From assembly GCA_947501625.1 (NCBI GenBank), contig CANMWN010000001.1, positions 693,319 through 757,318 on the forward strand: a DNA stretch of 64,000 nt, written 5' to 3'. This DNA is from an uncultured Flavobacteriaceae bacterium (GTDB taxonomy: Bacteria; Bacteroidota; Bacteroidia; Flavobacteriales; Flavobacteriaceae). Made by a program: the position numbers and the translations under genes. This document shows, one piece after another, positions 1 to 64,000 of the stretch (position 1 is its first letter; each line of letters starts with the position of its first letter). Under the pieces are notes generated by a model. The model was given only the letters and a program-made list of their open reading frames with translations, was not told where the DNA came from and made no database searches.

Positions 1-896
1 GTTCAGGAACTTGGACAAACACTACTTCAAACACAACGTCATTAGATTTAACAGGTTTAACAATAAACACAACATATGAGTATCAAGTTAGAAGTGTTTG
101 TGGTGGATCAAATTCTGCGTATAGTTCGACAAGTAACTTTACTACTCAATCGGTTAGTTATTGTACTTCTAATGGTAATAATAATTACGATACTGGAGTT
201 ACACAAGTATCATTCAATACGCTTTTAAAAGTAGATTTGGATAACACTAATAATAATGGATACGATGATTTTACTGCTGAAGGTGGAGCATCTACAACAA
301 CAGTTATTCAAGGTTCAACACATACGTTATCAGTAAATGTTAATACAGACGGAGGCTATACAGCGCATGCTTTTGCATGGATAGACTTTAATGCTGATGG
401 TGATTTTGACGATGTTAATGAAGAATATGATTTGGGTCAAGTTACTGGTCCAGGTCCAAATGGAACAGACTCAAATATTACTACAAGTATAACTCCAGAT
501 ATTGAAATTCCATTAACAGCAGCAATTGGACCTACAAGGATGAGAGTTGCTGCAAGATATAATAGTAATCCACAAAAATGTGGTACAGGCTATGATGGAG
601 AAGTAGAAGATTACACTATCAATATAGAAGCAGTTTTAGATGTAGAGAATGAACTAGAGGTATTGGATAGAATCAATGTGTATCCAAATCCAGTATCAGA
701 TCAATTATTTGTTAGTTTACCAAATTCAATAGAATTAGTAGATTATAAATTAACAAATTTAATAGGACAAGTAGTATTGTCAAATAAGTTTGAAAACAAC
801 TCACAAATTGATGTGAGTTCTATAAACACAGGAGTGTATATGTTATCAATCAATACTGATATAGGAAAAGTAATTAAGAAAATAGTAATTCAATAA
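1..896 (+). CDS. C-terminal part of a secreted FN3-GEVED protein with T9SS sorting tail (5' partial)
   Basis: The frame is open from base 3, so the start lies left of the window; 297 residues are visible. The first 55 or so resemble the end of a fibronectin type III domain (YEYQVRSVCGGSNSAYSS). A GEVED domain follows, with a calcium-site-like segment (DFNADGDFDDVNEEYDLG) and the family signature DGEVEDYTI. The last 75 residues form a type A T9SS sorting domain (VYPNPVSDQLFV, then a KKIVIQ end), so the protein is probably exported by type IX secretion and attached to or released from the cell surface. The FN3-GEVED pair is closely similar to that in the 1311-residue metalloprotease at 47422-51357, so the missing N-terminus may also carry an enzyme; that is inference. 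A strong hairpin terminator follows. Confidence 0.85.
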   Translation, partial: SGTWTNTTSNTTSLDLTGLTINTTYEYQVRSVCGGSNSAYSSTSNFTTQSVSYCTSNGNNNYDTGVTQVSFNTLLKVDLDNTNNNGYDDFTAEGGASTTTVIQGSTHTLSVNVNTDGGYTAHAFAWIDFNADGDFDDVNEEYDLGQVTGPGPNGTDSNITTSITPDIEIPLTAAIGPTRMRVAARYNSNPQKCGTGYDGEVEDYTINIEAVLDVENELEVLDRINVYPNPVSDQLFVSLPNSIELVDYKLTNLIGQVVLSNKFENNSQIDVSSINTGVYMLSINTDIGKVIKKIVIQ

Positions 897-913
897 TTAC
901 TAATTATAATAAC

Positions 914-948
914 AAAAAAGAGGCTTCAATTTGAAGCCTCTTTTTTTT
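914..948. terminator. Bidirectional intrinsic terminator
   Basis: A perfect inverted repeat (GAGGCTTCAA and its complement) is flanked by an A-run on the left and a T-run of about nine on the right. It lies between the convergent FN3-GEVED gene and the acyl-CoA dehydrogenase gene and can serve both. Confidence 0.9.
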
Positions 949-965
949 GAATAATTTTTTAATTT

Positions 966-2144
966 TTATTTAAAAGCATTTTCACCAGTAATATCTAAAC
1001 CAGTAATTAATAAATGAATGTCGTGTGTTCCTTCGTATGTAATAACACTCTCTAGGTTCATCATATGACGCATAATAGAATACTCACCAGAAATTCCCAT
1101 AGCACCAAGTACTTGCCTAGCTTCTCTAGCAATATTTAAAGCCATAGCAACATTATTACGCTTTGCCATAGATATTTGTGCAGAAGTTGCTTTACCTTCA
1201 TTTCTTAAAACACCTAATCTCCAAGTTAATAATTGAGCTTTAGTGATTTCAGTAATCATTTCAGCCAATTTCTTTTGTTGTAATTGAAAAGCGCCAATTG
1301 GTTTTCCAAACTGTTTACGTTCTTTAGAATACCTTAATGCTGTATCATAACAATCCATAGCAGCACCAATTGCTCCCCAAGCAATACCAAATCTTGCAGA
1401 ATCTAAACAACCTAATGGAGCGCCTAAACCAGATTTATTTGGTAATAAGTTTTCTTTTGGCACCTTTACATTGTCAAAAATTAGTTCGCCAGTTGCTGAA
1501 GCACGTAAAGACCATTTGTTGTGAGTTTCAGGAGTTGAAAAACCTTCCATTCCACGTTCTAAAACAAGACCATGAATACGACCTTCTTCGTTTTTAGCCC
1601 ACACTACAGCAATATCAGCAAATGGAGCATTAGATATCCACATTTTAGCACCGTTCAAGAGATAATGGTCTCCCATATCTTTATATTTAGTCTCCATACC
1701 TCCAGGATTTGAACCATGATTTGGCTCAGTTAATCCAAAGCATCCTATAAACTCTCCACTTGCTAATTTTGGTAAATATTTTTGTTTTTGTTCTTCATTT
1801 CCATATTTCCAAATAGGATACATTACCAATGATGATTGAACAGAAGCAGTTGAACGAACACCTGAATCTCCTCTTTCAATTTCTTGCATTATTAATCCAT
1901 AAGAAATTTGATCTAATCCTGCACCGCCATATTCTTCAGGTATATAAGGTCCAAAAGCACCAATTTCTGCCAAACCACTAATAATAGAATCAGGAAATTC
2001 TGCACGTTGAGCAAAATCCTCAATAATTGGAGAAACTTCACGTTTTACCCAATCACGAGCAGCATTTCGAACTAGTAAATGTTCTTCGTTCAATAGTTCA
2101 TCTAGGTTATAATAATCTGGAGCTTGAAATAAATCTTGAGCCAT
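966..2144 (-). CDS. gcdH: Acyl-CoA dehydrogenase, glutaryl-CoA dehydrogenase type
   Basis: A 392-residue cytoplasmic FAD enzyme, probably oxidising and decarboxylating glutaryl-CoA to crotonyl-CoA in lysine/tryptophan breakdown. The whole length follows the acyl-CoA dehydrogenase fold: an N-terminal helical domain, a middle beta domain with CFGLTEPNHGSNP and KMWISNAP, and a C-terminal helical domain. The TYEGTHDIH segment carries the probable catalytic base Glu371, and RSTASVQSSL contains the Arg (about residue 97) typical of glutaryl-CoA enzymes. Both match human GCDH as I remember it. The gene stands alone, transcribed leftward from a TAnnTTTG promoter just upstream. Another short-chain acyl-CoA substrate cannot be fully excluded, but the motif pattern favours glutaryl-CoA. 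Confidence 0.88.
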   Translation of the reverse strand: MAQDLFQAPDYYNLDELLNEEHLLVRNAARDWVKREVSPIIEDFAQRAEFPDSIISGLAEIGAFGPYIPEEYGGAGLDQISYGLIMQEIERGDSGVRSTASVQSSLVMYPIWKYGNEEQKQKYLPKLASGEFIGCFGLTEPNHGSNPGGMETKYKDMGDHYLLNGAKMWISNAPFADIAVVWAKNEEGRIHGLVLERGMEGFSTPETHNKWSLRASATGELIFDNVKVPKENLLPNKSGLGAPLGCLDSARFGIAWGAIGAAMDCYDTALRYSKERKQFGKPIGAFQLQQKKLAEMITEITKAQLLTWRLGVLRNEGKATSAQISMAKRNNVAMALNIAREARQVLGAMGISGEYSIMRHMMNLESVITYEGTHDIHLLITGLDITGENAFK

Positions 2145-2169
2145 TTTTTTATTTTTTAAAAAGTTTTGT

Positions 2170-2196
2170 CAAATGTACAAATTATTGAAGATGCAA
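2170..2196 (-). promoter_or_regulatory. Bacteroidota-type promoter for the acyl-CoA dehydrogenase
   Basis: On the minus strand TTG, a 16-base spacer and TACATTTG match the flavobacterial -33/-7 pattern (TTG, N17-23, TAnnTTTG) with a spacer one base short. The -7 box ends about 25 bases before the ATG. Confidence 0.55.
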
Positions 2197-2265
2197 TCAT
2201 TAAATTTTATGACGAAATTGCACTAGTTTTTAAAAGGTTTTCAATTTATAAAACGTTTAATTAAC

Positions 2266-2273
2266 TATCTTTG
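2266..2273 (+). promoter_or_regulatory. -7 promoter box of rnpA (possibly leaderless)
   Basis: TATCTTTG is a perfect TAnnTTTG box and ends only five bases before the rnpA ATG, so transcription would start at or next to the start codon. No clear TTG -33 element was found at the usual spacing. Confidence 0.5.
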
Positions 2274-2278
2274 TTCAG

Positions 2279-2656
2279 ATGAGATTTACATTTGGTAAAG
2301 AAGAAAAACTAAAAAGTAGGAAATTAATAGAACGGTTGTTTGTTGAAGGTAATTCTATAAAAGAATTTCCCTTGCGTATGAAGTACTTAAAACTTGAAAA
2401 CGCTGATTTCTCTATCAAAGTTGCTTTTTCTGTTCCTAAAAGAAATGTAAAACTTGCTGTTGATAGAAATAGAATTAAAAGATTAATTCGCGAAGCATAT
2501 AGATTAAATAAACACTTATTATTCAATAATGTAGATGGAAATTACGTTATTATGTTTATTTATACCGATAAAGTAGAATGGAATTATGAAGAATTAGAAA
2601 AAAAGATGATTGGTATATTAAATAAGTTTGTTGAACATAAAAAACTAGAATTATGA
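2279..2656 (+). CDS. rnpA: Ribonuclease P protein component
   Basis: A 125-residue basic protein that assists the RNase P RNA in maturing the 5' ends of tRNAs. The signature RNRIKRLIREAYR lies at residues 63-75, preceded by the FSVPKRNVKLAVDR strand typical of the family, and the length is normal. The ATG is set by the TATCTTTG box directly upstream. The stop codon overlaps the start of the DUF4349 lipoprotein gene (ATGA), so the two are probably translated together. rpmH is not next to it. Confidence 0.95.
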   Translation: MRFTFGKEEKLKSRKLIERLFVEGNSIKEFPLRMKYLKLENADFSIKVAFSVPKRNVKLAVDRNRIKRLIREAYRLNKHLLFNNVDGNYVIMFIYTDKVEWNYEELEKKMIGILNKFVEHKKLEL

Positions 2657-3474
2657 AAATATTAGGAAGTTTATTTATTGTTGGCACTATGTTCTTGGCT
2701 TGTAGTGGAGGATCTGGTGATAATTACTCTAAAGATTATAGTGAAGAAGATGCCCAAGGATTAATAGTTGAGTCTTCAAGAACTTCTTCTATAGAAAATT
2801 CAGAAAATCAAATAGAGCCTAAAATTATTAAAGAAAGCCATTTAAGGTTTGAAACATCATCATTAGAAAAAACTCATCAATCAATTATTAAGTTATTGGA
2901 GGTAAATAAAGGGTTTATTCAACGAGATGAAACAAGCAAAAATTATGGAAATATAGAAAGGAGTTTGGTTATACGAATCCCAACCAAAGGGTTTCAAAAT
3001 GTGATAGATACTATATCGAATCAAGTAAAAGTATTTGATCGTAAAGAAATTTCGCAAAGAGATGTTACTGAAGAGTTTATCGATTTAGAAGCAAGGTTAA
3101 ACGCAAAGTTGAAATTAGAAGCACGTTATCTTGAGTTATTGTCAAAAGCAAAAAATGTAAAAGAAATTTTAGAAATTGAAAGAGAGATAGCAAAAATTAG
3201 AGAAGAGATTGAAGCAAAACAAGGGCGCTTAAAATATCTTCAAAACAAAGTTTCTTTAAGCACTATCTATATTTCGTTTTATGAAACCGTAGAGTTTGAT
3301 AAAGCAGAATCAAAAACTTATTTGAGTAGAGTTGTAAAAGCACTAAAAGGAGGTTTTACAGGGATAGGAAATTTTATCATTGGTATTTTATATCTGTGGC
3401 CATTTATAATAATTGGCATACTTATTTTCCTATTCGTTAGAAATAGAATTAGAAGAAAAAAAATAAAAAAATAG
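2653..3474 (+). CDS. DUF4349 membrane lipoprotein
   Basis: A 273-residue protein with a lipoprotein signal peptide: a hydrophobic core then FLAC, with Cys17 as the probable lipidated residue. The middle (about residues 60-220) fits DUF4349: a beta-strand-rich part with IRIPTKGFQNVIDTI and SQRDVTEEFIDLEARL, then a charged heptad-rich segment (residues about 135-195) likely to form a coiled coil. One transmembrane helix lies near residues 240-262, followed by a basic tail. The function of DUF4349 proteins is unknown. The gene overlaps rnpA by four bases and precedes the rml operon by 11 bases. Confidence 0.8.
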   Translation: MKILGSLFIVGTMFLACSGGSGDNYSKDYSEEDAQGLIVESSRTSSIENSENQIEPKIIKESHLRFETSSLEKTHQSIIKLLEVNKGFIQRDETSKNYGNIERSLVIRIPTKGFQNVIDTISNQVKVFDRKEISQRDVTEEFIDLEARLNAKLKLEARYLELLSKAKNVKEILEIEREIAKIREEIEAKQGRLKYLQNKVSLSTIYISFYETVEFDKAESKTYLSRVVKALKGGFTGIGNFIIGILYLWPFIIIGILIFLFVRNRIRRKKIKK

Positions 3475-3485
3475 AAGTTTAAAAT

Positions 3486-4499
3486 TTGGAAAATATATTA
3501 ATAACTGGAGGTGCTGGATTTATTGGATCCAATTTTATACCTTATTTTTTGGAGAACAATCCGAGTATTAAAATTGTAAATTTAGATAAACTTACGTATG
3601 CAGGTGACATATCCAATTTAAAGGAAGTCGAAGATAATTCAAGATATACCTTTATTGAAGGAGATATATGTGATCGAAATTTAGTTGAACAAATATTTTC
3701 CAAACACGATATAAGAGGAGTAATTCATTTTGCTGCGGAGTCTCATGTAGATAATTCAATTTTAAATCCCGATGCATTTATTCAAACTAATGTTTTTGGT
3801 ACTTTTACTTTATTAGATATTGCACGTCATTATTGGATGGAGGCCCCACATTTGTATAAAAAAGAATATTTAAACTGTAGGTTTCATCATATTTCCACCG
3901 ATGAAGTTTTTGGTACTTTAGGTGAAAAAGGTTTGTTTACCGAAAACACTTCATATGCACCAAATAGTCCATATAGCGCTTCAAAAGCTTCTTCAGATTT
4001 TATTGTTAGAAGTTATTTTCACACCTATGGAATGAATGTAGTTACTACTAATTGTTCAAACAATTATGGGCCAAAACAACATAATGAAAAACTGATACCA
4101 ACAATTATTAGAAAAGCACTTTCGGGTGAACAAATACCAATATATGGTGACGGTAAAAATATCAGAGATTGGTTGTATGTATTAGATCATTGTAAAGGAA
4201 TAGAGTTGGTTTATAAAGAAGGGAAAGTAGCGGAAACTTATAATATTGGCGGAAGAAATGAGCGAAATAATCTTTATATTGCAACAACAATTTGTGAACT
4301 ATTAGATAAAATTCAACCAAAATCTAATTCATATAAAGATCAAATTTCATTTGTTACCGATAGACCTGGACATGATTTTAGATATGCAATTGACGCTACT
4401 AAAATTGAGAACGAACTAGGATGGAAAGCTGATGAAAATTTTGAAACCGGAATAGAGAAAACAATTAATTGGTATTTAAAAAAATACAGTAATAGATGA
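3486..4499 (+). CDS. rmlB: dTDP-glucose 4,6-dehydratase
   Basis: A 337-residue extended short-chain dehydrogenase converting dTDP-glucose to dTDP-4-keto-6-deoxyglucose, the second step to dTDP-L-rhamnose. The NAD site TGGAGFIG is at residues 7-14, the dehydratase pair Asp139-Glu140 is in [10 protein letters not shown], and the YxxxK pair is Tyr163/Lys167 in [11 protein letters not shown]. The start is TTG: a stop codon (TAA at 3480) precedes it in frame and the nucleotide-binding motif follows at once, leaving no room for a later ATG. It heads an rmlBACD operon with the next gene overlapping by four bases. Confidence 0.95.
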
Positions 4500-5359
4500 A
4501 AGGAATAATACTTGCAGGAGGCTCAGGGACTAGACTTCACCCATTAACATTGGCGATAAGCAAGCAATTAATGCCAGTTTATGACAAGCCAATGATTTAT
4601 TATCCTTTATCAACTTTAATGAGTGCTGGAATAAGAGAAATATTAATTATTTCTACACCTCATGACTTACCATTATTCGAAAAACTATTAGGTGATGGGA
4701 AAAGTTTAGGTTGTAATTTCCAATATGCTATTCAAAAAGATCCAAATGGATTAGCTGAAGCATTTATTATAGGAAAAGAATTTATTGGTAATGATAAAGT
4801 TGCTTTAATTCTAGGAGATAATATTTTTTACGGAACAGGTTTAGAAGAATTATTACAAGCCAATAATAACCCTAAAGGAGGAATAATTTATGCCTACCAT
4901 GTTCAAGATCCAGAAAGATATGGTGTGGTAGATTTTGATGAAAAAGGTCAAGCAAAATCTATTGAAGAAAAGCCTAAAAAACCAAAATCAAATTATGCAG
5001 TTCCAGGAATTTATTTTTATGATAACTCTGTAGTAGAAATTGCAGAAAATATCAAACCAAGCTCAAGAGGAGAGTTAGAAATAACAGATGTGAATAGAGA
5101 ATATTTAAAAAAAGGTAATTTAAAAGTTAGTGTTTTGGATAAAGGAACTGCATGGTTAGATACAGGAACCTTTAACTCTTTGATGCAAGCTTCACAATTT
5201 GTTCAAGTTATTGAAGAGCGACAAGGCTTAAAAATTGGAGCAATTGAAGAAGTTGCTTATAAAATGGGTTTTATTTCTGACAGTCAACTAAGAAAACTTG
5301 CCGAACCACTAATTAAAAGTGGCTACGGAAAACATTTATTAAGTATTTTGAAAGAGTAG
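4496..5359 (+). CDS. rmlA: Glucose-1-phosphate thymidylyltransferase
   Basis: A 287-residue enzyme making dTDP-glucose from glucose-1-phosphate and dTTP, the first step of dTDP-L-rhamnose synthesis. The nucleotide-binding signature [11 protein letters not shown] is at the N-terminus, followed by [24 protein letters not shown] and [19 protein letters not shown], all typical of RmlA. The length matches the short, homotetrameric RmlA class. It overlaps the end of rmlB by four bases (ATGA) and lies one base before rmlC. Confidence 0.95.
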
Positions 5360-5360
5360 T

Positions 5361-5906
5361 ATGAAAGTGGAAGAAACAAACTTAAAAGATTGTTATGTTA
5401 TTGAACCTAAAGTTTATGAAGATAAGAGAGGTTATTTTTATGAGTCCTTTAATAAAATTACTTTTTTTGAACATACTGGTTTAAAAATTGACTTTGTTCA
5501 AGATAATGAATCTTGTTCTAGCAAGGGAGTTTTAAGAGGATTGCATTATCAAGTAGGAGATTATGCTCAGGCAAAACTAGTTAGGGTTCTACAAGGGTCA
5601 GTTCTTGATGTCGTAGTAGATATTAGAGAAGATTCAGAAACTTTTGGGCAACATTTTTCAATAGAACTATCTTCCGATAATAAAAAACAATTGTTTATTC
5701 CTCGAGGATTTGCTCACGGATTTATTGTTTTAAGTGATTTAGCTACTTTTTTTTATAAGTGTGATAATTATTATAATAAAGAATCTGAAGGAGGAGTTAT
5801 TTATAATGATAAATCACTTCAAATAGATTGGAAATTGGATGAAATTAAATATATTATTTCTGATAAAGATCTACAGTTGCCAACATTAGAAAAACGCCTT
5901 AAATGA
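5361..5906 (+). CDS. rmlC: dTDP-4-dehydrorhamnose 3,5-epimerase
   Basis: A 181-residue cupin-fold epimerase acting on dTDP-4-keto-6-deoxyglucose. The conserved RGLHYQ segment carries the catalytic His, and FIPRGFAHGFIVLSD is the usual second signature. Length and order in the operon are standard. The stop overlaps rmlD by four bases, indicating translational coupling. Confidence 0.94.
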   Translation: MKVEETNLKDCYVIEPKVYEDKRGYFYESFNKITFFEHTGLKIDFVQDNESCSSKGVLRGLHYQVGDYAQAKLVRVLQGSVLDVVVDIREDSETFGQHFSIELSSDNKKQLFIPRGFAHGFIVLSDLATFFYKCDNYYNKESEGGVIYNDKSLQIDWKLDEIKYIISDKDLQLPTLEKRLK

Positions 5907-6763
5907 AAACTGTATTAGTCACAGGAGGAGATGGGCAATTGGCATTATGTATAAAAAGTGAGGCTAAAAGCACAGAAGGAGTTAAGTTTATTTTTAAAAA
6001 CTCCAGTGAATTAGATATTACCTCCAAAGAAAAATTAGACACTTTTTTTTCTGATAATATTATTGATTATTGTATCAATTGCGCTGCATATACAGCAGTT
6101 GATAAAGCAGAAGATAATATAGAAAAGGCTTTTAAAATTAATTCAGAGGCAGTAAGAAATTTAGCAGAAATTTGTAAAAAAAATAAAACTGTTTTAATAC
6201 ATATTTCTACAGATTTTGTTTTTGATGGTAACAAGAAAGAAGCATATAAAGAAAATGATATCCCAAATCCTCAAAGTGTTTACGGGAAATCAAAACTGAA
6301 AGGGGAGAAAGAAATTATTTCGGTTTTAAAAGAGTACTTTATTATAAGAACTTCTTGGTTGTATTCAGAGTATGGAAACAATTTCATGAAAACTATGTTG
6401 AGATTGGGCAATGAAAATTCAAATTTAAATGTTGTGGAAGATCAAAAAGGTTCACCAACTTATGCACGTGATTTAGCAGTACTTATTTTGAAAATTATTG
6501 ATAATCAATCAAATAAATTTGGAATATACCATTACTCTAATCAAGGAAAAACTTCATGGTATGGATTTGCAAAAGAAATTTTTAGACTAAGTAATATTCA
6601 TATAGATTTAAAACCAATAAGCACAAAGGATTATCCTACACCAGCAATAAGACCAAGATTTAGTGTTTTAGACACTACAAAAATTCAAAAAACTTTTAGC
6701 AATACTATTCCAAAATGGAATGAAAGTTTAGAAAAGGCAATAAAAACTTATCTAAGTAAATAA
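5903..6763 (+). CDS. rmlD: dTDP-4-dehydrorhamnose reductase
   Basis: A 286-residue short-chain dehydrogenase that reduces dTDP-4-keto-L-rhamnose to dTDP-L-rhamnose. The NAD(P) site is VTGGDGQLA, AAYTAVDKAED is the family signature, and the catalytic YxxxK is in SVYGKSKLKGE. It closes the rmlBACD set, so all enzymes from glucose-1-phosphate to dTDP-L-rhamnose are present. The following 43 bases hold an AT-only palindrome without a clear T-run, so read-through into the protease gene is possible. Confidence 0.94.
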   Translation: MKTVLVTGGDGQLALCIKSEAKSTEGVKFIFKNSSELDITSKEKLDTFFSDNIIDYCINCAAYTAVDKAEDNIEKAFKINSEAVRNLAEICKKNKTVLIHISTDFVFDGNKKEAYKENDIPNPQSVYGKSKLKGEKEIISVLKEYFIIRTSWLYSEYGNNFMKTMLRLGNENSNLNVVEDQKGSPTYARDLAVLILKIIDNQSNKFGIYHYSNQGKTSWYGFAKEIFRLSNIHIDLKPISTKDYPTPAIRPRFSVLDTTKIQKTFSNTIPKWNESLEKAIKTYLSK

Positions 6764-6806
6764 TTCAGTATTTTAGTCAGACATAATTTTAAAATTTTAT
6801 CGAACG

Positions 6807-8441
6807 ATGAAAAAATCAATTAGACATAAATTTTCTATATTTTTTATAATAGTAGCAATACTATTTTCTTTTTCTTATAAGTCTGACTTTTTCGAAATAG
6901 CAAAACAAATTGAGATTTATACAACTCTTTTTAAAGAGTTAAATCTATATTATATTGATGAAATTAATCCAGCAGAAGTAACTGACAAGGCGATTAATAA
7001 TGTGCTTGAAAATCTTGACCCTTATACACGTTTTTATGATGAGCAAGGAGTTGAGGAGGCAAAAATAAGAGCAGAAGGGAGATATGGAGGGATAGGTGCT
7101 TCCATAAAATACAGAAATGGGAATCTAGTAATTAATGAAATTTTTAAAGACAATCCTGCGCATAAATCAGGACTTATTCCTGGCGATGAAATTTTTATGA
7201 TAGATGATGCTGTTTTAAAAGAACAATCAGAAAAGTCAGTCAGAGCAATGCTTAAAGGTTTGCCAAATACAGCCTTAAAACTCAAAGTAAAAAGACAAGG
7301 TCAAATCTTAGATTTTAATGTAAATAGAGAGACTATTGAGATAAATCCAGTTCCTTTTTATAATATGATTGATGATGAAGTAGGATATATTTCTTTTATT
7401 AAGTTTAATAAAAAAGCATCTTCAGAAGTTAAAAATGCATTTGAAGATTTGAAATCTCAAGGAATGCAAAAACTAATAATTGATGTGCGCCAGAATCCTG
7501 GAGGATTGTTAGGAGAAGCCATAAAAATTGTCAATTTTTTTATTCCAAAAAACAGAGTTGTTGTTACTACAAGAGGAAAACTTAATAAATTAAGTAAAAC
7601 GTATAAAACTCAAAGAAAACCTTTGGATACCGAAATTCCAATTGTTATTTTGATTGATGATCGTTCAGCATCGGCTTCAGAAATATTGGCTGGAGCATTA
7701 CAAGACTATGATAGAGCGGTGATAGTTGGAAATCGTTCTTTTGGGAAAGGCTTAGTACAACGCAGTCGAAAGTTATCATATGGTACACAGTTAAAATTAA
7801 CAATATCAAAATATTATACGCCAAGTGGACGTTGTATTCAAGAATTAGATTATACCAATCGAGATTCTAAAACCGGAATTGTTCCTAGGTTTTCTGACAA
7901 AAAGGTAAATAGGTTTACAACACAAAACGGACGAGAAGTTTTTGATGGAGGAGGCGTAAGCCCTGATATAGAAATTGAAAGACAGCCTTTAACAGAAGCA
8001 ACAAAAAAACTTTTTACTTCTGACGCCTTTTTTGATTTCGCAACATCATATTATTACAAAAACCCTGAAATAAAAAATTTAAGAACGTTTAAATTAAACG
8101 ATTCAGATTTTATATCGCTCAAAGAATACTTGAAAAGAAACAATGATAAATTTTTGATGAATAACGAAATTGATTTAAAAGAAACTATAGAAAAACTCGA
8201 AGAAAATAATATTGACTTAACACAACAATCACAATTAATGTTTGATAAAATAGTTGAAGAAAAATTGATTTTATTGGATAAAAACAAAAGTCAAATTATA
8301 GAAAAACTTACTTCAAATATTATAACTCGCTATTATTTTAAAGAAGGGGAATATCAACGAAAATTAGAATTTGACAATGCAATAAAAGAATCAACTAAAG
8401 TGTTGAAAAATCAAAAGAATTACTTAGATATATTGAATTAG
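6807..8441 (+). CDS. S41 family C-terminal processing peptidase
   Basis: A 544-residue serine protease of the Ctp/tail-specific family. An N-terminal hydrophobic segment (residues 9-24) is a signal peptide or anchor, so it probably acts in the periplasm. A PDZ domain covers about residues 88-170 (YGGIGASI ... LIPGDEIFMIDD). The protease core follows, with the Ser/Lys dyad inferred as Ser289 (in DDRSASASEI) and Lys314 (SFGKGLVQ), 25 residues apart as in E. coli Prc. The C-terminal 150 residues are charged and helical. The role is probably processing or clearing envelope proteins. It follows rmlD by 43 bases and is not obviously a sugar gene; relatives are often near rnpA in flavobacteria (from memory). 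Confidence 0.9.
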   Translation: MKKSIRHKFSIFFIIVAILFSFSYKSDFFEIAKQIEIYTTLFKELNLYYIDEINPAEVTDKAINNVLENLDPYTRFYDEQGVEEAKIRAEGRYGGIGASIKYRNGNLVINEIFKDNPAHKSGLIPGDEIFMIDDAVLKEQSEKSVRAMLKGLPNTALKLKVKRQGQILDFNVNRETIEINPVPFYNMIDDEVGYISFIKFNKKASSEVKNAFEDLKSQGMQKLIIDVRQNPGGLLGEAIKIVNFFIPKNRVVVTTRGKLNKLSKTYKTQRKPLDTEIPIVILIDDRSASASEILAGALQDYDRAVIVGNRSFGKGLVQRSRKLSYGTQLKLTISKYYTPSGRCIQELDYTNRDSKTGIVPRFSDKKVNRFTTQNGREVFDGGGVSPDIEIERQPLTEATKKLFTSDAFFDFATSYYYKNPEIKNLRTFKLNDSDFISLKEYLKRNNDKFLMNNEIDLKETIEKLEENNIDLTQQSQLMFDKIVEEKLILLDKNKSQIIEKLTSNIITRYYFKEGEYQRKLEFDNAIKESTKVLKNQKNYLDILN

Positions 8442-8461
8442 AATAATTGGCATTTAAAATG

Positions 8462-8469
8462 TATCTTTG
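8462..8469 (+). promoter_or_regulatory. -7 promoter box upstream of the 558-residue protein gene
   Basis: TATCTTTG (followed by C) is a perfect TAnnTTTG box, 14 bases before the ATG. The nearest upstream TTG is only 12 bases away, closer than usual, so the -33 element is uncertain. Confidence 0.5.
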
Positions 8470-8483
8470 CTGGCTAAATAACT

Positions 8484-10160
8484 ATGAATAGATTGAAGAA
8501 ACGAACACGCTCACAAGAATCATCTGCGGCAATTGAAAAACTATATATTTCAATGCGCCATCTTTTTAGTCGTGGATTTTATAAGCCTATGGGAGTTTCT
8601 GGTGAAACACTTAGAGAATCACTACTTTCATTGCGCCCCGAAATTTATGGTTCTATTGCTGAAGAGAAGGTAGAACTCAGTGGACTTTCATATGTTATTG
8701 ATAGACTTCCAATAGGAATTGAAGAATGTAGATTTATTAAACTTACAGCTGATGAAGGTTATTCAAAATCTCACTTTAAATCAATAATTCCTCCCAAGAG
8801 GCGTAGAAATTGCTACAGGATAGATAAAGATCAAATGAATATTGAGGTAACTCGTGGAAGATCAGAAATCTATGATATATTAACCCATTTAACATTTTTA
8901 TTTATTGAGTCTCATAAAATATTGAGTAGAGTCCAAATAAATGATGAGGGTAAAACTACACGAGAATGGAAGTTGCTTGAAGAAATTGTGTTGAGTAATA
9001 AAAAACTAACACAAAAAGAACGAGAGGTTACTTTAGCCCATTTGGGAAATATTTTGGGTAGAAGTTTTAATGAGGTTTCTTCTATTTATAATGAATTTTC
9101 ATCTGAAAGCAATTCCGACAGGTTCTTTCAATTAATTTATTGGTTAGGAAAACTGGCGTTTAATGAAATTCATCATCAGCAAAAAAGAGAAATATCTTTT
9201 ACTTCTTCATTAAGAGAAAGTATAGGTCATCATATTTATGGAGAAATTTGGGCTAATGATATAAAAAAACTACTTGATAAACAGAATTTATTACATAGAC
9301 CTATTCATATTATTAGTGCTAATATGCATAGCGTAATGAATACAATTTACGCTCCAGTAATTTTGGAAGATAAATTGAAAAACAATGATTTTATAGGCCT
9401 TTTTGAATTGTTAAGCGAGGACAGTAATACAGCTTTAAGAAAAAAAGTGAAGTTGTTTGCTTCTAAGAAAGGGTTATATTATTTAGAAGATAAATCAGGG
9501 ACTAATATTAATGTTCAAGTTGTAGATACTCGTAAAATTGATTTTGAAATAAAAGGTTTTGAAACTGAAAATGACATAGATAATAAGCCAGTAATTATAG
9601 TTATGGATTATGCGTTTGGAGAGCAGGCATATGAGACAATGGATGAATTATTAAAGCCATATTATTGTGAAAATAATAACATTCATCATTTAAATGTAGA
9701 ATCGGTTTCGATAATGGGTAAAGCAGGTATTCTTGAAGGAGGTAAAGGAGATATTATGATTCCTTCTTCACATATATTTGAGGGAACAGCTGATAATTAT
9801 CCTTTTAAAAATGAATTGAAAAAAGAAGATTTGGAAGGAATGGGAGTTGGGGTTTTTGATGGTGCAATGATTTCAGTTCTTGGAACCTCTCTTCAAAATA
9901 AAGATATACTAGAGTTTTTCCATGATTCAACTTGGAAAGTTATAGGTCTTGAAATGGAGGGTGCTCATTACCAAAAAGCTATTCAAGCAGCATCTAAAAT
10001 TAGAGGGAATATTTCTAAGGACGTAAAAGTTAGATATGCATATTATGCTTCTGACAACCCTTTAGAAACTGGGAGCACATTAGCATCAGGAGGTTTAGGA
10101 ACTTCAGGTGTTAGACCTACATATATAATAACACAAAAAATACTAGAACAAATTTTTTAA
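8484..10160 (+). CDS. Two-part protein with nucleoside-phosphorylase-like C-terminus (probably DUF6909 family)
   Basis: A 558-residue soluble protein with no signal peptide or membrane segment. The N-terminal half (residues 1 to about 300) is helical and rich in Arg/Lys and His, with no motif I recognise. The C-terminal part resembles the purine nucleoside phosphorylase/AMP nucleosidase fold: SIMGKAGILEGGKGDIMIPS, a DGAMISVLGTS strand, and GLEMEGAHYQKAI (Glu490-Met-Glu492), which corresponds to the ribose-binding EMEG/DMES motif. I believe databases call this family DUF6909, but that is from memory. No enzyme activity should be assumed. It has its own promoter box and lies 10 bases before the Wzz-like gene. 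Confidence 0.65.
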   Translation: MNRLKKRTRSQESSAAIEKLYISMRHLFSRGFYKPMGVSGETLRESLLSLRPEIYGSIAEEKVELSGLSYVIDRLPIGIEECRFIKLTADEGYSKSHFKSIIPPKRRRNCYRIDKDQMNIEVTRGRSEIYDILTHLTFLFIESHKILSRVQINDEGKTTREWKLLEEIVLSNKKLTQKEREVTLAHLGNILGRSFNEVSSIYNEFSSESNSDRFFQLIYWLGKLAFNEIHHQQKREISFTSSLRESIGHHIYGEIWANDIKKLLDKQNLLHRPIHIISANMHSVMNTIYAPVILEDKLKNNDFIGLFELLSEDSNTALRKKVKLFASKKGLYYLEDKSGTNINVQVVDTRKIDFEIKGFETENDIDNKPVIIVMDYAFGEQAYETMDELLKPYYCENNNIHHLNVESVSIMGKAGILEGGKGDIMIPSSHIFEGTADNYPFKNELKKEDLEGMGVGVFDGAMISVLGTSLQNKDILEFFHDSTWKVIGLEMEGAHYQKAIQAASKIRGNISKDVKVRYAYYASDNPLETGSTLASGGLGTSGVRPTYIITQKILEQIF

Positions 10161-10170
10161 AAAATAAATA

Positions 10171-11238
10171 ATGAGTGATAAAGAACATAAAAATCCAATA
10201 ACAGTTAAAGAAGAAGAAATTGATTTAGGAAAAGTATTTTTGTTGATTGGAGATGGAATTAAGAACTTGTTTAATTTCTTATTAAAGTTTCTTAAAAACA
10301 TTTTCCATTACCTTGTTCTATTCCTGATTTTCTTAAAATCACATATATTAAAACTTATACTAGCAATAGCGATAGGAGCTATTTTAGGGTTTGCAAAAGA
10401 TTATATTAGCCCTAGTAATTACTCTTATGATATGATAATTCAGCCAAATTATAACTCCATACATCAAATATATGAGAAAATAGAATATTATAATGTATTA
10501 ATTCAAAGGAAAGATTCTATAACTTTAGCTAATGAATTTGATCTTTCTTTTAAAGATGCAAATAGTTTATCATACTTTGAACTTATTCCTTATGAAACAG
10601 AGAAAGATAGAATATTAGCTTATGATGGCTTTGTTAAAAAAACAGATACGCTTACACAAAGGTATTTCTCTTATTCTACTTTTCAAGGTGAAGGAGCATC
10701 TAAGTATGACTCCAATAAATATGTATACAGGATAAAATCTTATGCTACTCATTTAAAATCACTTCAAAATAAAATAATTGGAGATATTGAAAAGAATGAA
10801 ACTCTTCAAAAAAGAAGAAGAATAAAGTTAAATACTTTAAAATTAGATTCTCTAGCCACAGTAAAATCAATAAATGAGATTGATCAATTAAGAGATTTAT
10901 ACAAAGAGGTAACTCTTCAAGATGTAGAATTAAATAAATCTACACCAAGTACGTATATTGATTTTTCAAAAGAAAATACACCAAACAACGATATTGAATT
11001 ATTTAATATAGCTAAAAATTTAAAAAATAATTTAATTAGAATAGAGTCTGAAAAAGAAAGTAGCGAAAATATTGTAAACATAATTACCCGATTTAATCCC
11101 GCTGGAAAAAAAATAGGAACAATATATGAAACCAATATGTTTAGATTTGGTAGTATATTTGGAGCGCTTGTATTAATAGTTGTATTGTTAAAAATATTGA
11201 ATGAATATTTAAGTAAATACGAAAAAAAGAACATTTAA
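10171..11238 (+). CDS. Wzz-like polysaccharide chain-length determinant
   Basis: A 355-residue inner-membrane protein with the Wzz layout: a cytoplasmic N-terminal tail of about 40 residues, membrane-spanning segments within residues 43-76, a long periplasmic region rich in charged helices (about 80-325), and a C-terminal transmembrane helix at 327-345. Like many Bacteroidota members it lacks a tyrosine-kinase domain. It probably sets the modal length of the polymer made by the Wzy-type genes in this locus. The proline-rich segment usual before the second helix is only suggested by [11 protein letters not shown]. Identification rests on architecture and on its position before gmd. Confidence 0.7.
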
Positions 11239-11239
11239 A

Positions 11240-12355
11240 ATGCAAAAAATCGCATTAATAACAGGAGTTACTGGCCAAGATGGTGCGTATTTAAGTGAGT
11301 TTCTCTTAAAAAAAGGATATATAGTTCATGGATTAAAAAGACGTTCGTCTTTATTTAATACTGGTAGAATAGATCATTTATATCAAGATCCTCATATTGA
11401 AAATAAAAATTTTTTTTTACATTATGGAGATTTAACAGATTCTACGAATTTAATAAGAATTGTACAAGAGGTTCAGCCAATAGAAATATATAATCTTGCT
11501 GCTATGAGCCATGTTCACGTTTCATTTGAGATGCCTGAATATACTGCAAATGTTGATGGTATAGGAACTTTAAGAATTTTAGAAGCGGTTAGAATATTAG
11601 GATTAGAATATAAAACAAGGGTTTATCAAGCATCTACTTCTGAATTATATGGAAAAGTTCAAGAAGTCCCTCAGACAGAAAAAACTCCATTTTATCCAAG
11701 AAGTCCTTATGCTGTAGCAAAAATGTACGCATATTGGATAACTGTAAATTATAGAGAGGCTTATGGAATGTATGCTTGTAATGGGATATTATTTAATCAT
11801 GAATCACCAATAAGAGGAGAAACATTTGTTACTCGTAAAATTACTCGAGCTACTTCAAGAATTGCCTTGGGAATGCAAGATAAAATATACCTTGGAAACC
11901 TTAATGCTAAGAGAGATTGGGGACACGCCAAAGATTACGTTAGAATGATGTGGATGATTTTGCAAGCTGATAAGCCTGAAGATTGGGTAATTGCCACAAA
12001 TAAGACCACCTCTGTTAGAGATTTTGTAAGAATGAGTTTTGCGCATGTAGGCATTGAATTAGAATTTAAAGGTAATGAAGCGGATGAAAAAGGTTATGTA
12101 AAAGTTTGTAATAATCCTAATTATCAATTAGAGATTGGCAAAGAAGTTATCGCTGTTGATGAGAAGTATTATCGACCAACAGAAGTTGATTTGTTGCTTG
12201 GCGATGCTACCAAAGCTAAAGAAAAATTAGGTTGGGTACCAGAATATGATTTACCAGCGTTAGTAGATGATATGATGTCTAGCGATTTAAAATTGATGCA
12301 GAAGCAACAATATTTAAAAGATGGAGGGTATCGTATTAAAAACTACTTTGAATAA
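11240..12355 (+). CDS. gmd: GDP-mannose 4,6-dehydratase
   Basis: A 371-residue short-chain dehydrogenase that converts GDP-D-mannose to GDP-4-keto-6-deoxymannose. Clear signatures are the NADP site [35 protein letters not shown], the [14 protein letters not shown] segment with the dehydratase Thr/Ser-Glu pair, [12 protein letters not shown] with YxxxK, and [14 protein letters not shown]. The length is normal. It starts one base after the Wzz-like gene and pairs with fcl downstream to make GDP-L-fucose. A run of nine T occurs near 11410-11418 within the gene. Confidence 0.96.
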
Positions 12356-12366
12356 GAAAAAGTTGC

Positions 12367-13413
12367 ATGGACAAAAGTTCTAAAATATATATTGCAGGTC
12401 ATAGAGGGCTTGTAGGGAGTGCTATATTAGAGAATTTAACTAGTAAGGGCTACACAAATATTATAACAAGAACTCATAATGAGTTAGACCTAACGAATCA
12501 AGTTAATGTTGCTGATTTTTTTGAGGTTGAAAAGCCTAAATATGTAATTTTAGCTGCCGCTAAAGTTGGTGGAATAGTTGCCAATAACGTTTACAGAGCA
12601 GATTTTATTTATAAAAACATGATGATTCAAAATAATGTGATTCATCAAAGTTATTTACATAAAGTAAAAAAATTGTTGTTTTTGGGGAGTACATGCATTT
12701 ATCCAAAAAATACCCCTCAACCAATGAAAGAAGAGTATTTATTAACCGATACTCTTGAATACACTAATGAGCCTTATGCTATTGCAAAAATTGCTGGAAT
12801 AAAAATGTGTGAAAGTTATAATTTACAATATGGCACAAATTTTATTTCAGTTATGCCAACCAATTTATATGGGCCTAATGATAATTTTGATCTAGAAAAG
12901 TCACACGTTTTACCAGCTCTTATTAGAAAAATATATTTGGCTAAATTATTGGATGAAAATAGAATAGATGAAGTTTTAAGCGACACTAAATTTGAAACTA
13001 TAGAAGAAGCGAATCAATATTTAAAATCATTTGGAGTTTCGAATACTAGCGTTGAAATTTGGGGTTCTGGAAACCCTAAAAGAGAATTCTTATGGTCCAA
13101 AGATATGGCTGATGCATGTGTTTTTATTATGGAGAATAGAGATTTTGTTGATACATATAATCCTGATTCAAAAGAGATAAGAAATACTCATATAAATATT
13201 GGAACAGGAAAAGAAATTTCAATAAAACAATTGGCTGAGACAATAAAGCAAATTATAGGCTATAAAGGAAAACTGGTTTTTAATACTTCTAAACCAGATG
13301 GAACAATGCGTAAACTTACCGATGTTTCTAAATTAAATAACTTAGGATGGAAACATACTATTGAGTTAGAAGAAGGTATAAAAAATATATATGATTGGTA
13401 TGTTAAAAGATAA
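12367..13413 (+). CDS. fcl: GDP-L-fucose synthase
   Basis: A 348-residue epimerase/reductase that turns GDP-4-keto-6-deoxymannose into GDP-L-fucose. The nucleotide site is [24 protein letters not shown] and [16 protein letters not shown] are family signatures, and [13 protein letters not shown] carries YxxxK. The protein is longer than E. coli WcaG (about 320) because of an insert near residues 195-220, common in Bacteroidota as far as I recall. Its 3' end overlaps the start of cysQ. Confidence 0.94.
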
Positions 13414-14203
13414 TTTAAAAATTGCCATTGAAGCTTCTTTAAAAGCTGGAGAAGCAATAATGAAAGTGTATGGTAAAGATGATTTTGAAGTAGAAATTAA
13501 AGGAGATAATTCTCCATTAACTATTGCAGATAAGACTGCAAATGATATAATAAATACATTTTTAATACCAACTAAAATTCCAATTATCAGTGAGGAGAAT
13601 AAACAAACTCCTTATGAAGTTAGAAGGGCTTGGGAAGAATGTTGGATTGTTGACCCTGTAGATGGAACTAAAGAATTTATAAAGAGAAATGGCGAGTTTA
13701 CTGTTAATATTGCTTTTGTAAATAATGGAATTCCAAAATTAGGAGTTATTTATGTTCCGGTGGTAAAAACATTATATTTTAGTGATGTAGAAGAAAGAAA
13801 AAGTTATAAAGCAATTTTAAATTTTCATAATTCTTCCATTGAAGAAATTATTGAAAAATCTGAATTATTATCTCCAAAAAATAATAAGTCAAATAAGGTC
13901 GAGGTTGTAGGAAGTAGATCACACATGAGTCAAGAGACCTTAGATTATGTAGATAAATTAAAAAGTAAAGGCAAGGAAGTTGAAATCGTTTCAAAAGGAA
14001 GTTCTTTAAAATTTTGTTTGGTTGCCGAAGGAAACGCTGATGTATATCCTAGATTTGCTCCAACAATGGAGTGGGATACTGCTGCAGGGCAAGCGATATG
14101 TAATGCTTTAGATATTCATGTTATTTCTCAATCAACAAATCAAGAACTAATGTATAATAAAGAAAATTTATTAAATCCCTGGTTTTTAGTTTCTAAGAAA
14201 TGA
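13400..14203 (+). CDS. cysQ: 3'(2'),5'-bisphosphate nucleotidase (PAP phosphatase)
   Basis: An inositol-monophosphatase-superfamily enzyme that hydrolyses 3'-phosphoadenosine-5'-phosphate (PAP), the by-product of PAPS use. [16 protein letters not shown] holds the metal-binding DxxDGT, and WDTAAGQAI is the second metal/substrate motif. Two starts fit: ATG at 13391 (270 residues) and ATG at 13400 (267 residues); I give the second because it begins directly with the conserved [18 protein letters not shown] and shortens the overlap with fcl. It is followed by the DUF2061 and cysC genes, so it belongs to a PAPS module. Confidence 0.9.
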
Positions 14204-14613
14204 AAAAGTTATCTCATAAAAGGCATATTGTAAAAACAATAACTTGGAGGTTTGTTGGAACATTAGACACAATACTTCTATCTTGGTTAATATCTGGGAA
14301 TCCTTTATTTGGGCTAAAAATTGGTTTTGCTGAAGTAATAACAAAAATGATATTGTATTATTTTCATGAAAGAGCTTGGTTTAAATTTAATATTGATAAT
14401 AGTAAGAAAAGGCATTTTGTAAAAACAATTACATGGCGATTTATAGGAACTTTAGACACTATGTTTTTGGCTTGGCTTATAACAGGAAATCCATTAACAG
14501 GTTTAAAAATTGGATTTGCTGAAGTCATAACAAAAATGGTATTATATTATCTACATGAAAGGGCATGGTATAAAATAGATTATGGATTAGACAATCGTAG
14601 AAGATTTAAATAA
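14200..14613 (+). CDS. Tandem DUF2061 membrane protein
   Basis: A 137-residue protein made of two copies of the DUF2061 domain, each about 60 residues. The shared pattern is KRHxVKTITWRFxGTLDT, a hydrophobic segment (LSWLISGNP / LAWLITGNP), then GLKIGFAEVITKM and YYxHERAW. Each copy has hydrophobic stretches that could span the membrane. The two copies repeat with a 63-residue, 189-base period and remain similar in DNA. The domain has no established biochemical role, but it is frequently found with sulfate-activation genes, as here between cysQ and cysC. It overlaps cysQ by four bases and ends on the first base of the cysC ATG, which indicates tight coupling. Confidence 0.85.
   Translation: MKKLSHKRHIVKTITWRFVGTLDTILLSWLISGNPLFGLKIGFAEVITKMILYYFHERAWFKFNIDNSKKRHFVKTITWRFIGTLDTMFLAWLITGNPLTGLKIGFAEVITKMVLYYLHERAWYKIDYGLDNRRRFK
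14221..14598 (+). repeat. Tandem 189-base coding repeat (two DUF2061 units)
   Basis: Two imperfect copies, about 14221-14409 and 14410-14598, begin with AGGCAT and diverge mostly at third codon positions. This is an internal gene duplication, not a mobile element. Confidence 0.8.
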
Positions 14614-15215
14614 TGGAAAAAAATATTGTTCCCCATTCGTATCAAATTTCTGTTCAAGATAGGCAAAAATTAAATAACCAAAATTCTTTTTTAATTTGGT
14701 TTACTGGACTTTCAGGATCAGGGAAGTCAACAATAGCTAATGCTGTTGAAAAAGAGTTATTTAATAATGATGTAAAAACGTATACATTAGATGGAGATAA
14801 TATTAGAAGTGGAATCAATAGTGATTTAACTTTTGCGCCTGAAGATAGAACAGAAAATATTAGAAGAATTGCTGAAATCGCAAATTTGATGATAGATGCT
14901 GGATTAGTTACATTAGCCGCATTTGTTTCACCTTATAAAAAAGACCGTGATAATATTAGAAGTATTGTTAAAGATGTTAACTTTGTAGAAGTTTATATTA
15001 ACACCAGTGTTGAGGAGTGTGAAAGAAGAGATGTAAAGGGGCTTTATAAAAAAGCAAGAGCAGGTGAAATAAAAAATATGACAGGAATTTCAGCGCCTTA
15101 CGAAGCGCCAGAAAATCCGGATGTAGAAATTAATACTGAAACAGAAACAGTAGATCAAGCAGTAAAAAAAATAATTGATTATATAAAACCTAAATTACAA
15201 CTCAATTATGAGTAA
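14613..15215 (+). CDS. cysC: Adenylyl-sulfate kinase
   Basis: A 200-residue P-loop kinase that phosphorylates adenosine-5'-phosphosulfate (APS) to PAPS. The Walker A motif GLSGSGKST is at residues 32-40, DGDNIRSGINSDLTF binds APS, and AAFVSPYKKDRD and KGLYKKARAGEIKNMTGI are family signatures. Length and domain are those of the stand-alone kinase. It overlaps cysD by eight bases. Confidence 0.96.
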   Translation: MEKNIVPHSYQISVQDRQKLNNQNSFLIWFTGLSGSGKSTIANAVEKELFNNDVKTYTLDGDNIRSGINSDLTFAPEDRTENIRRIAEIANLMIDAGLVTLAAFVSPYKKDRDNIRSIVKDVNFVEVYINTSVEECERRDVKGLYKKARAGEIKNMTGISAPYEAPENPDVEINTETETVDQAVKKIIDYIKPKLQLNYE

Positions 15216-16113
15216 ATATTATTTAAATTATTTAGACGAATTAGAAAGTGAAGCAATCTTTATTCTACGTGAAGTTTGGGCACAATTTCAAAACCCAGTA
15301 ATTCTATTTTCGGGAGGTAAGGATTCAATTCTTGTAACTCATTTAGCAAAGAAAGCATTTTATCCTGCTAAAATTCCTTTTCCTCTTATGCATGTTGATA
15401 CTGGGCATAATTTTCCGGAAACAATTAAATTCAGGGATGATATTATTAAAGAATTAGGTGTTGAATTAATTGTTGGTTCTGTCCAAGAATCGATTGATGA
15501 AGGTAGAGTAGCAGAAGAGAAAGGTAAAAATGCGACAAGAAATGCTTTACAAATAACTACACTTTTAGATGCAATAGAATCTAATAAAATTGATTGTGCG
15601 ATTGGAGGAGGTCGTAGAGATGAAGAAAAAGCGAGAGCCAAAGAACGTTTTTTCTCTCATCGCGATGATTTTGGTCAATGGGATCCAAAAAACCAAAGAC
15701 CAGAATTATGGAATCTTTTTAATGGCAAGCACTTTCAAGGAGAACATTTTAGAGCATTTCCAATAAGTAATTGGACTGAAATGGATGTTTGGAATTATAT
15801 TAAAAGAGAAAATATTGCTATTCCATCATTATATTTTGCACATGAAAGAGAAGTGGTGAGAAGAGAAGGAACTTGGATTCCGAATTCAGAGTTTTTGATT
15901 TTAGAAGATCATGAAGAAGTAGTTGTTAAAAAAATACGGTTTAGAACTTTAGGAGATATAACAATTACTGGAGGAGATGAATCAGATGCTGATACTCTTG
16001 AAAAAATTGCTGCAGAAGTAGCCGGAATGAGAAATACTGAAAGAGGAAATAGAAGCGATGATAAGCGATCTGAATCAGCAATGGAAGACAGAAAACGTCA
16101 AGGTTATTTTTAA
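15208..16113 (+). CDS. cysD: Sulfate adenylyltransferase subunit 2
   Basis: A 301-residue ATP pyrophosphatase-type subunit that makes APS from ATP and sulfate together with CysN. The PP-loop SGGKDS is at residues 35-40, and DTGHNFPETIKFRD, GGGRRDEEKARAKER and RRREGTWIPNSEF-type segments are typical of CysD. It starts inside the end of cysC and is followed by cysN 14 bases later. No CysH-type PAPS reductase is nearby, and the sequence is clearly CysD rather than CysH. Confidence 0.96.
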   Translation: MSKYYLNYLDELESEAIFILREVWAQFQNPVILFSGGKDSILVTHLAKKAFYPAKIPFPLMHVDTGHNFPETIKFRDDIIKELGVELIVGSVQESIDEGRVAEEKGKNATRNALQITTLLDAIESNKIDCAIGGGRRDEEKARAKERFFSHRDDFGQWDPKNQRPELWNLFNGKHFQGEHFRAFPISNWTEMDVWNYIKRENIAIPSLYFAHEREVVRREGTWIPNSEFLILEDHEEVVVKKIRFRTLGDITITGGDESDADTLEKIAAEVAGMRNTERGNRSDDKRSESAMEDRKRQGYF

Positions 16114-16127
16114 AAATAGAAAAAATT

Positions 16128-17378
16128 ATGATAGATAATAATCAATTATTAAGATTTACAACAGCAGGAAGTGTTGATGATGGTAAAAGTACCCTTATTG
16201 GGCGTTTATTATATGATTCTAAATCTATTTTTGAAGATCAATTGGCTTCAATAGAAAATACTAGTAAAAAGAAAGGGCATGATGGAGTAGACTTAGCACT
16301 TTTTACCGATGGTTTACGTGATGAACGTGAGCAAGGAATTACCATTGATGTTGCTTATAGATACTTTACAACCCCAAAACGTAAATTTATTATTGCTGAT
16401 ACACCAGGACACATTCAATATACAAGAAATATGGTTACTGGTGCATCAACTGCAAATGTAGCTACAATATTAATTGATGCAAGACATGGAGTGATTGAGC
16501 AAACTAAAAGGCATGCATTTATTGCATCGTTACTTCAAATTCCTCATATTATTGTATGTGTTAATAAAATGGATTTAGTAGACTTTTCTGAAGAAGTTTT
16601 TAATAAAATTGTAGCTGAATTTGAAAAAATATCTTCTAAAATGCTTGTTAAAGATGTTCGTTTCATTCCTATGAGTGCGTTATTGGGAGATAACGTTGTT
16701 AATAGATCTGAAAATATGCCTTGGTATTTAGGAGCTCCAATGTTGCATACGCTAGAAACTATGCATATTGGAAGCGATACCAATAAAGTAGATGCTCGTT
16801 TCCCTGTGCAAACAGTAATAAGACCACAAAGTGATTCTCATAGAGATTATAGAGGTTATGCTGGGAGAGTTGCAAGTGGAATTTTTAGAGTAGGTGATGA
16901 GGTCACAATTATGCCTTCTGGATTTACTTCAAAAATTAAAACCATAGATTTACATGATGAATCGTTAGAAGAAGCACATGCACCTATGTCGGTTTCTATT
17001 ACATTAGAAGACGATATTGATATAAGTAGAGGAGATATGATTGTGCGTTCTAATAATAAACCAGATGCTTCTCAAGATATTGAAGTTATGTTATGTTGGT
17101 TAAATAATAATCCTGCAAGACCAAGAGCTAAATATACAATTAAACACACTTCTAACGATCAAAAAGCGATGATTAAAGAGGTTGTATATAAAATTGATAT
17201 TAATACACTGGAAAGAGTTAATGACGATTCTTTAAATATGAATGATATATGTAAAGTTAAAATTCGCACTACAAAACCTCTTATGATAGATTCTTATAGA
17301 GAGAATCGGACAACAGGAAGTGTCATTTTGGTAGATGATGCTACCAATGAAACAGTAGCGGCAGGAATGATAGTATAA
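16128..17378 (+). CDS. cysN: Sulfate adenylyltransferase subunit 1 (GTPase)
   Basis: A 416-residue EF-Tu-like GTPase that drives APS synthesis. The G1 motif GSVDDGKST is at residues 14-22, with DTPGH (G3) and NKMDLVD (G4), then beta-barrel domains. It is about 60 residues shorter than E. coli CysN and ends after the second barrel, without a fused CysC domain, in line with the separate cysC gene. The 29-base gap to pseB suggests that transcription continues into the pseudaminic-acid genes. Confidence 0.95.
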   Translation: MIDNNQLLRFTTAGSVDDGKSTLIGRLLYDSKSIFEDQLASIENTSKKKGHDGVDLALFTDGLRDEREQGITIDVAYRYFTTPKRKFIIADTPGHIQYTRNMVTGASTANVATILIDARHGVIEQTKRHAFIASLLQIPHIIVCVNKMDLVDFSEEVFNKIVAEFEKISSKMLVKDVRFIPMSALLGDNVVNRSENMPWYLGAPMLHTLETMHIGSDTNKVDARFPVQTVIRPQSDSHRDYRGYAGRVASGIFRVGDEVTIMPSGFTSKIKTIDLHDESLEEAHAPMSVSITLEDDIDISRGDMIVRSNNKPDASQDIEVMLCWLNNNPARPRAKYTIKHTSNDQKAMIKEVVYKIDINTLERVNDDSLNMNDICKVKIRTTKPLMIDSYRENRTTGSVILVDDATNETVAAGMIV

Positions 17379-17407
17379 ATAATAATTATAGATAAAACAA
17401 TAAATAA

Positions 17408-18424
17408 ATGTTAGATTTAAATAATAAATCAATTTTAATAACAGGAGGTACAGGTTCTTTTGGTAAAATGTTTACAAAAATTATTTTAACAAAATATTCA
17501 AACGTAAAACGTTTAGTAATTTTATCAAGAGATGAGCAAAAGCATTTTCAAATGGCTATGGAATTCCCAGAAAGTAAATATCCATCCATTCGTTATTTTA
17601 TTGGTGATGTTAGAGATAAAAAAAGATTAGTTAGAGCTTTTGAAGGTATTGATATAGTAATCCATGCTGCAGCAATGAAACATGTTCATTTAGCCGAATA
17701 TAATCCAATGGAATGTATTAAGACAAATGTTCTTGGAGCAGAAAATGTTATTCAAGCAGCTATTGAAGCAAAAGTAGAAAATGTTGTTGCGCTTTCAACT
17801 GATAAGGCAGCGGCACCAATAAATTTATATGGAGCAACTAAGTTAACTTCCGATAAATTATTTATTGCAGCAAATAATATTAAAGGAAATAGAGCGATTA
17901 AATTTTCAGTTGTTCGTTATGGTAATGTTATGGGTTCTAATGGTTCGGTAATGCCTTTCTTTATCAATAAAAGAAAAGAAGGTGTATTACCAATTACTGA
18001 CAAACGAATGACTCGTTTCAATATATCTTTAGAAGATGGTTGTGAGATGGTATTTCATGCAATTGACAAAGCATGGGGCGGTGAAATATTTGTTCCAAAA
18101 ATACCATCCTATAAAGTTGTAGATGTCGCAACAGCTATTTGCCCTAAATGTGAGCAAAAAGAAGTAGGGATTAGACCAGGAGAAAAAATTCATGAAGAAA
18201 TGATTACATCTTCGGATTCTTTTACGACTTATGATTTAGGAAAATATTATGCAATTTTACCTCAAACACCTACATTTGATTTAGCCGAATATATAAAACA
18301 CTTTAATGCAAAAATTGTTCCACAAGGATTTAACTACAATTCGGGCGAAAATGATGAGTGGGAAACAGTTGAAAGTTTGCACGATTTGATAATTAAAAAC
18401 GTTGATCCTAATTTTACAGTATAA
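17408..18424 (+). CDS. pseB: UDP-N-acetylglucosamine 4,6-dehydratase (inverting)
   Basis: A 338-residue short-chain dehydrogenase for the first step of CMP-pseudaminic acid synthesis: UDP-GlcNAc to UDP-2-acetamido-2,6-dideoxy-beta-L-arabino-4-hexulose. The NADP site TGGTGSFGK is at residues 12-20. Residues Asp132, Lys133 and Tyr141 (in STDKAAAPINLYGATK) fall at the same numbers as the catalytic triad I recall for the Helicobacter enzyme FlaA1/PseB. HAAAMKHVHLAEYNP is also typical. It is followed after four bases by pseC. Confidence 0.94.
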   Translation: MLDLNNKSILITGGTGSFGKMFTKIILTKYSNVKRLVILSRDEQKHFQMAMEFPESKYPSIRYFIGDVRDKKRLVRAFEGIDIVIHAAAMKHVHLAEYNPMECIKTNVLGAENVIQAAIEAKVENVVALSTDKAAAPINLYGATKLTSDKLFIAANNIKGNRAIKFSVVRYGNVMGSNGSVMPFFINKRKEGVLPITDKRMTRFNISLEDGCEMVFHAIDKAWGGEIFVPKIPSYKVVDVATAICPKCEQKEVGIRPGEKIHEEMITSSDSFTTYDLGKYYAILPQTPTFDLAEYIKHFNAKIVPQGFNYNSGENDEWETVESLHDLIIKNVDPNFTV

Positions 18425-18428
18425 ATAA

Positions 18429-19580
18429 ATGACAAAATTTTCTATTCCTTACGGTAGACAATCAATTACACAAGAAGATATTGATGCTGTTGTTAATACA
18501 TTACAGGCGGATTTTTTAACACAAGGACCAAAGGTTGCCGCTTTCGAAGAAGCATTTGCTAAATATATTGGTGTAAAATATGCGGTAGCAGTTAATAATG
18601 CGACTTCAGGTCTACATATTGCAGTTGCGTCATTAGGGTTAAAAGAAAACGAAAGAGTTATTACAACGCCAATAACTTTTGCAGCTTCTGCAAACTGTAT
18701 ACGTTATTGTGGTGGAGAAGTCTGGTTTGCCGATATAAATAAAAATACTTATTTATTATCTTTAGAAAGTACACGAAAACTTATTGAAAGCAAACCAAAA
18801 GGTTTTTTTAAAGGGATTATCCCTGTAGATTTTGCAGGACTACCAGTTAATTTAGAAGGGTTTAGAGAATTGGCTCAAGAGCATGATTTATGGATCATTG
18901 AAGACGCTTGTCATGCACCAGGAGGATATTTTATAGATTCACAACAAGAAAAACAATTTTGTGGTAATGGGAATTATGCAGATATTGGTGTCTTTTCATT
19001 CCATCCAGTAAAACATATTGCTTGTGGTGAAGGAGGAATGCTGACAACAAATTCTAAAAAAATATATGATAAGTTATTACTTTTGCGTTCACATGGTATA
19101 ACTAAAGAAAACATGAAACAAAATCATGGAGGTTGGTTTTATGAAATGCAAGAATTAGGGTTTAATTATCGTTTAACTGATATTCAATCAGCTTTAGGAA
19201 TAACACAATTGGCTAAAAATAGAGAAAGTGTTCTTAAAAGAAATAAAATTGCAGCCAAATATAAAGAAGCATTTAAAAATAAAGTGAAATTTCAATCTTT
19301 ACCAAATGGAAGATATAATGCTCATCATTTATTTGTAATTGAAGTAGAAAAGCGTAAAGAATTATATGACTTTTTAAAAAACAATGGAGTTTATGCTCAA
19401 ATTCATTACATACCTGTACATACTTTACCGTACTATGAACAAATTGGCTATGAAAATGCCGATTTAACAAATGCTGAAAATTATTACAAACATTGTATTA
19501 GTTTACCAATGTACCCAACCCTCAAAGACAATGAACAAGAATATGTTATTGAAAAAGTTTTAAATTTTGTTAATGCTTAA
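18429..19580 (+). CDS. pseC: UDP-4-amino-4,6-dideoxy-N-acetyl-beta-L-altrosamine transaminase
   Basis: A 383-residue PLP enzyme of the DegT/DnrJ/EryC1 family that aminates C4 of the PseB product. PLP binds through Lys195 in FSFHPVKHIACGEGGM, with the ring-stacking or charge-relay segment at IIEDACHAPG (Glu158-Asp159). The N-terminus (IPYGRQSITQEDIDAV) and the C-terminal segment YAQIHYIPVHTLPYYE match PseC. The order pseB-pseC-pseF-pseG-pseI is the usual pathway order apart from the missing pseH. It overlaps pseF by eight bases. Confidence 0.94.
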   Translation: MTKFSIPYGRQSITQEDIDAVVNTLQADFLTQGPKVAAFEEAFAKYIGVKYAVAVNNATSGLHIAVASLGLKENERVITTPITFAASANCIRYCGGEVWFADINKNTYLLSLESTRKLIESKPKGFFKGIIPVDFAGLPVNLEGFRELAQEHDLWIIEDACHAPGGYFIDSQQEKQFCGNGNYADIGVFSFHPVKHIACGEGGMLTTNSKKIYDKLLLLRSHGITKENMKQNHGGWFYEMQELGFNYRLTDIQSALGITQLAKNRESVLKRNKIAAKYKEAFKNKVKFQSLPNGRYNAHHLFVIEVEKRKELYDFLKNNGVYAQIHYIPVHTLPYYEQIGYENADLTNAENYYKHCISLPMYPTLKDNEQEYVIEKVLNFVNA

Positions 19581-20277
19581 ACTTTGTATCATACCAGCAA
19601 GAGGCGGCTCTAAGAGAATTCAAAAAAAAAACATAAAAATTTTTTTAGATAAACCCATTATTGCTTATTCAATAGAAATAGCATTAAGTTCTAATTTATT
19701 TGATGAAGTAATGGTAACTACTGATGATATAGAAATTGCTGAGGTTGCAAAAAAATATGGAGCGAAAGTTCCTTTTTTAAGAAGTAAAAAAAATGCAAAT
19801 GATTTTGCTACTACAATAGATGTAATTAATGAAGTAGTACATGAATACAAAAAGTCTGGAAAGCATTTTGAATACGCTTGTTGCATTTACCCTACAGCTC
19901 CATTTGTCAATGAAATACTATTAAAAAGAGGTGAAAAATTAATTCTAGCAAATAATTTTGATTGTGTTTTTCCAGTTATGGAATTTAGTTTTCCAACTCA
20001 AAGAGCATTAAAAATAGATGATTCTCATAAAATGACTCTTATTCAACCTGAATATCAAAATACTAGATCTCAAGATCTAGAAAAAACCTATCATGATGCA
20101 GGACAATTTTATTGGTTTAATATTGAAAAGTTGTTGCAAAAAGGGAAATTATGGACAGATAATACAGGTGTAATTCCAATAAAACAAACTGAAGGTCAAG
20201 ATATTGACACCCTTGAGGATTGGAAGTTGGCAGAAATTAAATATAAATTATTGCATGAAAAAAAAACTATTATTTAG
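19573..20277 (+). CDS. pseF: Pseudaminic acid cytidylyltransferase
   Basis: A 234-residue CMP-sugar synthetase that activates pseudaminic acid with CTP. The signature IIPARGGSKRIQKKN is at the N-terminus, followed by ATTIDVINEVV, CCIYPTAPFV and YHDAGQFYW. I chose ATG at 19573 because the protein then begins MLKLCIIPARGG; a TTG six bases upstream is also in frame. Codons 17-20 contain a run of ten A (19622-19631), a possible slippage site. The gene overlaps pseC by eight bases and its end overlaps the next gene by 23. Confidence 0.93.
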   Translation: MLKLCIIPARGGSKRIQKKNIKIFLDKPIIAYSIEIALSSNLFDEVMVTTDDIEIAEVAKKYGAKVPFLRSKKNANDFATTIDVINEVVHEYKKSGKHFEYACCIYPTAPFVNEILLKRGEKLILANNFDCVFPVMEFSFPTQRALKIDDSHKMTLIQPEYQNTRSQDLEKTYHDAGQFYWFNIEKLLQKGKLWTDNTGVIPIKQTEGQDIDTLEDWKLAEIKYKLLHEKKTII

Positions 20278-22135
20278 AGCAGATGGAAATTCAGAAACAG
20301 GGTTAGGGCATTTATATCGTCTTTTTGCATTAGTAGAAATGTATAAAACAGAATGTGAATACACTTTTGTTACTAAAGAAAATACTACTTTAAATATAAT
20401 TCCTAAAAAGTATCCCTTAGTATTAATACCTGAAATAATTAATTACCAAGAGGAACCTAATTGGCTTAAAAATAGGTTTGATTCAGATGAACACATCATT
20501 ATTGCTGACGGATATAATTTTGATTCAAATTATCAAAAGAATATCAAAAATTTTGGATATCAGTTAATTTATATTGATGACTTAACTACAACACATATGT
20601 TTGCTGATATTGTTGTAAATCATTCACCTTTTGTAACTAAAAATGATTTTTCAGTAAATGAATATACAAAACTGGCATTAGGTACCGATTATGCAGTTTT
20701 AAGGCCATCTTTTTTGAATGCTGCAAAACAGCAAAGAGAGGTAAAAAAAATAGACGTTGCTTTTGTTTGTTTTGGAGGGTCAGATAATTATAATCTATCT
20801 CAGTTAGCTGTAAAGGCATTATTACATTTCACAAAGATAAAAAAAATATATGTGGTATTAGGCGCTGCCCATCAACACAATAATATTTTTAAAATTGTTG
20901 AAGAAAATCCTAAAGTGGTTATACAACAAAATTTGAATGAAAAAGAGTTAATAGGAATCATGTATCAATGTAATTTTGCAATTGTACCAACAAGCACAAT
21001 TTTATATGAATTATGCTGTGTTAAAATGCCAATTTTAGGAGGATATTACGTTAAAAATCAAGAATTAATTTATAAAGGTTTTCTGGAAAAAGGGGCAATT
21101 TTTAATGGTGGAAATTTTAGTAATTATAACCTAAATACATTTAAAAATGTTATTAAGAATATATTTGCAAAAGAAAATTTTTCTGATCAAATCAAAGCGC
21201 AACAAAATTTATTTGATTCATTTATAAAAGAGCGATTCCTTAAATTATTAAAACCTAAAAGTGATTTAACTATAGGGGTATTATCTAGTGGAAGGCTAGG
21301 ATTAGACTCACTTAAGAAATTAAATAAAACTCAAAATATTATATTTGTTTTTACCGACAGCAATTCAATAGAGATTGTTGAATACTGTAATAAAAAAAAG
21401 ATTCCATTATTTAAAGGAAATCCTAGAAATGGAAATGCATATTCATTTATTAAAAACTATGATGTTGATGTAATAATTTCGGTTAATTACCTTTTTTTAA
21501 TAGAAGAGGATATTATCAAATATCCAAAAAAATTAATCTTTAATATTCATGGATCTTTATTACCTAAGTATAGAGGGAGGACACCACACGTATGGGCAAT
21601 AATTAATGGAGAAACAAAAACTGGAATTACCGCTCATGAAATTTCGATAGGTTGTGATACAGGTAAAATAATAAAACAGATTGAAGTCCCTATTTTACCA
21701 GAAGATACTGGTGCCATGATATTAAAAAAGTTTGAAGAATTGTATTTTGATTTAATTACGAATGTCATTAATCAGCTTGAGGAAAACAAACTCATTTTTA
21801 CTACTCAAAATGAACAAGAAGCTACTTACTTTGGTAAAAGAACTCCAAAAGATGGTTATATTAATTGGTCTTGGAATAGTAAACGAATAAAAAATTGGAT
21901 TAGGGCTCAATCCTACCCATATCCAGGAGCTTATACATTTTATAATGGAGTAAAAGTAATCATTGATAAAGTTTCTATTGTAAATACAATATCAATGGAT
22001 GCTTCGAAATTTGAAAATGGTACGATTTTGCAAGTAACCCCAAAAATTAAAATTAAAACAAATAATGGTGCAATTATAGTTGAAAAGTTTAGAGATAAAT
22101 TAAGTATCTTTGAGGTTAAAAAATTATTTAAATGA
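20255..22135 (+). CDS. Fusion: PseG-type UDP-sugar hydrolase plus formyltransferase
   Basis: A 626-residue two-domain enzyme. Residues 1 to about 330 resemble PseG, which removes UDP from UDP-2,4-diacetamido-2,4,6-trideoxy-beta-L-altropyranose: the N-terminal GLGHLYR holds the probable catalytic His19, and VAFVCFGGSDNYNLS and PTSTILYELCCVKMP follow. Residues about 338-626 are a formyltransferase like methionyl-tRNA or UDP-sugar formyltransferases: the catalytic triad is Asn430 and His432 (NIHGSLLPKYRG) and Asp468 (GCDTGKI), and a C-terminal barrel-like region follows. It would probably use N10-formyl-tetrahydrofolate. No PseH acetyltransferase is in the cluster, so the fused domain may put a formyl group on the C4 amine instead. 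ATG at 20255 is preferred over an upstream in-frame TTG because MKKKLLFRADG is the usual PseG start. Confidence 0.85.
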   Translation: MKKKLLFRADGNSETGLGHLYRLFALVEMYKTECEYTFVTKENTTLNIIPKKYPLVLIPEIINYQEEPNWLKNRFDSDEHIIIADGYNFDSNYQKNIKNFGYQLIYIDDLTTTHMFADIVVNHSPFVTKNDFSVNEYTKLALGTDYAVLRPSFLNAAKQQREVKKIDVAFVCFGGSDNYNLSQLAVKALLHFTKIKKIYVVLGAAHQHNNIFKIVEENPKVVIQQNLNEKELIGIMYQCNFAIVPTSTILYELCCVKMPILGGYYVKNQELIYKGFLEKGAIFNGGNFSNYNLNTFKNVIKNIFAKENFSDQIKAQQNLFDSFIKERFLKLLKPKSDLTIGVLSSGRLGLDSLKKLNKTQNIIFVFTDSNSIEIVEYCNKKKIPLFKGNPRNGNAYSFIKNYDVDVIISVNYLFLIEEDIIKYPKKLIFNIHGSLLPKYRGRTPHVWAIINGETKTGITAHEISIGCDTGKIIKQIEVPILPEDTGAMILKKFEELYFDLITNVINQLEENKLIFTTQNEQEATYFGKRTPKDGYINWSWNSKRIKNWIRAQSYPYPGAYTFYNGVKVIIDKVSIVNTISMDASKFENGTILQVTPKIKIKTNNGAIIVEKFRDKLSIFEVKKLFK

Positions 22136-23175
22136 GAATTGCAAATTTTAAAATAGGAGCCGACAATCCTTGTTTTATTATAGCAGAATTATCTGCCAAT
22201 CATAATGGTGATTTAAGCATTGCTATAGAAACTATTAGGGCTGCAAAAAGAGCTGGAGCAGATGCAATTAAACTTCAGACCTATACCCCAGAAACATTAA
22301 CGATTGACTGTAATAATGATTATTTCAAGATTGATGGAGGGACTCTTTGGGATGGGAAAACCCTATACGAGTTATATGACGAAGCTTACACACCATGGGA
22401 ATGGCATAAGCAACTATTTGATATTGCTAAAGAAGAAGGTTTAATTTGTTTTTCTTCTCCATTTGATAAAACTGCTGTAGATTTTTTAGAAGATTTAGAC
22501 GTTCCAGCCTATAAAATAGCCTCTTTTGAGATACAAGATATTCCATTAATTGAATATACAGCAGCAAAAGGAAAGCCAATTATCATGTCAACTGGTATCG
22601 CAGATGAAGAAGATATTGCATTGGCCGTAAGAACATGTAAAGATGTAGGTAATAATGAAATTGTTTTATTAAAATGTACCTCATCTTATCCTGCTCCATT
22701 AGAACTAGCAAACTTAAATACAATAAAAGACTTAAAAACTAGGTTTAAAGTTGAAGTTGGATTTTCTGACCACACATATGGTCATATAGCACCTGTTGTT
22801 GCCTTAACCCTTGGTGCTAAAGTTATTGAAAAGCATTTTATTTTAAATAAGGAAATCGGAGGTCCTGATTCAGATTTTTCATTAGATGAAAATGAGTTTA
22901 AACAGATGGTTAGTGCTGTAAGAGATGCAGAAAAATTATTAGGTAAAATTTCTTATGAAATACCTGAAAAGGTTGTGAAAAACAGAAAATTTGCACGTTC
23001 ATTGTTTGTAGTGAAAAATGTAAAAAGAGGAGATATTGTTACACAACAAAATATACGTTCAATAAGACCAGGTTATGGCTTACACCCAAAACATTATAAT
23101 GAGGTTATAGGGAAGTCATTTACTCAAGATGTTATTATTGGAACACCTTTAAGTTTAAATATGATTAAGGAATAA
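22132..23175 (+). CDS. pseI: Pseudaminic acid synthase
   Basis: A 347-residue NeuB-family enzyme that condenses the 6-deoxy-altrose derivative with phosphoenolpyruvate to give pseudaminic acid. The barrel domain has IIAELSANHNGDLSIAI, DAIKLQTYTPETLT, KIASFEIQDIPLIEY and HFILNKEIGGPDSDFSL (metal and PEP sites). The last 65 residues form a SAF antifreeze-like domain (SLFVVKNVKRGDIV, RSIRPGYGL). TPETLTID and the PseI-like length separate it from NeuB proper. It overlaps the fusion gene by four bases and the next gene by one. Confidence 0.95.
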   Translation: MRIANFKIGADNPCFIIAELSANHNGDLSIAIETIRAAKRAGADAIKLQTYTPETLTIDCNNDYFKIDGGTLWDGKTLYELYDEAYTPWEWHKQLFDIAKEEGLICFSSPFDKTAVDFLEDLDVPAYKIASFEIQDIPLIEYTAAKGKPIIMSTGIADEEDIALAVRTCKDVGNNEIVLLKCTSSYPAPLELANLNTIKDLKTRFKVEVGFSDHTYGHIAPVVALTLGAKVIEKHFILNKEIGGPDSDFSLDENEFKQMVSAVRDAEKLLGKISYEIPEKVVKNRKFARSLFVVKNVKRGDIVTQQNIRSIRPGYGLHPKHYNEVIGKSFTQDVIIGTPLSLNMIKE

Positions 23176-24476
23176 TGAAACTACTCTTCATAGAAAACAG
23201 ATATAAAACCTATTTTTATGAATCAATTGCTAAAGAATTAGAAAAAATTGGACATCAAATTTTTTGGATAGTCCAAAATCATAATTTTAAAGTTAATGTT
23301 GGAGAAAGTATATTAATCAAATATTATACAAAAAATAATCAACTTGATAATGAAGTGTTTTTTAAAGAAATCATTGATTCAGATAGGCAGATTAATTTTT
23401 TCGGCAAAAAAGATTTGGGTTATATACTATACTATTATGAACAGATTAAAAAAGCAATCGAAGAAATACAACCTGACCATGTGTTTGGTGAATCAACAGC
23501 TTTTCATGAGTTATTAACTATAAAAATTTGCAAAGAAAAAAAAATTGAATATTTAAACCCAAGCACTTGCAGGTATCCTACAGGTCGCTTTTCTTTTTAT
23601 AAATATGACACTTTAGAACCATATAAAGGCAGTAATGAAAACTTACCAAGAGAAGAAGTCATAACAATAATAAATTCTATTACTAATAGAAAAGTTAAGC
23701 CTGATTATATGGCTGTTAAAAGCAAGCCTATTAATAACAAAATCAAAGATAAAATTAAGTTAATAAAATCTTATTATAATGGAGAAGAATTTAATACACC
23801 ATCACCAATAGTAAAATATAAAAAAGATAAAGAAATAAAACTAAACATACCAAAATGGAATCAAATCTCATTAACTATAATTGATCCAACAAAATTTGCA
23901 GTATTATACCCTATGCAAATGCAGCCTGAAGCAAATTTGGATGTTTGGGGAAGAAAATATAGAGACCAGTTAAGTACTTTAAAACAAATAGCGAAACAAC
24001 TTGGAACTGATGAATTATTATATATAAAATTAAATCCTAAATGCAAATATGAATTAACTATAGATTTAATTGATTTTGTAAAAAACACTAAAAATGTAAT
24101 TGCATTACACCTAGAAACTAAAATGGAAACTGTATTTAATGATGTAGATTTAGTTGTAACTGTTACAGGTACAATAGCGATTGAATGTATTTTAACAAAT
24201 AAGCCAGTTGTTACACTAATTAAGACATTAAATAATACCAATGATAACTGTAAATTTATTTTTGAAATGAATGAACTAATTCCAATAATTAGAAAAATAA
24301 AGACCAAGGCTTTTCCAAAAATTAATATTGAAGAAAAAATAAACTTTGTAAATTTATTAACCAAAACAAGTTATAGAGGGATTATTAACGATCCATTTAG
24401 TGATGAAAATTGTATTTCCAGAACTAATATTGATAATTTAATAAAGGCATTTAATAACGTTCTAAAAATACACTAG
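23175..24476 (+). CDS. Capsule-type glycosyltransferase (KpsS/KpsC-like), possible nonulosonate transferase
   Basis: A 433-residue soluble protein. The C-terminal half resembles capsule polysaccharide (Capsule_synth) proteins that transfer CMP-Kdo: YPMQMQPEANLDVWG, LLYIKLNPK, and VTVTGTIAIECILTNKPVV starting at residue 328. The N-terminal half is less clear, but FGESTAFHELLTI and YLNPSTCRYPTGRF look like acceptor or fold elements of these enzymes. It begins on the last base of pseI, so it is the best candidate for the transferase that uses the CMP-pseudaminic acid derivative. That is inference: neither donor nor acceptor can be read from the sequence. A run of nine A occurs at 23536-23544. 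Confidence 0.6.
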   Translation: MKLLFIENRYKTYFYESIAKELEKIGHQIFWIVQNHNFKVNVGESILIKYYTKNNQLDNEVFFKEIIDSDRQINFFGKKDLGYILYYYEQIKKAIEEIQPDHVFGESTAFHELLTIKICKEKKIEYLNPSTCRYPTGRFSFYKYDTLEPYKGSNENLPREEVITIINSITNRKVKPDYMAVKSKPINNKIKDKIKLIKSYYNGEEFNTPSPIVKYKKDKEIKLNIPKWNQISLTIIDPTKFAVLYPMQMQPEANLDVWGRKYRDQLSTLKQIAKQLGTDELLYIKLNPKCKYELTIDLIDFVKNTKNVIALHLETKMETVFNDVDLVVTVTGTIAIECILTNKPVVTLIKTLNNTNDNCKFIFEMNELIPIIRKIKTKAFPKINIEEKINFVNLLTKTSYRGIINDPFSDENCISRTNIDNLIKAFNNVLKIH

Positions 24477-24480
24477 GTAA

Positions 24481-25995
24481 ATGTACACAAGAACGATAAC
24501 TTTAAAATTTAGAAAGGTAATATTAAAATTTTCTGAATCTCCTTTTTTAGAAAAAAACAAATCAGTTGTTTTTGGTAACCCAACCAACTTTCAAGAATCA
24601 GATTTTCAACTTGATACATTTGAATTTGGAAACACTGTTAATGGCTATTGGTTAAAAATAGATTTTTATAATGATGAATTAAAATTCACCAATGATATTT
24701 TAGGTGGTTATAGAGTGTATTATTTTAAAAAAAAGAATGAAATATATATCAGTGATGACTATACATTTATTTTAAATTTTTATGTAGATAAATTAATTAA
24801 AAATGAAATAGAATATCAATATTGGATAAAACATGGTTTTACAACTGGAAACTCTACATTCATTCAAAACCTTAAAAAAATTAGCCCAGCAAGCATTTTA
24901 ACTATTACGAGTGATGAAATAAAAGAGGAAAGTTATTTTAAGGATTTTAAAAGAAATTCAAACATTATTTTACATAAAGAAAAAGTTCATAAAGATTTAT
25001 TAAACACTTTTAATTATATAAAATCTACCAAACAAAAAGTTATTCTTTTATTTAGTGGCGGCAAGGATTCTTGTTTGTTGTTACAATATTTATTAAAATT
25101 AGACATACAATTTACTCCAGTGTTTTTTAAATTAAATCCAATATCTAAATTTGGAGTTGAAGATTTAAAAAGAGTTAGAGCCGTTTCAAAAATGTTAGAC
25201 TTAGATTTAGATGAAATAGAGGTTAATTTATTTGAGATAACACAAAAAATTAAAACACAAATTGTAAAAAAACAATTATTTGATAAGCACTTTTCTTTAC
25301 TTCATTATATAGGAAACAAACAGCTTGTAAGTAAATATGGTAACGACTGTTTGATAATAAATGGTCAAAGTTCAGATAGTATTTTGTCATTTGGACCTTC
25401 AGAAAAAAGTTTAATGAGTTTTTTTAGGAGACATATAATGTATAATCAAAATAGTATTTACTCAAAAGTAGGATTAATATTATTAATCCTTAAAACTAAA
25501 AAGAGGTTTAAACTACCATTAAATGAAAAAGAAAAATTATTTGCACTCTTTGATGAATTTAAATATACAAGAGTTATTGATAAAAGTCTTGGCGATAAAT
25601 ATTACAACTATATTGTTAATTATATTAATAATAAAACGGAACATTTAACCTCTTATCACTCAAGAGAAATGTACACTAAAATTTTGTCTTTTAGTCAAGG
25701 ATCAGATAATCAAGTTGTTGTGAATAGTTCGAAATACTATGGTCTTAATACTGTAATGCCTTTTGCAACACCAAAAATTATTTACGCTACAGTTACAAAT
25801 AAGGATGAAAAAGAAGAGATAACAAATCCTAAATATGTTATTGAAAAAATTTTAATAGAAGAATTTTCCTTTTTCTATAAAGATTTGAAACTAGAATCAA
25901 TAGAGATTGATAATTTGGAGGTAGATTCGAATGGAAATGCTTCTAAAAATATTTCAGAGTTATATATTAATTTTTCTCAAGACATTTTTAATTAA
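24481..25995 (+). CDS. Asparagine-synthetase-like protein lacking the glutaminase cysteine
   Basis: A 504-residue protein with the two-domain plan of AsnB. The N-terminal region (about 45-155) keeps NDILGGYRVYYFKKKNEIYIS and HGFTTGNSTFIQNLKKISPAS, characteristic of asparagine synthetases, but there is no Cys at position 2 (it starts MYTRT), so it should not release ammonia from glutamine by the usual mechanism. The C-terminal synthetase domain has an intact ATP PP-loop SGGKDS at residues 192-197. Relatives in glycan clusters form amides or amidines on sugars (PseA in Campylobacter is one type, though a different subfamily). A sugar-tailoring role is plausible but not shown. Confidence 0.65.
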   Translation: MYTRTITLKFRKVILKFSESPFLEKNKSVVFGNPTNFQESDFQLDTFEFGNTVNGYWLKIDFYNDELKFTNDILGGYRVYYFKKKNEIYISDDYTFILNFYVDKLIKNEIEYQYWIKHGFTTGNSTFIQNLKKISPASILTITSDEIKEESYFKDFKRNSNIILHKEKVHKDLLNTFNYIKSTKQKVILLFSGGKDSCLLLQYLLKLDIQFTPVFFKLNPISKFGVEDLKRVRAVSKMLDLDLDEIEVNLFEITQKIKTQIVKKQLFDKHFSLLHYIGNKQLVSKYGNDCLIINGQSSDSILSFGPSEKSLMSFFRRHIMYNQNSIYSKVGLILLILKTKKRFKLPLNEKEKLFALFDEFKYTRVIDKSLGDKYYNYIVNYINNKTEHLTSYHSREMYTKILSFSQGSDNQVVVNSSKYYGLNTVMPFATPKIIYATVTNKDEKEEITNPKYVIEKILIEEFSFFYKDLKLESIEIDNLEVDSNGNASKNISELYINFSQDIFN

Positions 25996-26064
25996 TATAA
26001 TCAGGCTTAACTATAAGATAATAGATATTTTATAAATTAGCTGTACATTTAAATACATTCAAAC

Positions 26065-26853
26065 ATGAGTATTATTGCTAAACTTAATATAAAGTTGATG
26101 AGAACTTTCACTATTTTTTCTTGGACAAGAAAAATAGCTTTAAAAATAATTACCTCCAAAAAAGGACTAGAATTAAAATCTATTGATAATAGTGATATTA
26201 ATTATAATGCTCAAAAGATATTAAAAGAAATAGAAGAAAATGGATTTAGTAGTTTAGTTAATATTAGTCATGAAAGGTTAAAAAAAATCTTAGATTATAC
26301 TAATACTATAGACTTTTTAAGTGTTGATAATAATATTCCATTTAAAATAAATTATGATAATCCAATTAAACCAGAAAAATCGTTATGGTATGGGAATAGT
26401 GATATTTTGAGATGTAAAGAAATAAATGAATTAGTACATGACAGTACCAACTTAGAAATTGCAACTAAATATTTAGGGAAAACCCCAATAATAAAAGATG
26501 TAAGAATATGGTGGTCATTTCCCCAGGAGAATAAAGAATATAATCATTTATATGGATTTCATTATGATATTGATTCATATAAATTTTTAAAACAATTTAT
26601 ATATTTAACAGATGTTGATGAAAAATCTGGACCACATGTAATAATATCAAATACGCATAAGAAAAAAAATTTTTTTGAAAAATACAACAGAAGATTAACT
26701 GATAAACAAGTTGAACAGCGCTATAATAAAGATAGAATTAACATAATGACAGCTAAAGCGGGAGAAGGTTTTTTCGAAGACACATTTGCTTATCATAAAG
26801 GAACATTGCCCGAAAAACCTAGATTAATTTTGCAAATTGAATATTCCATTTAA
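26065..26853 (+). CDS. PhyH-like Fe(II)/2-oxoglutarate-dependent dioxygenase
   Basis: A 262-residue protein with the double-stranded beta-helix signature of phytanoyl-CoA dioxygenases. The iron triad is His166-x-Asp168 (GFHYDIDSY) and His244 (FAYHKG), and Arg253 is in place to bind 2-oxoglutarate. FIYLTDVDEKSGPHVIISNTH between them is also typical. No signal peptide is evident; residues 10-30 are mildly hydrophobic. Homologues in surface-polysaccharide loci probably hydroxylate a sugar, lipid or acyl group, but the substrate is unknown. It stands after a 69-base gap and directly before the first polymerase gene. Confidence 0.7.
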   Translation: MSIIAKLNIKLMRTFTIFSWTRKIALKIITSKKGLELKSIDNSDINYNAQKILKEIEENGFSSLVNISHERLKKILDYTNTIDFLSVDNNIPFKINYDNPIKPEKSLWYGNSDILRCKEINELVHDSTNLEIATKYLGKTPIIKDVRIWWSFPQENKEYNHLYGFHYDIDSYKFLKQFIYLTDVDEKSGPHVIISNTHKKKNFFEKYNRRLTDKQVEQRYNKDRINIMTAKAGEGFFEDTFAYHKGTLPEKPRLILQIEYSI

Positions 26854-28185
26854 ATGTTAAGACTACTAGCTCCTCAAAAATTATTACGGTATTCTATTTT
26901 GATATGGTTAATAGTTTATATAACTATACCGACTACATATCTAAATATTAAACCAATATTCTTCCCTTTATTAATACTGATTTCATACATTTCTGTTTTT
27001 GTTTTTGGTATGTATTTAATACGCGGAGATAAAAAACTAATAATAAGAGAAGTAACAGCAAGAGACAGGTTAATTACTTATTTATCCATTGCACTTGGAT
27101 TTTTTGGAACATTATTAAAAACATATCAGCGATTTATTCAACAAGGATATTTATTTGCTGAAGATTACACTAAGCTAAGAATAGAATTAATGGAGGGAGA
27201 ATTAAATTCTGGTTTTTTAGGGTTATTGACAGCATTAACGACTCCTTTTGGGTTAATTTCATTTTTGATAGTTTTATATTTTAGAAAGCAGTTTTCTAAA
27301 ACTATATTTTTATTTACTTTTCTTCTCGCTTTATATCCCATCTTTGAATCTTATTTTACTCAAGGAAGAATGATAATTGTAATTGTTGTCTCAATGATAT
27401 TAATTACGTTATTTTTTCATATAAATAATTTCACTACATTTTTAAACAAGAAAATTAATATAAAAATCTTCAAGGTTAAGATATTTGCTTTTCCCAAAAA
27501 ACTACTTCAAAAAAAAATAATAATTCCATTTTTTCTATTAGGATTTATATTTTTAACTTTTTCTGTCAAGGTGGTTAAGGATAGACTTGATCTCTTTAAT
27601 TATAAAAATGTTTTTGTAGTCTGGGAGAATCAACAAGAAATGCGTTTAGACCCAGAATTTAAAGAGTATGTCTCTAAAAGTGGGCAAGTGAATATTGAAA
27701 TCGCTAAGTACAGTATTAAACATTATTTTGCTCATGGTATTTTTGAATATATCAGAATGGTAAATCATGTCGATAAGCCATTTGGGATGTATTATGGTCA
27801 ATATATTTTTAACCCTTATTTTAAATCGTTAAATTTTTTAGGGATTAAAACAAAACCATTTTTAGAAATGGGAAAATCTATGCATAAGCAAAATGTATAC
27901 ACTACTTTTTGGGGCCCTTTTTATTTAGACTTTGGTATTTTTGGGATACCCATAGCATTAATTTTTGGAGCATTAATAAAATATATTTATATAAAAGCAA
28001 GGAAAGGCTATTTACCATATGTGTTATTATATTCTTATTTTGCCTTTATAATTTTAGGATCTATGTTTTTAAATTTAATGATAGGTTCATCAATTTATAT
28101 ATTTAATGCCTTATTATTAATTTTATTTTTATACAAAGTAATTCCGCAAAACATTAAATTTGTAATAAGAAATAAAAGTATATGA
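26854..28185 (+). CDS. Wzy-like oligosaccharide repeat-unit polymerase (first copy)
   Basis: A 443-residue integral membrane protein with about ten transmembrane segments and a large periplasmic loop (about residues 250-350), the plan of O-antigen polymerases that join lipid-linked repeat units. The loop contains YFAHGIFEYIRMVNHV and PFGMYYGQYIFNPYFK, matched by THGVFEFDNLLRYYEH and KQYGKFTFFVFPKFTNYL in the second copy at 33631-34920. The families are diverse, so the call rests on topology, context and this resemblance. The DNA is very AT-rich, with a nine-A run near 27509. It abuts the PhyH gene and overlaps the acyltransferase gene. Confidence 0.7.
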   Translation: MLRLLAPQKLLRYSILIWLIVYITIPTTYLNIKPIFFPLLILISYISVFVFGMYLIRGDKKLIIREVTARDRLITYLSIALGFFGTLLKTYQRFIQQGYLFAEDYTKLRIELMEGELNSGFLGLLTALTTPFGLISFLIVLYFRKQFSKTIFLFTFLLALYPIFESYFTQGRMIIVIVVSMILITLFFHINNFTTFLNKKINIKIFKVKIFAFPKKLLQKKIIIPFFLLGFIFLTFSVKVVKDRLDLFNYKNVFVVWENQQEMRLDPEFKEYVSKSGQVNIEIAKYSIKHYFAHGIFEYIRMVNHVDKPFGMYYGQYIFNPYFKSLNFLGIKTKPFLEMGKSMHKQNVYTTFWGPFYLDFGIFGIPIALIFGALIKYIYIKARKGYLPYVLLYSYFAFIILGSMFLNLMIGSSIYIFNALLLILFLYKVIPQNIKFVIRNKSI

Positions 28186-28922
28186 AGCCACTTATAACAT
28201 CACTAATTACTCTATTAATTCCTATTAATTTTATCAAAATTTTTTTATTAAGATTGATTGGACATACGATACCTTATAGTTCTAAAATTGGTTTTAGTTT
28301 TATTATGGTTAAGTATATTAAATTGGATATGAATTCTAAAATAGGACATTTTAATTATATTAAAATAGATTCACTTGACATGAAAGAAGATGCTTTTATA
28401 AAGCATTTAAATATAATTAAAGGTCCTTTCATATTGGTAATAAAACAAAAAGGTTCAATGTCAAATCAAAATAAAATAAGAAGATCTAAATTTCCAATTA
28501 CATATGGAGTTAGCAAATTTGAGATTGGAAAGAATACTCAAATTGTAAGTAATCAATTTTTGGACTTAACCCGATCTATTATTTTAGGTGAAAACACTCA
28601 AATTGCTGGTATAGGCGCCCAGTTTTGGACTCATGGCTATATGCATTTTGATGGGCATAAGCGTATAAGAATTGATGGTGAAATAATTATTGGTGATAAT
28701 GTCTATATCGGATCAAGATGTATATTTAATGCTGGAGTTAAAGTTTCTAATGATATTATTATCGGAAGTAATTCTACAATATCTAAAAATTTAACCGAAA
28801 AGGGTTTATATGTAAATCAAGCATTAAGACACATAATAAAAGAAAAAAAGATAGATATAAGTAAATTTCAAAAAGTTAAATATAAAAATTTAATAGATGA
28901 AGTTTATGAAATAAACAAATAG
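28182..28922 (+). CDS. Hexapeptide-repeat (left-handed beta-helix) acyltransferase
   Basis: A 246-residue protein whose C-terminal half has hexapeptide repeats (IGKNTQI, ILGENTQI, IIGDNVYIGSRCIFNAGV, IIGSNSTISKNL) forming a left-handed beta-helix, and a candidate catalytic His in FWTHGYMHFDGH. The N-terminal 30 residues are hydrophobic and may associate with the membrane. It probably O- or N-acetylates a sugar of the repeat unit. Substrate and donor are not deducible. The start overlaps the stop of the polymerase gene by four bases. Confidence 0.75.
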   Translation: MKPLITSLITLLIPINFIKIFLLRLIGHTIPYSSKIGFSFIMVKYIKLDMNSKIGHFNYIKIDSLDMKEDAFIKHLNIIKGPFILVIKQKGSMSNQNKIRRSKFPITYGVSKFEIGKNTQIVSNQFLDLTRSIILGENTQIAGIGAQFWTHGYMHFDGHKRIRIDGEIIIGDNVYIGSRCIFNAGVKVSNDIIIGSNSTISKNLTEKGLYVNQALRHIIKEKKIDISKFQKVKYKNLIDEVYEINK

Positions 28923-28927
28923 AGATA

Positions 28928-29944
28928 TTGTCAAAACGATCGATAAATATAATACTGTTATTAATTTTAGTGTTTTCATGCAAGCCTGAAAATAGAAATA
29001 ACACTTTAAAACCAAAAAAAATATATAAAATTGATGATACAAAATATATTCAGAACTCTGAATATTCTAAAGGAGATTCAAGACGTTATGGAGTATTTCC
29101 AAACCAAAAAATTAATAATAAGGCATTAAATAACTGTATTGCTCTTGCGAATAAGGGGCTGCCAATTACTTTTTCAAAAGGATATTATAACACCAATATA
29201 GTTTTAAAAGGGGTTTCTAATGTTAATTTTTTATTTGATAATGTTATTTTATCCGGTTCTTTTCAAATTATCGAAAAAGAACAAAGACAATCACAACAAA
29301 TAAATATTGAAGGTAAATTGACTGTTTTAGATAAACTATTTATAAGAAAATCTAGTAATATTAGTTTTGATTCTTTATATATTAGGTCAGATACGATTAA
29401 TAATATATTGAATAAAAAAAACAGAGGGGCAAGTATATATGTTGGTTCAAAAAATATTAGTTTTGATTATTTAGAAATAGATAATACTGGAGGGGAAAAA
29501 GACATTCATTATAAATATGTAGCAGCAGCTTTACAAGTACATGGCTGGAATAATAATCCAGAATACATAACTATTAATACTTTACAAATTAATAATGCTG
29601 ACAGAACTTCCTTGTATTTAACTGGTAAAGGACATTTGTTAAAAAAAGTTAGTATAAAGAACTTTGGTTTAGGGGTCGCTGATAACATGTATGGTTTAGA
29701 AGACGCATCTCAAGGTGAAGAAAGAATTTTTGCTGGAGCTTGGGTTAATAAATGTAATAACTGTGAGATTGACACATTAGAAATAAAAGGAACTTTTGAT
29801 AAAAATTTAAATAGTTTAAAGTTGGGTGTAGGAAAATACCATCAACCTAGTTTTATCAACAATATACATTTTTCACCAAGTCTAAAAAAACTTCCTATTA
29901 AAGATGATGAATTGACAAATATACTTGTAAAAAATGAGTACTAA
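28928..29944 (+). CDS. Beta-helix lipoprotein of the polysaccharide locus (first paralogue)
   Basis: A 338-residue predicted lipoprotein: hydrophobic leader ending VFSCKP, with Cys18 as the lipidation site. The rest has repeated short beta strands with Asn-rich turns (VSNVNFLFDNVILSG, GSKNISFDYLEIDN, PEYITINTLQINNADRTSLYLTG), the pattern of a right-handed parallel beta-helix as in pectate-lyase-like proteins. It is paralogous to 32516-33568: both have GDxRRYG near residue 50, HGWNNNP/DGWNNNP and NKCxxCxI. The start must be TTG at 28928: a stop lies at 28920-28922 and no ATG occurs before the leader. Function unknown; polysaccharide binding, modification or anchoring is possible. Confidence 0.7.
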   Translation: MSKRSINIILLLILVFSCKPENRNNTLKPKKIYKIDDTKYIQNSEYSKGDSRRYGVFPNQKINNKALNNCIALANKGLPITFSKGYYNTNIVLKGVSNVNFLFDNVILSGSFQIIEKEQRQSQQINIEGKLTVLDKLFIRKSSNISFDSLYIRSDTINNILNKKNRGASIYVGSKNISFDYLEIDNTGGEKDIHYKYVAAALQVHGWNNNPEYITINTLQINNADRTSLYLTGKGHLLKKVSIKNFGLGVADNMYGLEDASQGEERIFAGAWVNKCNNCEIDTLEIKGTFDKNLNSLKLGVGKYHQPSFINNIHFSPSLKKLPIKDDELTNILVKNEY

Positions 29945-31163
29945 ATTTTCATTAAATATAATTAAGTATAGAGAAAATATTTTTTTAATATTTTATTTCT
30001 TACTTTTTTTTTCGTTCATTGTCTCATATGCTTTAAGTAATATTTTAATATTTTTATTTCCAGTACTTTTTTTTATTGATAGTAAAAAAAGAGTTAAAGA
30101 AAAATATAGAACTTTAATTAAAAGTAAAATAACTATTTTATATATATCTTTTTTTTTAATCCAAGTGATTGGTATTTTTTATTCTGAAAACTTAAGTTTT
30201 GCTATTATTAGAATCAAAGTAATGCTACCATTACTTTTTTTACCAGCTATTTTAAGTGTTGAAATACTAAGTAATGAAACGTATAAAAAGTTACTTTTAA
30301 TTTTAAAGTATTTAATACCCTTAGTGTTTATATTCTATATTTTTGTACATGTTTTTATTGATGGAAGAAGTATAAACACATTTGTGCATTTTACAATTAA
30401 AGAGAAAATAAAAGTAAGTCAATTTTACTTACTATTTATATTAATGATTCCAGTTTTAGAAACATTAAAACAACTATATTATAATAATAAAGTTATTGTA
30501 AATAGTTTTATTTTAATATTATCATTTATGATTTTATTAACTCTTGGAAATAAAACTACACTTATGTTTTTATTACTATTAAGTGTAGGGATGTTAATTA
30601 AATATTGGAAGAAGAGCAAAAAAAAAGGAATTAGTGTATTGTTGTCGATAATTATATTAAGTAGCATTGCACTTCAAATACCCATAATTAAAAATAGAAT
30701 GGCAGTATTTGTTAAAACCACAGATTTAAATTTGCATACAGTAATAACTAAAAATAGATTTACAATAACAAAAAACACTTTTGAACATAGAGTTTTGATA
30801 AATTACCTTTCTCTATTAGAAATAAAAAAAGCATTTCCGTTTGGTGTAGGAACAGGTGACTTTCAGGATAAATTAAATGAACAATACCAAAGAGTGGGTT
30901 TTAAAGAAGGTATTAGAAGAGGGTTTAACAATCATAATCAATATTTATCAGAATTTTTAAAAACTGGGGTGTTAGGAGGGATATTTTTTATACTGCTTAT
31001 TTTTTCTTTATTAAAGTTAATAAAAAAAGAGTATTTTTTTTATTCATACATAATAATATTTTTTACTATTGGATGTTTTGTAGAATCCTATTTAGATAGA
31101 CAGCATGGAGTCATAATTTTTGCATTTTTAATTCCATTTTTTTTATACAATGAACGGAACTAA
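29934..31163 (+). CDS. O-antigen ligase-like membrane protein (WaaL/Wzy_C family)
   Basis: A 409-residue protein with about ten to twelve transmembrane segments. Near the C-terminus it has the large-loop signature FPFGVGTGDFQDKLN and FNNHNQYLSEFLKTGVLGG, in which the His-Asn-x-Tyr-Leu motif is typical of the O-antigen ligase/polymerase family. It may transfer the finished polymer to lipid A core or another acceptor, or polymerise. Homopolymers of nine T (30004-30012, 30149-30157) and nine A (30618-30626) occur in this very AT-rich gene. It overlaps the lipoprotein gene by 11 bases and the flippase gene by 14. Confidence 0.75.
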   Translation: MSTKFSLNIIKYRENIFLIFYFLLFFSFIVSYALSNILIFLFPVLFFIDSKKRVKEKYRTLIKSKITILYISFFLIQVIGIFYSENLSFAIIRIKVMLPLLFLPAILSVEILSNETYKKLLLILKYLIPLVFIFYIFVHVFIDGRSINTFVHFTIKEKIKVSQFYLLFILMIPVLETLKQLYYNNKVIVNSFILILSFMILLTLGNKTTLMFLLLLSVGMLIKYWKKSKKKGISVLLSIIILSSIALQIPIIKNRMAVFVKTTDLNLHTVITKNRFTITKNTFEHRVLINYLSLLEIKKAFPFGVGTGDFQDKLNEQYQRVGFKEGIRRGFNNHNQYLSEFLKTGVLGGIFFILLIFSLLKLIKKEYFFYSYIIIFFTIGCFVESYLDRQHGVIIFAFLIPFFLYNERN

Positions 31164-32436
31164 AATCTATACAAAGTTATTTACTTTTTTTAAAAGCAAG
31201 TTTTTGTTTTTACTAACCTTTGGAATAGCTAAATTGGCTGTTTATTTGGCTCCATTATGGCTTGCCGATATATTGTCTAAATATGACTACGGAGTCTTGG
31301 AATATGCTTTAGCAGGATTGGGAATTTTGATAGCCGCAAGTTTTAGTTTAGGTATTCCAGGAGCATATCCATATTTTATTTTAAGAAAAAAGAATTTTAA
31401 GGTGAAACATGCTTTTAAAATTCATCCATTATGGCTACTATTTCTTTTTGTAATTAATCAAATACTTTATATAGGTTTTGAAGTATTTAGTTTTAAAATA
31501 TATTTAGCATTAAATTTTTCATATATAATTGCAAATCAGCAATTTTATTCAACAAAATTAAAATCTAAAGAATCAATATTAAAAGCAGTTTTTATTGATT
31601 CTGGGGTTTATTTTATGCTACTCATTTATGCTACTTTAGTTCTGTTAAATATTATAAAGCCAACTATAGAAATGGTTAATAAAACCATTCTTATTTATGC
31701 CTTTATATATGTTTTATATGCTATGGCACAGTTTATAAAAGTCAATAAAGAAGGTATAATAAGTAGTTATAAAAGAATATTAAAATTTAGTTTCCATATT
31801 TTAATAGCATCAATTTTAATTTTTGCAATTACAGTTGCAGGAAGGATTTTAACAGAATATTTTCTAGGTATAGAGTATGTGGGAACTTACGGATTTTATT
31901 ATCGTCTGGCTAGTTTAGTAGTTGTAATTCATCAAGTAGTTAGTATCATTTTTTTTAAGAAAATATATACATTTGAACCAAAAATATTAGATAAATATTT
32001 TTCATTATTTTTTATCGGAATTTATATTCTATCAATTCTTTTTTATTTTATTTCACCATATGTAGTTGTATATTTTTCAAATTATTACAATGAAACATTT
32101 AAAGAAAATACAATATTGTATTTTATTTTATCATCTCAAATGGTTATGTGGATTGCATCTGCATTGAACTCAAGCATTATTGATAGGGAAGGTATAGCAA
32201 AAAAGAACAATTTACGGTTATTGACACTTATTATTATTAGCCTATTAATATTATTTTTACTAAAAAATTATTTAACCCTACCTCTTTTAACTTTTATTCA
32301 TTTTACAGTTTTTTATATTGCAACGATGATCCAATATTTTTCGTTATCGAAAAAAAATATTTATTTTAAGAAAGCAACAATTGCATTAACATGCTCGTTT
32401 ACAATTTCTGTACTAGTTGTGTTATTAATAAAATAA
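31150..32436 (+). CDS. Wzx-like polysaccharide flippase
   Basis: A 428-residue protein with about twelve transmembrane segments spread evenly over its length, without large soluble domains, as expected for MATE/MOP-type flippases that move lipid-linked repeat units across the inner membrane. LADILSKYDYGVLEYALAGL and GRILTEYFLGIEYVGTYGFYYRLAS resemble the family's conserved N-terminal and central segments. It is the only flippase-like gene in the locus, which supports the call. Transcription may pause after it: a 79-base gap precedes the second lipoprotein gene. Confidence 0.75.
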   Translation: MNGTKIYTKLFTFFKSKFLFLLTFGIAKLAVYLAPLWLADILSKYDYGVLEYALAGLGILIAASFSLGIPGAYPYFILRKKNFKVKHAFKIHPLWLLFLFVINQILYIGFEVFSFKIYLALNFSYIIANQQFYSTKLKSKESILKAVFIDSGVYFMLLIYATLVLLNIIKPTIEMVNKTILIYAFIYVLYAMAQFIKVNKEGIISSYKRILKFSFHILIASILIFAITVAGRILTEYFLGIEYVGTYGFYYRLASLVVVIHQVVSIIFFKKIYTFEPKILDKYFSLFFIGIYILSILFYFISPYVVVYFSNYYNETFKENTILYFILSSQMVMWIASALNSSIIDREGIAKKNNLRLLTLIIISLLILFLLKNYLTLPLLTFIHFTVFYIATMIQYFSLSKKNIYFKKATIALTCSFTISVLVVLLIK

Positions 32437-32515
32437 ATCTTTATATATAAAAGAATATTTTGGCAGTATTCAAGTTAGTATTATTTTTACAATTAATTCA
32501 TTAAAATTAAAACAA

Positions 32516-33568
32516 ATGAAAAACTACTTAATAATAGTTTTATTAATATCTTTTATTTCTTGTAAAAAAGATAAAAAAAATGAAACACCATCATTAAAAG
32601 AAGAGCCTAAAGAAATCACTTTTGATGAATCAAAATATGTGTTGGATAGCACGTTTGCAATTGGAGATGCTAGGAGATATGGCTTGACAGCAGAAAACGC
32701 AAAGAGTTCGCATCCAACATCAGGTAAGAATAGAATGACTACAGTCATAGATCTTGCTGAAGAATCGGGGATGGAGATTAATTTTCCATCAGGATATTAC
32801 GGAATGAATTTAACATTAGATAATAGAAAAAATTTAAAGTTACGTTTTAATAATTCTGAATTTAGCAATGTAAGTATAAGTCAGGGAGCAAAAGAAAATT
32901 CAATCCCTGAAAATATCACACTTAAAGGAACCCTTAACTTATATGGGAGATTAGGTTTAACCGAAGCAAAAAACATATCTATTGATTCAGTTATTTTAAA
33001 AACGGATACTGCTAAAAACTTATATAAAATGAGAAATACGGGTTGCCATATTTATCATGGATGCGATAATATAAAAATAAACTATTTAGAGGTACAGGAT
33101 TTAGGGTCGGGTAGTGAAAAGTATAAGTATACTCATGCAGCTTTAGCCATTGATGGTTGGAATAACAATCCACAAAATGTAACCATAAATAAACTGTATA
33201 TAAAATCTACTGATAGACATGGTATATATTTAACAGGTAGTGATCATATAATTAAAGAAGTAGTTATTGATAAATTTGGAGTAGGAAGTGCTAAAGAAAT
33301 GGATGGAATGCAAGATGCGGATAATAAAAAAGGAGAACATAAAGAATTCACTGCTCTATGGTTGAATAAGTGTTATGATTGTTATATTGAAAAAATAACG
33401 ATAAATGAGAAGGATAGTAAAGGAAAGTACACCGCATTTTTTGATTATGGTGATGAATCAAGACCTTCCGAAATAGATCAAATGATAATATTAAACGATA
33501 ATCCATCTATTAAAATAAAAAAAGATTCAAATGCCAGAGTTGTTGTAAATGAGATGTCTAATAATTAA
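32516..33568 (+). CDS. Beta-helix lipoprotein of the polysaccharide locus (second paralogue)
   Basis: A 350-residue predicted lipoprotein with leader ending LISFISCKK (Cys16). It aligns end to end with the protein at 28928-29944: GDARRYGL, FPSGYYGMNLTLDN, HAALAIDGWNNNPQNVTI, KSTDRHGIYLTGSDHIIKE and LWLNKCYDCYIEK. Repeated short strands suggest a right-handed beta-helix. Acidic and Asn residues are abundant, but no polysaccharide-lyase catalytic set can be assigned. Its position between the flippase and second polymerase, mirroring the first copy between acyltransferase and ligase, argues for a role tied to this polymer. Confidence 0.7.
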   Translation: MKNYLIIVLLISFISCKKDKKNETPSLKEEPKEITFDESKYVLDSTFAIGDARRYGLTAENAKSSHPTSGKNRMTTVIDLAEESGMEINFPSGYYGMNLTLDNRKNLKLRFNNSEFSNVSISQGAKENSIPENITLKGTLNLYGRLGLTEAKNISIDSVILKTDTAKNLYKMRNTGCHIYHGCDNIKINYLEVQDLGSGSEKYKYTHAALAIDGWNNNPQNVTINKLYIKSTDRHGIYLTGSDHIIKEVVIDKFGVGSAKEMDGMQDADNKKGEHKEFTALWLNKCYDCYIEKITINEKDSKGKYTAFFDYGDESRPSEIDQMIILNDNPSIKIKKDSNARVVVNEMSNN

Positions 33569-33630
33569 CGAATAAAATATTTGAAGGCAATATTTCTTTT
33601 AAATATAACAAATAGTTTATCAATTTTCTA

Positions 33631-34920
33631 ATGATAAAAAGTAGGACTAATTTTTTTTTTTATTTTAGTATTCTTGGAGGAATATTGATATGGTTTTTCA
33701 TATTATTAATTTCACCTGTCTATATTGTTAACGAAATTTCAAATCAAACGTTTTTATTTATTTCTTTGTGCTATACTTCTTTAATTGTTGGATATGTTCT
33801 TTCTTTTAGAGTTTTAAAAAGAAAAGAAACAATAAACCCAAGAAAAGAGGTAGTCATACCAATTAATATTATAAAAGTTATTACCTATTTTATTATTCTT
33901 TGTTTTATAATTAGATACATTGATATTTTTTATTTTAGAAGTCTTCGTTTTTCAAATACAATCTATCAAAATAGGTTTTTATTTAAAAATGGAGAATATA
34001 ACTTTATTTTTATTGTTTCTAACGTTTTTAAAACGTTATATTTTGTTCCTTTACTTTTAATTTCATTAGTAAAAAAGAAAAATAATTTTTTATTTTTCTT
34101 ATCTATTAGTCTATTTTTCTTTCCTTTTTTAGAAGCAGTTTTAATGGGCTCTAGGTCCCCTTTTTTACAATCTTTTGTACTTTTAACAATAATACTTTTT
34201 TTTACAAAAAAAATAAAATTTAATAAAAAAACTTTCTTGTTTTTAATAACTAGTTTATTAGTATTGTTTATTATTTCAACACAAATATTAATTAGTAGAG
34301 AAGGGCCTAAAAATAAAAATCCTTACAGTCATTTAGTAAAAAATGCTATTTACAATGATTTTCTTAAACCAAAAAGTGAAATTGTGGATTTTATGATTGA
34401 TCCAAATGTTTCTAACCTTAAAAAAAATGTTGCACTCTCGGGTTTACAAGTAGGTCAGTATTATACACATGGTGTTTTTGAGTTTGATAACCTTTTAAGA
34501 TATTATGAGCATAATCACTTCAAAAAACAATATGGAAAGTTTACTTTTTTTGTATTTCCAAAGTTTACAAACTATCTTAATCTTACTAAGATAAATATAG
34601 ATGAAATCAATAAATCATCACCGAGAGAATACGTTTTTATTACTTTTTTTGGAGGTTTGTATTTAGATTTCGGCTGGTCAGGTTTAATAGTTATATTTTT
34701 ATTAGGATACCTGCAAGGAATTGTGTCTAAAAAAATAACAATTAAAAATTATTACTATGCTCCATTATTCATTTTTTTTATATTCACTAACTTTTTTTTA
34801 TTGACAATTAATTTTTTTAGGGGTGCAGGTACATATACGTTTATAAGTTGTATTATATTTGCTGTTATATTAAGTTATTTAATAAAACTTAAGTTAAATG
34901 AAAAAGGCATTAGTACATGA
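33631..34920 (+). CDS. Wzy-like oligosaccharide repeat-unit polymerase (second copy)
   Basis: A 429-residue membrane protein with about ten transmembrane segments and a periplasmic loop near residues 225-340. The loop shares THGVFEFDNLLRYY, QYGKFTFFVFPKF and YVFITFFGGLYLDFGWSG with corresponding parts of the polymerase at 26854-28185 (HGIFEYIR, YTTFWGPFYLDFGIFG), so the two appear to be diverged paralogues. Codons 7-11 include eleven T in a row (33651-33661), the longest homopolymer seen in the window and a possible slippage site. The 3' end overlaps the GT4 gene by 23 bases. Confidence 0.7.
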   Translation: MIKSRTNFFFYFSILGGILIWFFILLISPVYIVNEISNQTFLFISLCYTSLIVGYVLSFRVLKRKETINPRKEVVIPINIIKVITYFIILCFIIRYIDIFYFRSLRFSNTIYQNRFLFKNGEYNFIFIVSNVFKTLYFVPLLLISLVKKKNNFLFFLSISLFFFPFLEAVLMGSRSPFLQSFVLLTIILFFTKKIKFNKKTFLFLITSLLVLFIISTQILISREGPKNKNPYSHLVKNAIYNDFLKPKSEIVDFMIDPNVSNLKKNVALSGLQVGQYYTHGVFEFDNLLRYYEHNHFKKQYGKFTFFVFPKFTNYLNLTKINIDEINKSSPREYVFITFFGGLYLDFGWSGLIVIFLLGYLQGIVSKKITIKNYYYAPLFIFFIFTNFFLLTINFFRGAGTYTFISCIIFAVILSYLIKLKLNEKGIST

Positions 34921-36007
34921 TTGGTATTATGTGAGTGGAGGAGCCGAAAAAGTTATTCACTCTATAGTAAACACATATGATGATTTAGAGCACTTTGCTT
35001 TAATTGATTTTTTAAATGATGCTGATAGAGATTTTATTTTAAGAGGAGCAAAAGTAAATACTAGTTTTATTCAAAGGTTACCAACAGCAAAAAGTAATCA
35101 TAGGAAATTTTTACAATTTTTCCCTCAAGCTATTGAGCAATTTGACTTAAGTAAATTTGATGTAGTTATTTCTTCTTCAGCTTCAATAGCTAAAGGTGTT
35201 TTAACAAGTTCAAAACAATTACACATTTGTTATTGTCACTCTCCTATGAGATATGCCTGGGATTTTTATCACCAGTATTTAAAAGAAGCAAGGTTAAATA
35301 AAGGGCTTAAGTCATGGTATGCTAAAAGAATTTTGCATAAAATAAGGGTTTGGGATGTTGTTTCAAGTAATAGGGTTGATTATTTTATTGCAAACTCAAA
35401 TTATATTGCAAAAAGAATAAAAAAGGTTTATAATCGAGACTCAACTGTTATTTACCCTCCTGTAAATATTGAGCAATTTAAATTGAACGAGATTAAAGAA
35501 GATTACTATTTAGCAGCTTCAAGATTAGTGTCTTACAAAAAAATCGATTTGATAGTTAAGACATTTTCAAAAATGCCAAATAGGAAATTAATTGTTGTTG
35601 GAGACGGTCCTGATTTTAGAAAAATAAAAAATATTGCGACAAAAAATATTGAGGTAAAAGGGTTTGTTTCAAAATCAGACTTGATTAAATATATGCAAAG
35701 AGCTAAAGGTTTTATCTTTCCAGCCGAGGAAGATTTTGGTATAATACCTGTTGAGGCACAAGCTTGTGGGACGCCAGTTATTGCGTATGGAAAAGGAGGT
35801 TGTTTAGAGACAATAATTGAAAATAAAACTGGAGTATTTTTTCATAATCAAACTGAAAAAAGTTTAACGGAAGCAATTATTAATTTTGAAAAAATGAAGT
35901 TTAATCCTTTTGAGATAAGAAAAAATTCAGAAAGATTTAGTAAAGAAAGGTTTGAAAGTGAATTCAGTAGTTTTATAAATAAAAAAACAAAAGAATTTTT
36001 TAATTGA
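34898..36007 (+). CDS. Family 4 glycosyltransferase
   Basis: A 369-residue GT-B transferase. The N-terminal domain begins KALVHDWYYVSGGAEKVIHS, with CYCHSPMRYAWDFYHQYL in the acceptor region. The C-terminal Rossmann domain has DYYLAASRLVSYKKIDLIV and the donor-binding EX7E-type motif within FPAEEDFGIIPVEAQACGTPVIAYGKGG split as two adjoining segments. No membrane segment is present, so it acts at the cytoplasmic face. The family often uses GDP-mannose or related donors, but the sugar cannot be assigned. It lies between the second polymerase and the initiating transferase, overlapping both. Confidence 0.88.
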   Translation: MKKALVHDWYYVSGGAEKVIHSIVNTYDDLEHFALIDFLNDADRDFILRGAKVNTSFIQRLPTAKSNHRKFLQFFPQAIEQFDLSKFDVVISSSASIAKGVLTSSKQLHICYCHSPMRYAWDFYHQYLKEARLNKGLKSWYAKRILHKIRVWDVVSSNRVDYFIANSNYIAKRIKKVYNRDSTVIYPPVNIEQFKLNEIKEDYYLAASRLVSYKKIDLIVKTFSKMPNRKLIVVGDGPDFRKIKNIATKNIEVKGFVSKSDLIKYMQRAKGFIFPAEEDFGIIPVEAQACGTPVIAYGKGGCLETIIENKTGVFFHNQTEKSLTEAIINFEKMKFNPFEIRKNSERFSKERFESEFSSFINKKTKEFFN

Positions 36008-37356
36008 AAGGGAGATATTCAAAATATTTAGTTCCAATTTCCATATTAATAGATTTATTAATCATTAACATTACTATGTTTCTGATTTCTAAAGAACTAT
36101 ATTTAGATTTTAATTATATTTTTTACATCAATTCCATTTGGTTAATCATAGCTTTTTATAGCAATTTTTATAAAGTGTATCGTTATACTAAAATTTCAAA
36201 AGTTATTTCGTTACTTATTGTTCAATTAGGAATTTTTTTCCTTGCCTATTTTGCATTTTTTGGATTATTTAAAGAAGGAGTCGAAATAGGGAAGCAGACC
36301 ATTACTATAGTTTATCTATTTAGTTTTTTAATAGTATTTAAATTTTTGTTTATTTATGCATTAAAAAAATATAGAATTGGCGGAGGTAATTTTCGAGATG
36401 TAATAATATTAGGAGGAAATCAATCAATAGAATCCTTAACCAACTTGTTTAATCTGAGAAACGATTTAGGATATAGATTCAAAGGTTATTTTTCTGATAA
36501 AACTTCGACAAAAGAAAAGTATTTGGGTAATTTGGACGATAGTTTTGAATATATTATTAAAAATCATATTGATGAAGTGTTTTGTTCAGTATCTGAATTA
36601 TCCAAAAAGGAAATAAATAAAACCATTGAGTTTTGTGAATTAAATAATATAACAATAAAATTAATTCCAAATTCTAAAGGACTTTTTAGTAAAGGGATGG
36701 TTTTAGATTATTATGATTATATACCTATTTTGTCATTAAAGAAATTACCCTTTGACAACCCTTTAATTAAGTATTCTAAAAGAATTTTTGATATATTTTT
36801 CTCCTTGCTTATAATAATATTTGTTCTATCATGGATAAGTGTTATTCTACTAATATTAATTAAACTTGAAACTAAAGGACCATTAATCTTTAAACAACTA
36901 AGAGATGGTTTAAATGGAAAACAATTTGAGTGTTATAAATTTAGATCTATGGGAATAAATAAAGATGCTGATAAGTTACAAGCAACAAAAGAAGATGCAA
37001 GAGTTACACGGATAGGAAAATTTATAAGAAAAACCAGCATTGATGAGTTGCCACAATTTATAAATGTTTTTAAAGGAGAAATGAGTGTAGTTGGTCCTAG
37101 GCCTCATATGACTAGTCAGTCAAAAAAATACGCGAAAGTGGTGGATAAATACTTTGTGAGAAATTTAGTAAAACCAGGTGTAACAGGATTATCACAAGTA
37201 CGTGGATATAGGGGTGAAATAGAAGAAGTTGCAGATATGGAAAACAGAGTGAGATTAGATATATTTTATATCAATAATTGGTCTTTCTTTTTAGATATTA
37301 AAATTATAGTCCAAACATTATTTAACGCAATAAAAGGAGAAGAAAAAGCATATTAA
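36004..37356 (+). CDS. Polyprenyl glycosylphosphotransferase initiating repeat-unit synthesis (WcaJ/WbaP-like)
   Basis: A 450-residue membrane enzyme that probably transfers a sugar-1-phosphate to undecaprenyl phosphate, starting the repeat unit. The N-terminal half has four hydrophobic segments within residues 1-120, then a nucleotide-binding-like domain (VIILGGNQSIESL), a further hydrophobic segment at about 264-287 and the catalytic bacterial-sugar-transferase domain: FKQLRDGLNGKQFECYKFRSM, the acidic pair Asp347-Glu348 in SIDELPQFINV, SVVGPRPH and VKPGVTGLSQVRG. The start is TTG at 36004, overlapping the GT4 stop as TTGA; the protein begins at the first residues expected and no ATG is near. 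Confidence 0.9.
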   Translation: MKGRYSKYLVPISILIDLLIINITMFLISKELYLDFNYIFYINSIWLIIAFYSNFYKVYRYTKISKVISLLIVQLGIFFLAYFAFFGLFKEGVEIGKQTITIVYLFSFLIVFKFLFIYALKKYRIGGGNFRDVIILGGNQSIESLTNLFNLRNDLGYRFKGYFSDKTSTKEKYLGNLDDSFEYIIKNHIDEVFCSVSELSKKEINKTIEFCELNNITIKLIPNSKGLFSKGMVLDYYDYIPILSLKKLPFDNPLIKYSKRIFDIFFSLLIIIFVLSWISVILLILIKLETKGPLIFKQLRDGLNGKQFECYKFRSMGINKDADKLQATKEDARVTRIGKFIRKTSIDELPQFINVFKGEMSVVGPRPHMTSQSKKYAKVVDKYFVRNLVKPGVTGLSQVRGYRGEIEEVADMENRVRLDIFYINNWSFFLDIKIIVQTLFNAIKGEEKAY

Positions 37357-38631
37357 ATGAATGTATTAATCATTGGTTCTGGAGGGAGAGAGCATGCAAT
37401 TGCTTGGAAATTAAAACAAAGCAGTATATTAGAAGAACTTTTTATTGCTCCAGGAAATGCAGGCACAAAAAGTTTAGGGACAAATTTAGATATTGGCGTT
37501 TCAGATTTTGATAGTATCAAGAAGGTAGTTCTAGAATATAAAATTGAACTTGTAATTGTTGGGCCTGAAGTTCCGCTTGTAGAAGGCATTCATGACTATT
37601 TTTTAGATGATCAAGAACTCAAAGGAGTACAGATAATAGGTCCTCAAAAATTTGCTGCACAACTAGAAGGAAGTAAAGAATTTGCTAAAGAATTTATGCA
37701 AAGACATAATATTCCAACTGCAGCATATAAAAGTTTCACTAAAGATAATTTGGAAGATGGCTTTCGGTTTTTAGAAAGTTTAAAACCGCCATACGTTTTG
37801 AAAGCAGATGGCTTAGCAGCAGGAAAAGGTGTTGTAATACTAGAAAATTTGAAAGAAGCTAAAGATGAATTAGCAGATATGTTGACCAATGAAAAATTTG
37901 GGACAGCAAGTAAAACCGTTGTTATTGAAGAGTTTTTAGATGGTATTGAGATGAGTTGCTTTATTTTAACTGATGGTGAAAGTTATATAAACCTTCCTAA
38001 TGCTAAAGATTATAAGCGTATTGGTGAAGGTGATAAAGGGTTAAACACGGGAGGAATGGGTGCAATTTCACCAGTTCCATTTGCTGATCAAGAATATTTA
38101 AAGAAAATAGAAGATAGGATTATTAAACCTACTGTTAATGGACTTAAAAAAGACAACATAGCTTATAAAGGGTTTATATTTTTTGGTTTAATACGTGTAA
38201 ATAATGAACCAATGGTTATTGAATATAACTGCCGTATGGGTGATCCCGAAACTGAAGTTGTCATTCCAAGAATTAAGTCAGATCTACTTGAATTGTTAGT
38301 TGCAACTGCTAAAAATGATTTAAAAAATGCTGTTGTTGAAATAGATAATAGATCAGCAACTACTGTGATGCTTGTTTCAGGAGGATATCCTGAAGCATAC
38401 GAGAAAGGAAAAGAAATCCATGGAATTGAAAATGTTAAAGACTCAATTCTTTTTCATGCAGGAACTAAATTTAATGAAAGTAATAAAGTCATTACTAATG
38501 GAGGAAGAGTCATTGCTGTAACTTCTTATGGAGATGATTTTAAAGATGCCCTTAAACAATCTTATACGAGTATTCAGAATATTGATTTTGAAAAAATGAA
38601 TTACCGAAAAGACATCGGTTTTGACCTCTAA
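37357..38631 (+). CDS. purD: Phosphoribosylamine--glycine ligase
   Basis: A 424-residue ATP-grasp enzyme of purine synthesis joining glycine to phosphoribosylamine. [16 protein letters not shown] opens the N-terminal domain; [45 protein letters not shown] and [17 protein letters not shown] are clear signatures. Its ATG follows the stop of the initiating transferase with no gap, so it may be transcribed with the sugar locus, although it is a housekeeping gene. It overlaps the next gene by 11 bases. Confidence 0.96.
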
Positions 38632-39679
38632 AAAGAAGATATTAGTTGCTCCACTAAATTGGGGGATTGGTCACGCTACTAGATGTGTCCCTATAATTAA
38701 TAAGTCAATAGAGTTAGGATTTAATCCAATTATTGCAAGCGATGGAAACGCATTAAAGTTACTTCAAAAAGAGTTTCCGAAATTAGAATCTTTAGAATTA
38801 CCATCTTATAAAATCAAATACCCAAAAAATGGTACTTTTTTCAAGTGGAAAATTATTTTATGTATCCCATCAATTCTAAAAGCAATAAAACTTGAAAGGA
38901 AAATTGTAAAAAAGATTATTGAAAATGAAAATATTGCTGGAATTATTTCTGATAATAGACTTGGAGTAAGAAACCTAAAAATTCCGTCAGTAATAATATC
39001 ACATCAACTTAACGTTTTATCAGGTACAACCACTTTTTTGAGTAGTTTTTTACATCAACTATATATCAATAAGTTTGATGAATGTTGGGTGCCTGATTTC
39101 AAAAATAAAAATAGTTTAGCATTTAAATTGTCGCATTCAAAGAGGGTAAAGCAACAGAAATTTATTGGCATTTTAAGCAGATTTAAGAAGAGAGAATCTT
39201 TGTTCAAATATGATATGTTGATTTTATTATCTGGAGTTGAGCCCTTGAGAAGTAAATTGGAAAAGAAATTAATTTCAGAATTAAAAAATTACAGAGGTAA
39301 AGTATTGTTTGTTAAAGGTAACATTTCTGAGAAACAAGAAAAAAGAGTAATTGATAATATTACATATTATAATTTTTTATTAGGTAGTGAATTGGAAAGT
39401 GCAATTAATGAAAGTAATATTATTATAACACGCTCTGGATATTCTACAATTATGGATTTGGCAATGATGAGAAAGAAAGCATTTTTTATTCCAACAAAAG
39501 GGCAATACGAACAAGAATATTTAGCAAAATATTTAGAAAGTTTAAAAATAGCACCTTATTCAACTACCGATAAATTTAAAATTGAAATGTTAAGAGAAGT
39601 AGAAAATTATAGTGGATTCTCTTCCAATTATGAATCGGAAATTAAACCAGAATTATTTTACCTTTTCTATGGTAAATGA
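38621..39679 (+). CDS. MurG/GT28-like glycosyltransferase family protein
   Basis: A 352-residue GT-B-type protein. It starts [21 protein letters not shown], where the Gly-x-Gly-His-x-x-Arg motif resembles MurG/PseG-like acceptor loops, and the C-terminal part [26 protein letters not shown] is like the UDP-sugar-binding region of GT28 enzymes (shown here as two motifs, [11 protein letters not shown] and [14 protein letters not shown]). The start appears to be TTG at 38621, inside the end of purD; no ATG occurs before the glycine-rich motif. Substrates are unknown. Its last 27 bases overlap the 3' end of the convergent histidine kinase gene. Confidence 0.7.
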
Positions 39680-40693
39680 AAATTCTGAACCTTTACCAAA
39701 TTCGCTTTCTACCAATATTTTTTCGTTGTGCGCCTCCACAATATGTTTTACAATTGAAAGTCCTAAACCAGATCCACCTTGCTCTCTAGACCGACTTTGA
39801 TCAACTCTATAAAAACGTTCAAATAACCTTGGCAAATGTGCTTTTTTGATTCCCTCACCATTATCAGCAATTTTAACTAAGAGTTTATTTTGTTGATAAG
39901 GATTAAGACTTATAGTGGTCATTCCATCTTGGGAGCCATATTTAATAGAGTTTACTATTAAGTTAATTAAAACTTGCTCAATTCTTTTTAAATCACCATT
40001 AACTAGTATTGGAACATCATAATTTTTATCAAACCCAAGAGTTATATTATTTTTTTTGGCTTTCATTTCCAATAAATCTAAAACTCCTTGAACCAATTCA
40101 ACAATATTAAACTGTTCAATTTTCATTCCAAGTTCATTGGATTCCAATTTAGAAATCATATCTAAATCTTCAACTATTGACACTAATCTTTCAACACCTT
40201 TATTGGCTCTATCTAAATACTTTTCTCTTATTTGTTTGTCGTTTACAGCACCGTTTAATAATGTAAGAATGTAGCCTTGAACTGTAAATAAAGGCGTTTT
40301 TAATTCATGAGAAATGGTTCCTAAAAACTCTCTTCTATAGGATTCTCTTGCATTTAATGTAGCAATTTCGATTTTTTTATCTTCTGCAAATTTCTTTACT
40401 TCTCTGGAAAGGGTTTCCATGTTAGTTGTTATAGTAGATTTGTTAAAATCACTGGAATTAAGAAGTGATACTTCATCATAAATTTGCTTTACACGTTTGT
40501 ATATAAAAGTTTCAACTCTTATTTGAATAACAATTACCGAAAGAATGAAAATACTAAGTAAAAGAACACCTAAAAAGCCAAAATCTATTTGTTTTTTTAA
40601 AAGGTAACTCATAAGAAGATACAGAAAGAAAACTATTGATGTAACAATCAAAGAAGACCAAAAGGCAAATGTATATGTCTTTTTATATTTCAC
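39653..40693 (-). CDS. Sensor histidine kinase, PhoR-like
   Basis: A 346-residue two-component kinase. Two transmembrane helices (about residues 11-31 and 37-58) are joined by only a few residues, so there is almost no periplasmic sensor domain. A linker is followed by the HisKA domain with the phosphorylated His129 in FLGTISHELKTP and the ATPase domain with N box LINLIVNSIKYG, ADNGEGI, FERFYRVDQSRSREQGG and GLGLSIVKHIVE. It follows its response regulator without a gap, in the usual order for PhoB-PhoR pairs. The signal sensed is not apparent; it may come from a partner protein or the membrane. Confidence 0.92.
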   Translation of the reverse strand: MKYKKTYTFAFWSSLIVTSIVFFLYLLMSYLLKKQIDFGFLGVLLLSIFILSVIVIQIRVETFIYKRVKQIYDEVSLLNSSDFNKSTITTNMETLSREVKKFAEDKKIEIATLNARESYRREFLGTISHELKTPLFTVQGYILTLLNGAVNDKQIREKYLDRANKGVERLVSIVEDLDMISKLESNELGMKIEQFNIVELVQGVLDLLEMKAKKNNITLGFDKNYDVPILVNGDLKRIEQVLINLIVNSIKYGSQDGMTTISLNPYQQNKLLVKIADNGEGIKKAHLPRLFERFYRVDQSRSREQGGSGLGLSIVKHIVEAHNEKILVESEFGKGSEFSFTIEKVK

Positions 40694-41383
40694 TTATTTT
40701 TTTAATGAAATAAACTTGTAACCAACACCTTTGATAGTTTTAAAGTGATCGTCACCTATTTTTTCTCTTAGTTTTCTTATATGTACATCTATAGTTCTTC
40801 CCCCTACAACAACATCGCTTCCCCAAACAGCACCTAAAATTTCCTCTCTCTTAAATACTTTTCCTGGATTGGAAATTAATAATGACAACAATTCAAATTC
40901 CTTTCTAGGCAATGAAATATCAACTCCATCTTTAGTAATAAGGTATTTTTCTCGGTTAACACTAATAGAATCTACTTTAATAAGACTTTCATTATCAGTA
41001 GTCTTAAGTCGCCTAAGGAGTGATTTTACTTTGCTTATAAGTACTTTTGGTTTTACAGGCTTGGTAATATAATCATCAGCGCCAGCATCAAATCCAGCAA
41101 CTTGAGAATAATCTTCCCCTCGAGCTGTAAAAAAAGCAATAATAACATCTTGGAGTTCTTTAAATTCTCTAATTTTTTCACAAGCTTCAATACCATCCAT
41201 TTCAGGCATCATTACATCCATTAAAATTAGGTTTGGAACTATGTTTTGAGCAGTTTCAACGGCTTCATTTCCATTTTTAGCAGTATAGATGTCGTAACCT
41301 TCTTTTTTAAGATTATAACCAACAATTTCAAGAATATCAGGCTCGTCATCAACTAGAAGTATTTTAATATCTTTAGGATTCAT
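40694..41383 (-). CDS. OmpR/PhoB-family response regulator
   Basis: A 229-residue transcription regulator. The receiver domain has the acidic pocket VDDEPD (residues 11-16), the phospho-acceptor Asp56 in LILMDVMMPEMDG and Lys in DDYITKPVKPK. The C-terminal winged-helix DNA-binding domain includes LPRKEFELLSLLISNPGKVFKREEIL and VDVHIRKLREKIGD as split motifs (VFKREEIL, DVHIRKLREKIGDD). It is the first gene of a two-gene operon with the kinase. A TATCTTTG box lies 26 bases upstream. Regulated genes are unknown. Confidence 0.94.
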   Translation of the reverse strand: MNPKDIKILLVDDEPDILEIVGYNLKKEGYDIYTAKNGNEAVETAQNIVPNLILMDVMMPEMDGIEACEKIREFKELQDVIIAFFTARGEDYSQVAGFDAGADDYITKPVKPKVLISKVKSLLRRLKTTDNESLIKVDSISVNREKYLITKDGVDISLPRKEFELLSLLISNPGKVFKREEILGAVWGSDVVVGGRTIDVHIRKLREKIGDDHFKTIKGVGYKFISLKK

Positions 41384-41409
41384 GAACTATTAATAACTAT
41401 TAAACTTTT

Positions 41410-41417
41410 CAAAGATA
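41410..41417 (-). promoter_or_regulatory. -7 promoter box of the two-component operon
   Basis: TATCTTTG on the minus strand fits TAnnTTTG and ends 26 bases before the ATG. No TTG was found at the normal spacing. Confidence 0.45.
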
Positions 41418-41552
41418 CTTATTAATACACTATAAATAATACTTCTTAACATTCATTTAATGTAATAGTAAAAATTATTTTACAATACACAATATTAAGA
41501 TTGTTAAAACGTTAATTGTGCTTTTTTCTTTCTTTTTTTAGAGAAAAACACC

Positions 41553-41560
41553 TATATTTG
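41553..41560 (+). promoter_or_regulatory. -7 promoter box of the 309-residue T9SS protein gene
   Basis: TATATTTG lies 40 bases (start to start) before the ATG. The sequence from here to the ATG is closely matched upstream of 42683 (both contain AGTCCTTAA and the same spacing). The rest of the 209-base gap holds a bulged CACAA/TTGTG hairpin at 41488-41520 followed by T-rich DNA, of unclear meaning. Confidence 0.5.
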
Positions 41561-41592
41561 AAGTCCTTAATTCAAATAACAAAACATAGATT

Positions 41593-42522
41593 ATGAAAAA
41601 ACTTTACTTTTTATTTATATTATTAATTACTACAGGTGTCTCTTTTGGGCAAACTGTATATGTTGATGAACTTTTCAATTATAGTGATGGAAATTTGGTT
41701 GGTTCTGGAGGTTGGGCATCTCATAGTGGAGCAGGTTCAGTTCCAGTACAAGTGGTTTCTAGTGAAATAATTTTATCTCATGCATCTGGAGCTAGAGAGG
41801 ATGTAAATATACCTTTTTCAGAAGTAACATCTGGTAATATATATGCTAGTTTTAATATTCAAGTTTCAGATACTGCACCAATTTCTGGTTCTGATTCAGA
41901 ATATTTTGCACATTTTAATTCTGGAGCTTTTAGAGCACGTGTCGATGTTGTTCCACCTTCGGGTTCAGGTACTGGAGATGATTTTTCCTTAGGAATTGCA
42001 TCAACTTCGAGTACAGCAGAAGTCACTTGGGCTTCAGACTTAACGTTCAATACTACTTATAAAGTTAGTGTTAGATATAATATTTCAACAGGAGTATCTA
42101 CTCTATGGGTTGATGCATCTGCGGAGTCCGATACATCAATTTCTACAGCTGTTAGTACAGGTACATCGATAAATGCTTTTTCATTTAGACAATCTGATTC
42201 GAGTTCTGATGAAACTATCACTGTTGATAATTTAGTTGTTAGTGATGATTTTGATAGAACTTTATCTGTACAGGGTGTTCGTAACGAAATAACAAACTTC
42301 TCTACCTATCCAAATCCAGTTACAAATGGTGAGTTTTTTATAAACTCGGCAAGTAATGCAGATAAGAATGTGCAGATTTATGATATGCTTGGAAAGCAAG
42401 TATATACTAAAAATATAACTGCTAACGAGAAAGTTGACGTTGCAAACCTTAATACTGGTATTTATATATTAAAAGTTGTTGAAGAAGGTAAAACTGCAAC
42501 AAGAAAATTGGTGATTAAGTAA
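41593..42522 (+). CDS. Secreted protein with T9SS sorting tail
   Basis: A 309-residue protein with a clear signal peptide (MKKLYFLFILLITTGVSFGQ) and a T9SS type A sorting domain in the last 75 residues (STYPNPVTNGEFFIN, then NTGIYILKVVEEGK, ending RKLVIK). The middle, about residues 22-215, is rich in Ser, Thr, Gly and beta-branched residues and looks like an all-beta carbohydrate-binding or lectin-like domain (FNYSDGNLVGSGGW, FSFRQSDSSSDETITVDNL), but no catalytic residues were recognised. Its sorting tail is about 60 percent similar by eye to that of the next gene, as is the promoter and leader. Confidence 0.8.
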   Translation: MKKLYFLFILLITTGVSFGQTVYVDELFNYSDGNLVGSGGWASHSGAGSVPVQVVSSEIILSHASGAREDVNIPFSEVTSGNIYASFNIQVSDTAPISGSDSEYFAHFNSGAFRARVDVVPPSGSGTGDDFSLGIASTSSTAEVTWASDLTFNTTYKVSVRYNISTGVSTLWVDASAESDTSISTAVSTGTSINAFSFRQSDSSSDETITVDNLVVSDDFDRTLSVQGVRNEITNFSTYPNPVTNGEFFINSASNADKNVQIYDMLGKQVYTKNITANEKVDVANLNTGIYILKVVEEGKTATRKLVIK

Positions 42523-42543
42523 ACTTAACCAAATAAAAATTTT

Positions 42544-42574
42544 AAAAAGCACTCAACTTGTTGAGTGCTTTTTA
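42544..42574 (+). terminator. Intrinsic terminator after the 309-residue protein gene
   Basis: AAAAAGCACTCAA and TTGAGTGCTTTTT form a 13-bp stem with a four-base loop (CTTG) followed by T-rich sequence. Confidence 0.9.
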
Positions 42575-42642
42575 ATTTTACAAAATATTTATTATCAAAT
42601 TGTTAAATATTATATGATTTCGAAAGATATTATAAAAAAACG

Positions 42643-42650
42643 TATCTTTA
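42643..42650 (+). promoter_or_regulatory. -7-like promoter box of the 672-residue T9SS protein gene
   Basis: TATCTTTA, one base off TAnnTTTG, stands exactly 40 bases before the ATG, the same as the box at 41553. The intervening leader is very similar between the two genes. Confidence 0.45.
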
Positions 42651-42682
42651 CAGTCCTTAAATTAAATTACAAACTATATATT

Positions 42683-44701
42683 ATGAAAAAACTTTACTTT
42701 TTATTATTCTCAATACTTTTAAGTTCCTTTTCATTTGCACAGGATGTGGCAGTGAATGGAGATTTTGAAAGTTGGACAGGAGGGATTCTAGATACTTGGA
42801 CTTCTGAATCTGGAACAACAATAACTGAAGAGACAACGACTGTAGCCCAAGGTTCTTCTGCGGCTAATTTTGAGGTTACAACAGGCACACAAGGGAATAC
42901 AGATTTTAGACAAGCTATTACTGTAACAGCAGGAAACACTTATGATGTGAGTGTGCAAGTATATCACATGGATACCGAATCTCAAGCAAGATTATATGCA
43001 GGTGATTATAGAGGTTATTCAGATGAAACACTTACTGGGCAATGGCAAACAATTTCTTACCAATATATTCCTGGTACGAGTGGATCTGTTGAATTTGGGT
43101 TACGTTTTTATGACGTTGCTGGATTTGATGGTTCATCTACAATCATTATTGATGATTTTCAAGTAGTTGAAACTGCAGCACCAAGTTCATGCTTCAATCT
43201 TAGTTTAGGTTCTGATAATTTTGAATTGGTTAATGTTACTACTAATAGTGATGGTGATGTTTGGGAGTTTTCTTCAGGTGAATATAGTATGAACGGATAT
43301 TGTGGTTCTGGATGTTCTGAAGCAGTAAATCAATGGTTAATTTTTGGGCCATTAGATTTGACAGGTGTATCAGATTTAGCTATGACTTTTAATAGTACTG
43401 AAGGTTTTGATGGCACTGACTTATTAGTCCAATATACAAATTCTTATTCTGGATGTCCAGATAGTACAACTTGGACTACTGCAGCAACAATTTCTGATGA
43501 CGGAGCTCAAAATATAGATTTATCAGCAGCGAGCGGAACAACAGTTTTTGTAGGAATTCAATATGAAGATTCAGACGGTACTTATTCAGGTTGGGATTTA
43601 TCAAACGTGATTCTTGATGCTACTACTTGTCCAACATTAGGAACTAGACCTACTTCTGATTGTGGTACTTGTGATATAACTTTAGGGTCAGAATCTTATT
43701 CATGTGCTACAAATACAGACGGAGATGATAATGATAATGTAACTATCATGATTCCTTATACAGGTGTTGAAGGAACAATTACTTCAGTTACAACTACTTC
43801 TGGAGGAACAGTTGCCGGAGACGATCCGTCAACAGTTACCGATGGTACAATAGAAATTACTGGGTTAATGGAAGGAGATGCCTGGGATTTGACAATTAAT
43901 GGAGGAGATTGTGATGGAACTACTATTTCTGGTACAGTTCCTTCTGATCAATGTGATCCAGTTTATTTAGTAATTAATGAAATTTTAGCTGATCCTGATG
44001 CTACTAATGGTGATGCAAATGGTGATAGTACAGTTGAAACTTCACAAGATGAGTTTGTTGAAATTTATAATACTGACGCTTCAAGTATTGACATTTCTGG
44101 ATATATATTAGCTGACGGGAATAGTGACAGACATGTTTTCCCTGCTTCAACTGTAATTCCAGCAGGAGGCTTTATTGTTGTTTTTGGAGGAGGAACTCCT
44201 ACAGGCTTTTCTGTTTTAACTCAGACTGCTTCAACAGGAGCTTTAGGTTTAAATAATGGCGGAGATTCTGTAATTCTTAAAGATGATGTTGGTACTGTTC
44301 TTATTACCGAAAGTTATGGTAGTGAAGGAGGTAATAACCAATCATTAGGAAGAGAGCCAGATTTTTCAGGGGCTTTTGTTCAGCATAGTACTATAACTAA
44401 TGCTGACCCTTATTTTTCTCCAGGAGCAGAAAATGTGGGTTCTTCATTATCAGTGGTTAAAAATGACATTGAAGGTTTTGCAATATATCCAAATCCAGTA
44501 AACAATGGAGAGTTTATGATGAATTCATTAAGTAATATGGAAAGAAGTGTACAGATTTACGATTTATTAGGGAAACAAGTATATGCTAAAAATGTATTGC
44601 CAAATGAAACAGTAAAAGTTATGAATCTTAATTCAGGAGTTTATATCTTAAAAGTTATTGAAGAAGGTAAAACTGCTTCAAGAAAGTTAGTAATTCAATA
44701 A
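42683..44701 (+). CDS. Secreted lamin-tail-domain protein with T9SS sorting tail
   Basis: A 672-residue exported protein with signal peptide MKKLYFLLFSILLSSFSFAQ. An upstream in-frame ATG at 42614 would add 23 residues before the signal peptide, inside the promoter, and is rejected. The N-terminal region (about 22-170) resembles a carbohydrate-binding module (FRQAITVTAGNTYDVSVQV); the next has paired Cys residues and beta repeats; residues about 445-590 form a lamin-tail domain (YLVINEILADPDATNG, DEFVEIYNTDASSIDISGY, LNNGGDSVILKDDVG). The sorting tail (AIYPNPVNNGEFMMN ... RKLVIQ) closes it. Lamin-tail domains occur in secreted nucleases and adhesins; no nuclease residues were seen here. A terminator follows. 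Confidence 0.82.
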   Translation: MKKLYFLLFSILLSSFSFAQDVAVNGDFESWTGGILDTWTSESGTTITEETTTVAQGSSAANFEVTTGTQGNTDFRQAITVTAGNTYDVSVQVYHMDTESQARLYAGDYRGYSDETLTGQWQTISYQYIPGTSGSVEFGLRFYDVAGFDGSSTIIIDDFQVVETAAPSSCFNLSLGSDNFELVNVTTNSDGDVWEFSSGEYSMNGYCGSGCSEAVNQWLIFGPLDLTGVSDLAMTFNSTEGFDGTDLLVQYTNSYSGCPDSTTWTTAATISDDGAQNIDLSAASGTTVFVGIQYEDSDGTYSGWDLSNVILDATTCPTLGTRPTSDCGTCDITLGSESYSCATNTDGDDNDNVTIMIPYTGVEGTITSVTTTSGGTVAGDDPSTVTDGTIEITGLMEGDAWDLTINGGDCDGTTISGTVPSDQCDPVYLVINEILADPDATNGDANGDSTVETSQDEFVEIYNTDASSIDISGYILADGNSDRHVFPASTVIPAGGFIVVFGGGTPTGFSVLTQTASTGALGLNNGGDSVILKDDVGTVLITESYGSEGGNNQSLGREPDFSGAFVQHSTITNADPYFSPGAENVGSSLSVVKNDIEGFAIYPNPVNNGEFMMNSLSNMERSVQIYDLLGKQVYAKNVLPNETVKVMNLNSGVYILKVIEEGKTASRKLVIQ

Positions 44702-44728
44702 TTACAGTTTTCTAAATTATATTTTAAA

Positions 44729-44757
44729 AGCGTTCTGAATTTCAGAACGCTTTTTTT
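44729..44757 (+). terminator. Intrinsic terminator after the lamin-tail protein gene
   Basis: AGCGTTCTGAA and TTCAGAACGCT form a stem of ten or more base pairs with a short loop, followed by a T-run. Confidence 0.9.
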
Positions 44758-44758
44758 G

Positions 44759-44766
44759 TATCTTTA
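44759..44766 (+). promoter_or_regulatory. -7-like promoter box of the exonuclease gene
   Basis: TATCTTTA immediately follows the terminator and precedes the ATG by 17 bases. It deviates from TAnnTTTG at the last base. Confidence 0.4.
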
Positions 44767-44783
44767 TAAAAAATTGTAGTACT

Positions 44784-45500
44784 ATGAACCAAAAAATTGA
44801 CTTTAAGAATATCTTATTTTTAGACATTGAAACCGTCCCTGAATCAAAATCATTTTCTGATTTATCAGAAGAGAAACAAGAATTATTTACATTAAAAACT
44901 CAGTATCAACGCAAAGATGAAAAAAGCGCTGAAGAGTTTTATGAACGAGCAGGAATATGGGCTGAGTTTGGTAAAATAATTTGTATATCTGTTGGTTTCT
45001 TCTCACAATTTGATAATGAACGACTATTTAGAGTAAAATCGTTTTATAATGATGATGAACGCTTAATTTTAAATGAATTTAAAGATTTATTAGACAAACA
45101 TTTTAATGGCGTAAATCACCTGTTATGTGCTCACAATGGCAAAGAATTTGACTTTCCTTACATTGCTCGAAGAATGATTATTAATAGTATAGAACTGCCT
45201 AAAAAACTGAACTTGTTTGGAAAAAAGCCTTGGGAAATCCCACATTTAGACACAATGGAATTGTGGAAATTTGGCGACTATAAACATTTTACATCACTTA
45301 AATTAATGACACATATTTTGGAGATTCCATCACCAAAAGAAGATATAGATGGTAGTCAAGTTGCTAAAGTTTATTATGAGGAAAAAAACTTAGAAAGAAT
45401 TGTCACATATTGTGAAAGAGATACAATTGCAGTTGCACAATTATTACTTAGACTTAATAATTTGGAACTTTTAAACGAATTAGAAATTTTGAAAGTTTAA
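44784..45500 (+). CDS. Predicted 3'-5' exonuclease (DEDD, PolB-like)
   Basis: A 238-residue RNase H-fold exonuclease. Motif I is LFLDIETVPE with Asp14 and Glu16; motif II is in LLCAHNGKEFDFPYIARRM (split: LLCAHNGKEFDF); motif III is near RIVTYCERDTIAVAQLLLR, giving the last acidic residue. The pattern fits the stand-alone PolB-like exonucleases common in Bacteroidota. It may act in DNA repair or RNA processing. Its 3' end overlaps the convergent ABC-F gene by four bases, with no terminator between. Confidence 0.85.
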   Translation: MNQKIDFKNILFLDIETVPESKSFSDLSEEKQELFTLKTQYQRKDEKSAEEFYERAGIWAEFGKIICISVGFFSQFDNERLFRVKSFYNDDERLILNEFKDLLDKHFNGVNHLLCAHNGKEFDFPYIARRMIINSIELPKKLNLFGKKPWEIPHLDTMELWKFGDYKHFTSLKLMTHILEIPSPKEDIDGSQVAKVYYEEKNLERIVTYCERDTIAVAQLLLRLNNLELLNELEILKV

Positions 45501-47356
45501 TCTTCAAGTTTCAAAGAAAGGTCTAACCAACGCTCTTCTTTTTCTTCGATAGAGTTAATGATTTTTTGAAGATTTTGTGAAATTTCAGCAATATTTTCTG
45601 GTTGGATTTCTCCTTCAGCAAATTGACTTTCGATATCAATTCGTTCGGAATTTAGTCTTGAAATATCTTTTTCTAATTGTTCAAATTCACGCTTCTCGTT
45701 ATAAGATAGTTTATTTTTTGTAGTGGCCTTAGTTTGAGGTTTTGTGTTCTTTTGAATAACAGTTTTCTCTTTAGGTGTGGAGTCTTCATATGCTCTAAAA
45801 TCTGAATAATTACCAGGAAAATGTTCAATTACAGCATTACCTCTAAATACAAAAAGAGAATCAACAATCTTATCCATAAAGTAACGATCATGAGATACAA
45901 CAATTAGGTTTCCAGGAAAGTCAAGTAAAAAGTTTTCTAAAACATTCAACGTAACTACGTCTAGATCATTAGTAGGTTCATCAAGAATTAAAAAATTAGG
46001 ATTTTGAATTAATACCGTACATAAATACAATCGTTTTCGTTCACCTCCTGATAATTTTTCCACAAAATCATATTGCTTTTTTCGGTCAAATAAAAATCGT
46101 TCTAATAATTCACTGGCAGTTATTTTTCGACCTTTGGAAAGTGGAATATAATCGCCAAATTCACGAATAATATCAATTACTTTCTGCCCTTCTTTTTCTT
46201 TAATTCCTTTTTGAGTGTAGTATCCAAATTTAACGGTTTCTCCAATTACAACTTTACCTGCATCTAATGGAATTTTTTCAGTAATTATATTTAGAAAAGA
46301 AGACTTCCCTGTCCCATTTTTTCCAATAATTCCAATACGTTCACCTCTTTTAAAAACGTATTCAAACTTGTTTAAAATTGACAATTCGTCAAAAGATTTT
46401 GAAATTTTATGAAGTTCAAGAATCTTATTTCCAAGACGCTCCATATTTATTTCCAATTGAACAGTGTGATTATTTCTTCTTTTATGGGCTTTATCTTTTA
46501 TTTCATAGAAATCATCAATACGAGATTTTGATTTTGTAGTTCTTGCTTTTGGTTGTCTACGCATCCAATCCAATTCTTTTTTAAAAAGATTTTTTGCTTT
46601 TCCAAGTTCTGTTTGCTCTTGTTGTATACGCTCTTCTTTTTTTTCTAAATAATATGAGTAATTCCCTTTATATTTATATAAAATCCCTTCATCCAATTCA
46701 AAAATTTCATTACACACACGCTCTAAAAAATAACGATCATGCGTAACCATAAAAAGAGTGATTTTTTCTTTTTTAAAGTAATTCTCCAGCCATTCAATCA
46801 TTTCTAAGTCTAAATGATTTGTTGGTTCATCTAAAATCAACAAATCTGGCTTGTTAATTAATATAATTGCTAATGATAATCTCTTTTTTTGTCCTCCTGA
46901 AAGGGTTGCAATTTTTAATGTTAAATCAGGAAATTTAAGTTTTGTAAGAATCTGTTTGTATTGCGTTTCAAAATCCCAAGCATTGTGTAATTCCATCAAC
47001 TCAAATGCTTTTTGATAAGCAGTTTCATTTTCAGGGATTTTTATTGCATTTTCATATTGCTCAATTATCTTTAGAATAGGATTATCAGAAGAAAAAATGG
47101 CTTCTTCTATTGTTGAATTATCATCCAGTTTATCCTCTTGCGAAAGATAGGCTAATTGTAAGCCTTTTCTTGAAGAAATTTGTCCAGTATCTGATGAGTC
47201 TAATCCAGCAACAATATTTAAAATAGAGGTTTTTCCAGTACCATTTTTAGCAACAAAAGCAATTTTTTGATCTTTATTTATTCCGAATGAAATGTTTTGA
47301 AACAAAACCCTTTCACCATAACTTTTAGAGATGTTTTCTACTGTTAGATAATTCAT
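45497..47356 (-). CDS. ABC-F family ATPase (Uup-like)
   Basis: A 619-residue cytoplasmic protein with two ABC domains and no membrane segment, of the type that acts on ribosomes or DNA-associated processes. First domain: Walker A FVAKNGTGKTSILN and signature LSGGQKKRLSLA; second domain: GIIGKNGTGKSSFLN and LSGGERKRLYLC; both have LDEPTNHLDLE/LDEPTNDLDVV. The C-terminal 80 residues form a charged coiled coil like that of Uup. The start is ATG at 47356 (MNYLTVENISKSYG); an upstream TTG at 47380 would place the first codons inside the neighbouring terminator stem. Confidence 0.93.
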   Translation of the reverse strand: MNYLTVENISKSYGERVLFQNISFGINKDQKIAFVAKNGTGKTSILNIVAGLDSSDTGQISSRKGLQLAYLSQEDKLDDNSTIEEAIFSSDNPILKIIEQYENAIKIPENETAYQKAFELMELHNAWDFETQYKQILTKLKFPDLTLKIATLSGGQKKRLSLAIILINKPDLLILDEPTNHLDLEMIEWLENYFKKEKITLFMVTHDRYFLERVCNEIFELDEGILYKYKGNYSYYLEKKEERIQQEQTELGKAKNLFKKELDWMRRQPKARTTKSKSRIDDFYEIKDKAHKRRNNHTVQLEINMERLGNKILELHKISKSFDELSILNKFEYVFKRGERIGIIGKNGTGKSSFLNIITEKIPLDAGKVVIGETVKFGYYTQKGIKEKEGQKVIDIIREFGDYIPLSKGRKITASELLERFLFDRKKQYDFVEKLSGGERKRLYLCTVLIQNPNFLILDEPTNDLDVVTLNVLENFLLDFPGNLIVVSHDRYFMDKIVDSLFVFRGNAVIEHFPGNYSDFRAYEDSTPKEKTVIQKNTKPQTKATTKNKLSYNEKREFEQLEKDISRLNSERIDIESQFAEGEIQPENIAEISQNLQKIINSIEEKEERWLDLSLKLED

Positions 47357-47369
47357 ATAGCAAAGAAAC

Positions 47370-47399
47370 AAAAAACCCAAGCAATTGCTTGGGTTTTTT
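47370..47399. terminator. Intrinsic terminator of the metalloprotease gene (symmetrical)
   Basis: CCCAAGCAATTGCTTGGG is an 18-base perfect palindrome flanked by six A on the left and six T on the right. It lies just after the minus-strand metalloprotease gene and directly before the ABC-F start. Confidence 0.88.
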
Positions 47400-47421
47400 C
47401 AGGTTATAATTAGATTAATTA

Positions 47422-50400
47422 TTATTCTTTAATGAATTTTCTAGTCATTACTTCTTCACCATCATTTACTTCGATGATATAAAGCCCAACACGTAAATCA
47501 GCAACATTTACTGCGCTTTCTGAAACATTTCCAGATTTAACAGTTTGTCCAAGCATATTTACAATTTTATAAGTTCCTTCCGAATTATCTAATAATTGAA
47601 TAGTTAAATAATTTTTAGCAGGAATAGGATAAATCATAAAGTCTTCTTCAGTTTCAATCGTAGATGACCTATCAGTACTTAAAGAACCTAATGGAGTAAT
47701 TGTATTACCACTTCTAGTTGTTCTTCCCGAACCAATAATTCCTTTAATGGTAACTTGGTCAATATAAATCCTATCTGCATTTCCTGAAGCATCACATTGT
47801 AATCTAAATTGTGAGTTAGAAGCAAAGTTTACATTGTTTGCATCCAGCATTACAGTAGCAGAATAGAACGTATTGTTGTTAAAATCTGTTCCACTTGCGT
47901 AAGTTTCGATAGTAGACCATGAAGAACCATTATAGTAACGCAACCAAAAATCTTCACCATTTTCCATAGAGTTAGGATAGAAATGGAACATAAATTCAAC
48001 TTGATCATAAGGAGTTAAATTAAATGTTTCAGACGTCATTGCCGAACTTGTTCCAGAGTTATCTCTAATTCTGATTGAATAACTTCCCTCAAAAGATCTA
48101 GATGAATTGACTCTAGCACAATCACTTCCGCCATCTTGCCATCCGTCCCATCCAGATTCAAAGAAACCTTCATGTAGAGTAGTAGTAGAACCACTATTAG
48201 GATCAGATACATTTACTGTTCTAATAACAGGAGTTGCAGCATTTCCAGCAGCATCACTTACATTATAAGTAATTTGATATGTACCAACAGTATTGGTATC
48301 AACAGAGCCTGTAGTTACAATACTAGAAGTTAGGTTTCCATCAACATTATCAGTAGCAGTTGCGCCTTGGTCAGTATAAGAATCTCCTAAATCAATATCA
48401 ATTGTAGCATTACCAATTAGAGTAATTACTGGTGCTACATTATCAACAAATGCATTTACATTCACAGTTCTAATTACAGGAGTCGCATTATTTCCAGCAG
48501 CATCACTTACATTATAAGTAATTTGATATGTACCAACAGTATTTGTGTCTACTGAACCAGTAGTAACTATATTTGCAGTAATGTCACCATCAACATTATC
48601 AGTAGCAGTTGCGCCTTGGTCAGTATAAGAATCTCCTTCGGTAATATTAATAGTGGCTGCACCATTTAATGTTATTACAGGAGCAGTAGTGTCTGGCCCT
48701 GTACTTTGAACAATTACAGTATAATCTTCAACTTCACCATCAAAACCTGTTTCACAAGGAGATGGATTTGAGTTATATTTTGCAGACACTCTCATTCTAG
48801 TTGCACCAAGTTGTGCGTTTGCTGGAATAGAAATTGATAAAGTTGGTAATGCTCCATTAGCAACGTTACTTATATTTCCTAGGTCGTAAGCCTCTCCACT
48901 ATCGGTAAAATCTCCATCTCTATTCCAATCTATCCATGCAAATGCATCGACTCTATAATTACCATCAGTATTAACATAGACAGTTAAATTTTCAGAAGAA
49001 GATTGCGTAACAGTTGTACTAAGATTTGTAAAGTCTTCATAAGCTACATCTTTAGCAGGACCGTCAGCATTATCAATAGAGCCAAAAATTACTCTTGATA
49101 CAGCAGTTTGATAACTCATATTTCCGATTGAAGAGCAATAATTTAGTTGCACATCAGTTGTAGTAAAACTTACTGAATTGCTGTAAGCTGAATTACTTCC
49201 TCCACTACATTTGCTTCTTACTTGTGCTTCATAATTTGTTAGTGCAGTTAATCCACTTAATGAAGTTGAATTTCCTGTAACAGCGTTTGTTGTCCAACTT
49301 GAAGTTCCAACAACTCTATAACGTACATCATAAGTTGCTCCTGGAACAGCATCCCAATTCAAGGATGCAGAATTAGTTGCAACATTTGACGCGGCTAATC
49401 CAGTAGGAACCGTAGCATTACAGACAGCTTGACCAGCAATTGTAAAGTTAGTATTTGAAATATCAAAGAAAATATGGTTTGAACCTTTTACCATGATTCT
49501 ATTAGCACTTCCTTGATTATTTGGAACTACGATATCGTGAGAACCATCATTTGGTACTCCAGAAGCTAAAGTGATAGGATATGTATCTCCACCATCGGTA
49601 GATAAATAGATGTCAACATTTGCTGCATTTACACCATTTCCAGTAGTACCAGCAACATCCCAAGTTACGGTTTGAGTTGTTCCAGCATTCCAAGATACAT
49701 TGGTGTTTGGAGAATTTAGAATAAATGGCCCAGCAGTTCCATTAACTGTTACAACCATATCATCACTATTGTTGGTACCGCCGCCAGCAACATTATCTCT
49801 AACAGTTAACCTAAAATTTAGAGTCCTAGCAACATTTGGTACAACTTCCCACTTCCATGATGTTGCTCCAGTTTTTATAGTTTCTAATCTAGGAAAATAT
49901 CTAGATGTATTTGAAGTTGGTTCATAAGCTCTAAAAGCTACACCAGTTGTGGCAGTTGCACTTGGAATAGTTGAAGAAGCGTTGTTTTCATCCATTTGTT
50001 CCCAACTATAAGTTAATGCGTTTGATGGAGTATCTGCGTCAGTTGCAGATCCATCTAAAACAAAGGCAGTGCCTTTAGGGATTGTATAGTTTGATCCAGC
50101 ATTTACACTAGGAACAGCATTACCTGTATTCGTGTTAGTTTGACAACTAGTAGTTTTAATATAATCAGTTACTTGCTCAATAGAAACAGCATGAAAATTA
50201 GGAGTTACATTTTGTTCTACATCAGTATTTGAACCGGTAATTCCTGCATAACTCATGATTGTAGTTCCACTTCCAGGTTCTACTTGTACATTTGTACCTT
50301 CATTTCCATTAAATGTCCAAGTATGATTTGCTCCAAATTGATGACCCATTTCATGGGCAACATAATCAACATCAAAGAAATCTCCTTCAGGAGTATTTCC

Positions 50401-51357
50401 AGCTGTCCATCCACTTCCTTTACTACCATTAACACATACACATCCTATACAACCAGCATTACCATTATTAGATGTTCTTGCAAATAAGTGACCTATATCA
50501 TAGTTAGCTTCTCCAATATTGCTTGTCAATGTAGACTGAAGTTGACCATTGTAACTTCCAGTTGATGTATATGGATCACTACCTGAATTTGTATAAATAA
50601 CATCATCAGTATTAGATATTAATACCATTGTTACGTTAAAATCAACTTCAAAAATACCATTAACACGAGTCATAGTAGCATTGATTGCAGCGAGTGCTCC
50701 AGCCTTTGTTCCTCCATGGTAGGCAGTATATTCTCCTGTTGTAGAAACAGCCAGTCTATAAGTTCTTAATATTCCATCATCAGCATTTCTCATAGAAGTA
50801 CTGTTATTAATATCAAACTTTCTGTTCATGTCTTCAGTTACCTGACATTCAAAATCATCTTTATAATTTGTTTTTTCATCTCTAGTAAATGCACTATATA
50901 ATGAATTATCTTCAGTTAAAGACTCGATAAATGTTGCTGGTCTATTAGCGGAAAAAGCCATACTTTGAAAACCTTTTGGTGAGATACTAAATCTAATCAC
51001 TGAAGTAGGATCGTCAATTCCTTGACCTGCATAAGATTTAATATTTGGGTATTTAGCAGCAAGTTCAGGGCTTAAAACAGGGGCTTCAAATATTTTATAC
51101 TTTTCAAAATATCCATCAGAATTTGGAAAAGTTACAATTACTGATGATTGATTTCTCGCGACATCTCTGTGCGGTGAAGCTATTAAAGATTGTTTTAGGC
51201 TTTCAATATTCAATTGAAAAGTTTGATTGGTAGGTAAATTGATTTTACTTTCTTTTATTGGTTTTGAATTGTTAAAAGACGTTTTTTGCCAATGATTTTG
51301 AGACAAAAGAATTGAAGAACTCATTAAAAAAATGAGCACGAGTAGTTTCGTTTTCAT
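47422..51357 (-). CDS. Secreted reprolysin-like zinc metalloprotease, multidomain, T9SS sorted
   Basis: A 1311-residue exported protease. After a signal peptide (about 20 residues) and a propeptide-like region to about 190, the catalytic domain has the zinc motif HEMGHQFGANH (His335, Glu336, His339, His345) and the Met-turn TIMSYAG (Met368), the metzincin pattern. Then follow an Ig/PKD-like region, an FN3 domain (about 645-735), a GEVED domain (740-890, ending DGEVEDYTVIVQS), two nearly identical DUF5011 Ig-like repeats (895-1062), a jelly-roll-like binding domain (1065-1190) and a T9SS tail (MIYPIPAKNYLTIQL ... KFIKE). It probably degrades proteins outside the cell or matures surface proteins. 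Its FN3-GEVED part resembles the gene at 1-896. It is transcribed alone. Confidence 0.9.
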   Translation of the reverse strand: MKTKLLVLIFLMSSSILLSQNHWQKTSFNNSKPIKESKINLPTNQTFQLNIESLKQSLIASPHRDVARNQSSVIVTFPNSDGYFEKYKIFEAPVLSPELAAKYPNIKSYAGQGIDDPTSVIRFSISPKGFQSMAFSANRPATFIESLTEDNSLYSAFTRDEKTNYKDDFECQVTEDMNRKFDINNSTSMRNADDGILRTYRLAVSTTGEYTAYHGGTKAGALAAINATMTRVNGIFEVDFNVTMVLISNTDDVIYTNSGSDPYTSTGSYNGQLQSTLTSNIGEANYDIGHLFARTSNNGNAGCIGCVCVNGSKGSGWTAGNTPEGDFFDVDYVAHEMGHQFGANHTWTFNGNEGTNVQVEPGSGTTIMSYAGITGSNTDVEQNVTPNFHAVSIEQVTDYIKTTSCQTNTNTGNAVPSVNAGSNYTIPKGTAFVLDGSATDADTPSNALTYSWEQMDENNASSTIPSATATTGVAFRAYEPTSNTSRYFPRLETIKTGATSWKWEVVPNVARTLNFRLTVRDNVAGGGTNNSDDMVVTVNGTAGPFILNSPNTNVSWNAGTTQTVTWDVAGTTGNGVNAANVDIYLSTDGGDTYPITLASGVPNDGSHDIVVPNNQGSANRIMVKGSNHIFFDISNTNFTIAGQAVCNATVPTGLAASNVATNSASLNWDAVPGATYDVRYRVVGTSSWTTNAVTGNSTSLSGLTALTNYEAQVRSKCSGGSNSAYSNSVSFTTTDVQLNYCSSIGNMSYQTAVSRVIFGSIDNADGPAKDVAYEDFTNLSTTVTQSSSENLTVYVNTDGNYRVDAFAWIDWNRDGDFTDSGEAYDLGNISNVANGALPTLSISIPANAQLGATRMRVSAKYNSNPSPCETGFDGEVEDYTVIVQSTGPDTTAPVITLNGAATINITEGDSYTDQGATATDNVDGDITANIVTTGSVDTNTVGTYQITYNVSDAAGNNATPVIRTVNVNAFVDNVAPVITLIGNATIDIDLGDSYTDQGATATDNVDGNLTSSIVTTGSVDTNTVGTYQITYNVSDAAGNAATPVIRTVNVSDPNSGSTTTLHEGFFESGWDGWQDGGSDCARVNSSRSFEGSYSIRIRDNSGTSSAMTSETFNLTPYDQVEFMFHFYPNSMENGEDFWLRYYNGSSWSTIETYASGTDFNNNTFYSATVMLDANNVNFASNSQFRLQCDASGNADRIYIDQVTIKGIIGSGRTTRSGNTITPLGSLSTDRSSTIETEEDFMIYPIPAKNYLTIQLLDNSEGTYKIVNMLGQTVKSGNVSESAVNVADLRVGLYIIEVNDGEEVMTRKFIKE
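48218..48637 (-). repeat. Two tandem coding repeats (DUF5011 domains), 249-base period
   Basis: Two copies inside the metalloprotease gene, about 48218-48387 and 48467-48636, start at matching GTTCTAAT and end at matching AATCTCC. Long stretches are identical in DNA (for example GCGCCTTGGTCAGTATAAGA), so duplication or gene conversion is recent. The period is 83 codons. Confidence 0.85.
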
Positions 51358-51545
51358 AATAATTATTAGTTTAGGTTAGTAAAAATTTTAAATGAGCCTC
51401 AATTTACAACATTTTTATGAAAAACTTTAGAAAATCTTCATCAATTTCGTAAAAACTTAACAATATTTTTATCAAATTATTGATTTTTAATTTGATAAGA
51501 ATAATTGATCTTTTAAGAGGTTTATTAATAATTCATTCAGAATTG

Positions 51546-51553
51546 TATATTTG
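51546..51553 (+). promoter_or_regulatory. -7 promoter box of the nucleotidyltransferase gene
   Basis: TATATTTG (followed by C) lies 22 bases before the ATG at 51576. It fixes the start, because the in-frame ATTG/ATG upstream codons lie before this box. The remaining gap (51358-51545) is AT-rich promoter DNA shared with the divergent protease gene; no other gene is seen. Confidence 0.55.
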
Positions 51554-51575
51554 CAGTAATTCAATTAAAAATTTT

Positions 51576-52592
51576 ATGAAAATTATAGTCCCAATGGCGG
51601 GAATCGGATCAAGATTACGCCCACACACACTTACAACACCTAAACCACTTACACTAATTGCAGGAAAACCTATTGTTCAAAGATTGGTTGAAGATATTAC
51701 ACAAGTGGTAAATCAAAAAATAGATGAAATAGCATTTATTATTGGTCCAGTAGCAAAAGGTTTTCCTGGAGATACTGAAGAAAGATTATTAAAAATTGCA
51801 AAAGATTTAAATGCTAAAGGGAGTGTTTACGTTCAAGAGCAAGCTCTTGGAACTGCTCATGCAATTAATTGTGCAAAAGATGCCCTTGATGGTCCATGTG
51901 TAGTTGCATTTGCTGATACTCTTTTTAAAGCAGATTTCACACTAGATTCTAATTCTGATGGAGCAATTTGGGTTAAGCAAGTTGAAGACCCTCGTGCATT
52001 TGGAGTAGTAAAGTTACAAGACGGAATCATCACTGATTTTGTTGAGAAACCTGAGGAGTTTGTTTCTGATCTTGCAATTATTGGAATTTATTACTTCAAA
52101 GAAGGAAGCATTTTAAAAGATGAAATTCAATATTTATTAGATAATGATATTAAAGATAAAGGCGAATATCAATTAACGAATGCTTTAGAGAATATGAAGC
52201 AAAAAGGATTGAAATTTGTTCCAGGAACAGTTAGTGAATGGATGGATTGTGGTAATAAAAATGTAACTGTTGAAACAAACTCTAAAGTTTTGGAACTATT
52301 AGAAAAAGATGGTAAAAACTTGACTTCATCAGATGTTAAATTAGAAAATTCAACAATCATTCAACCTTGTTATATTGGAGCTAATGTGGTTTTAAAAAAT
52401 ACAACTGTTGGTCCATTTGTATCATTGGGAGAAAATAGTGTAATTGAAAATTCAACGATAAAGAATTCATTAATCCAATCTAATGTGCAAATATGTGATG
52501 CAAATCTAGACAACGCTATGATTGGACATCATGCTAAATATAATGGCAAGTTTACTTCAGTAAGTATTGGAGATTATTCAGAAATGATTTAA
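51576..52592 (+). CDS. Sugar-phosphate nucleotidyltransferase with C-terminal beta-helix
   Basis: A 338-residue enzyme of the NTP_transferase family. The N-terminal nucleotide-binding signature is VPMAGIGSRLRPHTLTTPKP, then VYVQEQALGTAHAINCA, VAFADTLFKADF, DFVEKPEE and EWMDCGNKNVTVETN; the last 85 residues contain hexapeptide-like repeats (STIIQPCYIGANVVLKNTT and NSVIENSTIKNSLIQ, given separately). It makes an NDP-sugar, but whether glucose, mannose or another sugar, and which nucleotide, cannot be told; it is separate from rmlA and outside the main locus. The start at 51576 is preferred over 51480, which would precede the promoter. Confidence 0.82.
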   Translation: MKIIVPMAGIGSRLRPHTLTTPKPLTLIAGKPIVQRLVEDITQVVNQKIDEIAFIIGPVAKGFPGDTEERLLKIAKDLNAKGSVYVQEQALGTAHAINCAKDALDGPCVVAFADTLFKADFTLDSNSDGAIWVKQVEDPRAFGVVKLQDGIITDFVEKPEEFVSDLAIIGIYYFKEGSILKDEIQYLLDNDIKDKGEYQLTNALENMKQKGLKFVPGTVSEWMDCGNKNVTVETNSKVLELLEKDGKNLTSSDVKLENSTIIQPCYIGANVVLKNTTVGPFVSLGENSVIENSTIKNSLIQSNVQICDANLDNAMIGHHAKYNGKFTSVSIGDYSEMI

Positions 52593-52597
52593 AAAAC

Positions 52598-53572
52598 ATG
52601 ATTAAAAAAAGCGCAAATATTTTACTAAACGTACTGTTTTTTTGCGCTTTTTTTATGTCTTTTTCACAAGATGAAGGACTTACTTTATTAGAAGATGCCG
52701 ATGACAATCAAATAAAGTTCGAAAATCATTATTTTGAAGCTCTTAAATATAAAGCTATAGGTAATTATTCAAAAGCAATTATTGAACTCGAAATATGTCA
52801 AGATTTATTTAAAAATAATAATTCAATTACTTTTGAATTATCAAAAAACTACTATTTACTTAATAAATTTTCAGAAGCTCAACTATATTTAGATAAAATT
52901 TTAAAGAAGGAACCAAATAACTATTGGTACCTTGAACATGCTAAAAATATTTATTTAAGATTATATCAATTGGATAATGCGATTGCTATCCAAAAAAAGT
53001 TGATTTCATTCAACCCAAAAGTTGCTGAAGAAATAATCCCTTTATATATTAGAAAAAAAGATTATAGCACTGCTATTAACTATATGATTGAACTTGAAAA
53101 GAAAGGGTTTTATTCTTCAAAATTTGACAGGTATCGAGAAGTTATTGACTTAAATCAAAAAAGAAATAGAGTCAAGGAAAAAACAAATGAAAATCAATTA
53201 AATTCATTGGTCGAATTGAAAGAGCAATTTGAATCAGAGAAAAAATATACTGTTTTAAATAAGATTTTAACTGAGGAATTGAAGGTGAAGAATTTTAATA
53301 ATCTATTGATTTATAGTAATAAAGGATTGGATTTATTTCCCGCTCAACCATCAATATATCTAATGAATTCTTATGCGCTATCACATCAAAAAAAATATAG
53401 TGAAGCAATTGACGTTTTAAATACTGGCATTGATTTTGTATTTGATGATAATAAATTATTAATTGCGTTTCATCAACAATTAATAAAATGTTATCAAGAA
53501 ACAAATCAACCTATTAAGAAGCAAGAACATTTAAAAATAATTGAAGAATTAAGAACTAAAAAGAATCAATGA
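52598..53572 (+). CDS. Exported TPR protein
   Basis: A 324-residue protein with a signal peptide (KKSANILLNVLFFCAFFMSFSQ) and several tetratricopeptide-like helical repeats: YFEALKYKAIGNYSKAIIEL, SKNYYLLNKFSEAQLYLDKI and YALSHQKKYSEAIDVLNTGI. TPR proteins bind partners; this one is probably periplasmic. It precedes genes for a DUF4292 lipoprotein and an EnvC-like protein, overlapping the former by four bases, so the three probably serve envelope assembly. A terminator-like hairpin lies within the signal-peptide codons (see that entry). Confidence 0.82.
   Translation: MIKKSANILLNVLFFCAFFMSFSQDEGLTLLEDADDNQIKFENHYFEALKYKAIGNYSKAIIELEICQDLFKNNNSITFELSKNYYLLNKFSEAQLYLDKILKKEPNNYWYLEHAKNIYLRLYQLDNAIAIQKKLISFNPKVAEEIIPLYIRKKDYSTAINYMIELEKKGFYSSKFDRYREVIDLNQKRNRVKEKTNENQLNSLVELKEQFESEKKYTVLNKILTEELKVKNFNNLLIYSNKGLDLFPAQPSIYLMNSYALSHQKKYSEAIDVLNTGIDFVFDDNKLLIAFHQQLIKCYQETNQPIKKQEHLKIIEELRTKKNQ
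52604..52654 (+). terminator. Terminator-like hairpin inside the TPR gene's signal-peptide region
   Basis: Seven A plus GCGCAAA (52604-52617) pair perfectly with TTTGCGC plus seven T (52641-52654): a 14-bp stem, 23-base loop and terminal T-run. It starts six bases after the TPR gene's ATG. It may terminate transcription of the upstream nucleotidyltransferase gene or act as an attenuator. Confidence 0.55.
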
Positions 53573-54354
53573 CTATAAAAAGAATTTCATATTCTATTTT
53601 ACTATTATTACTAGTAATATCTTGTAAAACTCAAAAAGTTGTTACTAGTTCACCTGTTAAATCTATGTCTTCGAAAAAAATCATTAAAAATCATTACAGC
53701 AACACTTTTGACAAGAATACTATTTCTGCACGTTTAAAAGCAAAATATAAAGACAAGAAAAACTCTCAATCAATTACTGTAAAATTGAGAATGGAAAAAG
53801 ATAAGGCTATATGGATGAGCGGAACAGTTTTAGGTATTCCGTTGGCAAAAGTTTTGATAACTCCTGATAGAGTTAGTTATTATGAAAAAATCAATAAGAC
53901 ATATTTTGATGGTGATTTTAGTTTGTTGAGTAATTTTTTAGGGACTGAAGTTGATTTTGAAAAAGTTCAAAACCTAATTGTTGGACAAACAGTACTTGAC
54001 TTAAATGGTAAACGTTATGATTCATCAATCGATGTTGATTCGTACTTATTGGAACCTAAAAGACAGGATAAATTGTTTGACATCTTCTTTTGGTTAAATC
54101 CTACAAACTTTAAAGTAGAAAAACAAGAAATAAGACAACCAATAGAACAAAAAAAATTAACCGTTTCGTATCCAGAATATCAAAATATTGATGGAGAAAT
54201 ATTTCCGAAAAAAATTAATATTGTTGCTGTTGAAAAAACAGACAGAACTCTTTTAGATTTAGAATACCGTTCATTAGAGTTTGACAAAAAAGTAAAATTT
54301 CCATTTAGCATTCCATCAGGATACAAAGAAATAAAGTTGGATGAAAAAAGGTAA
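53569..54354 (+). CDS. DUF4292 lipoprotein
   Basis: A 261-residue predicted lipoprotein: leader ending LLLVISCKT with Cys19 (approximately) as the lipidation site. The rest is a beta-rich domain (SITVKLRMEKDKAIWMSGTV, GIPLAKVLITPDRVSYYEK, TYFDGDFSLLSNFLGTEVDF) of DUF4292, thought to be structurally related to LolB/LolA-like lipid-binding folds; that relation is from memory and no function is established. It overlaps the TPR gene by four bases and the EnvC-like gene by 14, so it probably works with them in the envelope. Confidence 0.83.
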   Translation: MTIKRISYSILLLLLVISCKTQKVVTSSPVKSMSSKKIIKNHYSNTFDKNTISARLKAKYKDKKNSQSITVKLRMEKDKAIWMSGTVLGIPLAKVLITPDRVSYYEKINKTYFDGDFSLLSNFLGTEVDFEKVQNLIVGQTVLDLNGKRYDSSIDVDSYLLEPKRQDKLFDIFFWLNPTNFKVEKQEIRQPIEQKKLTVSYPEYQNIDGEIFPKKINIVAVEKTDRTLLDLEYRSLEFDKKVKFPFSIPSGYKEIKLDEKR

Positions 54355-55540
54355 GTATTTTCTATTTTTTGGAGTCTTTTTTATTTGTTTGAGTTCTTTT
54401 TCTCAAACAAAAAAGGAATTGGAAACGCAACGAAAAGCACTTCAAGAAGAGGTTTCTAAAATAAGAAGTTTGTTGTCTCAAACAAGATCAGTTAAAAAAA
54501 CAGAATTAGAGCTATTATCAGAAATTAATTTACAAGTTAACGCTCAAAAGAAGTTGATTGCTGCTTTTAATGCCGAAGGTAGAGCATTGAATAATGAGAT
54601 AAGAAGTAATGAAAAGCAAATAAAAAATCTGAAAAAGGAATTAAAAGAATTAAAAGAAGATTATGCTGATATGATTTACAAATCTTATAAAAGTAAATCA
54701 CAGAATAGTAGAATTATGTTTCTACTTTCTTCTCAAAACTTTCATCAAGCCTATAAACGTTTGCAGTATATGAAACAATATACTGATTTTCGAAGGGCTC
54801 AAGGACAACAAATAAGTAAGAAAACAACTGATTTAGAGGTATTAAATGACACATTAAACGTCAGAAAAAAAGAGAAAGAAGTTCTTGCAGCAGAAAGTAA
54901 AAAAGAACAAGAAAAAATTGAAGAACGTAGAGAAGAACAACAAAAAGTACTGGATAAAGTAAAAAAACAAGAACGAAAGTATATTGCAGAAATAAAGAAG
55001 AAACAGCGAGAAGAAAGAAGAATTGATAATAAAATTAAGAAGATTATTCAGGCTGCAATAAACAAATCTAACAACAATAAAGGAAGTTCAAAAGGATTTA
55101 CTTTAACTGCTGAAGCGAAAGTGTTGGCGACAAAATTTGAAGAAAACAAAGGTAAGTTGCCTTGGCCATTAGAAAAAGGAGTAGTTACAAGGCGCTATGG
55201 AAAACAGAAACATGAAACTTTACCAGGAATAACGATTGAAAGTAACGGTGTACATATAAGAACCGAGAAAAACGCGATAGTAAGAGCAGTTTTTGATGGA
55301 GTTGTCTTACAAATTCAATCAGTAAGTGGAAAAAAAGCAGTATATATACAGCATGGAAACTATATTACGCTTTATAATAATCTCGAAACAATATTGGTTA
55401 AAAAAGGTGATAAAGTAACTACTAAACAGAAAATAGGGAAGGTTTATACCGATAAAATATCTAAGAAAACTATACTCAAGTTTCAGGTATGGAAAAACAC
55501 AACACACTTAAATCCAGCAAGTTGGATTTATAAAATGTAA
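54341..55540 (+). CDS. EnvC-like murein hydrolase activator (degenerate LytM domain)
   Basis: A 399-residue exported protein: signal peptide MKKGKYFLFFGVFFICLSSF, then two long coiled-coil segments (about 22-110 and 160-235) and a C-terminal LytM/peptidase M23 domain (about 270-399). The zinc ligands of active M23 enzymes appear to be missing: the HxxxD site is replaced within LPGITIESNGVHIRT and the final HxH by LKFQVW. As in E. coli EnvC, this points to activation of cell-wall amidases rather than direct cleavage. It probably acts in cell division. It is the last gene of a three-gene operon and abuts the convergent thioesterase gene with no gap. Confidence 0.85.
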   Translation: MKKGKYFLFFGVFFICLSSFSQTKKELETQRKALQEEVSKIRSLLSQTRSVKKTELELLSEINLQVNAQKKLIAAFNAEGRALNNEIRSNEKQIKNLKKELKELKEDYADMIYKSYKSKSQNSRIMFLLSSQNFHQAYKRLQYMKQYTDFRRAQGQQISKKTTDLEVLNDTLNVRKKEKEVLAAESKKEQEKIEERREEQQKVLDKVKKQERKYIAEIKKKQREERRIDNKIKKIIQAAINKSNNNKGSSKGFTLTAEAKVLATKFEENKGKLPWPLEKGVVTRRYGKQKHETLPGITIESNGVHIRTEKNAIVRAVFDGVVLQIQSVSGKKAVYIQHGNYITLYNNLETILVKKGDKVTTKQKIGKVYTDKISKKTILKFQVWKNTTHLNPASWIYKM

Positions 55541-56056
55541 TTATTTTTCAAACAAAGCTTTCAATTCAGTAGCTTGTTCTGGCTTCATTTTTCCAGAAAG
55601 CAATAAACTCAACTGTTTTCTTCTCAATGCGCCGTCAAAACGTTCTTGTTCCAACTCAGTTTCTGGAACAATCTGAGGAACTTTTACTGGCATTCCAGTT
55701 CTATCTACAGCGACAAACGTATATATTCCTTCATTAACCTTAGTACGTTGACCAGTTTCTCTATCTTCAATCCACACATCAACATAAATTTCCATAGAAG
55801 ATTTAAAAGCACGAGAAACTTTAGCCTCAAGCGTTACAACACTTCCAACAGGAACCGCCTTGTTAAAAGCCACATGATTTACAGATGCTGTAACAACAAT
55901 TCTGCGTGAATGTCTTTGCGCAGCAATACTACACGCTCTATCCATTCTTGCTAATAATTCTCCTCCAAATAGGTTGTTTAATGCATTAGTTTCGCCAGGC
56001 AAAACCATATCGGTAAGTATAGTTAAAGATTCTTTAGGGTGTTTTGAAGTTACCAT
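55541..56056 (-). CDS. Acyl-CoA thioesterase (hot-dog fold, YciA-like)
   Basis: A 171-residue cytoplasmic enzyme that hydrolyses acyl-CoA thioesters. The hot-dog signature is ETNALNNLFGGELLARMD, with the catalytic Asn/Asp region typical of the YciA/BACH group; VVTASVNHVAFNKAVPVGSV and TFVAVDRTGMPVKVP follow. The C-terminal 35 residues are a helical tail. Chain-length preference cannot be deduced. A well-formed promoter stands 15 bases before the ATG. Confidence 0.88.
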   Translation of the reverse strand: MVTSKHPKESLTILTDMVLPGETNALNNLFGGELLARMDRACSIAAQRHSRRIVVTASVNHVAFNKAVPVGSVVTLEAKVSRAFKSSMEIYVDVWIEDRETGQRTKVNEGIYTFVAVDRTGMPVKVPQIVPETELEQERFDGALRRKQLSLLLSGKMKPEQATELKALFEK

Positions 56057-56071
56057 CTGTTATTTTTTTTG

Positions 56072-56102
56072 CAAAGATATAGCAAAGGAAAATAGTTGCA
56101 AA
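56072..56102 (-). promoter_or_regulatory. Consensus Bacteroidota promoter of the thioesterase gene
   Basis: On the minus strand TTTG, a 19-base spacer counted from TTG, and TATCTTTG match the -33/-7 consensus closely. This is the best-formed promoter in the window. Confidence 0.65.
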
Positions 56103-56147
56103 GTAAGAAAGGAGTATTTTTTTATGAAGTCTGAAGCAGGTTTTTGA

Positions 56148-57080
56148 CTAAAACTCTTTAACGAGTAGCCAAGCATCTGAAGAATCAGTGCGCTTAATTT
56201 TTCTAAGGCTTTTTAATGCTTCAAATTTGTCAGCATAACTTGCGTATGAAACTTGCGTTAGATTCCATTTATTTACACCAAGTATTTGTGCATCAAACCC
56301 TTTTTTAATCAATTGATTTACCTTCTTTTGTGCATTTGCTGGTTCTCTAAATGCTCCAGCAATAATATGATAATTTTGAACTTCTTTAGCAACATTTAAA
56401 GTAATAGCAGGAAGCGGATTTTGAATAACAAAAGTTGCTTCTTGAATTTTCTTTTCAACGCTTGCTTGCTGTTCTTGTTCGGCTAATAATTGTTGTTGGT
56501 ATTGATTATTGTTATAGGTATTCCAACCAAAACTTCCAACAGCAAATAAGACTGCAGCAGTAGCTGCATATTTTAAGAAAACAGGAGTTTTTCTTCTTCT
56601 TTTTTCTTCACTAACAATAGGAACTACTGGCTCTAGATTTTTTGCTTTAGCCTTATATTCTAAGCGTTTAATTGCAGGTGAATTAAAAGAGTTAAGTCCA
56701 AAAGAGTTTGTTAGATAATTAACAGTAGTTGAAGGTTCAAAAATTAATTTTGCATCTTTATTTAAAGAAATTACACCTACGTTTTGAATTTCAATAGACT
56801 CCTTTTCAAGTGATTGTGTCCAGATAGAAATTTGCTTGTCAATTTTAGAAACAGCATCATTAAAAGGGATTTTTTCAACTGAAGCAATGTAATTAGCTAA
56901 TAAACCATCATTATTTTTCAAGTGACTATTGAAAGTAATTTGTTTTTTTGGGGGATAGAAAGTATGCGTAAAATGATTGACTTTAGCAGAAATTTCATTA
57001 GTAATAAAACCTCCGAAATTAGGAATAATCACACAGTCATATCTGTATAAAAGGTCGCTTATGTAAGTGGCTAATTTCAT
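56148..57080 (-). CDS. HU-CCDC81 and SPOR domain membrane protein
   Basis: A 310-residue protein. Residues 1 to about 125 fit the bacterial HU-CCDC81 domain (LLYRYDCVIIPNFGGFITN, SHLKNNDGLLANYIAS), a DNA-binding-like fold with unproven function. Residues 168-186 are a single transmembrane helix after a basic patch (KRRRKTP), then a Gln/Glu-rich stretch, and residues 234-310 are a SPOR domain (YHIIAGAFREPANAQKKVNQ), which binds denuded peptidoglycan glycans at division sites. The arrangement suggests a link between cytoplasm and septal wall. A TACATTTG box is seven bases upstream. Confidence 0.85.
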   Translation of the reverse strand: MKLATYISDLLYRYDCVIIPNFGGFITNEISAKVNHFTHTFYPPKKQITFNSHLKNNDGLLANYIASVEKIPFNDAVSKIDKQISIWTQSLEKESIEIQNVGVISLNKDAKLIFEPSTTVNYLTNSFGLNSFNSPAIKRLEYKAKAKNLEPVVPIVSEEKRRRKTPVFLKYAATAAVLFAVGSFGWNTYNNNQYQQQLLAEQEQQASVEKKIQEATFVIQNPLPAITLNVAKEVQNYHIIAGAFREPANAQKKVNQLIKKGFDAQILGVNKWNLTQVSYASYADKFEALKSLRKIKRTDSSDAWLLVKEF

Positions 57081-57087
57081 TCGAAAA

Positions 57088-57095
57088 CAAATGTA
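57088..57095 (-). promoter_or_regulatory. -7 promoter box of the HU/SPOR gene
   Basis: TACATTTG on the minus strand ends seven bases before the ATG, so the mRNA would have almost no leader, as for rnpA. Confidence 0.45.
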
Positions 57096-57155
57096 AAAAA
57101 ATCATATTCTTGACTGAAAAAAAGTTATCATATTTATTAACAATAATTTTATTTG

Positions 57156-57215
57156 TATATTTAGGAGGTTGTAATTCAGACTTTTATAAATTTTTTAGAA
57201 TTATTTTTCTAAAAA
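57156..57215 (+). promoter_or_regulatory. Possible promoter box and leader hairpin of the 499-residue protein gene
   Basis: TATATTTA at 57156-57163 is one base off TAnnTTTG, 85 bases before the ATG. Downstream, TTTTTAGAA (57192-57200) and TTCTAAAAA (57207-57215) form a perfect 9-bp stem with a six-base loop in the presumed leader. A 14-base-spaced repeat of ACTAACCA (57225, 57239) follows. Confidence 0.35.
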
Positions 57216-57247
57216 TTACCATATACTAACCACTAAAACTAACCATT

Positions 57248-58747
57248 ATGAAAACAAAACAGATTATTAGAACATTAACACTTCTCTTTTTTTTAAGTGG
57301 ATATGTTAACGTTGAAGCACAAGTTAAAGAAATGATTGACTTGAATGATATTAAAAGTAAGGCACATAATAAATATAAATCTACTTCTGGCGAAGATGTA
57401 AGAGTAGATGAAGATATTGAAGTTACTGATGACTATGGTTCTTCTCAAGATTATGAGTGCCTTTCTAAAGCAATAAATTATGGAAGTTTATTAATGGAAA
57501 CAGAGCGGATAAAAAGCGGAATAAAAAAGAGTGCTGAAACTACTGTAAAAGTTTTTGGATCAACATTAAAAACTTTTGGATTTGGTTACCTCACTGATGG
57601 TGTTAAGATTTTATCCCTATTAGACGAAGTGCAAAAAGAAGGTGGTGACGCTGATGATTTTGCTAAAGCAATTGCAAAATATGCTTTTGGAAAAGGGTCA
57701 AGTGCTTTATTGAACAAAGCCAAAGAGAAGGCTCCAAATTTATTTGATGGAGAAACTTTATCAGGTGAAGGTTTATCAATTTTAGCAGATCTTGCCAAAA
57801 CTGAGTCTGGGAAATTTTTTGATAAGTTGATAAGCCCTTCAAAAGAAGTATTATTTGATTATGAAGGAACATCAACTTATTGCACTGAATATTACTATGG
57901 AGAAATAAGTTCTAATTCAGATAATGATGGGAATGAAATTATTGAAGATCATATAGGTCCTATAGTAATAATTAGAATAGGGTTTAATTGTAAATGTAGG
58001 AAAGATAAAACTAACGAACTCAAAAGAGGTATTGTAAGATATAATATACCATTAGATTTAGTTAAAAACCCTAACGCTTGGCCAATTGATAGTTGGAAAA
58101 GAAAAGCACCATTTGTAACTACACCTCCTGACTATATTTATAGTCCAATAAAAGAAAAAATTACAGTGAAAGTAACTGCTGAATGTTGTGATAAAGGCAA
58201 TGATGATGAAGATGTGTCTTATATTGACCCATTAGAACAACCTGATCAAACAATTGGATATAATGTTGGTTTAGGCTTTCAAAATGATTTTGAAGATGTT
58301 AGTTATTGTGCAGGAGTAGAATATTTAAAAAGAATAAGCGATAAGAAAAGTGATACATATATTGGAGGAGGAATATCATACATAGGCACCAGTTTTAATG
58401 ATTTTAAAACAAGCACAGTAATGGTTGGTCCAAAAGTTCAAATTCACACACCTATTTCTCATAGTGGTGATACGCAATGGGTCAATGGACTGAAAGGTTA
58501 CTTTATGTTTGGAAATCAAAAAAATGGTAATTTAAAAGACAAAACATCTGGAGTTGAAGCAAGTATTTATAGTGGATTTAACATTCAATTAAATAAGAAA
58601 ACTTCAATTGGAGTTGAATTTCCAGTATTTACTTGGGAAAAAATAAAAATAAAACCAGAAGTTGGTGCTGATTATGAAGTAGACGGCACATCATTATTGC
58701 TCAATAAAGGGAACCCTTTAAAGTTGAGTATAAGACATAGTTTTTAA
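57248..58747 (+). CDS. Secreted protein of unknown function, possible C-terminal beta-barrel
   Basis: A 499-residue protein not recognised. It has a signal peptide (hydrophobic core TLLFFLSGYVNVEAQ) and no T9SS tail. Residues about 30-250 are helical and charged with a few Cys (DYECLSK, STYCTEYYYG); a Cys-rich segment follows (FNCKCRKD, AECCDKGND). The last 165 residues alternate polar and aromatic/hydrophobic residues (IGYNVGLGFQNDFEDVSYC, YIGGGISYIGTSFNDF, SIYSGFNIQLNKKTSIGVEF split in parts) and end in SIRHSF, with the terminal Phe typical of outer-membrane beta-barrels. It may be an outer-membrane protein with a long periplasmic part. It is divergent from the SPOR gene. Confidence 0.6.
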   Translation: MKTKQIIRTLTLLFFLSGYVNVEAQVKEMIDLNDIKSKAHNKYKSTSGEDVRVDEDIEVTDDYGSSQDYECLSKAINYGSLLMETERIKSGIKKSAETTVKVFGSTLKTFGFGYLTDGVKILSLLDEVQKEGGDADDFAKAIAKYAFGKGSSALLNKAKEKAPNLFDGETLSGEGLSILADLAKTESGKFFDKLISPSKEVLFDYEGTSTYCTEYYYGEISSNSDNDGNEIIEDHIGPIVIIRIGFNCKCRKDKTNELKRGIVRYNIPLDLVKNPNAWPIDSWKRKAPFVTTPPDYIYSPIKEKITVKVTAECCDKGNDDEDVSYIDPLEQPDQTIGYNVGLGFQNDFEDVSYCAGVEYLKRISDKKSDTYIGGGISYIGTSFNDFKTSTVMVGPKVQIHTPISHSGDTQWVNGLKGYFMFGNQKNGNLKDKTSGVEASIYSGFNIQLNKKTSIGVEFPVFTWEKIKIKPEVGADYEVDGTSLLLNKGNPLKLSIRHSF

Positions 58748-58782
58748 ATAGAAAATTATAACTAATCTCTAGTTTTTTCAGT

Positions 58783-58812
58783 AACTCCTACGGATAATAA
58801 TCTGTGGGAGTT
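58783..58812 (+). terminator. Possible weak terminator after the 499-residue protein gene
   Basis: AACTCCTAC and GTGGGAGTT form a 9-bp stem (one G-T pair) with a 12-base loop, followed by ATACTTTTATT. The T-run is short. Confidence 0.5.
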
Positions 58813-58859
58813 ATACTTTTATTGAAGTTTTGTATCTTGTTCAAAAATTGTAAAATACT

Positions 58860-59963
58860 ATGAATGAAGAAGAATTAATTGCTGTTTTGGCACTTCAAAA
58901 AGTCAAAGGAATTGGAGATATAAATGCTAAAAAATTAATTGCTCATTGTGGAAGTGCTCAAAATGTTTTTTCTGAAAAACGAACTATTTTAGAAAAGATA
59001 AATGGCATTGGAAGTTTGACTTTAAAAAACTTAACTGATAAAAAATATTTGTTGAATGCCGAAAAGGAGTTTAAGTATATTTCTAAACACAATATCAAAA
59101 CTACTTACTTTCAAGATGATGATTTTCCAAACCGATTAAAACATTGTCCTGACGGACCAATTTTATTATTTCAAGATGGAAATATAAACCAACAAAATCA
59201 ACGAATCATAAGTATTGTTGGAACCAGAAAAATGACCAATTATGGTCGAGACTTTATCAATCAATTTATTGAAGAGGTTGTACATTACAATCCAGTAATT
59301 GTAAGCGGTTTTGCTTACGGAGTTGATATTGCAGCCCAAAAAGCAGCGATGAAAAACAACTTGCAAACCATTGGAGTGTTGGCGCATGGATTGGAACAAA
59401 TATATCCTAAAACACATAAAAAATACATAAACCAAGTAAATGAGAATGGCGGTTTCTACACTGAGTTTTGGCATGATGAAGAGCCACTTCGCGAACATTT
59501 TTTAAAACGCAATAGAATTGTGGCAGGTATCTCTGAAGCGACTATTATTATTGAATCTGCTGAAAAAGGTGGTTCGTTGGTTACTGCAGATATTGCCAAT
59601 TCGTATAGCAGAGAAGTCTTTGCAGTTCCTGGGAAAACAACTGATAGTTTGAGTAAAGGTTGTAATAATTTGATTAAAAGAAATAAAGCAGCAATCTTAA
59701 CTTCTGCACAAGATTTAGTGGAGGCTTTGAATTGGGAAGTAACCTCTCAGCAGCACGTTGCGAAACAAAAACAACTGTTTGTTGAGTTAACTACTGACGA
59801 ACAAAAAGTTTATGACTATTTACTCAAAAACGGCAAGCAATATTTAGATGCTATTGCGCTAGAGTGTCAAATACCAGTTTATAAAATGGCGACATTGCTA
59901 TTTAACTTAGAAATGAAAGGTGTCTTAAGACCGCTTCAAGGGAAGATGTTTGAGGTTGTTTGA
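58860..59963 (+). CDS. dprA: DNA processing protein DprA
   Basis: A 367-residue protein that loads RecA on incoming single-stranded DNA during natural transformation; it may also have general recombination roles. The N-terminal region has helix-hairpin-helix-like elements (LQKVKGIGDINAKKLIAH). The Rossmann core has ISIVGTRKMTNYGRDF, VSGFAYGVDIAAQKAAM, IGVLAHGLEQIYPKTH, RNRIVAGISEATIIIESAE and the FAVPGKTTDSLSKGCNNLI segment as several shorter motifs. The C-terminal 70 residues are a winged-helix-like DprA domain. A TATCTTGT-like box precedes the ATG. The gene is followed by a shared terminator. Confidence 0.95.
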   Translation: MNEEELIAVLALQKVKGIGDINAKKLIAHCGSAQNVFSEKRTILEKINGIGSLTLKNLTDKKYLLNAEKEFKYISKHNIKTTYFQDDDFPNRLKHCPDGPILLFQDGNINQQNQRIISIVGTRKMTNYGRDFINQFIEEVVHYNPVIVSGFAYGVDIAAQKAAMKNNLQTIGVLAHGLEQIYPKTHKKYINQVNENGGFYTEFWHDEEPLREHFLKRNRIVAGISEATIIIESAEKGGSLVTADIANSYSREVFAVPGKTTDSLSKGCNNLIKRNKAAILTSAQDLVEALNWEVTSQQHVAKQKQLFVELTTDEQKVYDYLLKNGKQYLDAIALECQIPVYKMATLLFNLEMKGVLRPLQGKMFEVV

Positions 59964-59968
59964 TAAAT

Positions 59969-59999
59969 AAAACCCAACTGTTTACAATTGGGTTTTTAT
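59969..59999. terminator. Bidirectional intrinsic terminator
   Basis: AACCCAA and TTGGGTT with flanking A and T runs form a stem with a ten-base loop between the convergent dprA and small lipoprotein genes. Confidence 0.85.
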
Positions 60000-60012
60000 A
60001 ATATATTAACTG

Positions 60013-60375
60013 TTATTTTAAAATATCTTTATTTATTAATAACGTATCTTTTTCAACTTTTATAGTATAGGTATAATTTTCAAATGAAGAGTTTGTATAA
60101 TACCCAAATGTTTTACTTCTTTTTTTTCCCTCTTGTACTATTTCAATAAAATATGAACCATCAATTCCGACAATATTCATATCTAATATTGTTTTTAAAC
60201 TATCGTATGAGTTAATATTTGTTTTTATTGACTCTTTATACTCTTTTTCGGTACCATAAATGATTTTTAAAGTATCAATTAACACTGTGGAATTGTTGTT
60301 AATTATCAGTTCTGTTTTTTTATCAGAGCTACAAGATGATAATATAATAATACTTAAAAGCAATAATTTTTTCAT
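60013..60375 (-). CDS. Small predicted lipoprotein
   Basis: A 120-residue protein with the leader MKKLLLLSIIILSSCSSD; Cys15 is the probable lipid attachment site. The mature part is short and beta-rich (LIINNNSTVLIDTLKII, YFIEIVQEGKKRSKTFGYY), with no recognised domain. It lies 24 bases after the DMT transporter gene on the same strand and is probably cotranscribed with it. Function unknown. Confidence 0.65.
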   Translation of the reverse strand: MKKLLLLSIIILSSCSSDKKTELIINNNSTVLIDTLKIIYGTEKEYKESIKTNINSYDSLKTILDMNIVGIDGSYFIEIVQEGKKRSKTFGYYTNSSFENYTYTIKVEKDTLLINKDILK

Positions 60376-60399
60376 GAATTGTTCTTTTTATGTTAATAG

Positions 60400-61260
60400 T
60401 TAACCCTTTTTAGATCTTACACTCTCAATCACCACAGTAGAAAGAATCAACAATCCGCCCCAAAAGGTGTTCCAAGTTGGTATTTCGTTTAAGAAAAAAT
60501 AGGCCAAAATAATTCCAAAAATAGGTTGTACACTCGCTATAATACTTGCCGTAGAAACAGAGAAATAGTTTAAAGAATGTACCAATAAACTATGACCAAT
60601 AGCAGTAGTTAATAAACCTAATAAAAGTAAATATGGCAATTGAGTTTCCAATGCCGAAACATCAAAAATGAATAGTATTGGAACAATACAAATGGTGATA
60701 ATTAGAGTTTGATATAGCATCAAAACGGTGCCGTTGTAGTTGGTTACATGTTGTTTTAATATCAATATCCTAATAGCATAACAAAAGGCAGATAAAACAC
60801 CGAATAAAATTCCTTTAATTTGGTTGCTTTCAAGGTCAAAATTTGGCGCTAAAATATAAACACCAATAAAAACTAAAATTCCTAAAACTATGTGAATTGG
60901 ATTGAATTTAGTTTTAATAAAAAGTGGCTCTAATAATGCAATAATTACAGGAAAAGTAAACAGGGAAAGCATTCCTAATGCTACGTTAGATAATTTCAAA
61001 GCATAGAAATAGGTAATCCAATGTGCAGCCATAAACAGTGCGCTAATTGTAAACGGCACATAATCTTTTTTGCTGTTCAACTTCAAATTAAACTTCTTGT
61101 ACTTGCAAAAAATGAATAGAAAAATTGCTGCAAAAGCTGATCGAAACCACACAATCACTTCCGAAGGCATTGCAATATACTTCCCTAAAACACCAGAAGT
61201 ACTAATAAAAAGTGTTGCTAATAGCAATCCAGATAGATGTTGTGTGTGATTTTTTTGCAT
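60400..61260 (-). CDS. EamA/DMT-family transporter
   Basis: A 286-residue inner-membrane protein with about ten transmembrane helices arranged as two EamA repeats (residues about 9-140 and 150-282), of the drug/metabolite transporter superfamily. Typical segments are GVLGKYIAMPSEVIVWFRSAF, ALKLSNVALGMLSLFTFPV and SASIIASVQPIFGIILAYF in split form. The substrate is unknown. The ATG directly follows the mfd stop codon, so it is probably in the mfd operon. Confidence 0.88.
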   Translation of the reverse strand: MQKNHTQHLSGLLLATLFISTSGVLGKYIAMPSEVIVWFRSAFAAIFLFIFCKYKKFNLKLNSKKDYVPFTISALFMAAHWITYFYALKLSNVALGMLSLFTFPVIIALLEPLFIKTKFNPIHIVLGILVFIGVYILAPNFDLESNQIKGILFGVLSAFCYAIRILILKQHVTNYNGTVLMLYQTLIITICIVPILFIFDVSALETQLPYLLLLGLLTTAIGHSLLVHSLNYFSVSTASIIASVQPIFGIILAYFFLNEIPTWNTFWGGLLILSTVVIESVRSKKG

Positions 61261-64000
61261 CTATATTTTGCTTAAAACAGTTAATGCTTTTTCTACCGAA
61301 TCTATATGAATAAATGTGATTAACAATCGTAAACCATTTTTGGTTTGCTTTTCTTTCATTACACACGTTTTAGAGTTTTGTTGCATATAAGTTAAAACTC
61401 TAGTGAAATTTTCGGTTTGATAAAAATCACTTTGCTGGTCGGAAATGAAATAACCAATCATTCTTTTTTGCTTTAAAATAATGCGCTCTAAGCCTAATTC
61501 TTTTGCAAGCCATTTGATACGAACACTGTTTAATAAATCGATAACTTGAGTTGGTATTTCACCAAATCTATCAATTAATTCGTTTTCAAATACTTTTAAT
61601 TCTTCTTCGGTTTTTAATTCCCCAAGATTATTATAAAGACTAAGTCGTTCAGAAATTACGCTCACATAATCGTCAGGAATTAAAATTTCAAAGTCACTAT
61701 CAATTTGAACTTCTTTTACATACTCTTTTTTAGTGTTTTTGTCATCATACAACTCTTTAAACTCATTTTCTTTCAATTCTTCAATGGCTTCATTTAATAT
61801 TTTCTGATAGGTATCAAAACCTATATCATTTATAAATCCGCTTTGTTCTCCGCCCAATAAATCTCCAGCACCACGAATTTCTAAATCTTTCATTGCAATG
61901 TTTATTCCGCTTCCCAATTCAGAAAATAATTCGAGCGCTTCAATACGTTTTCGAGCATCAGTTGTCATCATGTGATAAGGAGGCGTGATGAAATAACAAA
62001 ATGCTTTTTTGTTAGATCGCCCAACACGTCCACGCATTTGATGTAAGTCAGAAAGTCCAAAATTATTTGCATTGTTGATGAAAATAGTATTGGCATTTGG
62101 CACATCCAAACCACTTTCAACAATGGTAGTAGAAACAAGAATGTCAAACTCGTTATTCATAAACGAAAGCATTAGTTTTTCTAACTTTTTACCTTCCATT
62201 TGTCCATGACCAATCCCAATTTTAGCATCAGGAAGTAAACGCTGTAACATTCCAGCAACTTCTTTTATGTTTTCTATTCTGTTATGAATAAAAAACACTT
62301 GACCGCCACGAGATATTTCATATTGAATAGCATCACGAATTGTTTCTTCAGTAAATCTGATGACTTGCGTATCAATAGGATGCCTGTTTGGAGGAGGAGT
62401 ATTTATGACTGATAAATCTCTTGCAGCCATTAAACTAAATTGTAACGTTCTTGGAATAGGAGTTGCTGTTAATGTAAGCGTATCTACATTGGCTTTGATA
62501 GTTTTCAATTTATCTTTAACTGAAACTCCAAATTTTTGCTCTTCGTCAACAATTAAAAGCCCTAAATCTTTAAATTTTATTTTATTACTTACTAGTTGAT
62601 GCGTTCCAATCACAATATCTACAGCACCATTTTCTAGACCTTTTAAAACTTCGTTCCGTTGTTTGGTAGTCCTAAATCGGTTTAAATAATCTACGGTTAC
62701 TGGAAAATCTTTTAAACGCTGTGTAAATGTTTTGAAATGCTGAAATGCAAGAATAGTAGTCGGAACTAAAATAGCAACTTGTTTACCATTATCAACTGCT
62801 TTAAATGCGGCTCTTATAGCAACTTCAGTTTTGCCGAAACCAACGTCTCCACACACCAATCTATCCATTGGCTGTTCGCTTTCCATATCAGTCTTTACAT
62901 CTTTGGTTGCTGTGAACTGATCTGGAGTATCTTCGTACATAAAACTTGCCTCTAACTCATGTTGCATAGAGGTGTCAGGTCCATATTGAATTCCTTTTTG
63001 CATTTTTCGCTTTGCATATAACTGAATTAAATCATAAGCGATTTTCTTAACTCTAGTTTTGGTTTTTTGCTTCAGTTTTTTCCATGCTCCAGAACCCAAT
63101 TTATACATTTTGGGCGCCTTTCCATCTTTGCCATTGTATTTTGAAATTTTGTGTAAAGAGTGAATACTGATGTACAACACATCTCTATCACCATACATCA
63201 ATTTTATTGCTTCTTGCTGATTTCCTTCAACATCTATTTTTTGTAAACCTCCAAATTTTCCAATACCATGATCTATATGTGTTACAAAATCTCCAATCTC
63301 AAGACTGTTTAATTCTTTGAGAGTAATTGCTTGCTTTTTAGCATAACCATTTTTTAATCTGAATTTGTGGAACCTTTCAAAAATTTGATGATCGGTATAA
63401 CAAGCAATTTTATTGTCCAAGTCAATAAAGCCTTGATATAAGGGGAATACAATCGTTGTATAGGTTACTTTTTGCTCAACATCAGCAAAAATATCATCAA
63501 AACGTTTGGCTTGTTTTTCATTGTCGCACAATAGGTAATTTTCGATTCCTTTATTCGTATTTTCAAGAAGGTTTTCAATCAATAAATCAAATTGTTTATT
63601 GAATGATGGTTGAGGTTTAGTGTTGAACTCTAAACTATCTTTTTCAACATTAGAATTATTTATTTTTATTAAAGAAAAATCATTTAACTGCTCTTCAATT
63701 AAATCTCCATTGCAAAATAATTCGTTTGGTTTTCCATGGTTTATCTCTTTTGAAAGTTCTTCAAAAGCAATTATTGCTTTTTCATAAAGTTTATCAAGCC
63801 TGTTTTTAAGAAGGTTAGTGTTTTTTACAAACACAACTGTTTTTGAATGGATGTATTTTAAAAAACTATCGCGTTTTTCATCCAACATTTTATTCTCAAC
63901 ATTAGGCATAATGTTGATTTTGGTCAGTTTTTCAGAAGATAATTGTGTTTCGATATCAAAAGTTCGGATACTATCGACTTCGTCTCCAAAAAATTCAATT
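61261..64000 (-). CDS. mfd: Transcription-repair coupling factor, C-terminal part (5' partial)
   Basis: At least 912 residues are visible and the frame runs off the right edge, so the N-terminal 200 or so residues are outside; an in-frame ATG at 63909 is not the start, because VEFFGDEV-type UvrB-like sequence (IEFFGDEVDSIRTFDI) precedes it. Mfd removes RNA polymerase stalled at DNA lesions and recruits UvrA. Visible domains: the end of the UvrB-homology region, the RNA-polymerase-interacting domain (LEIGDFVTHIDHGIGKFGGL), the helicase motor with Walker A CGDVGFGKTEVAIRA, LIVDEEQKFGV, LTLTATPIPRTLQ, and MRGRVGRSNKKAFCYF, then the TRCF C-terminal domain (EIRGAGDLLGGEQSGF and after). Confidence 0.96.
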   Translation of the reverse strand, partial: IEFFGDEVDSIRTFDIETQLSSEKLTKINIMPNVENKMLDEKRDSFLKYIHSKTVVFVKNTNLLKNRLDKLYEKAIIAFEELSKEINHGKPNELFCNGDLIEEQLNDFSLIKINNSNVEKDSLEFNTKPQPSFNKQFDLLIENLLENTNKGIENYLLCDNEKQAKRFDDIFADVEQKVTYTTIVFPLYQGFIDLDNKIACYTDHQIFERFHKFRLKNGYAKKQAITLKELNSLEIGDFVTHIDHGIGKFGGLQKIDVEGNQQEAIKLMYGDRDVLYISIHSLHKISKYNGKDGKAPKMYKLGSGAWKKLKQKTKTRVKKIAYDLIQLYAKRKMQKGIQYGPDTSMQHELEASFMYEDTPDQFTATKDVKTDMESEQPMDRLVCGDVGFGKTEVAIRAAFKAVDNGKQVAILVPTTILAFQHFKTFTQRLKDFPVTVDYLNRFRTTKQRNEVLKGLENGAVDIVIGTHQLVSNKIKFKDLGLLIVDEEQKFGVSVKDKLKTIKANVDTLTLTATPIPRTLQFSLMAARDLSVINTPPPNRHPIDTQVIRFTEETIRDAIQYEISRGGQVFFIHNRIENIKEVAGMLQRLLPDAKIGIGHGQMEGKKLEKLMLSFMNNEFDILVSTTIVESGLDVPNANTIFINNANNFGLSDLHQMRGRVGRSNKKAFCYFITPPYHMMTTDARKRIEALELFSELGSGINIAMKDLEIRGAGDLLGGEQSGFINDIGFDTYQKILNEAIEELKENEFKELYDDKNTKKEYVKEVQIDSDFEILIPDDYVSVISERLSLYNNLGELKTEEELKVFENELIDRFGEIPTQVIDLLNSVRIKWLAKELGLERIILKQKRMIGYFISDQQSDFYQTENFTRVLTYMQQNSKTCVMKEKQTKNGLRLLITFIHIDSVEKALTVLSKI

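Follow-up and report, generated by a model that had tools for sequence, protein, structure and literature searches.

The acyl groups on bacterial sialic-acid-like sugars can shape their recognition by phages, hosts, and antibodies. During pseudaminic acid biosynthesis, UDP is removed before the synthase PseI acts. Formylation of a nucleotide-linked 4-amino sugar is carried out by ArnA, and Reimer et al. are said to have described in 2018 that Anoxybacillus kamchatkensis uses PseJ in place of PseH to formylate the product of PseC, which reportedly leads to 7-formamido pseudaminic acid. Among the flagellin glycosylation islands of Geobacillus, type II–IV strains have pse genes without pseH and some islands contain formyltransferase genes, whose role is left unassigned in the accessible part of that source (PMC5109656), while Pse5Ac7Fo has been reported from Pseudoalteromonas distincta in the accessible parts of two others (PMC3210612 and PMC7281560). 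Formylation at this step is thus known in kind, because PseJ exists and this sugar has been reported. Searches of the open-licence literature listed no paper with a PseG–formyltransferase fusion named in its title or abstract opening.

The window (i.e., the whole stretch of 64,000 nucleotides analyzed here, from an uncultured Flavobacteriaceae bacterium) carries such a fusion within a run of co-oriented forward-strand genes in the order pseB-C-F-(G-FT)-I, where FT stands for formyltransferase, and PseB, PseC, PseF, PseG, and PseI each score above their equivalog cut-off. The run starts with pseB for the inverting UDP-GlcNAc 4,6-dehydratase (17408–18424; TIGR03589, 505 bits, cut-off 407.75), followed by pseC for the aminotransferase that forms UDP-4-amino-4,6-dideoxy-L-AltNAc (18429–19580; TIGR03588, 461.7 bits, cut-off 423.5) and pseF for the CMP-pseudaminic acid synthetase (19567–20277; TIGR03584, 301.8 bits, cut-off 205.7), which overlaps the fusion gene by 23 nucleotides. 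On the other side, the start of pseI for the pseudaminic acid synthase (22132–23175; TIGR03586, 517.4 bits, cut-off 340.25) overlaps the stop of the fusion gene by 4 nucleotides. Directly 5' of pseB (14613–17378), translations read by eye resemble adenylylsulfate kinase and sulfate adenylyltransferase subunits, which suggests that the polysaccharide may be sulfated.

The fusion gene (20255–22135, forward strand) was delineated from its open reading frame, Pfam and NCBIfam profiles, and a predicted model, and runs from an ATG at 20255 to a stop codon ending at 22135 with no internal stop over 626 amino acids. Its N-terminal part passes the cut-off of the PseG profile TIGR03590 (180.2 bits versus 153.55; residues 4–272, 20264–21070), matches C. 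jejuni PseG in fold over residues 3–290 of the model, and has the GxGHxxR motif of PseG with His19 (20309–20311), which we take to be the catalytic histidine. With hardly any linker, this part passes into the FT (residues 339–626, 21269–22132, as delimited by alignment, junction, and a start-codon scan), which comprises a Formyl_trans_N domain (PF00551; residues 350–497, 21302–21745) and a Formyl_trans_C domain (PF02911; residues 530–613, 21842–22093), both above their gathering scores (94.9 versus 26.1 and 57.2 versus 21.1 bits, respectively). The Asn-His-Asp triad of formyltransferases is complete with Asn430 (21542–21544), His432 (21548–21550), and Asp468 (21656–21658), which, as counted from the printed alignment, align with N102, H104, and D140 of the E. 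coli ArnA chain, presumably the catalytic residues of that enzyme. The same motif is kept in 54 of 54 FT rows from pse clusters (52 by pattern and two by eye; FT loci mostly from the best 80 of 181). The predicted model has a pTM of 0.71 and leaves the relative placement of the domains unfixed. A first-pass annotation had already described a PseG fused to a formyltransferase with these three residues, and the exact coordinates, the two-domain FT, and the triad bear it out.

We consider it about 85% probable that the fusion combines two enzymes of a pathway in which a formyl group, rather than the usual second acetyl group, is added on the way to CMP-Pse5Ac7Fo. Observed in its favor are the domains, motifs, and gene order together with the finding of no PseH above the cut-off and an exchange of FTs and GNATs among relatives (see below). 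Which substrate, formyl donor, and product are involved, in what order the steps run, and whether the fusion brings a benefit is inferred here from family knowledge and genomic context. On this basis, PseB and PseC would generate UDP-4-amino-4,6-dideoxy-L-AltNAc, the free 4-amine of which would be formylated by the C-terminal FT domain with 10-formyl-tetrahydrofolate. The N-terminal PseG domain would then take off UDP, PseI would condense the 4-formamido sugar with phosphoenolpyruvate, and activation by PseF would yield CMP-Pse5Ac7Fo for a surface polysaccharide.

Of the other explanations, the one that survives best, though an unlikely one, is that the FT is an extra modifier of some other amine or sugar and that the 4-amine is acetylated by an unrecognized acetyltransferase encoded elsewhere in the genome. 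The first-pass annotation had reported pseB, pseC, pseF, pseG, and pseI without a PseH-type GNAT in the cluster and had proposed a search of the genome for a PseH homologue. The equivalog matches agree with its account of the cluster, and models built here for GNATs and for a protein X (see below) have no match among window open reading frames of at least 80 amino acids. In a search of the entire genome, which is 98.96% complete, the PseH profile TIGR03585 finds no homologue above its cut-off of 93.1 bits but four GNATs, the best of which reaches 50.2 bits and sits, as judged by eye, between dapF-like and mltG-like genes. The same profile has matches in 13 of 14 control genomes with one above the cut-off, i.e., the GNATs of 12 control genomes fall below it like the best one here. 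A PseH-domain model built from relatives likewise has four matches in the genome, so that generic GNATs which could serve such an acetylation are found with each of two models. Their maximum on this model is 47.3 bits, while the best score in 18 genomes with an FT-type pse cluster (window genome included) is 50.1 bits and background GNATs of genomes that do have a PseH-like domain reach 49.8 bits; these 18 genomes are weakly informative, and the seven positive controls of the model are its own rows and hence circular. On TIGR03585, two fused PseH-like domains of Flavobacteriaceae relatives reach no more than 38.0 and 33.9 bits, below its cut-off, and a first GNAT model built here gave 26 bits for the GNAT of cluster L083; this model was iterated because it had overlooked divergent GNATs. 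Since PseH-like GNATs vary and a divergent PseH could be missed, the evidence for absence of PseH is good but incomplete. For the N-acyltransferase step, no PseH was recognized and the FT occupies its place.

How this place is filled in relatives was studied in a near-unbiased draw of 397 Flavobacteriaceae genomes, 22 of which have PseG above the cut-off; a comparison with the domain architecture of other PseG fusions had been suggested in the first-pass annotation. The stretch between PseG and PseI is a PseH-like GNAT in 12 of the 22 genomes, including nine PseG-GNAT fusions, and an FT of the window type in seven, of which two are PseG-FT fusions and five have the FT as the next gene. That the fusion could couple formylation to UDP release, as the first-pass annotation has it, or channel the intermediate is a hypothesis, tempered by FT and PseG being separate genes in these five of seven FT clusters and by a predicted model that leaves the arrangement of the domains unfixed. 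The remaining three genomes have neither GNAT nor FT by these models: one (L066) encodes a protein of 321 amino acids whose C-terminal Pfam GNAT domain reaches 49.5 bits on the GNAT model built here, a second (L073) runs into a contig end, and the third is L085. By eye, SDR-like, phosphoesterase-like, and ATP-grasp-like genes occupy the slot in L085 (3481–5831) and in L253 (6639–8964). A carbamoyltransferase-like protein of ca. 560 amino acids and NodU/CmcH type, again read by eye, lies between PseG and PseI at L248 (3246–4928) and L252 (5987–7666) and is a possible third acyl choice.

A larger table of 112 genes in the hydrolase position or "slot 1" (80 PseG and 32 X), from which identical sequences and loci L141–L170 except L148 had been removed, includes 73 PseG genes with pseI nearby, and these are accompanied by FT only (23), GNAT only (36), both (four), or neither (10). 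Because most FT loci were retrieved by searching with an FT (best 80 of 181), the 22-genome count alone comes close to being unbiased. Of the 104 slot-1 genes that have pseI nearby, six are accompanied by both FT and GNAT within 3.5 kb (L077, L093, L119, L129, L134, and L246). The GNAT follows pseC or pseI in five of these, among them L077, which belongs to the seven FT clusters from the 22 genomes and has its GNAT after pseC, and is located next to slot 1 in L129, and a Treponema locus (L136) has a GNAT gene directly before the FT; an FT may therefore co-occur with an acetyltransferase in some cases. Judged from gene content, these loci and the 10 PseG genes of neither type would count against a replacement of PseH by the FT, and the former lend some weight to the idea of an extra modifier. 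The same is true of a second, small FT in five of the 36 GNAT-only PseG clusters, where an extra formylation may exist. These small FTs share their clusters with the PseH-like GNAT (L065, 8429–9109; L067, 4751–5434; L082, 4742–5890; L232; L238), belong to PF21553 in the two that were scanned (L065 and L082), have 1zgh as best PDB relative for L065, are fused to the GNAT in L082, and may formylate another position. Against an extra modifier in the window stands that its FT sits where sister clusters have a GNAT, with repeated exchange between the two.

This exchange becomes apparent from phylogenetic trees. In a tree of 84 FT rows (loci mostly from the best 80 of 181; matches below 85 bits or 180 amino acids and identical ones excluded), the pse-cluster FTs fall into a single clade that comprises 55 rows (support 97/89) and stands apart from sampled ArnA-like and other FTs. 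For 53 of these 55 rows, pseI is found near the FT, and the other two (L110 and L136) stop at a contig end. On a tree of 54 of the 80 PseG genes (rows below 200 bits or 250 amino acids excluded), the FT label changes nine times, with at least seven changes forced by well supported branches, which means that the same hydrolase has repeatedly swapped its partner. Such partner swapping is the best evidence here that FT and GNAT would serve the same step but draw on different acyl donors. Together with the tie to pseI and the lack of a recognizable PseH, it supports the earlier proposal that the FT may replace PseH to give a 7-N-formyl pseudaminic acid.

Three further observations concern individual FT loci. 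The FT of Nonlabens tegetincola (L139, 9995–10860) is split into two frames of 138 and 172 amino acids, so that either the gene is disrupted or the sequence contains an error. In two Bacillaceae loci (L140 and L148, Amphibacillus and Salimicrobium), the genes run pseB-C-(weak PseF match)-G-FT-I, and the FTs of these loci are the first branches within the pse-cluster clade as drawn. A contig filed as Chloroflexi (L106) has a run of X, FT, and pseI with an FT that groups with those of Flavobacteriales, which points to transfer or a binning error.

Alternatively, the FT might act only once UDP has been released, with the free 4-amino sugar or the nine-carbon acid as its substrate and the PseG domain hydrolyzing an unacylated UDP-sugar. 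Fusion to a hydrolase alone leaves the order of steps unfixed, but the name of TIGR03590 gives a diacylated UDP-sugar as the PseG substrate, the partners of PseG switch between FT and GNAT as expected for action at the same stage, and ArnA as well as PseJ, which reportedly uses a UDP-sugar, act on nucleotide-linked sugars, all of which makes such late formylation highly improbable.

Regarding the origin of the fusion, the closest relative of the window FT in the tree is a separately encoded FT (L069; 63% identity, support 99/94). The FT of the other PseG-FT fusion, from Flavobacteriaceae bacterium NBU2973 (L070 and L095 are one gene), falls into another group with good support, which means that the two fusions arose separately. 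The NBU2973 fusion retains the former start methionine of the FT internally; in the window fusion, this start codon is gone and residues 326–420 include no in-frame ATG, GTG, or TTG, so that the FT could hardly be made other than within the fusion. The PseG-FT fusion is a rare variant: one was found among 51 pse-clade loci (L091–L140 and L148; from the best 80 of 181, some beginning at a contig end), and by open-frame length the window stands alone among 38 genomes above the cut-off. None of 407 plasmid records with a match has one place covering 80% of the fusion query, i.e., there is no fusion there, and none of 46 pattern matches of the whole-fusion query among genome contigs was confirmed. 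An origin of the fusion in faulty assembly or sequencing can be rejected with near certainty: a single indel could indeed join pseG and FT genes that overlap by 1–13 nucleotides in the eight separate pairs read, but both halves are intact, there is no in-frame start codon at residues 326–420 where separate FTs begin, and NBU2973 provides a second, independent fusion.

The protein X mentioned above is a GNAT-fold protein of ca. 187 amino acids that replaces PseG in some clusters (L112, 9441–9998, with 24 further loci of the X alignment, and L220–L227). It stands in for PseG in 24 FT clusters (22 + 2; loci mostly from the best 80 of 181), likewise in L110, which is cut off by a contig end, and also in several clusters of the GNAT type. 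Its partner is a separate GNAT in L222, L223, and L225 and a fused GNAT in L221 and L224, and neither FT nor GNAT was found beside X in L226 and L227. X and PseG occur together in none of 156 loci at the thresholds used, and none of 16 genomes with X-FT clusters has PseG above the cut-off, five of them giving weak and partial matches that peak at 25.8 bits. The predicted model of X (mean pLDDT 95.4) has a GNAT fold with H. pylori PseH as top Foldseek match, and a fold comparison places SpeG (Z 21.4, rmsd 1.6, 162 aligned) and PseH (Z 20.9, rmsd 1.9, 165 aligned) in a tie by Z. The acetyl-CoA loop R-G/S-x-x-(L/F/Y/M) is present in 11 of 11 PseH-like GNATs and 0 of 25 X, and a looser pattern, [RQ]xxGx[GA], in four of 11 and one of 25, respectively. 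Because UDP must leave before PseI acts, X may be an unrecognized UDP-sugar hydrolase; rivaling this, it could be an odd PseH relative with the hydrolase being an unrelated gene elsewhere. A tentative generalization, which we doubt somewhat more than we trust it, is that pse clusters of Bacteroidota combine an exchangeable acyl slot (GNAT or a pse-specific ArnA-like FT that arose apart from PseJ) with a hydrolase slot (PseG or a hydrolase X without the PseH-type loop). All four pairings are seen (PseG-GNAT, PseG-FT, X-GNAT, and X-FT), three of them also as fusions, with the window providing a PseG-FT fusion. If the generalization is true, X would represent a hydrolase that uses the fold of an acetyltransferase, and the sister clusters without PseG raise the sharper question of how UDP leaves there.

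If formylation by the fusion is confirmed, a single gene slot would predict the acyl group, i.e., acetyl for a GNAT and formyl for an FT, and for many Bacteroidota this feature of the surface sugar could be deduced from sequence. The acyl domains that are naturally swapped behind one and the same PseG would also offer ready-made parts for producing formylated pseudaminic acids.

Among known systems, the N-terminal half of the fusion corresponds to C. jejuni PseG (PDB 3hbm and 3hbn) by profile, sequence, and fold, though the latter consists of 282 residues and has no second enzyme attached. For the FT, the best sequence relative in the PDB is ArnA (131 bits), the formyltransferase of a UDP-4-amino-sugar. 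The window FT is not ArnA itself, with 178.8 versus 777 bits on NF005998 and only positions 18–277 of the 649 of this profile matched; moreover, ArnA has its FT domain fused to a UDP-glucuronate decarboxylase whereas the partner here is PseG, and the ArnA-like rows sampled, e.g., from Providencia (L144), fall outside the pse-cluster clade. PseJ would share its reported function with the window FT and has the FT catalytic region in common with it, yet the PDB chains named "formyltransferase PseJ" (6ci2, 6ci4, 6ci5, and 6edk) are distant relatives that match the window FT with ca. 51 bits over ca. 86 residues. The solved PseJ chains have 192 and 217 amino acids, possibly as shortened constructs, and lack Formyl_trans_C, while the window FT is of the two-domain ArnA/Fmt type and fused to PseG. 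Orthology with PseJ was rejected given 131 bits for ArnA versus ca. 51 for PseJ and the presence of a C-terminal domain, keeping in mind that the PseJ constructs may be shortened; PseJ is not among the 50 fold-search matches listed, which excludes nothing. The accessible part of the work on Geobacillus islands contains no PseG-FT fusion (PMC5109656). Most similar in layout are the PseG-PseH fusions of Flavobacteriaceae, with hydrolase, N-acyltransferase, and then pseI, but their acyl domain is a GNAT for acetyl and that of the window an FT for formyl. What is apparently new relative to these systems is that PseG is fused to an FT, that an ArnA-like FT lineage stands in for PseJ, and that PseG exchanges its partners.
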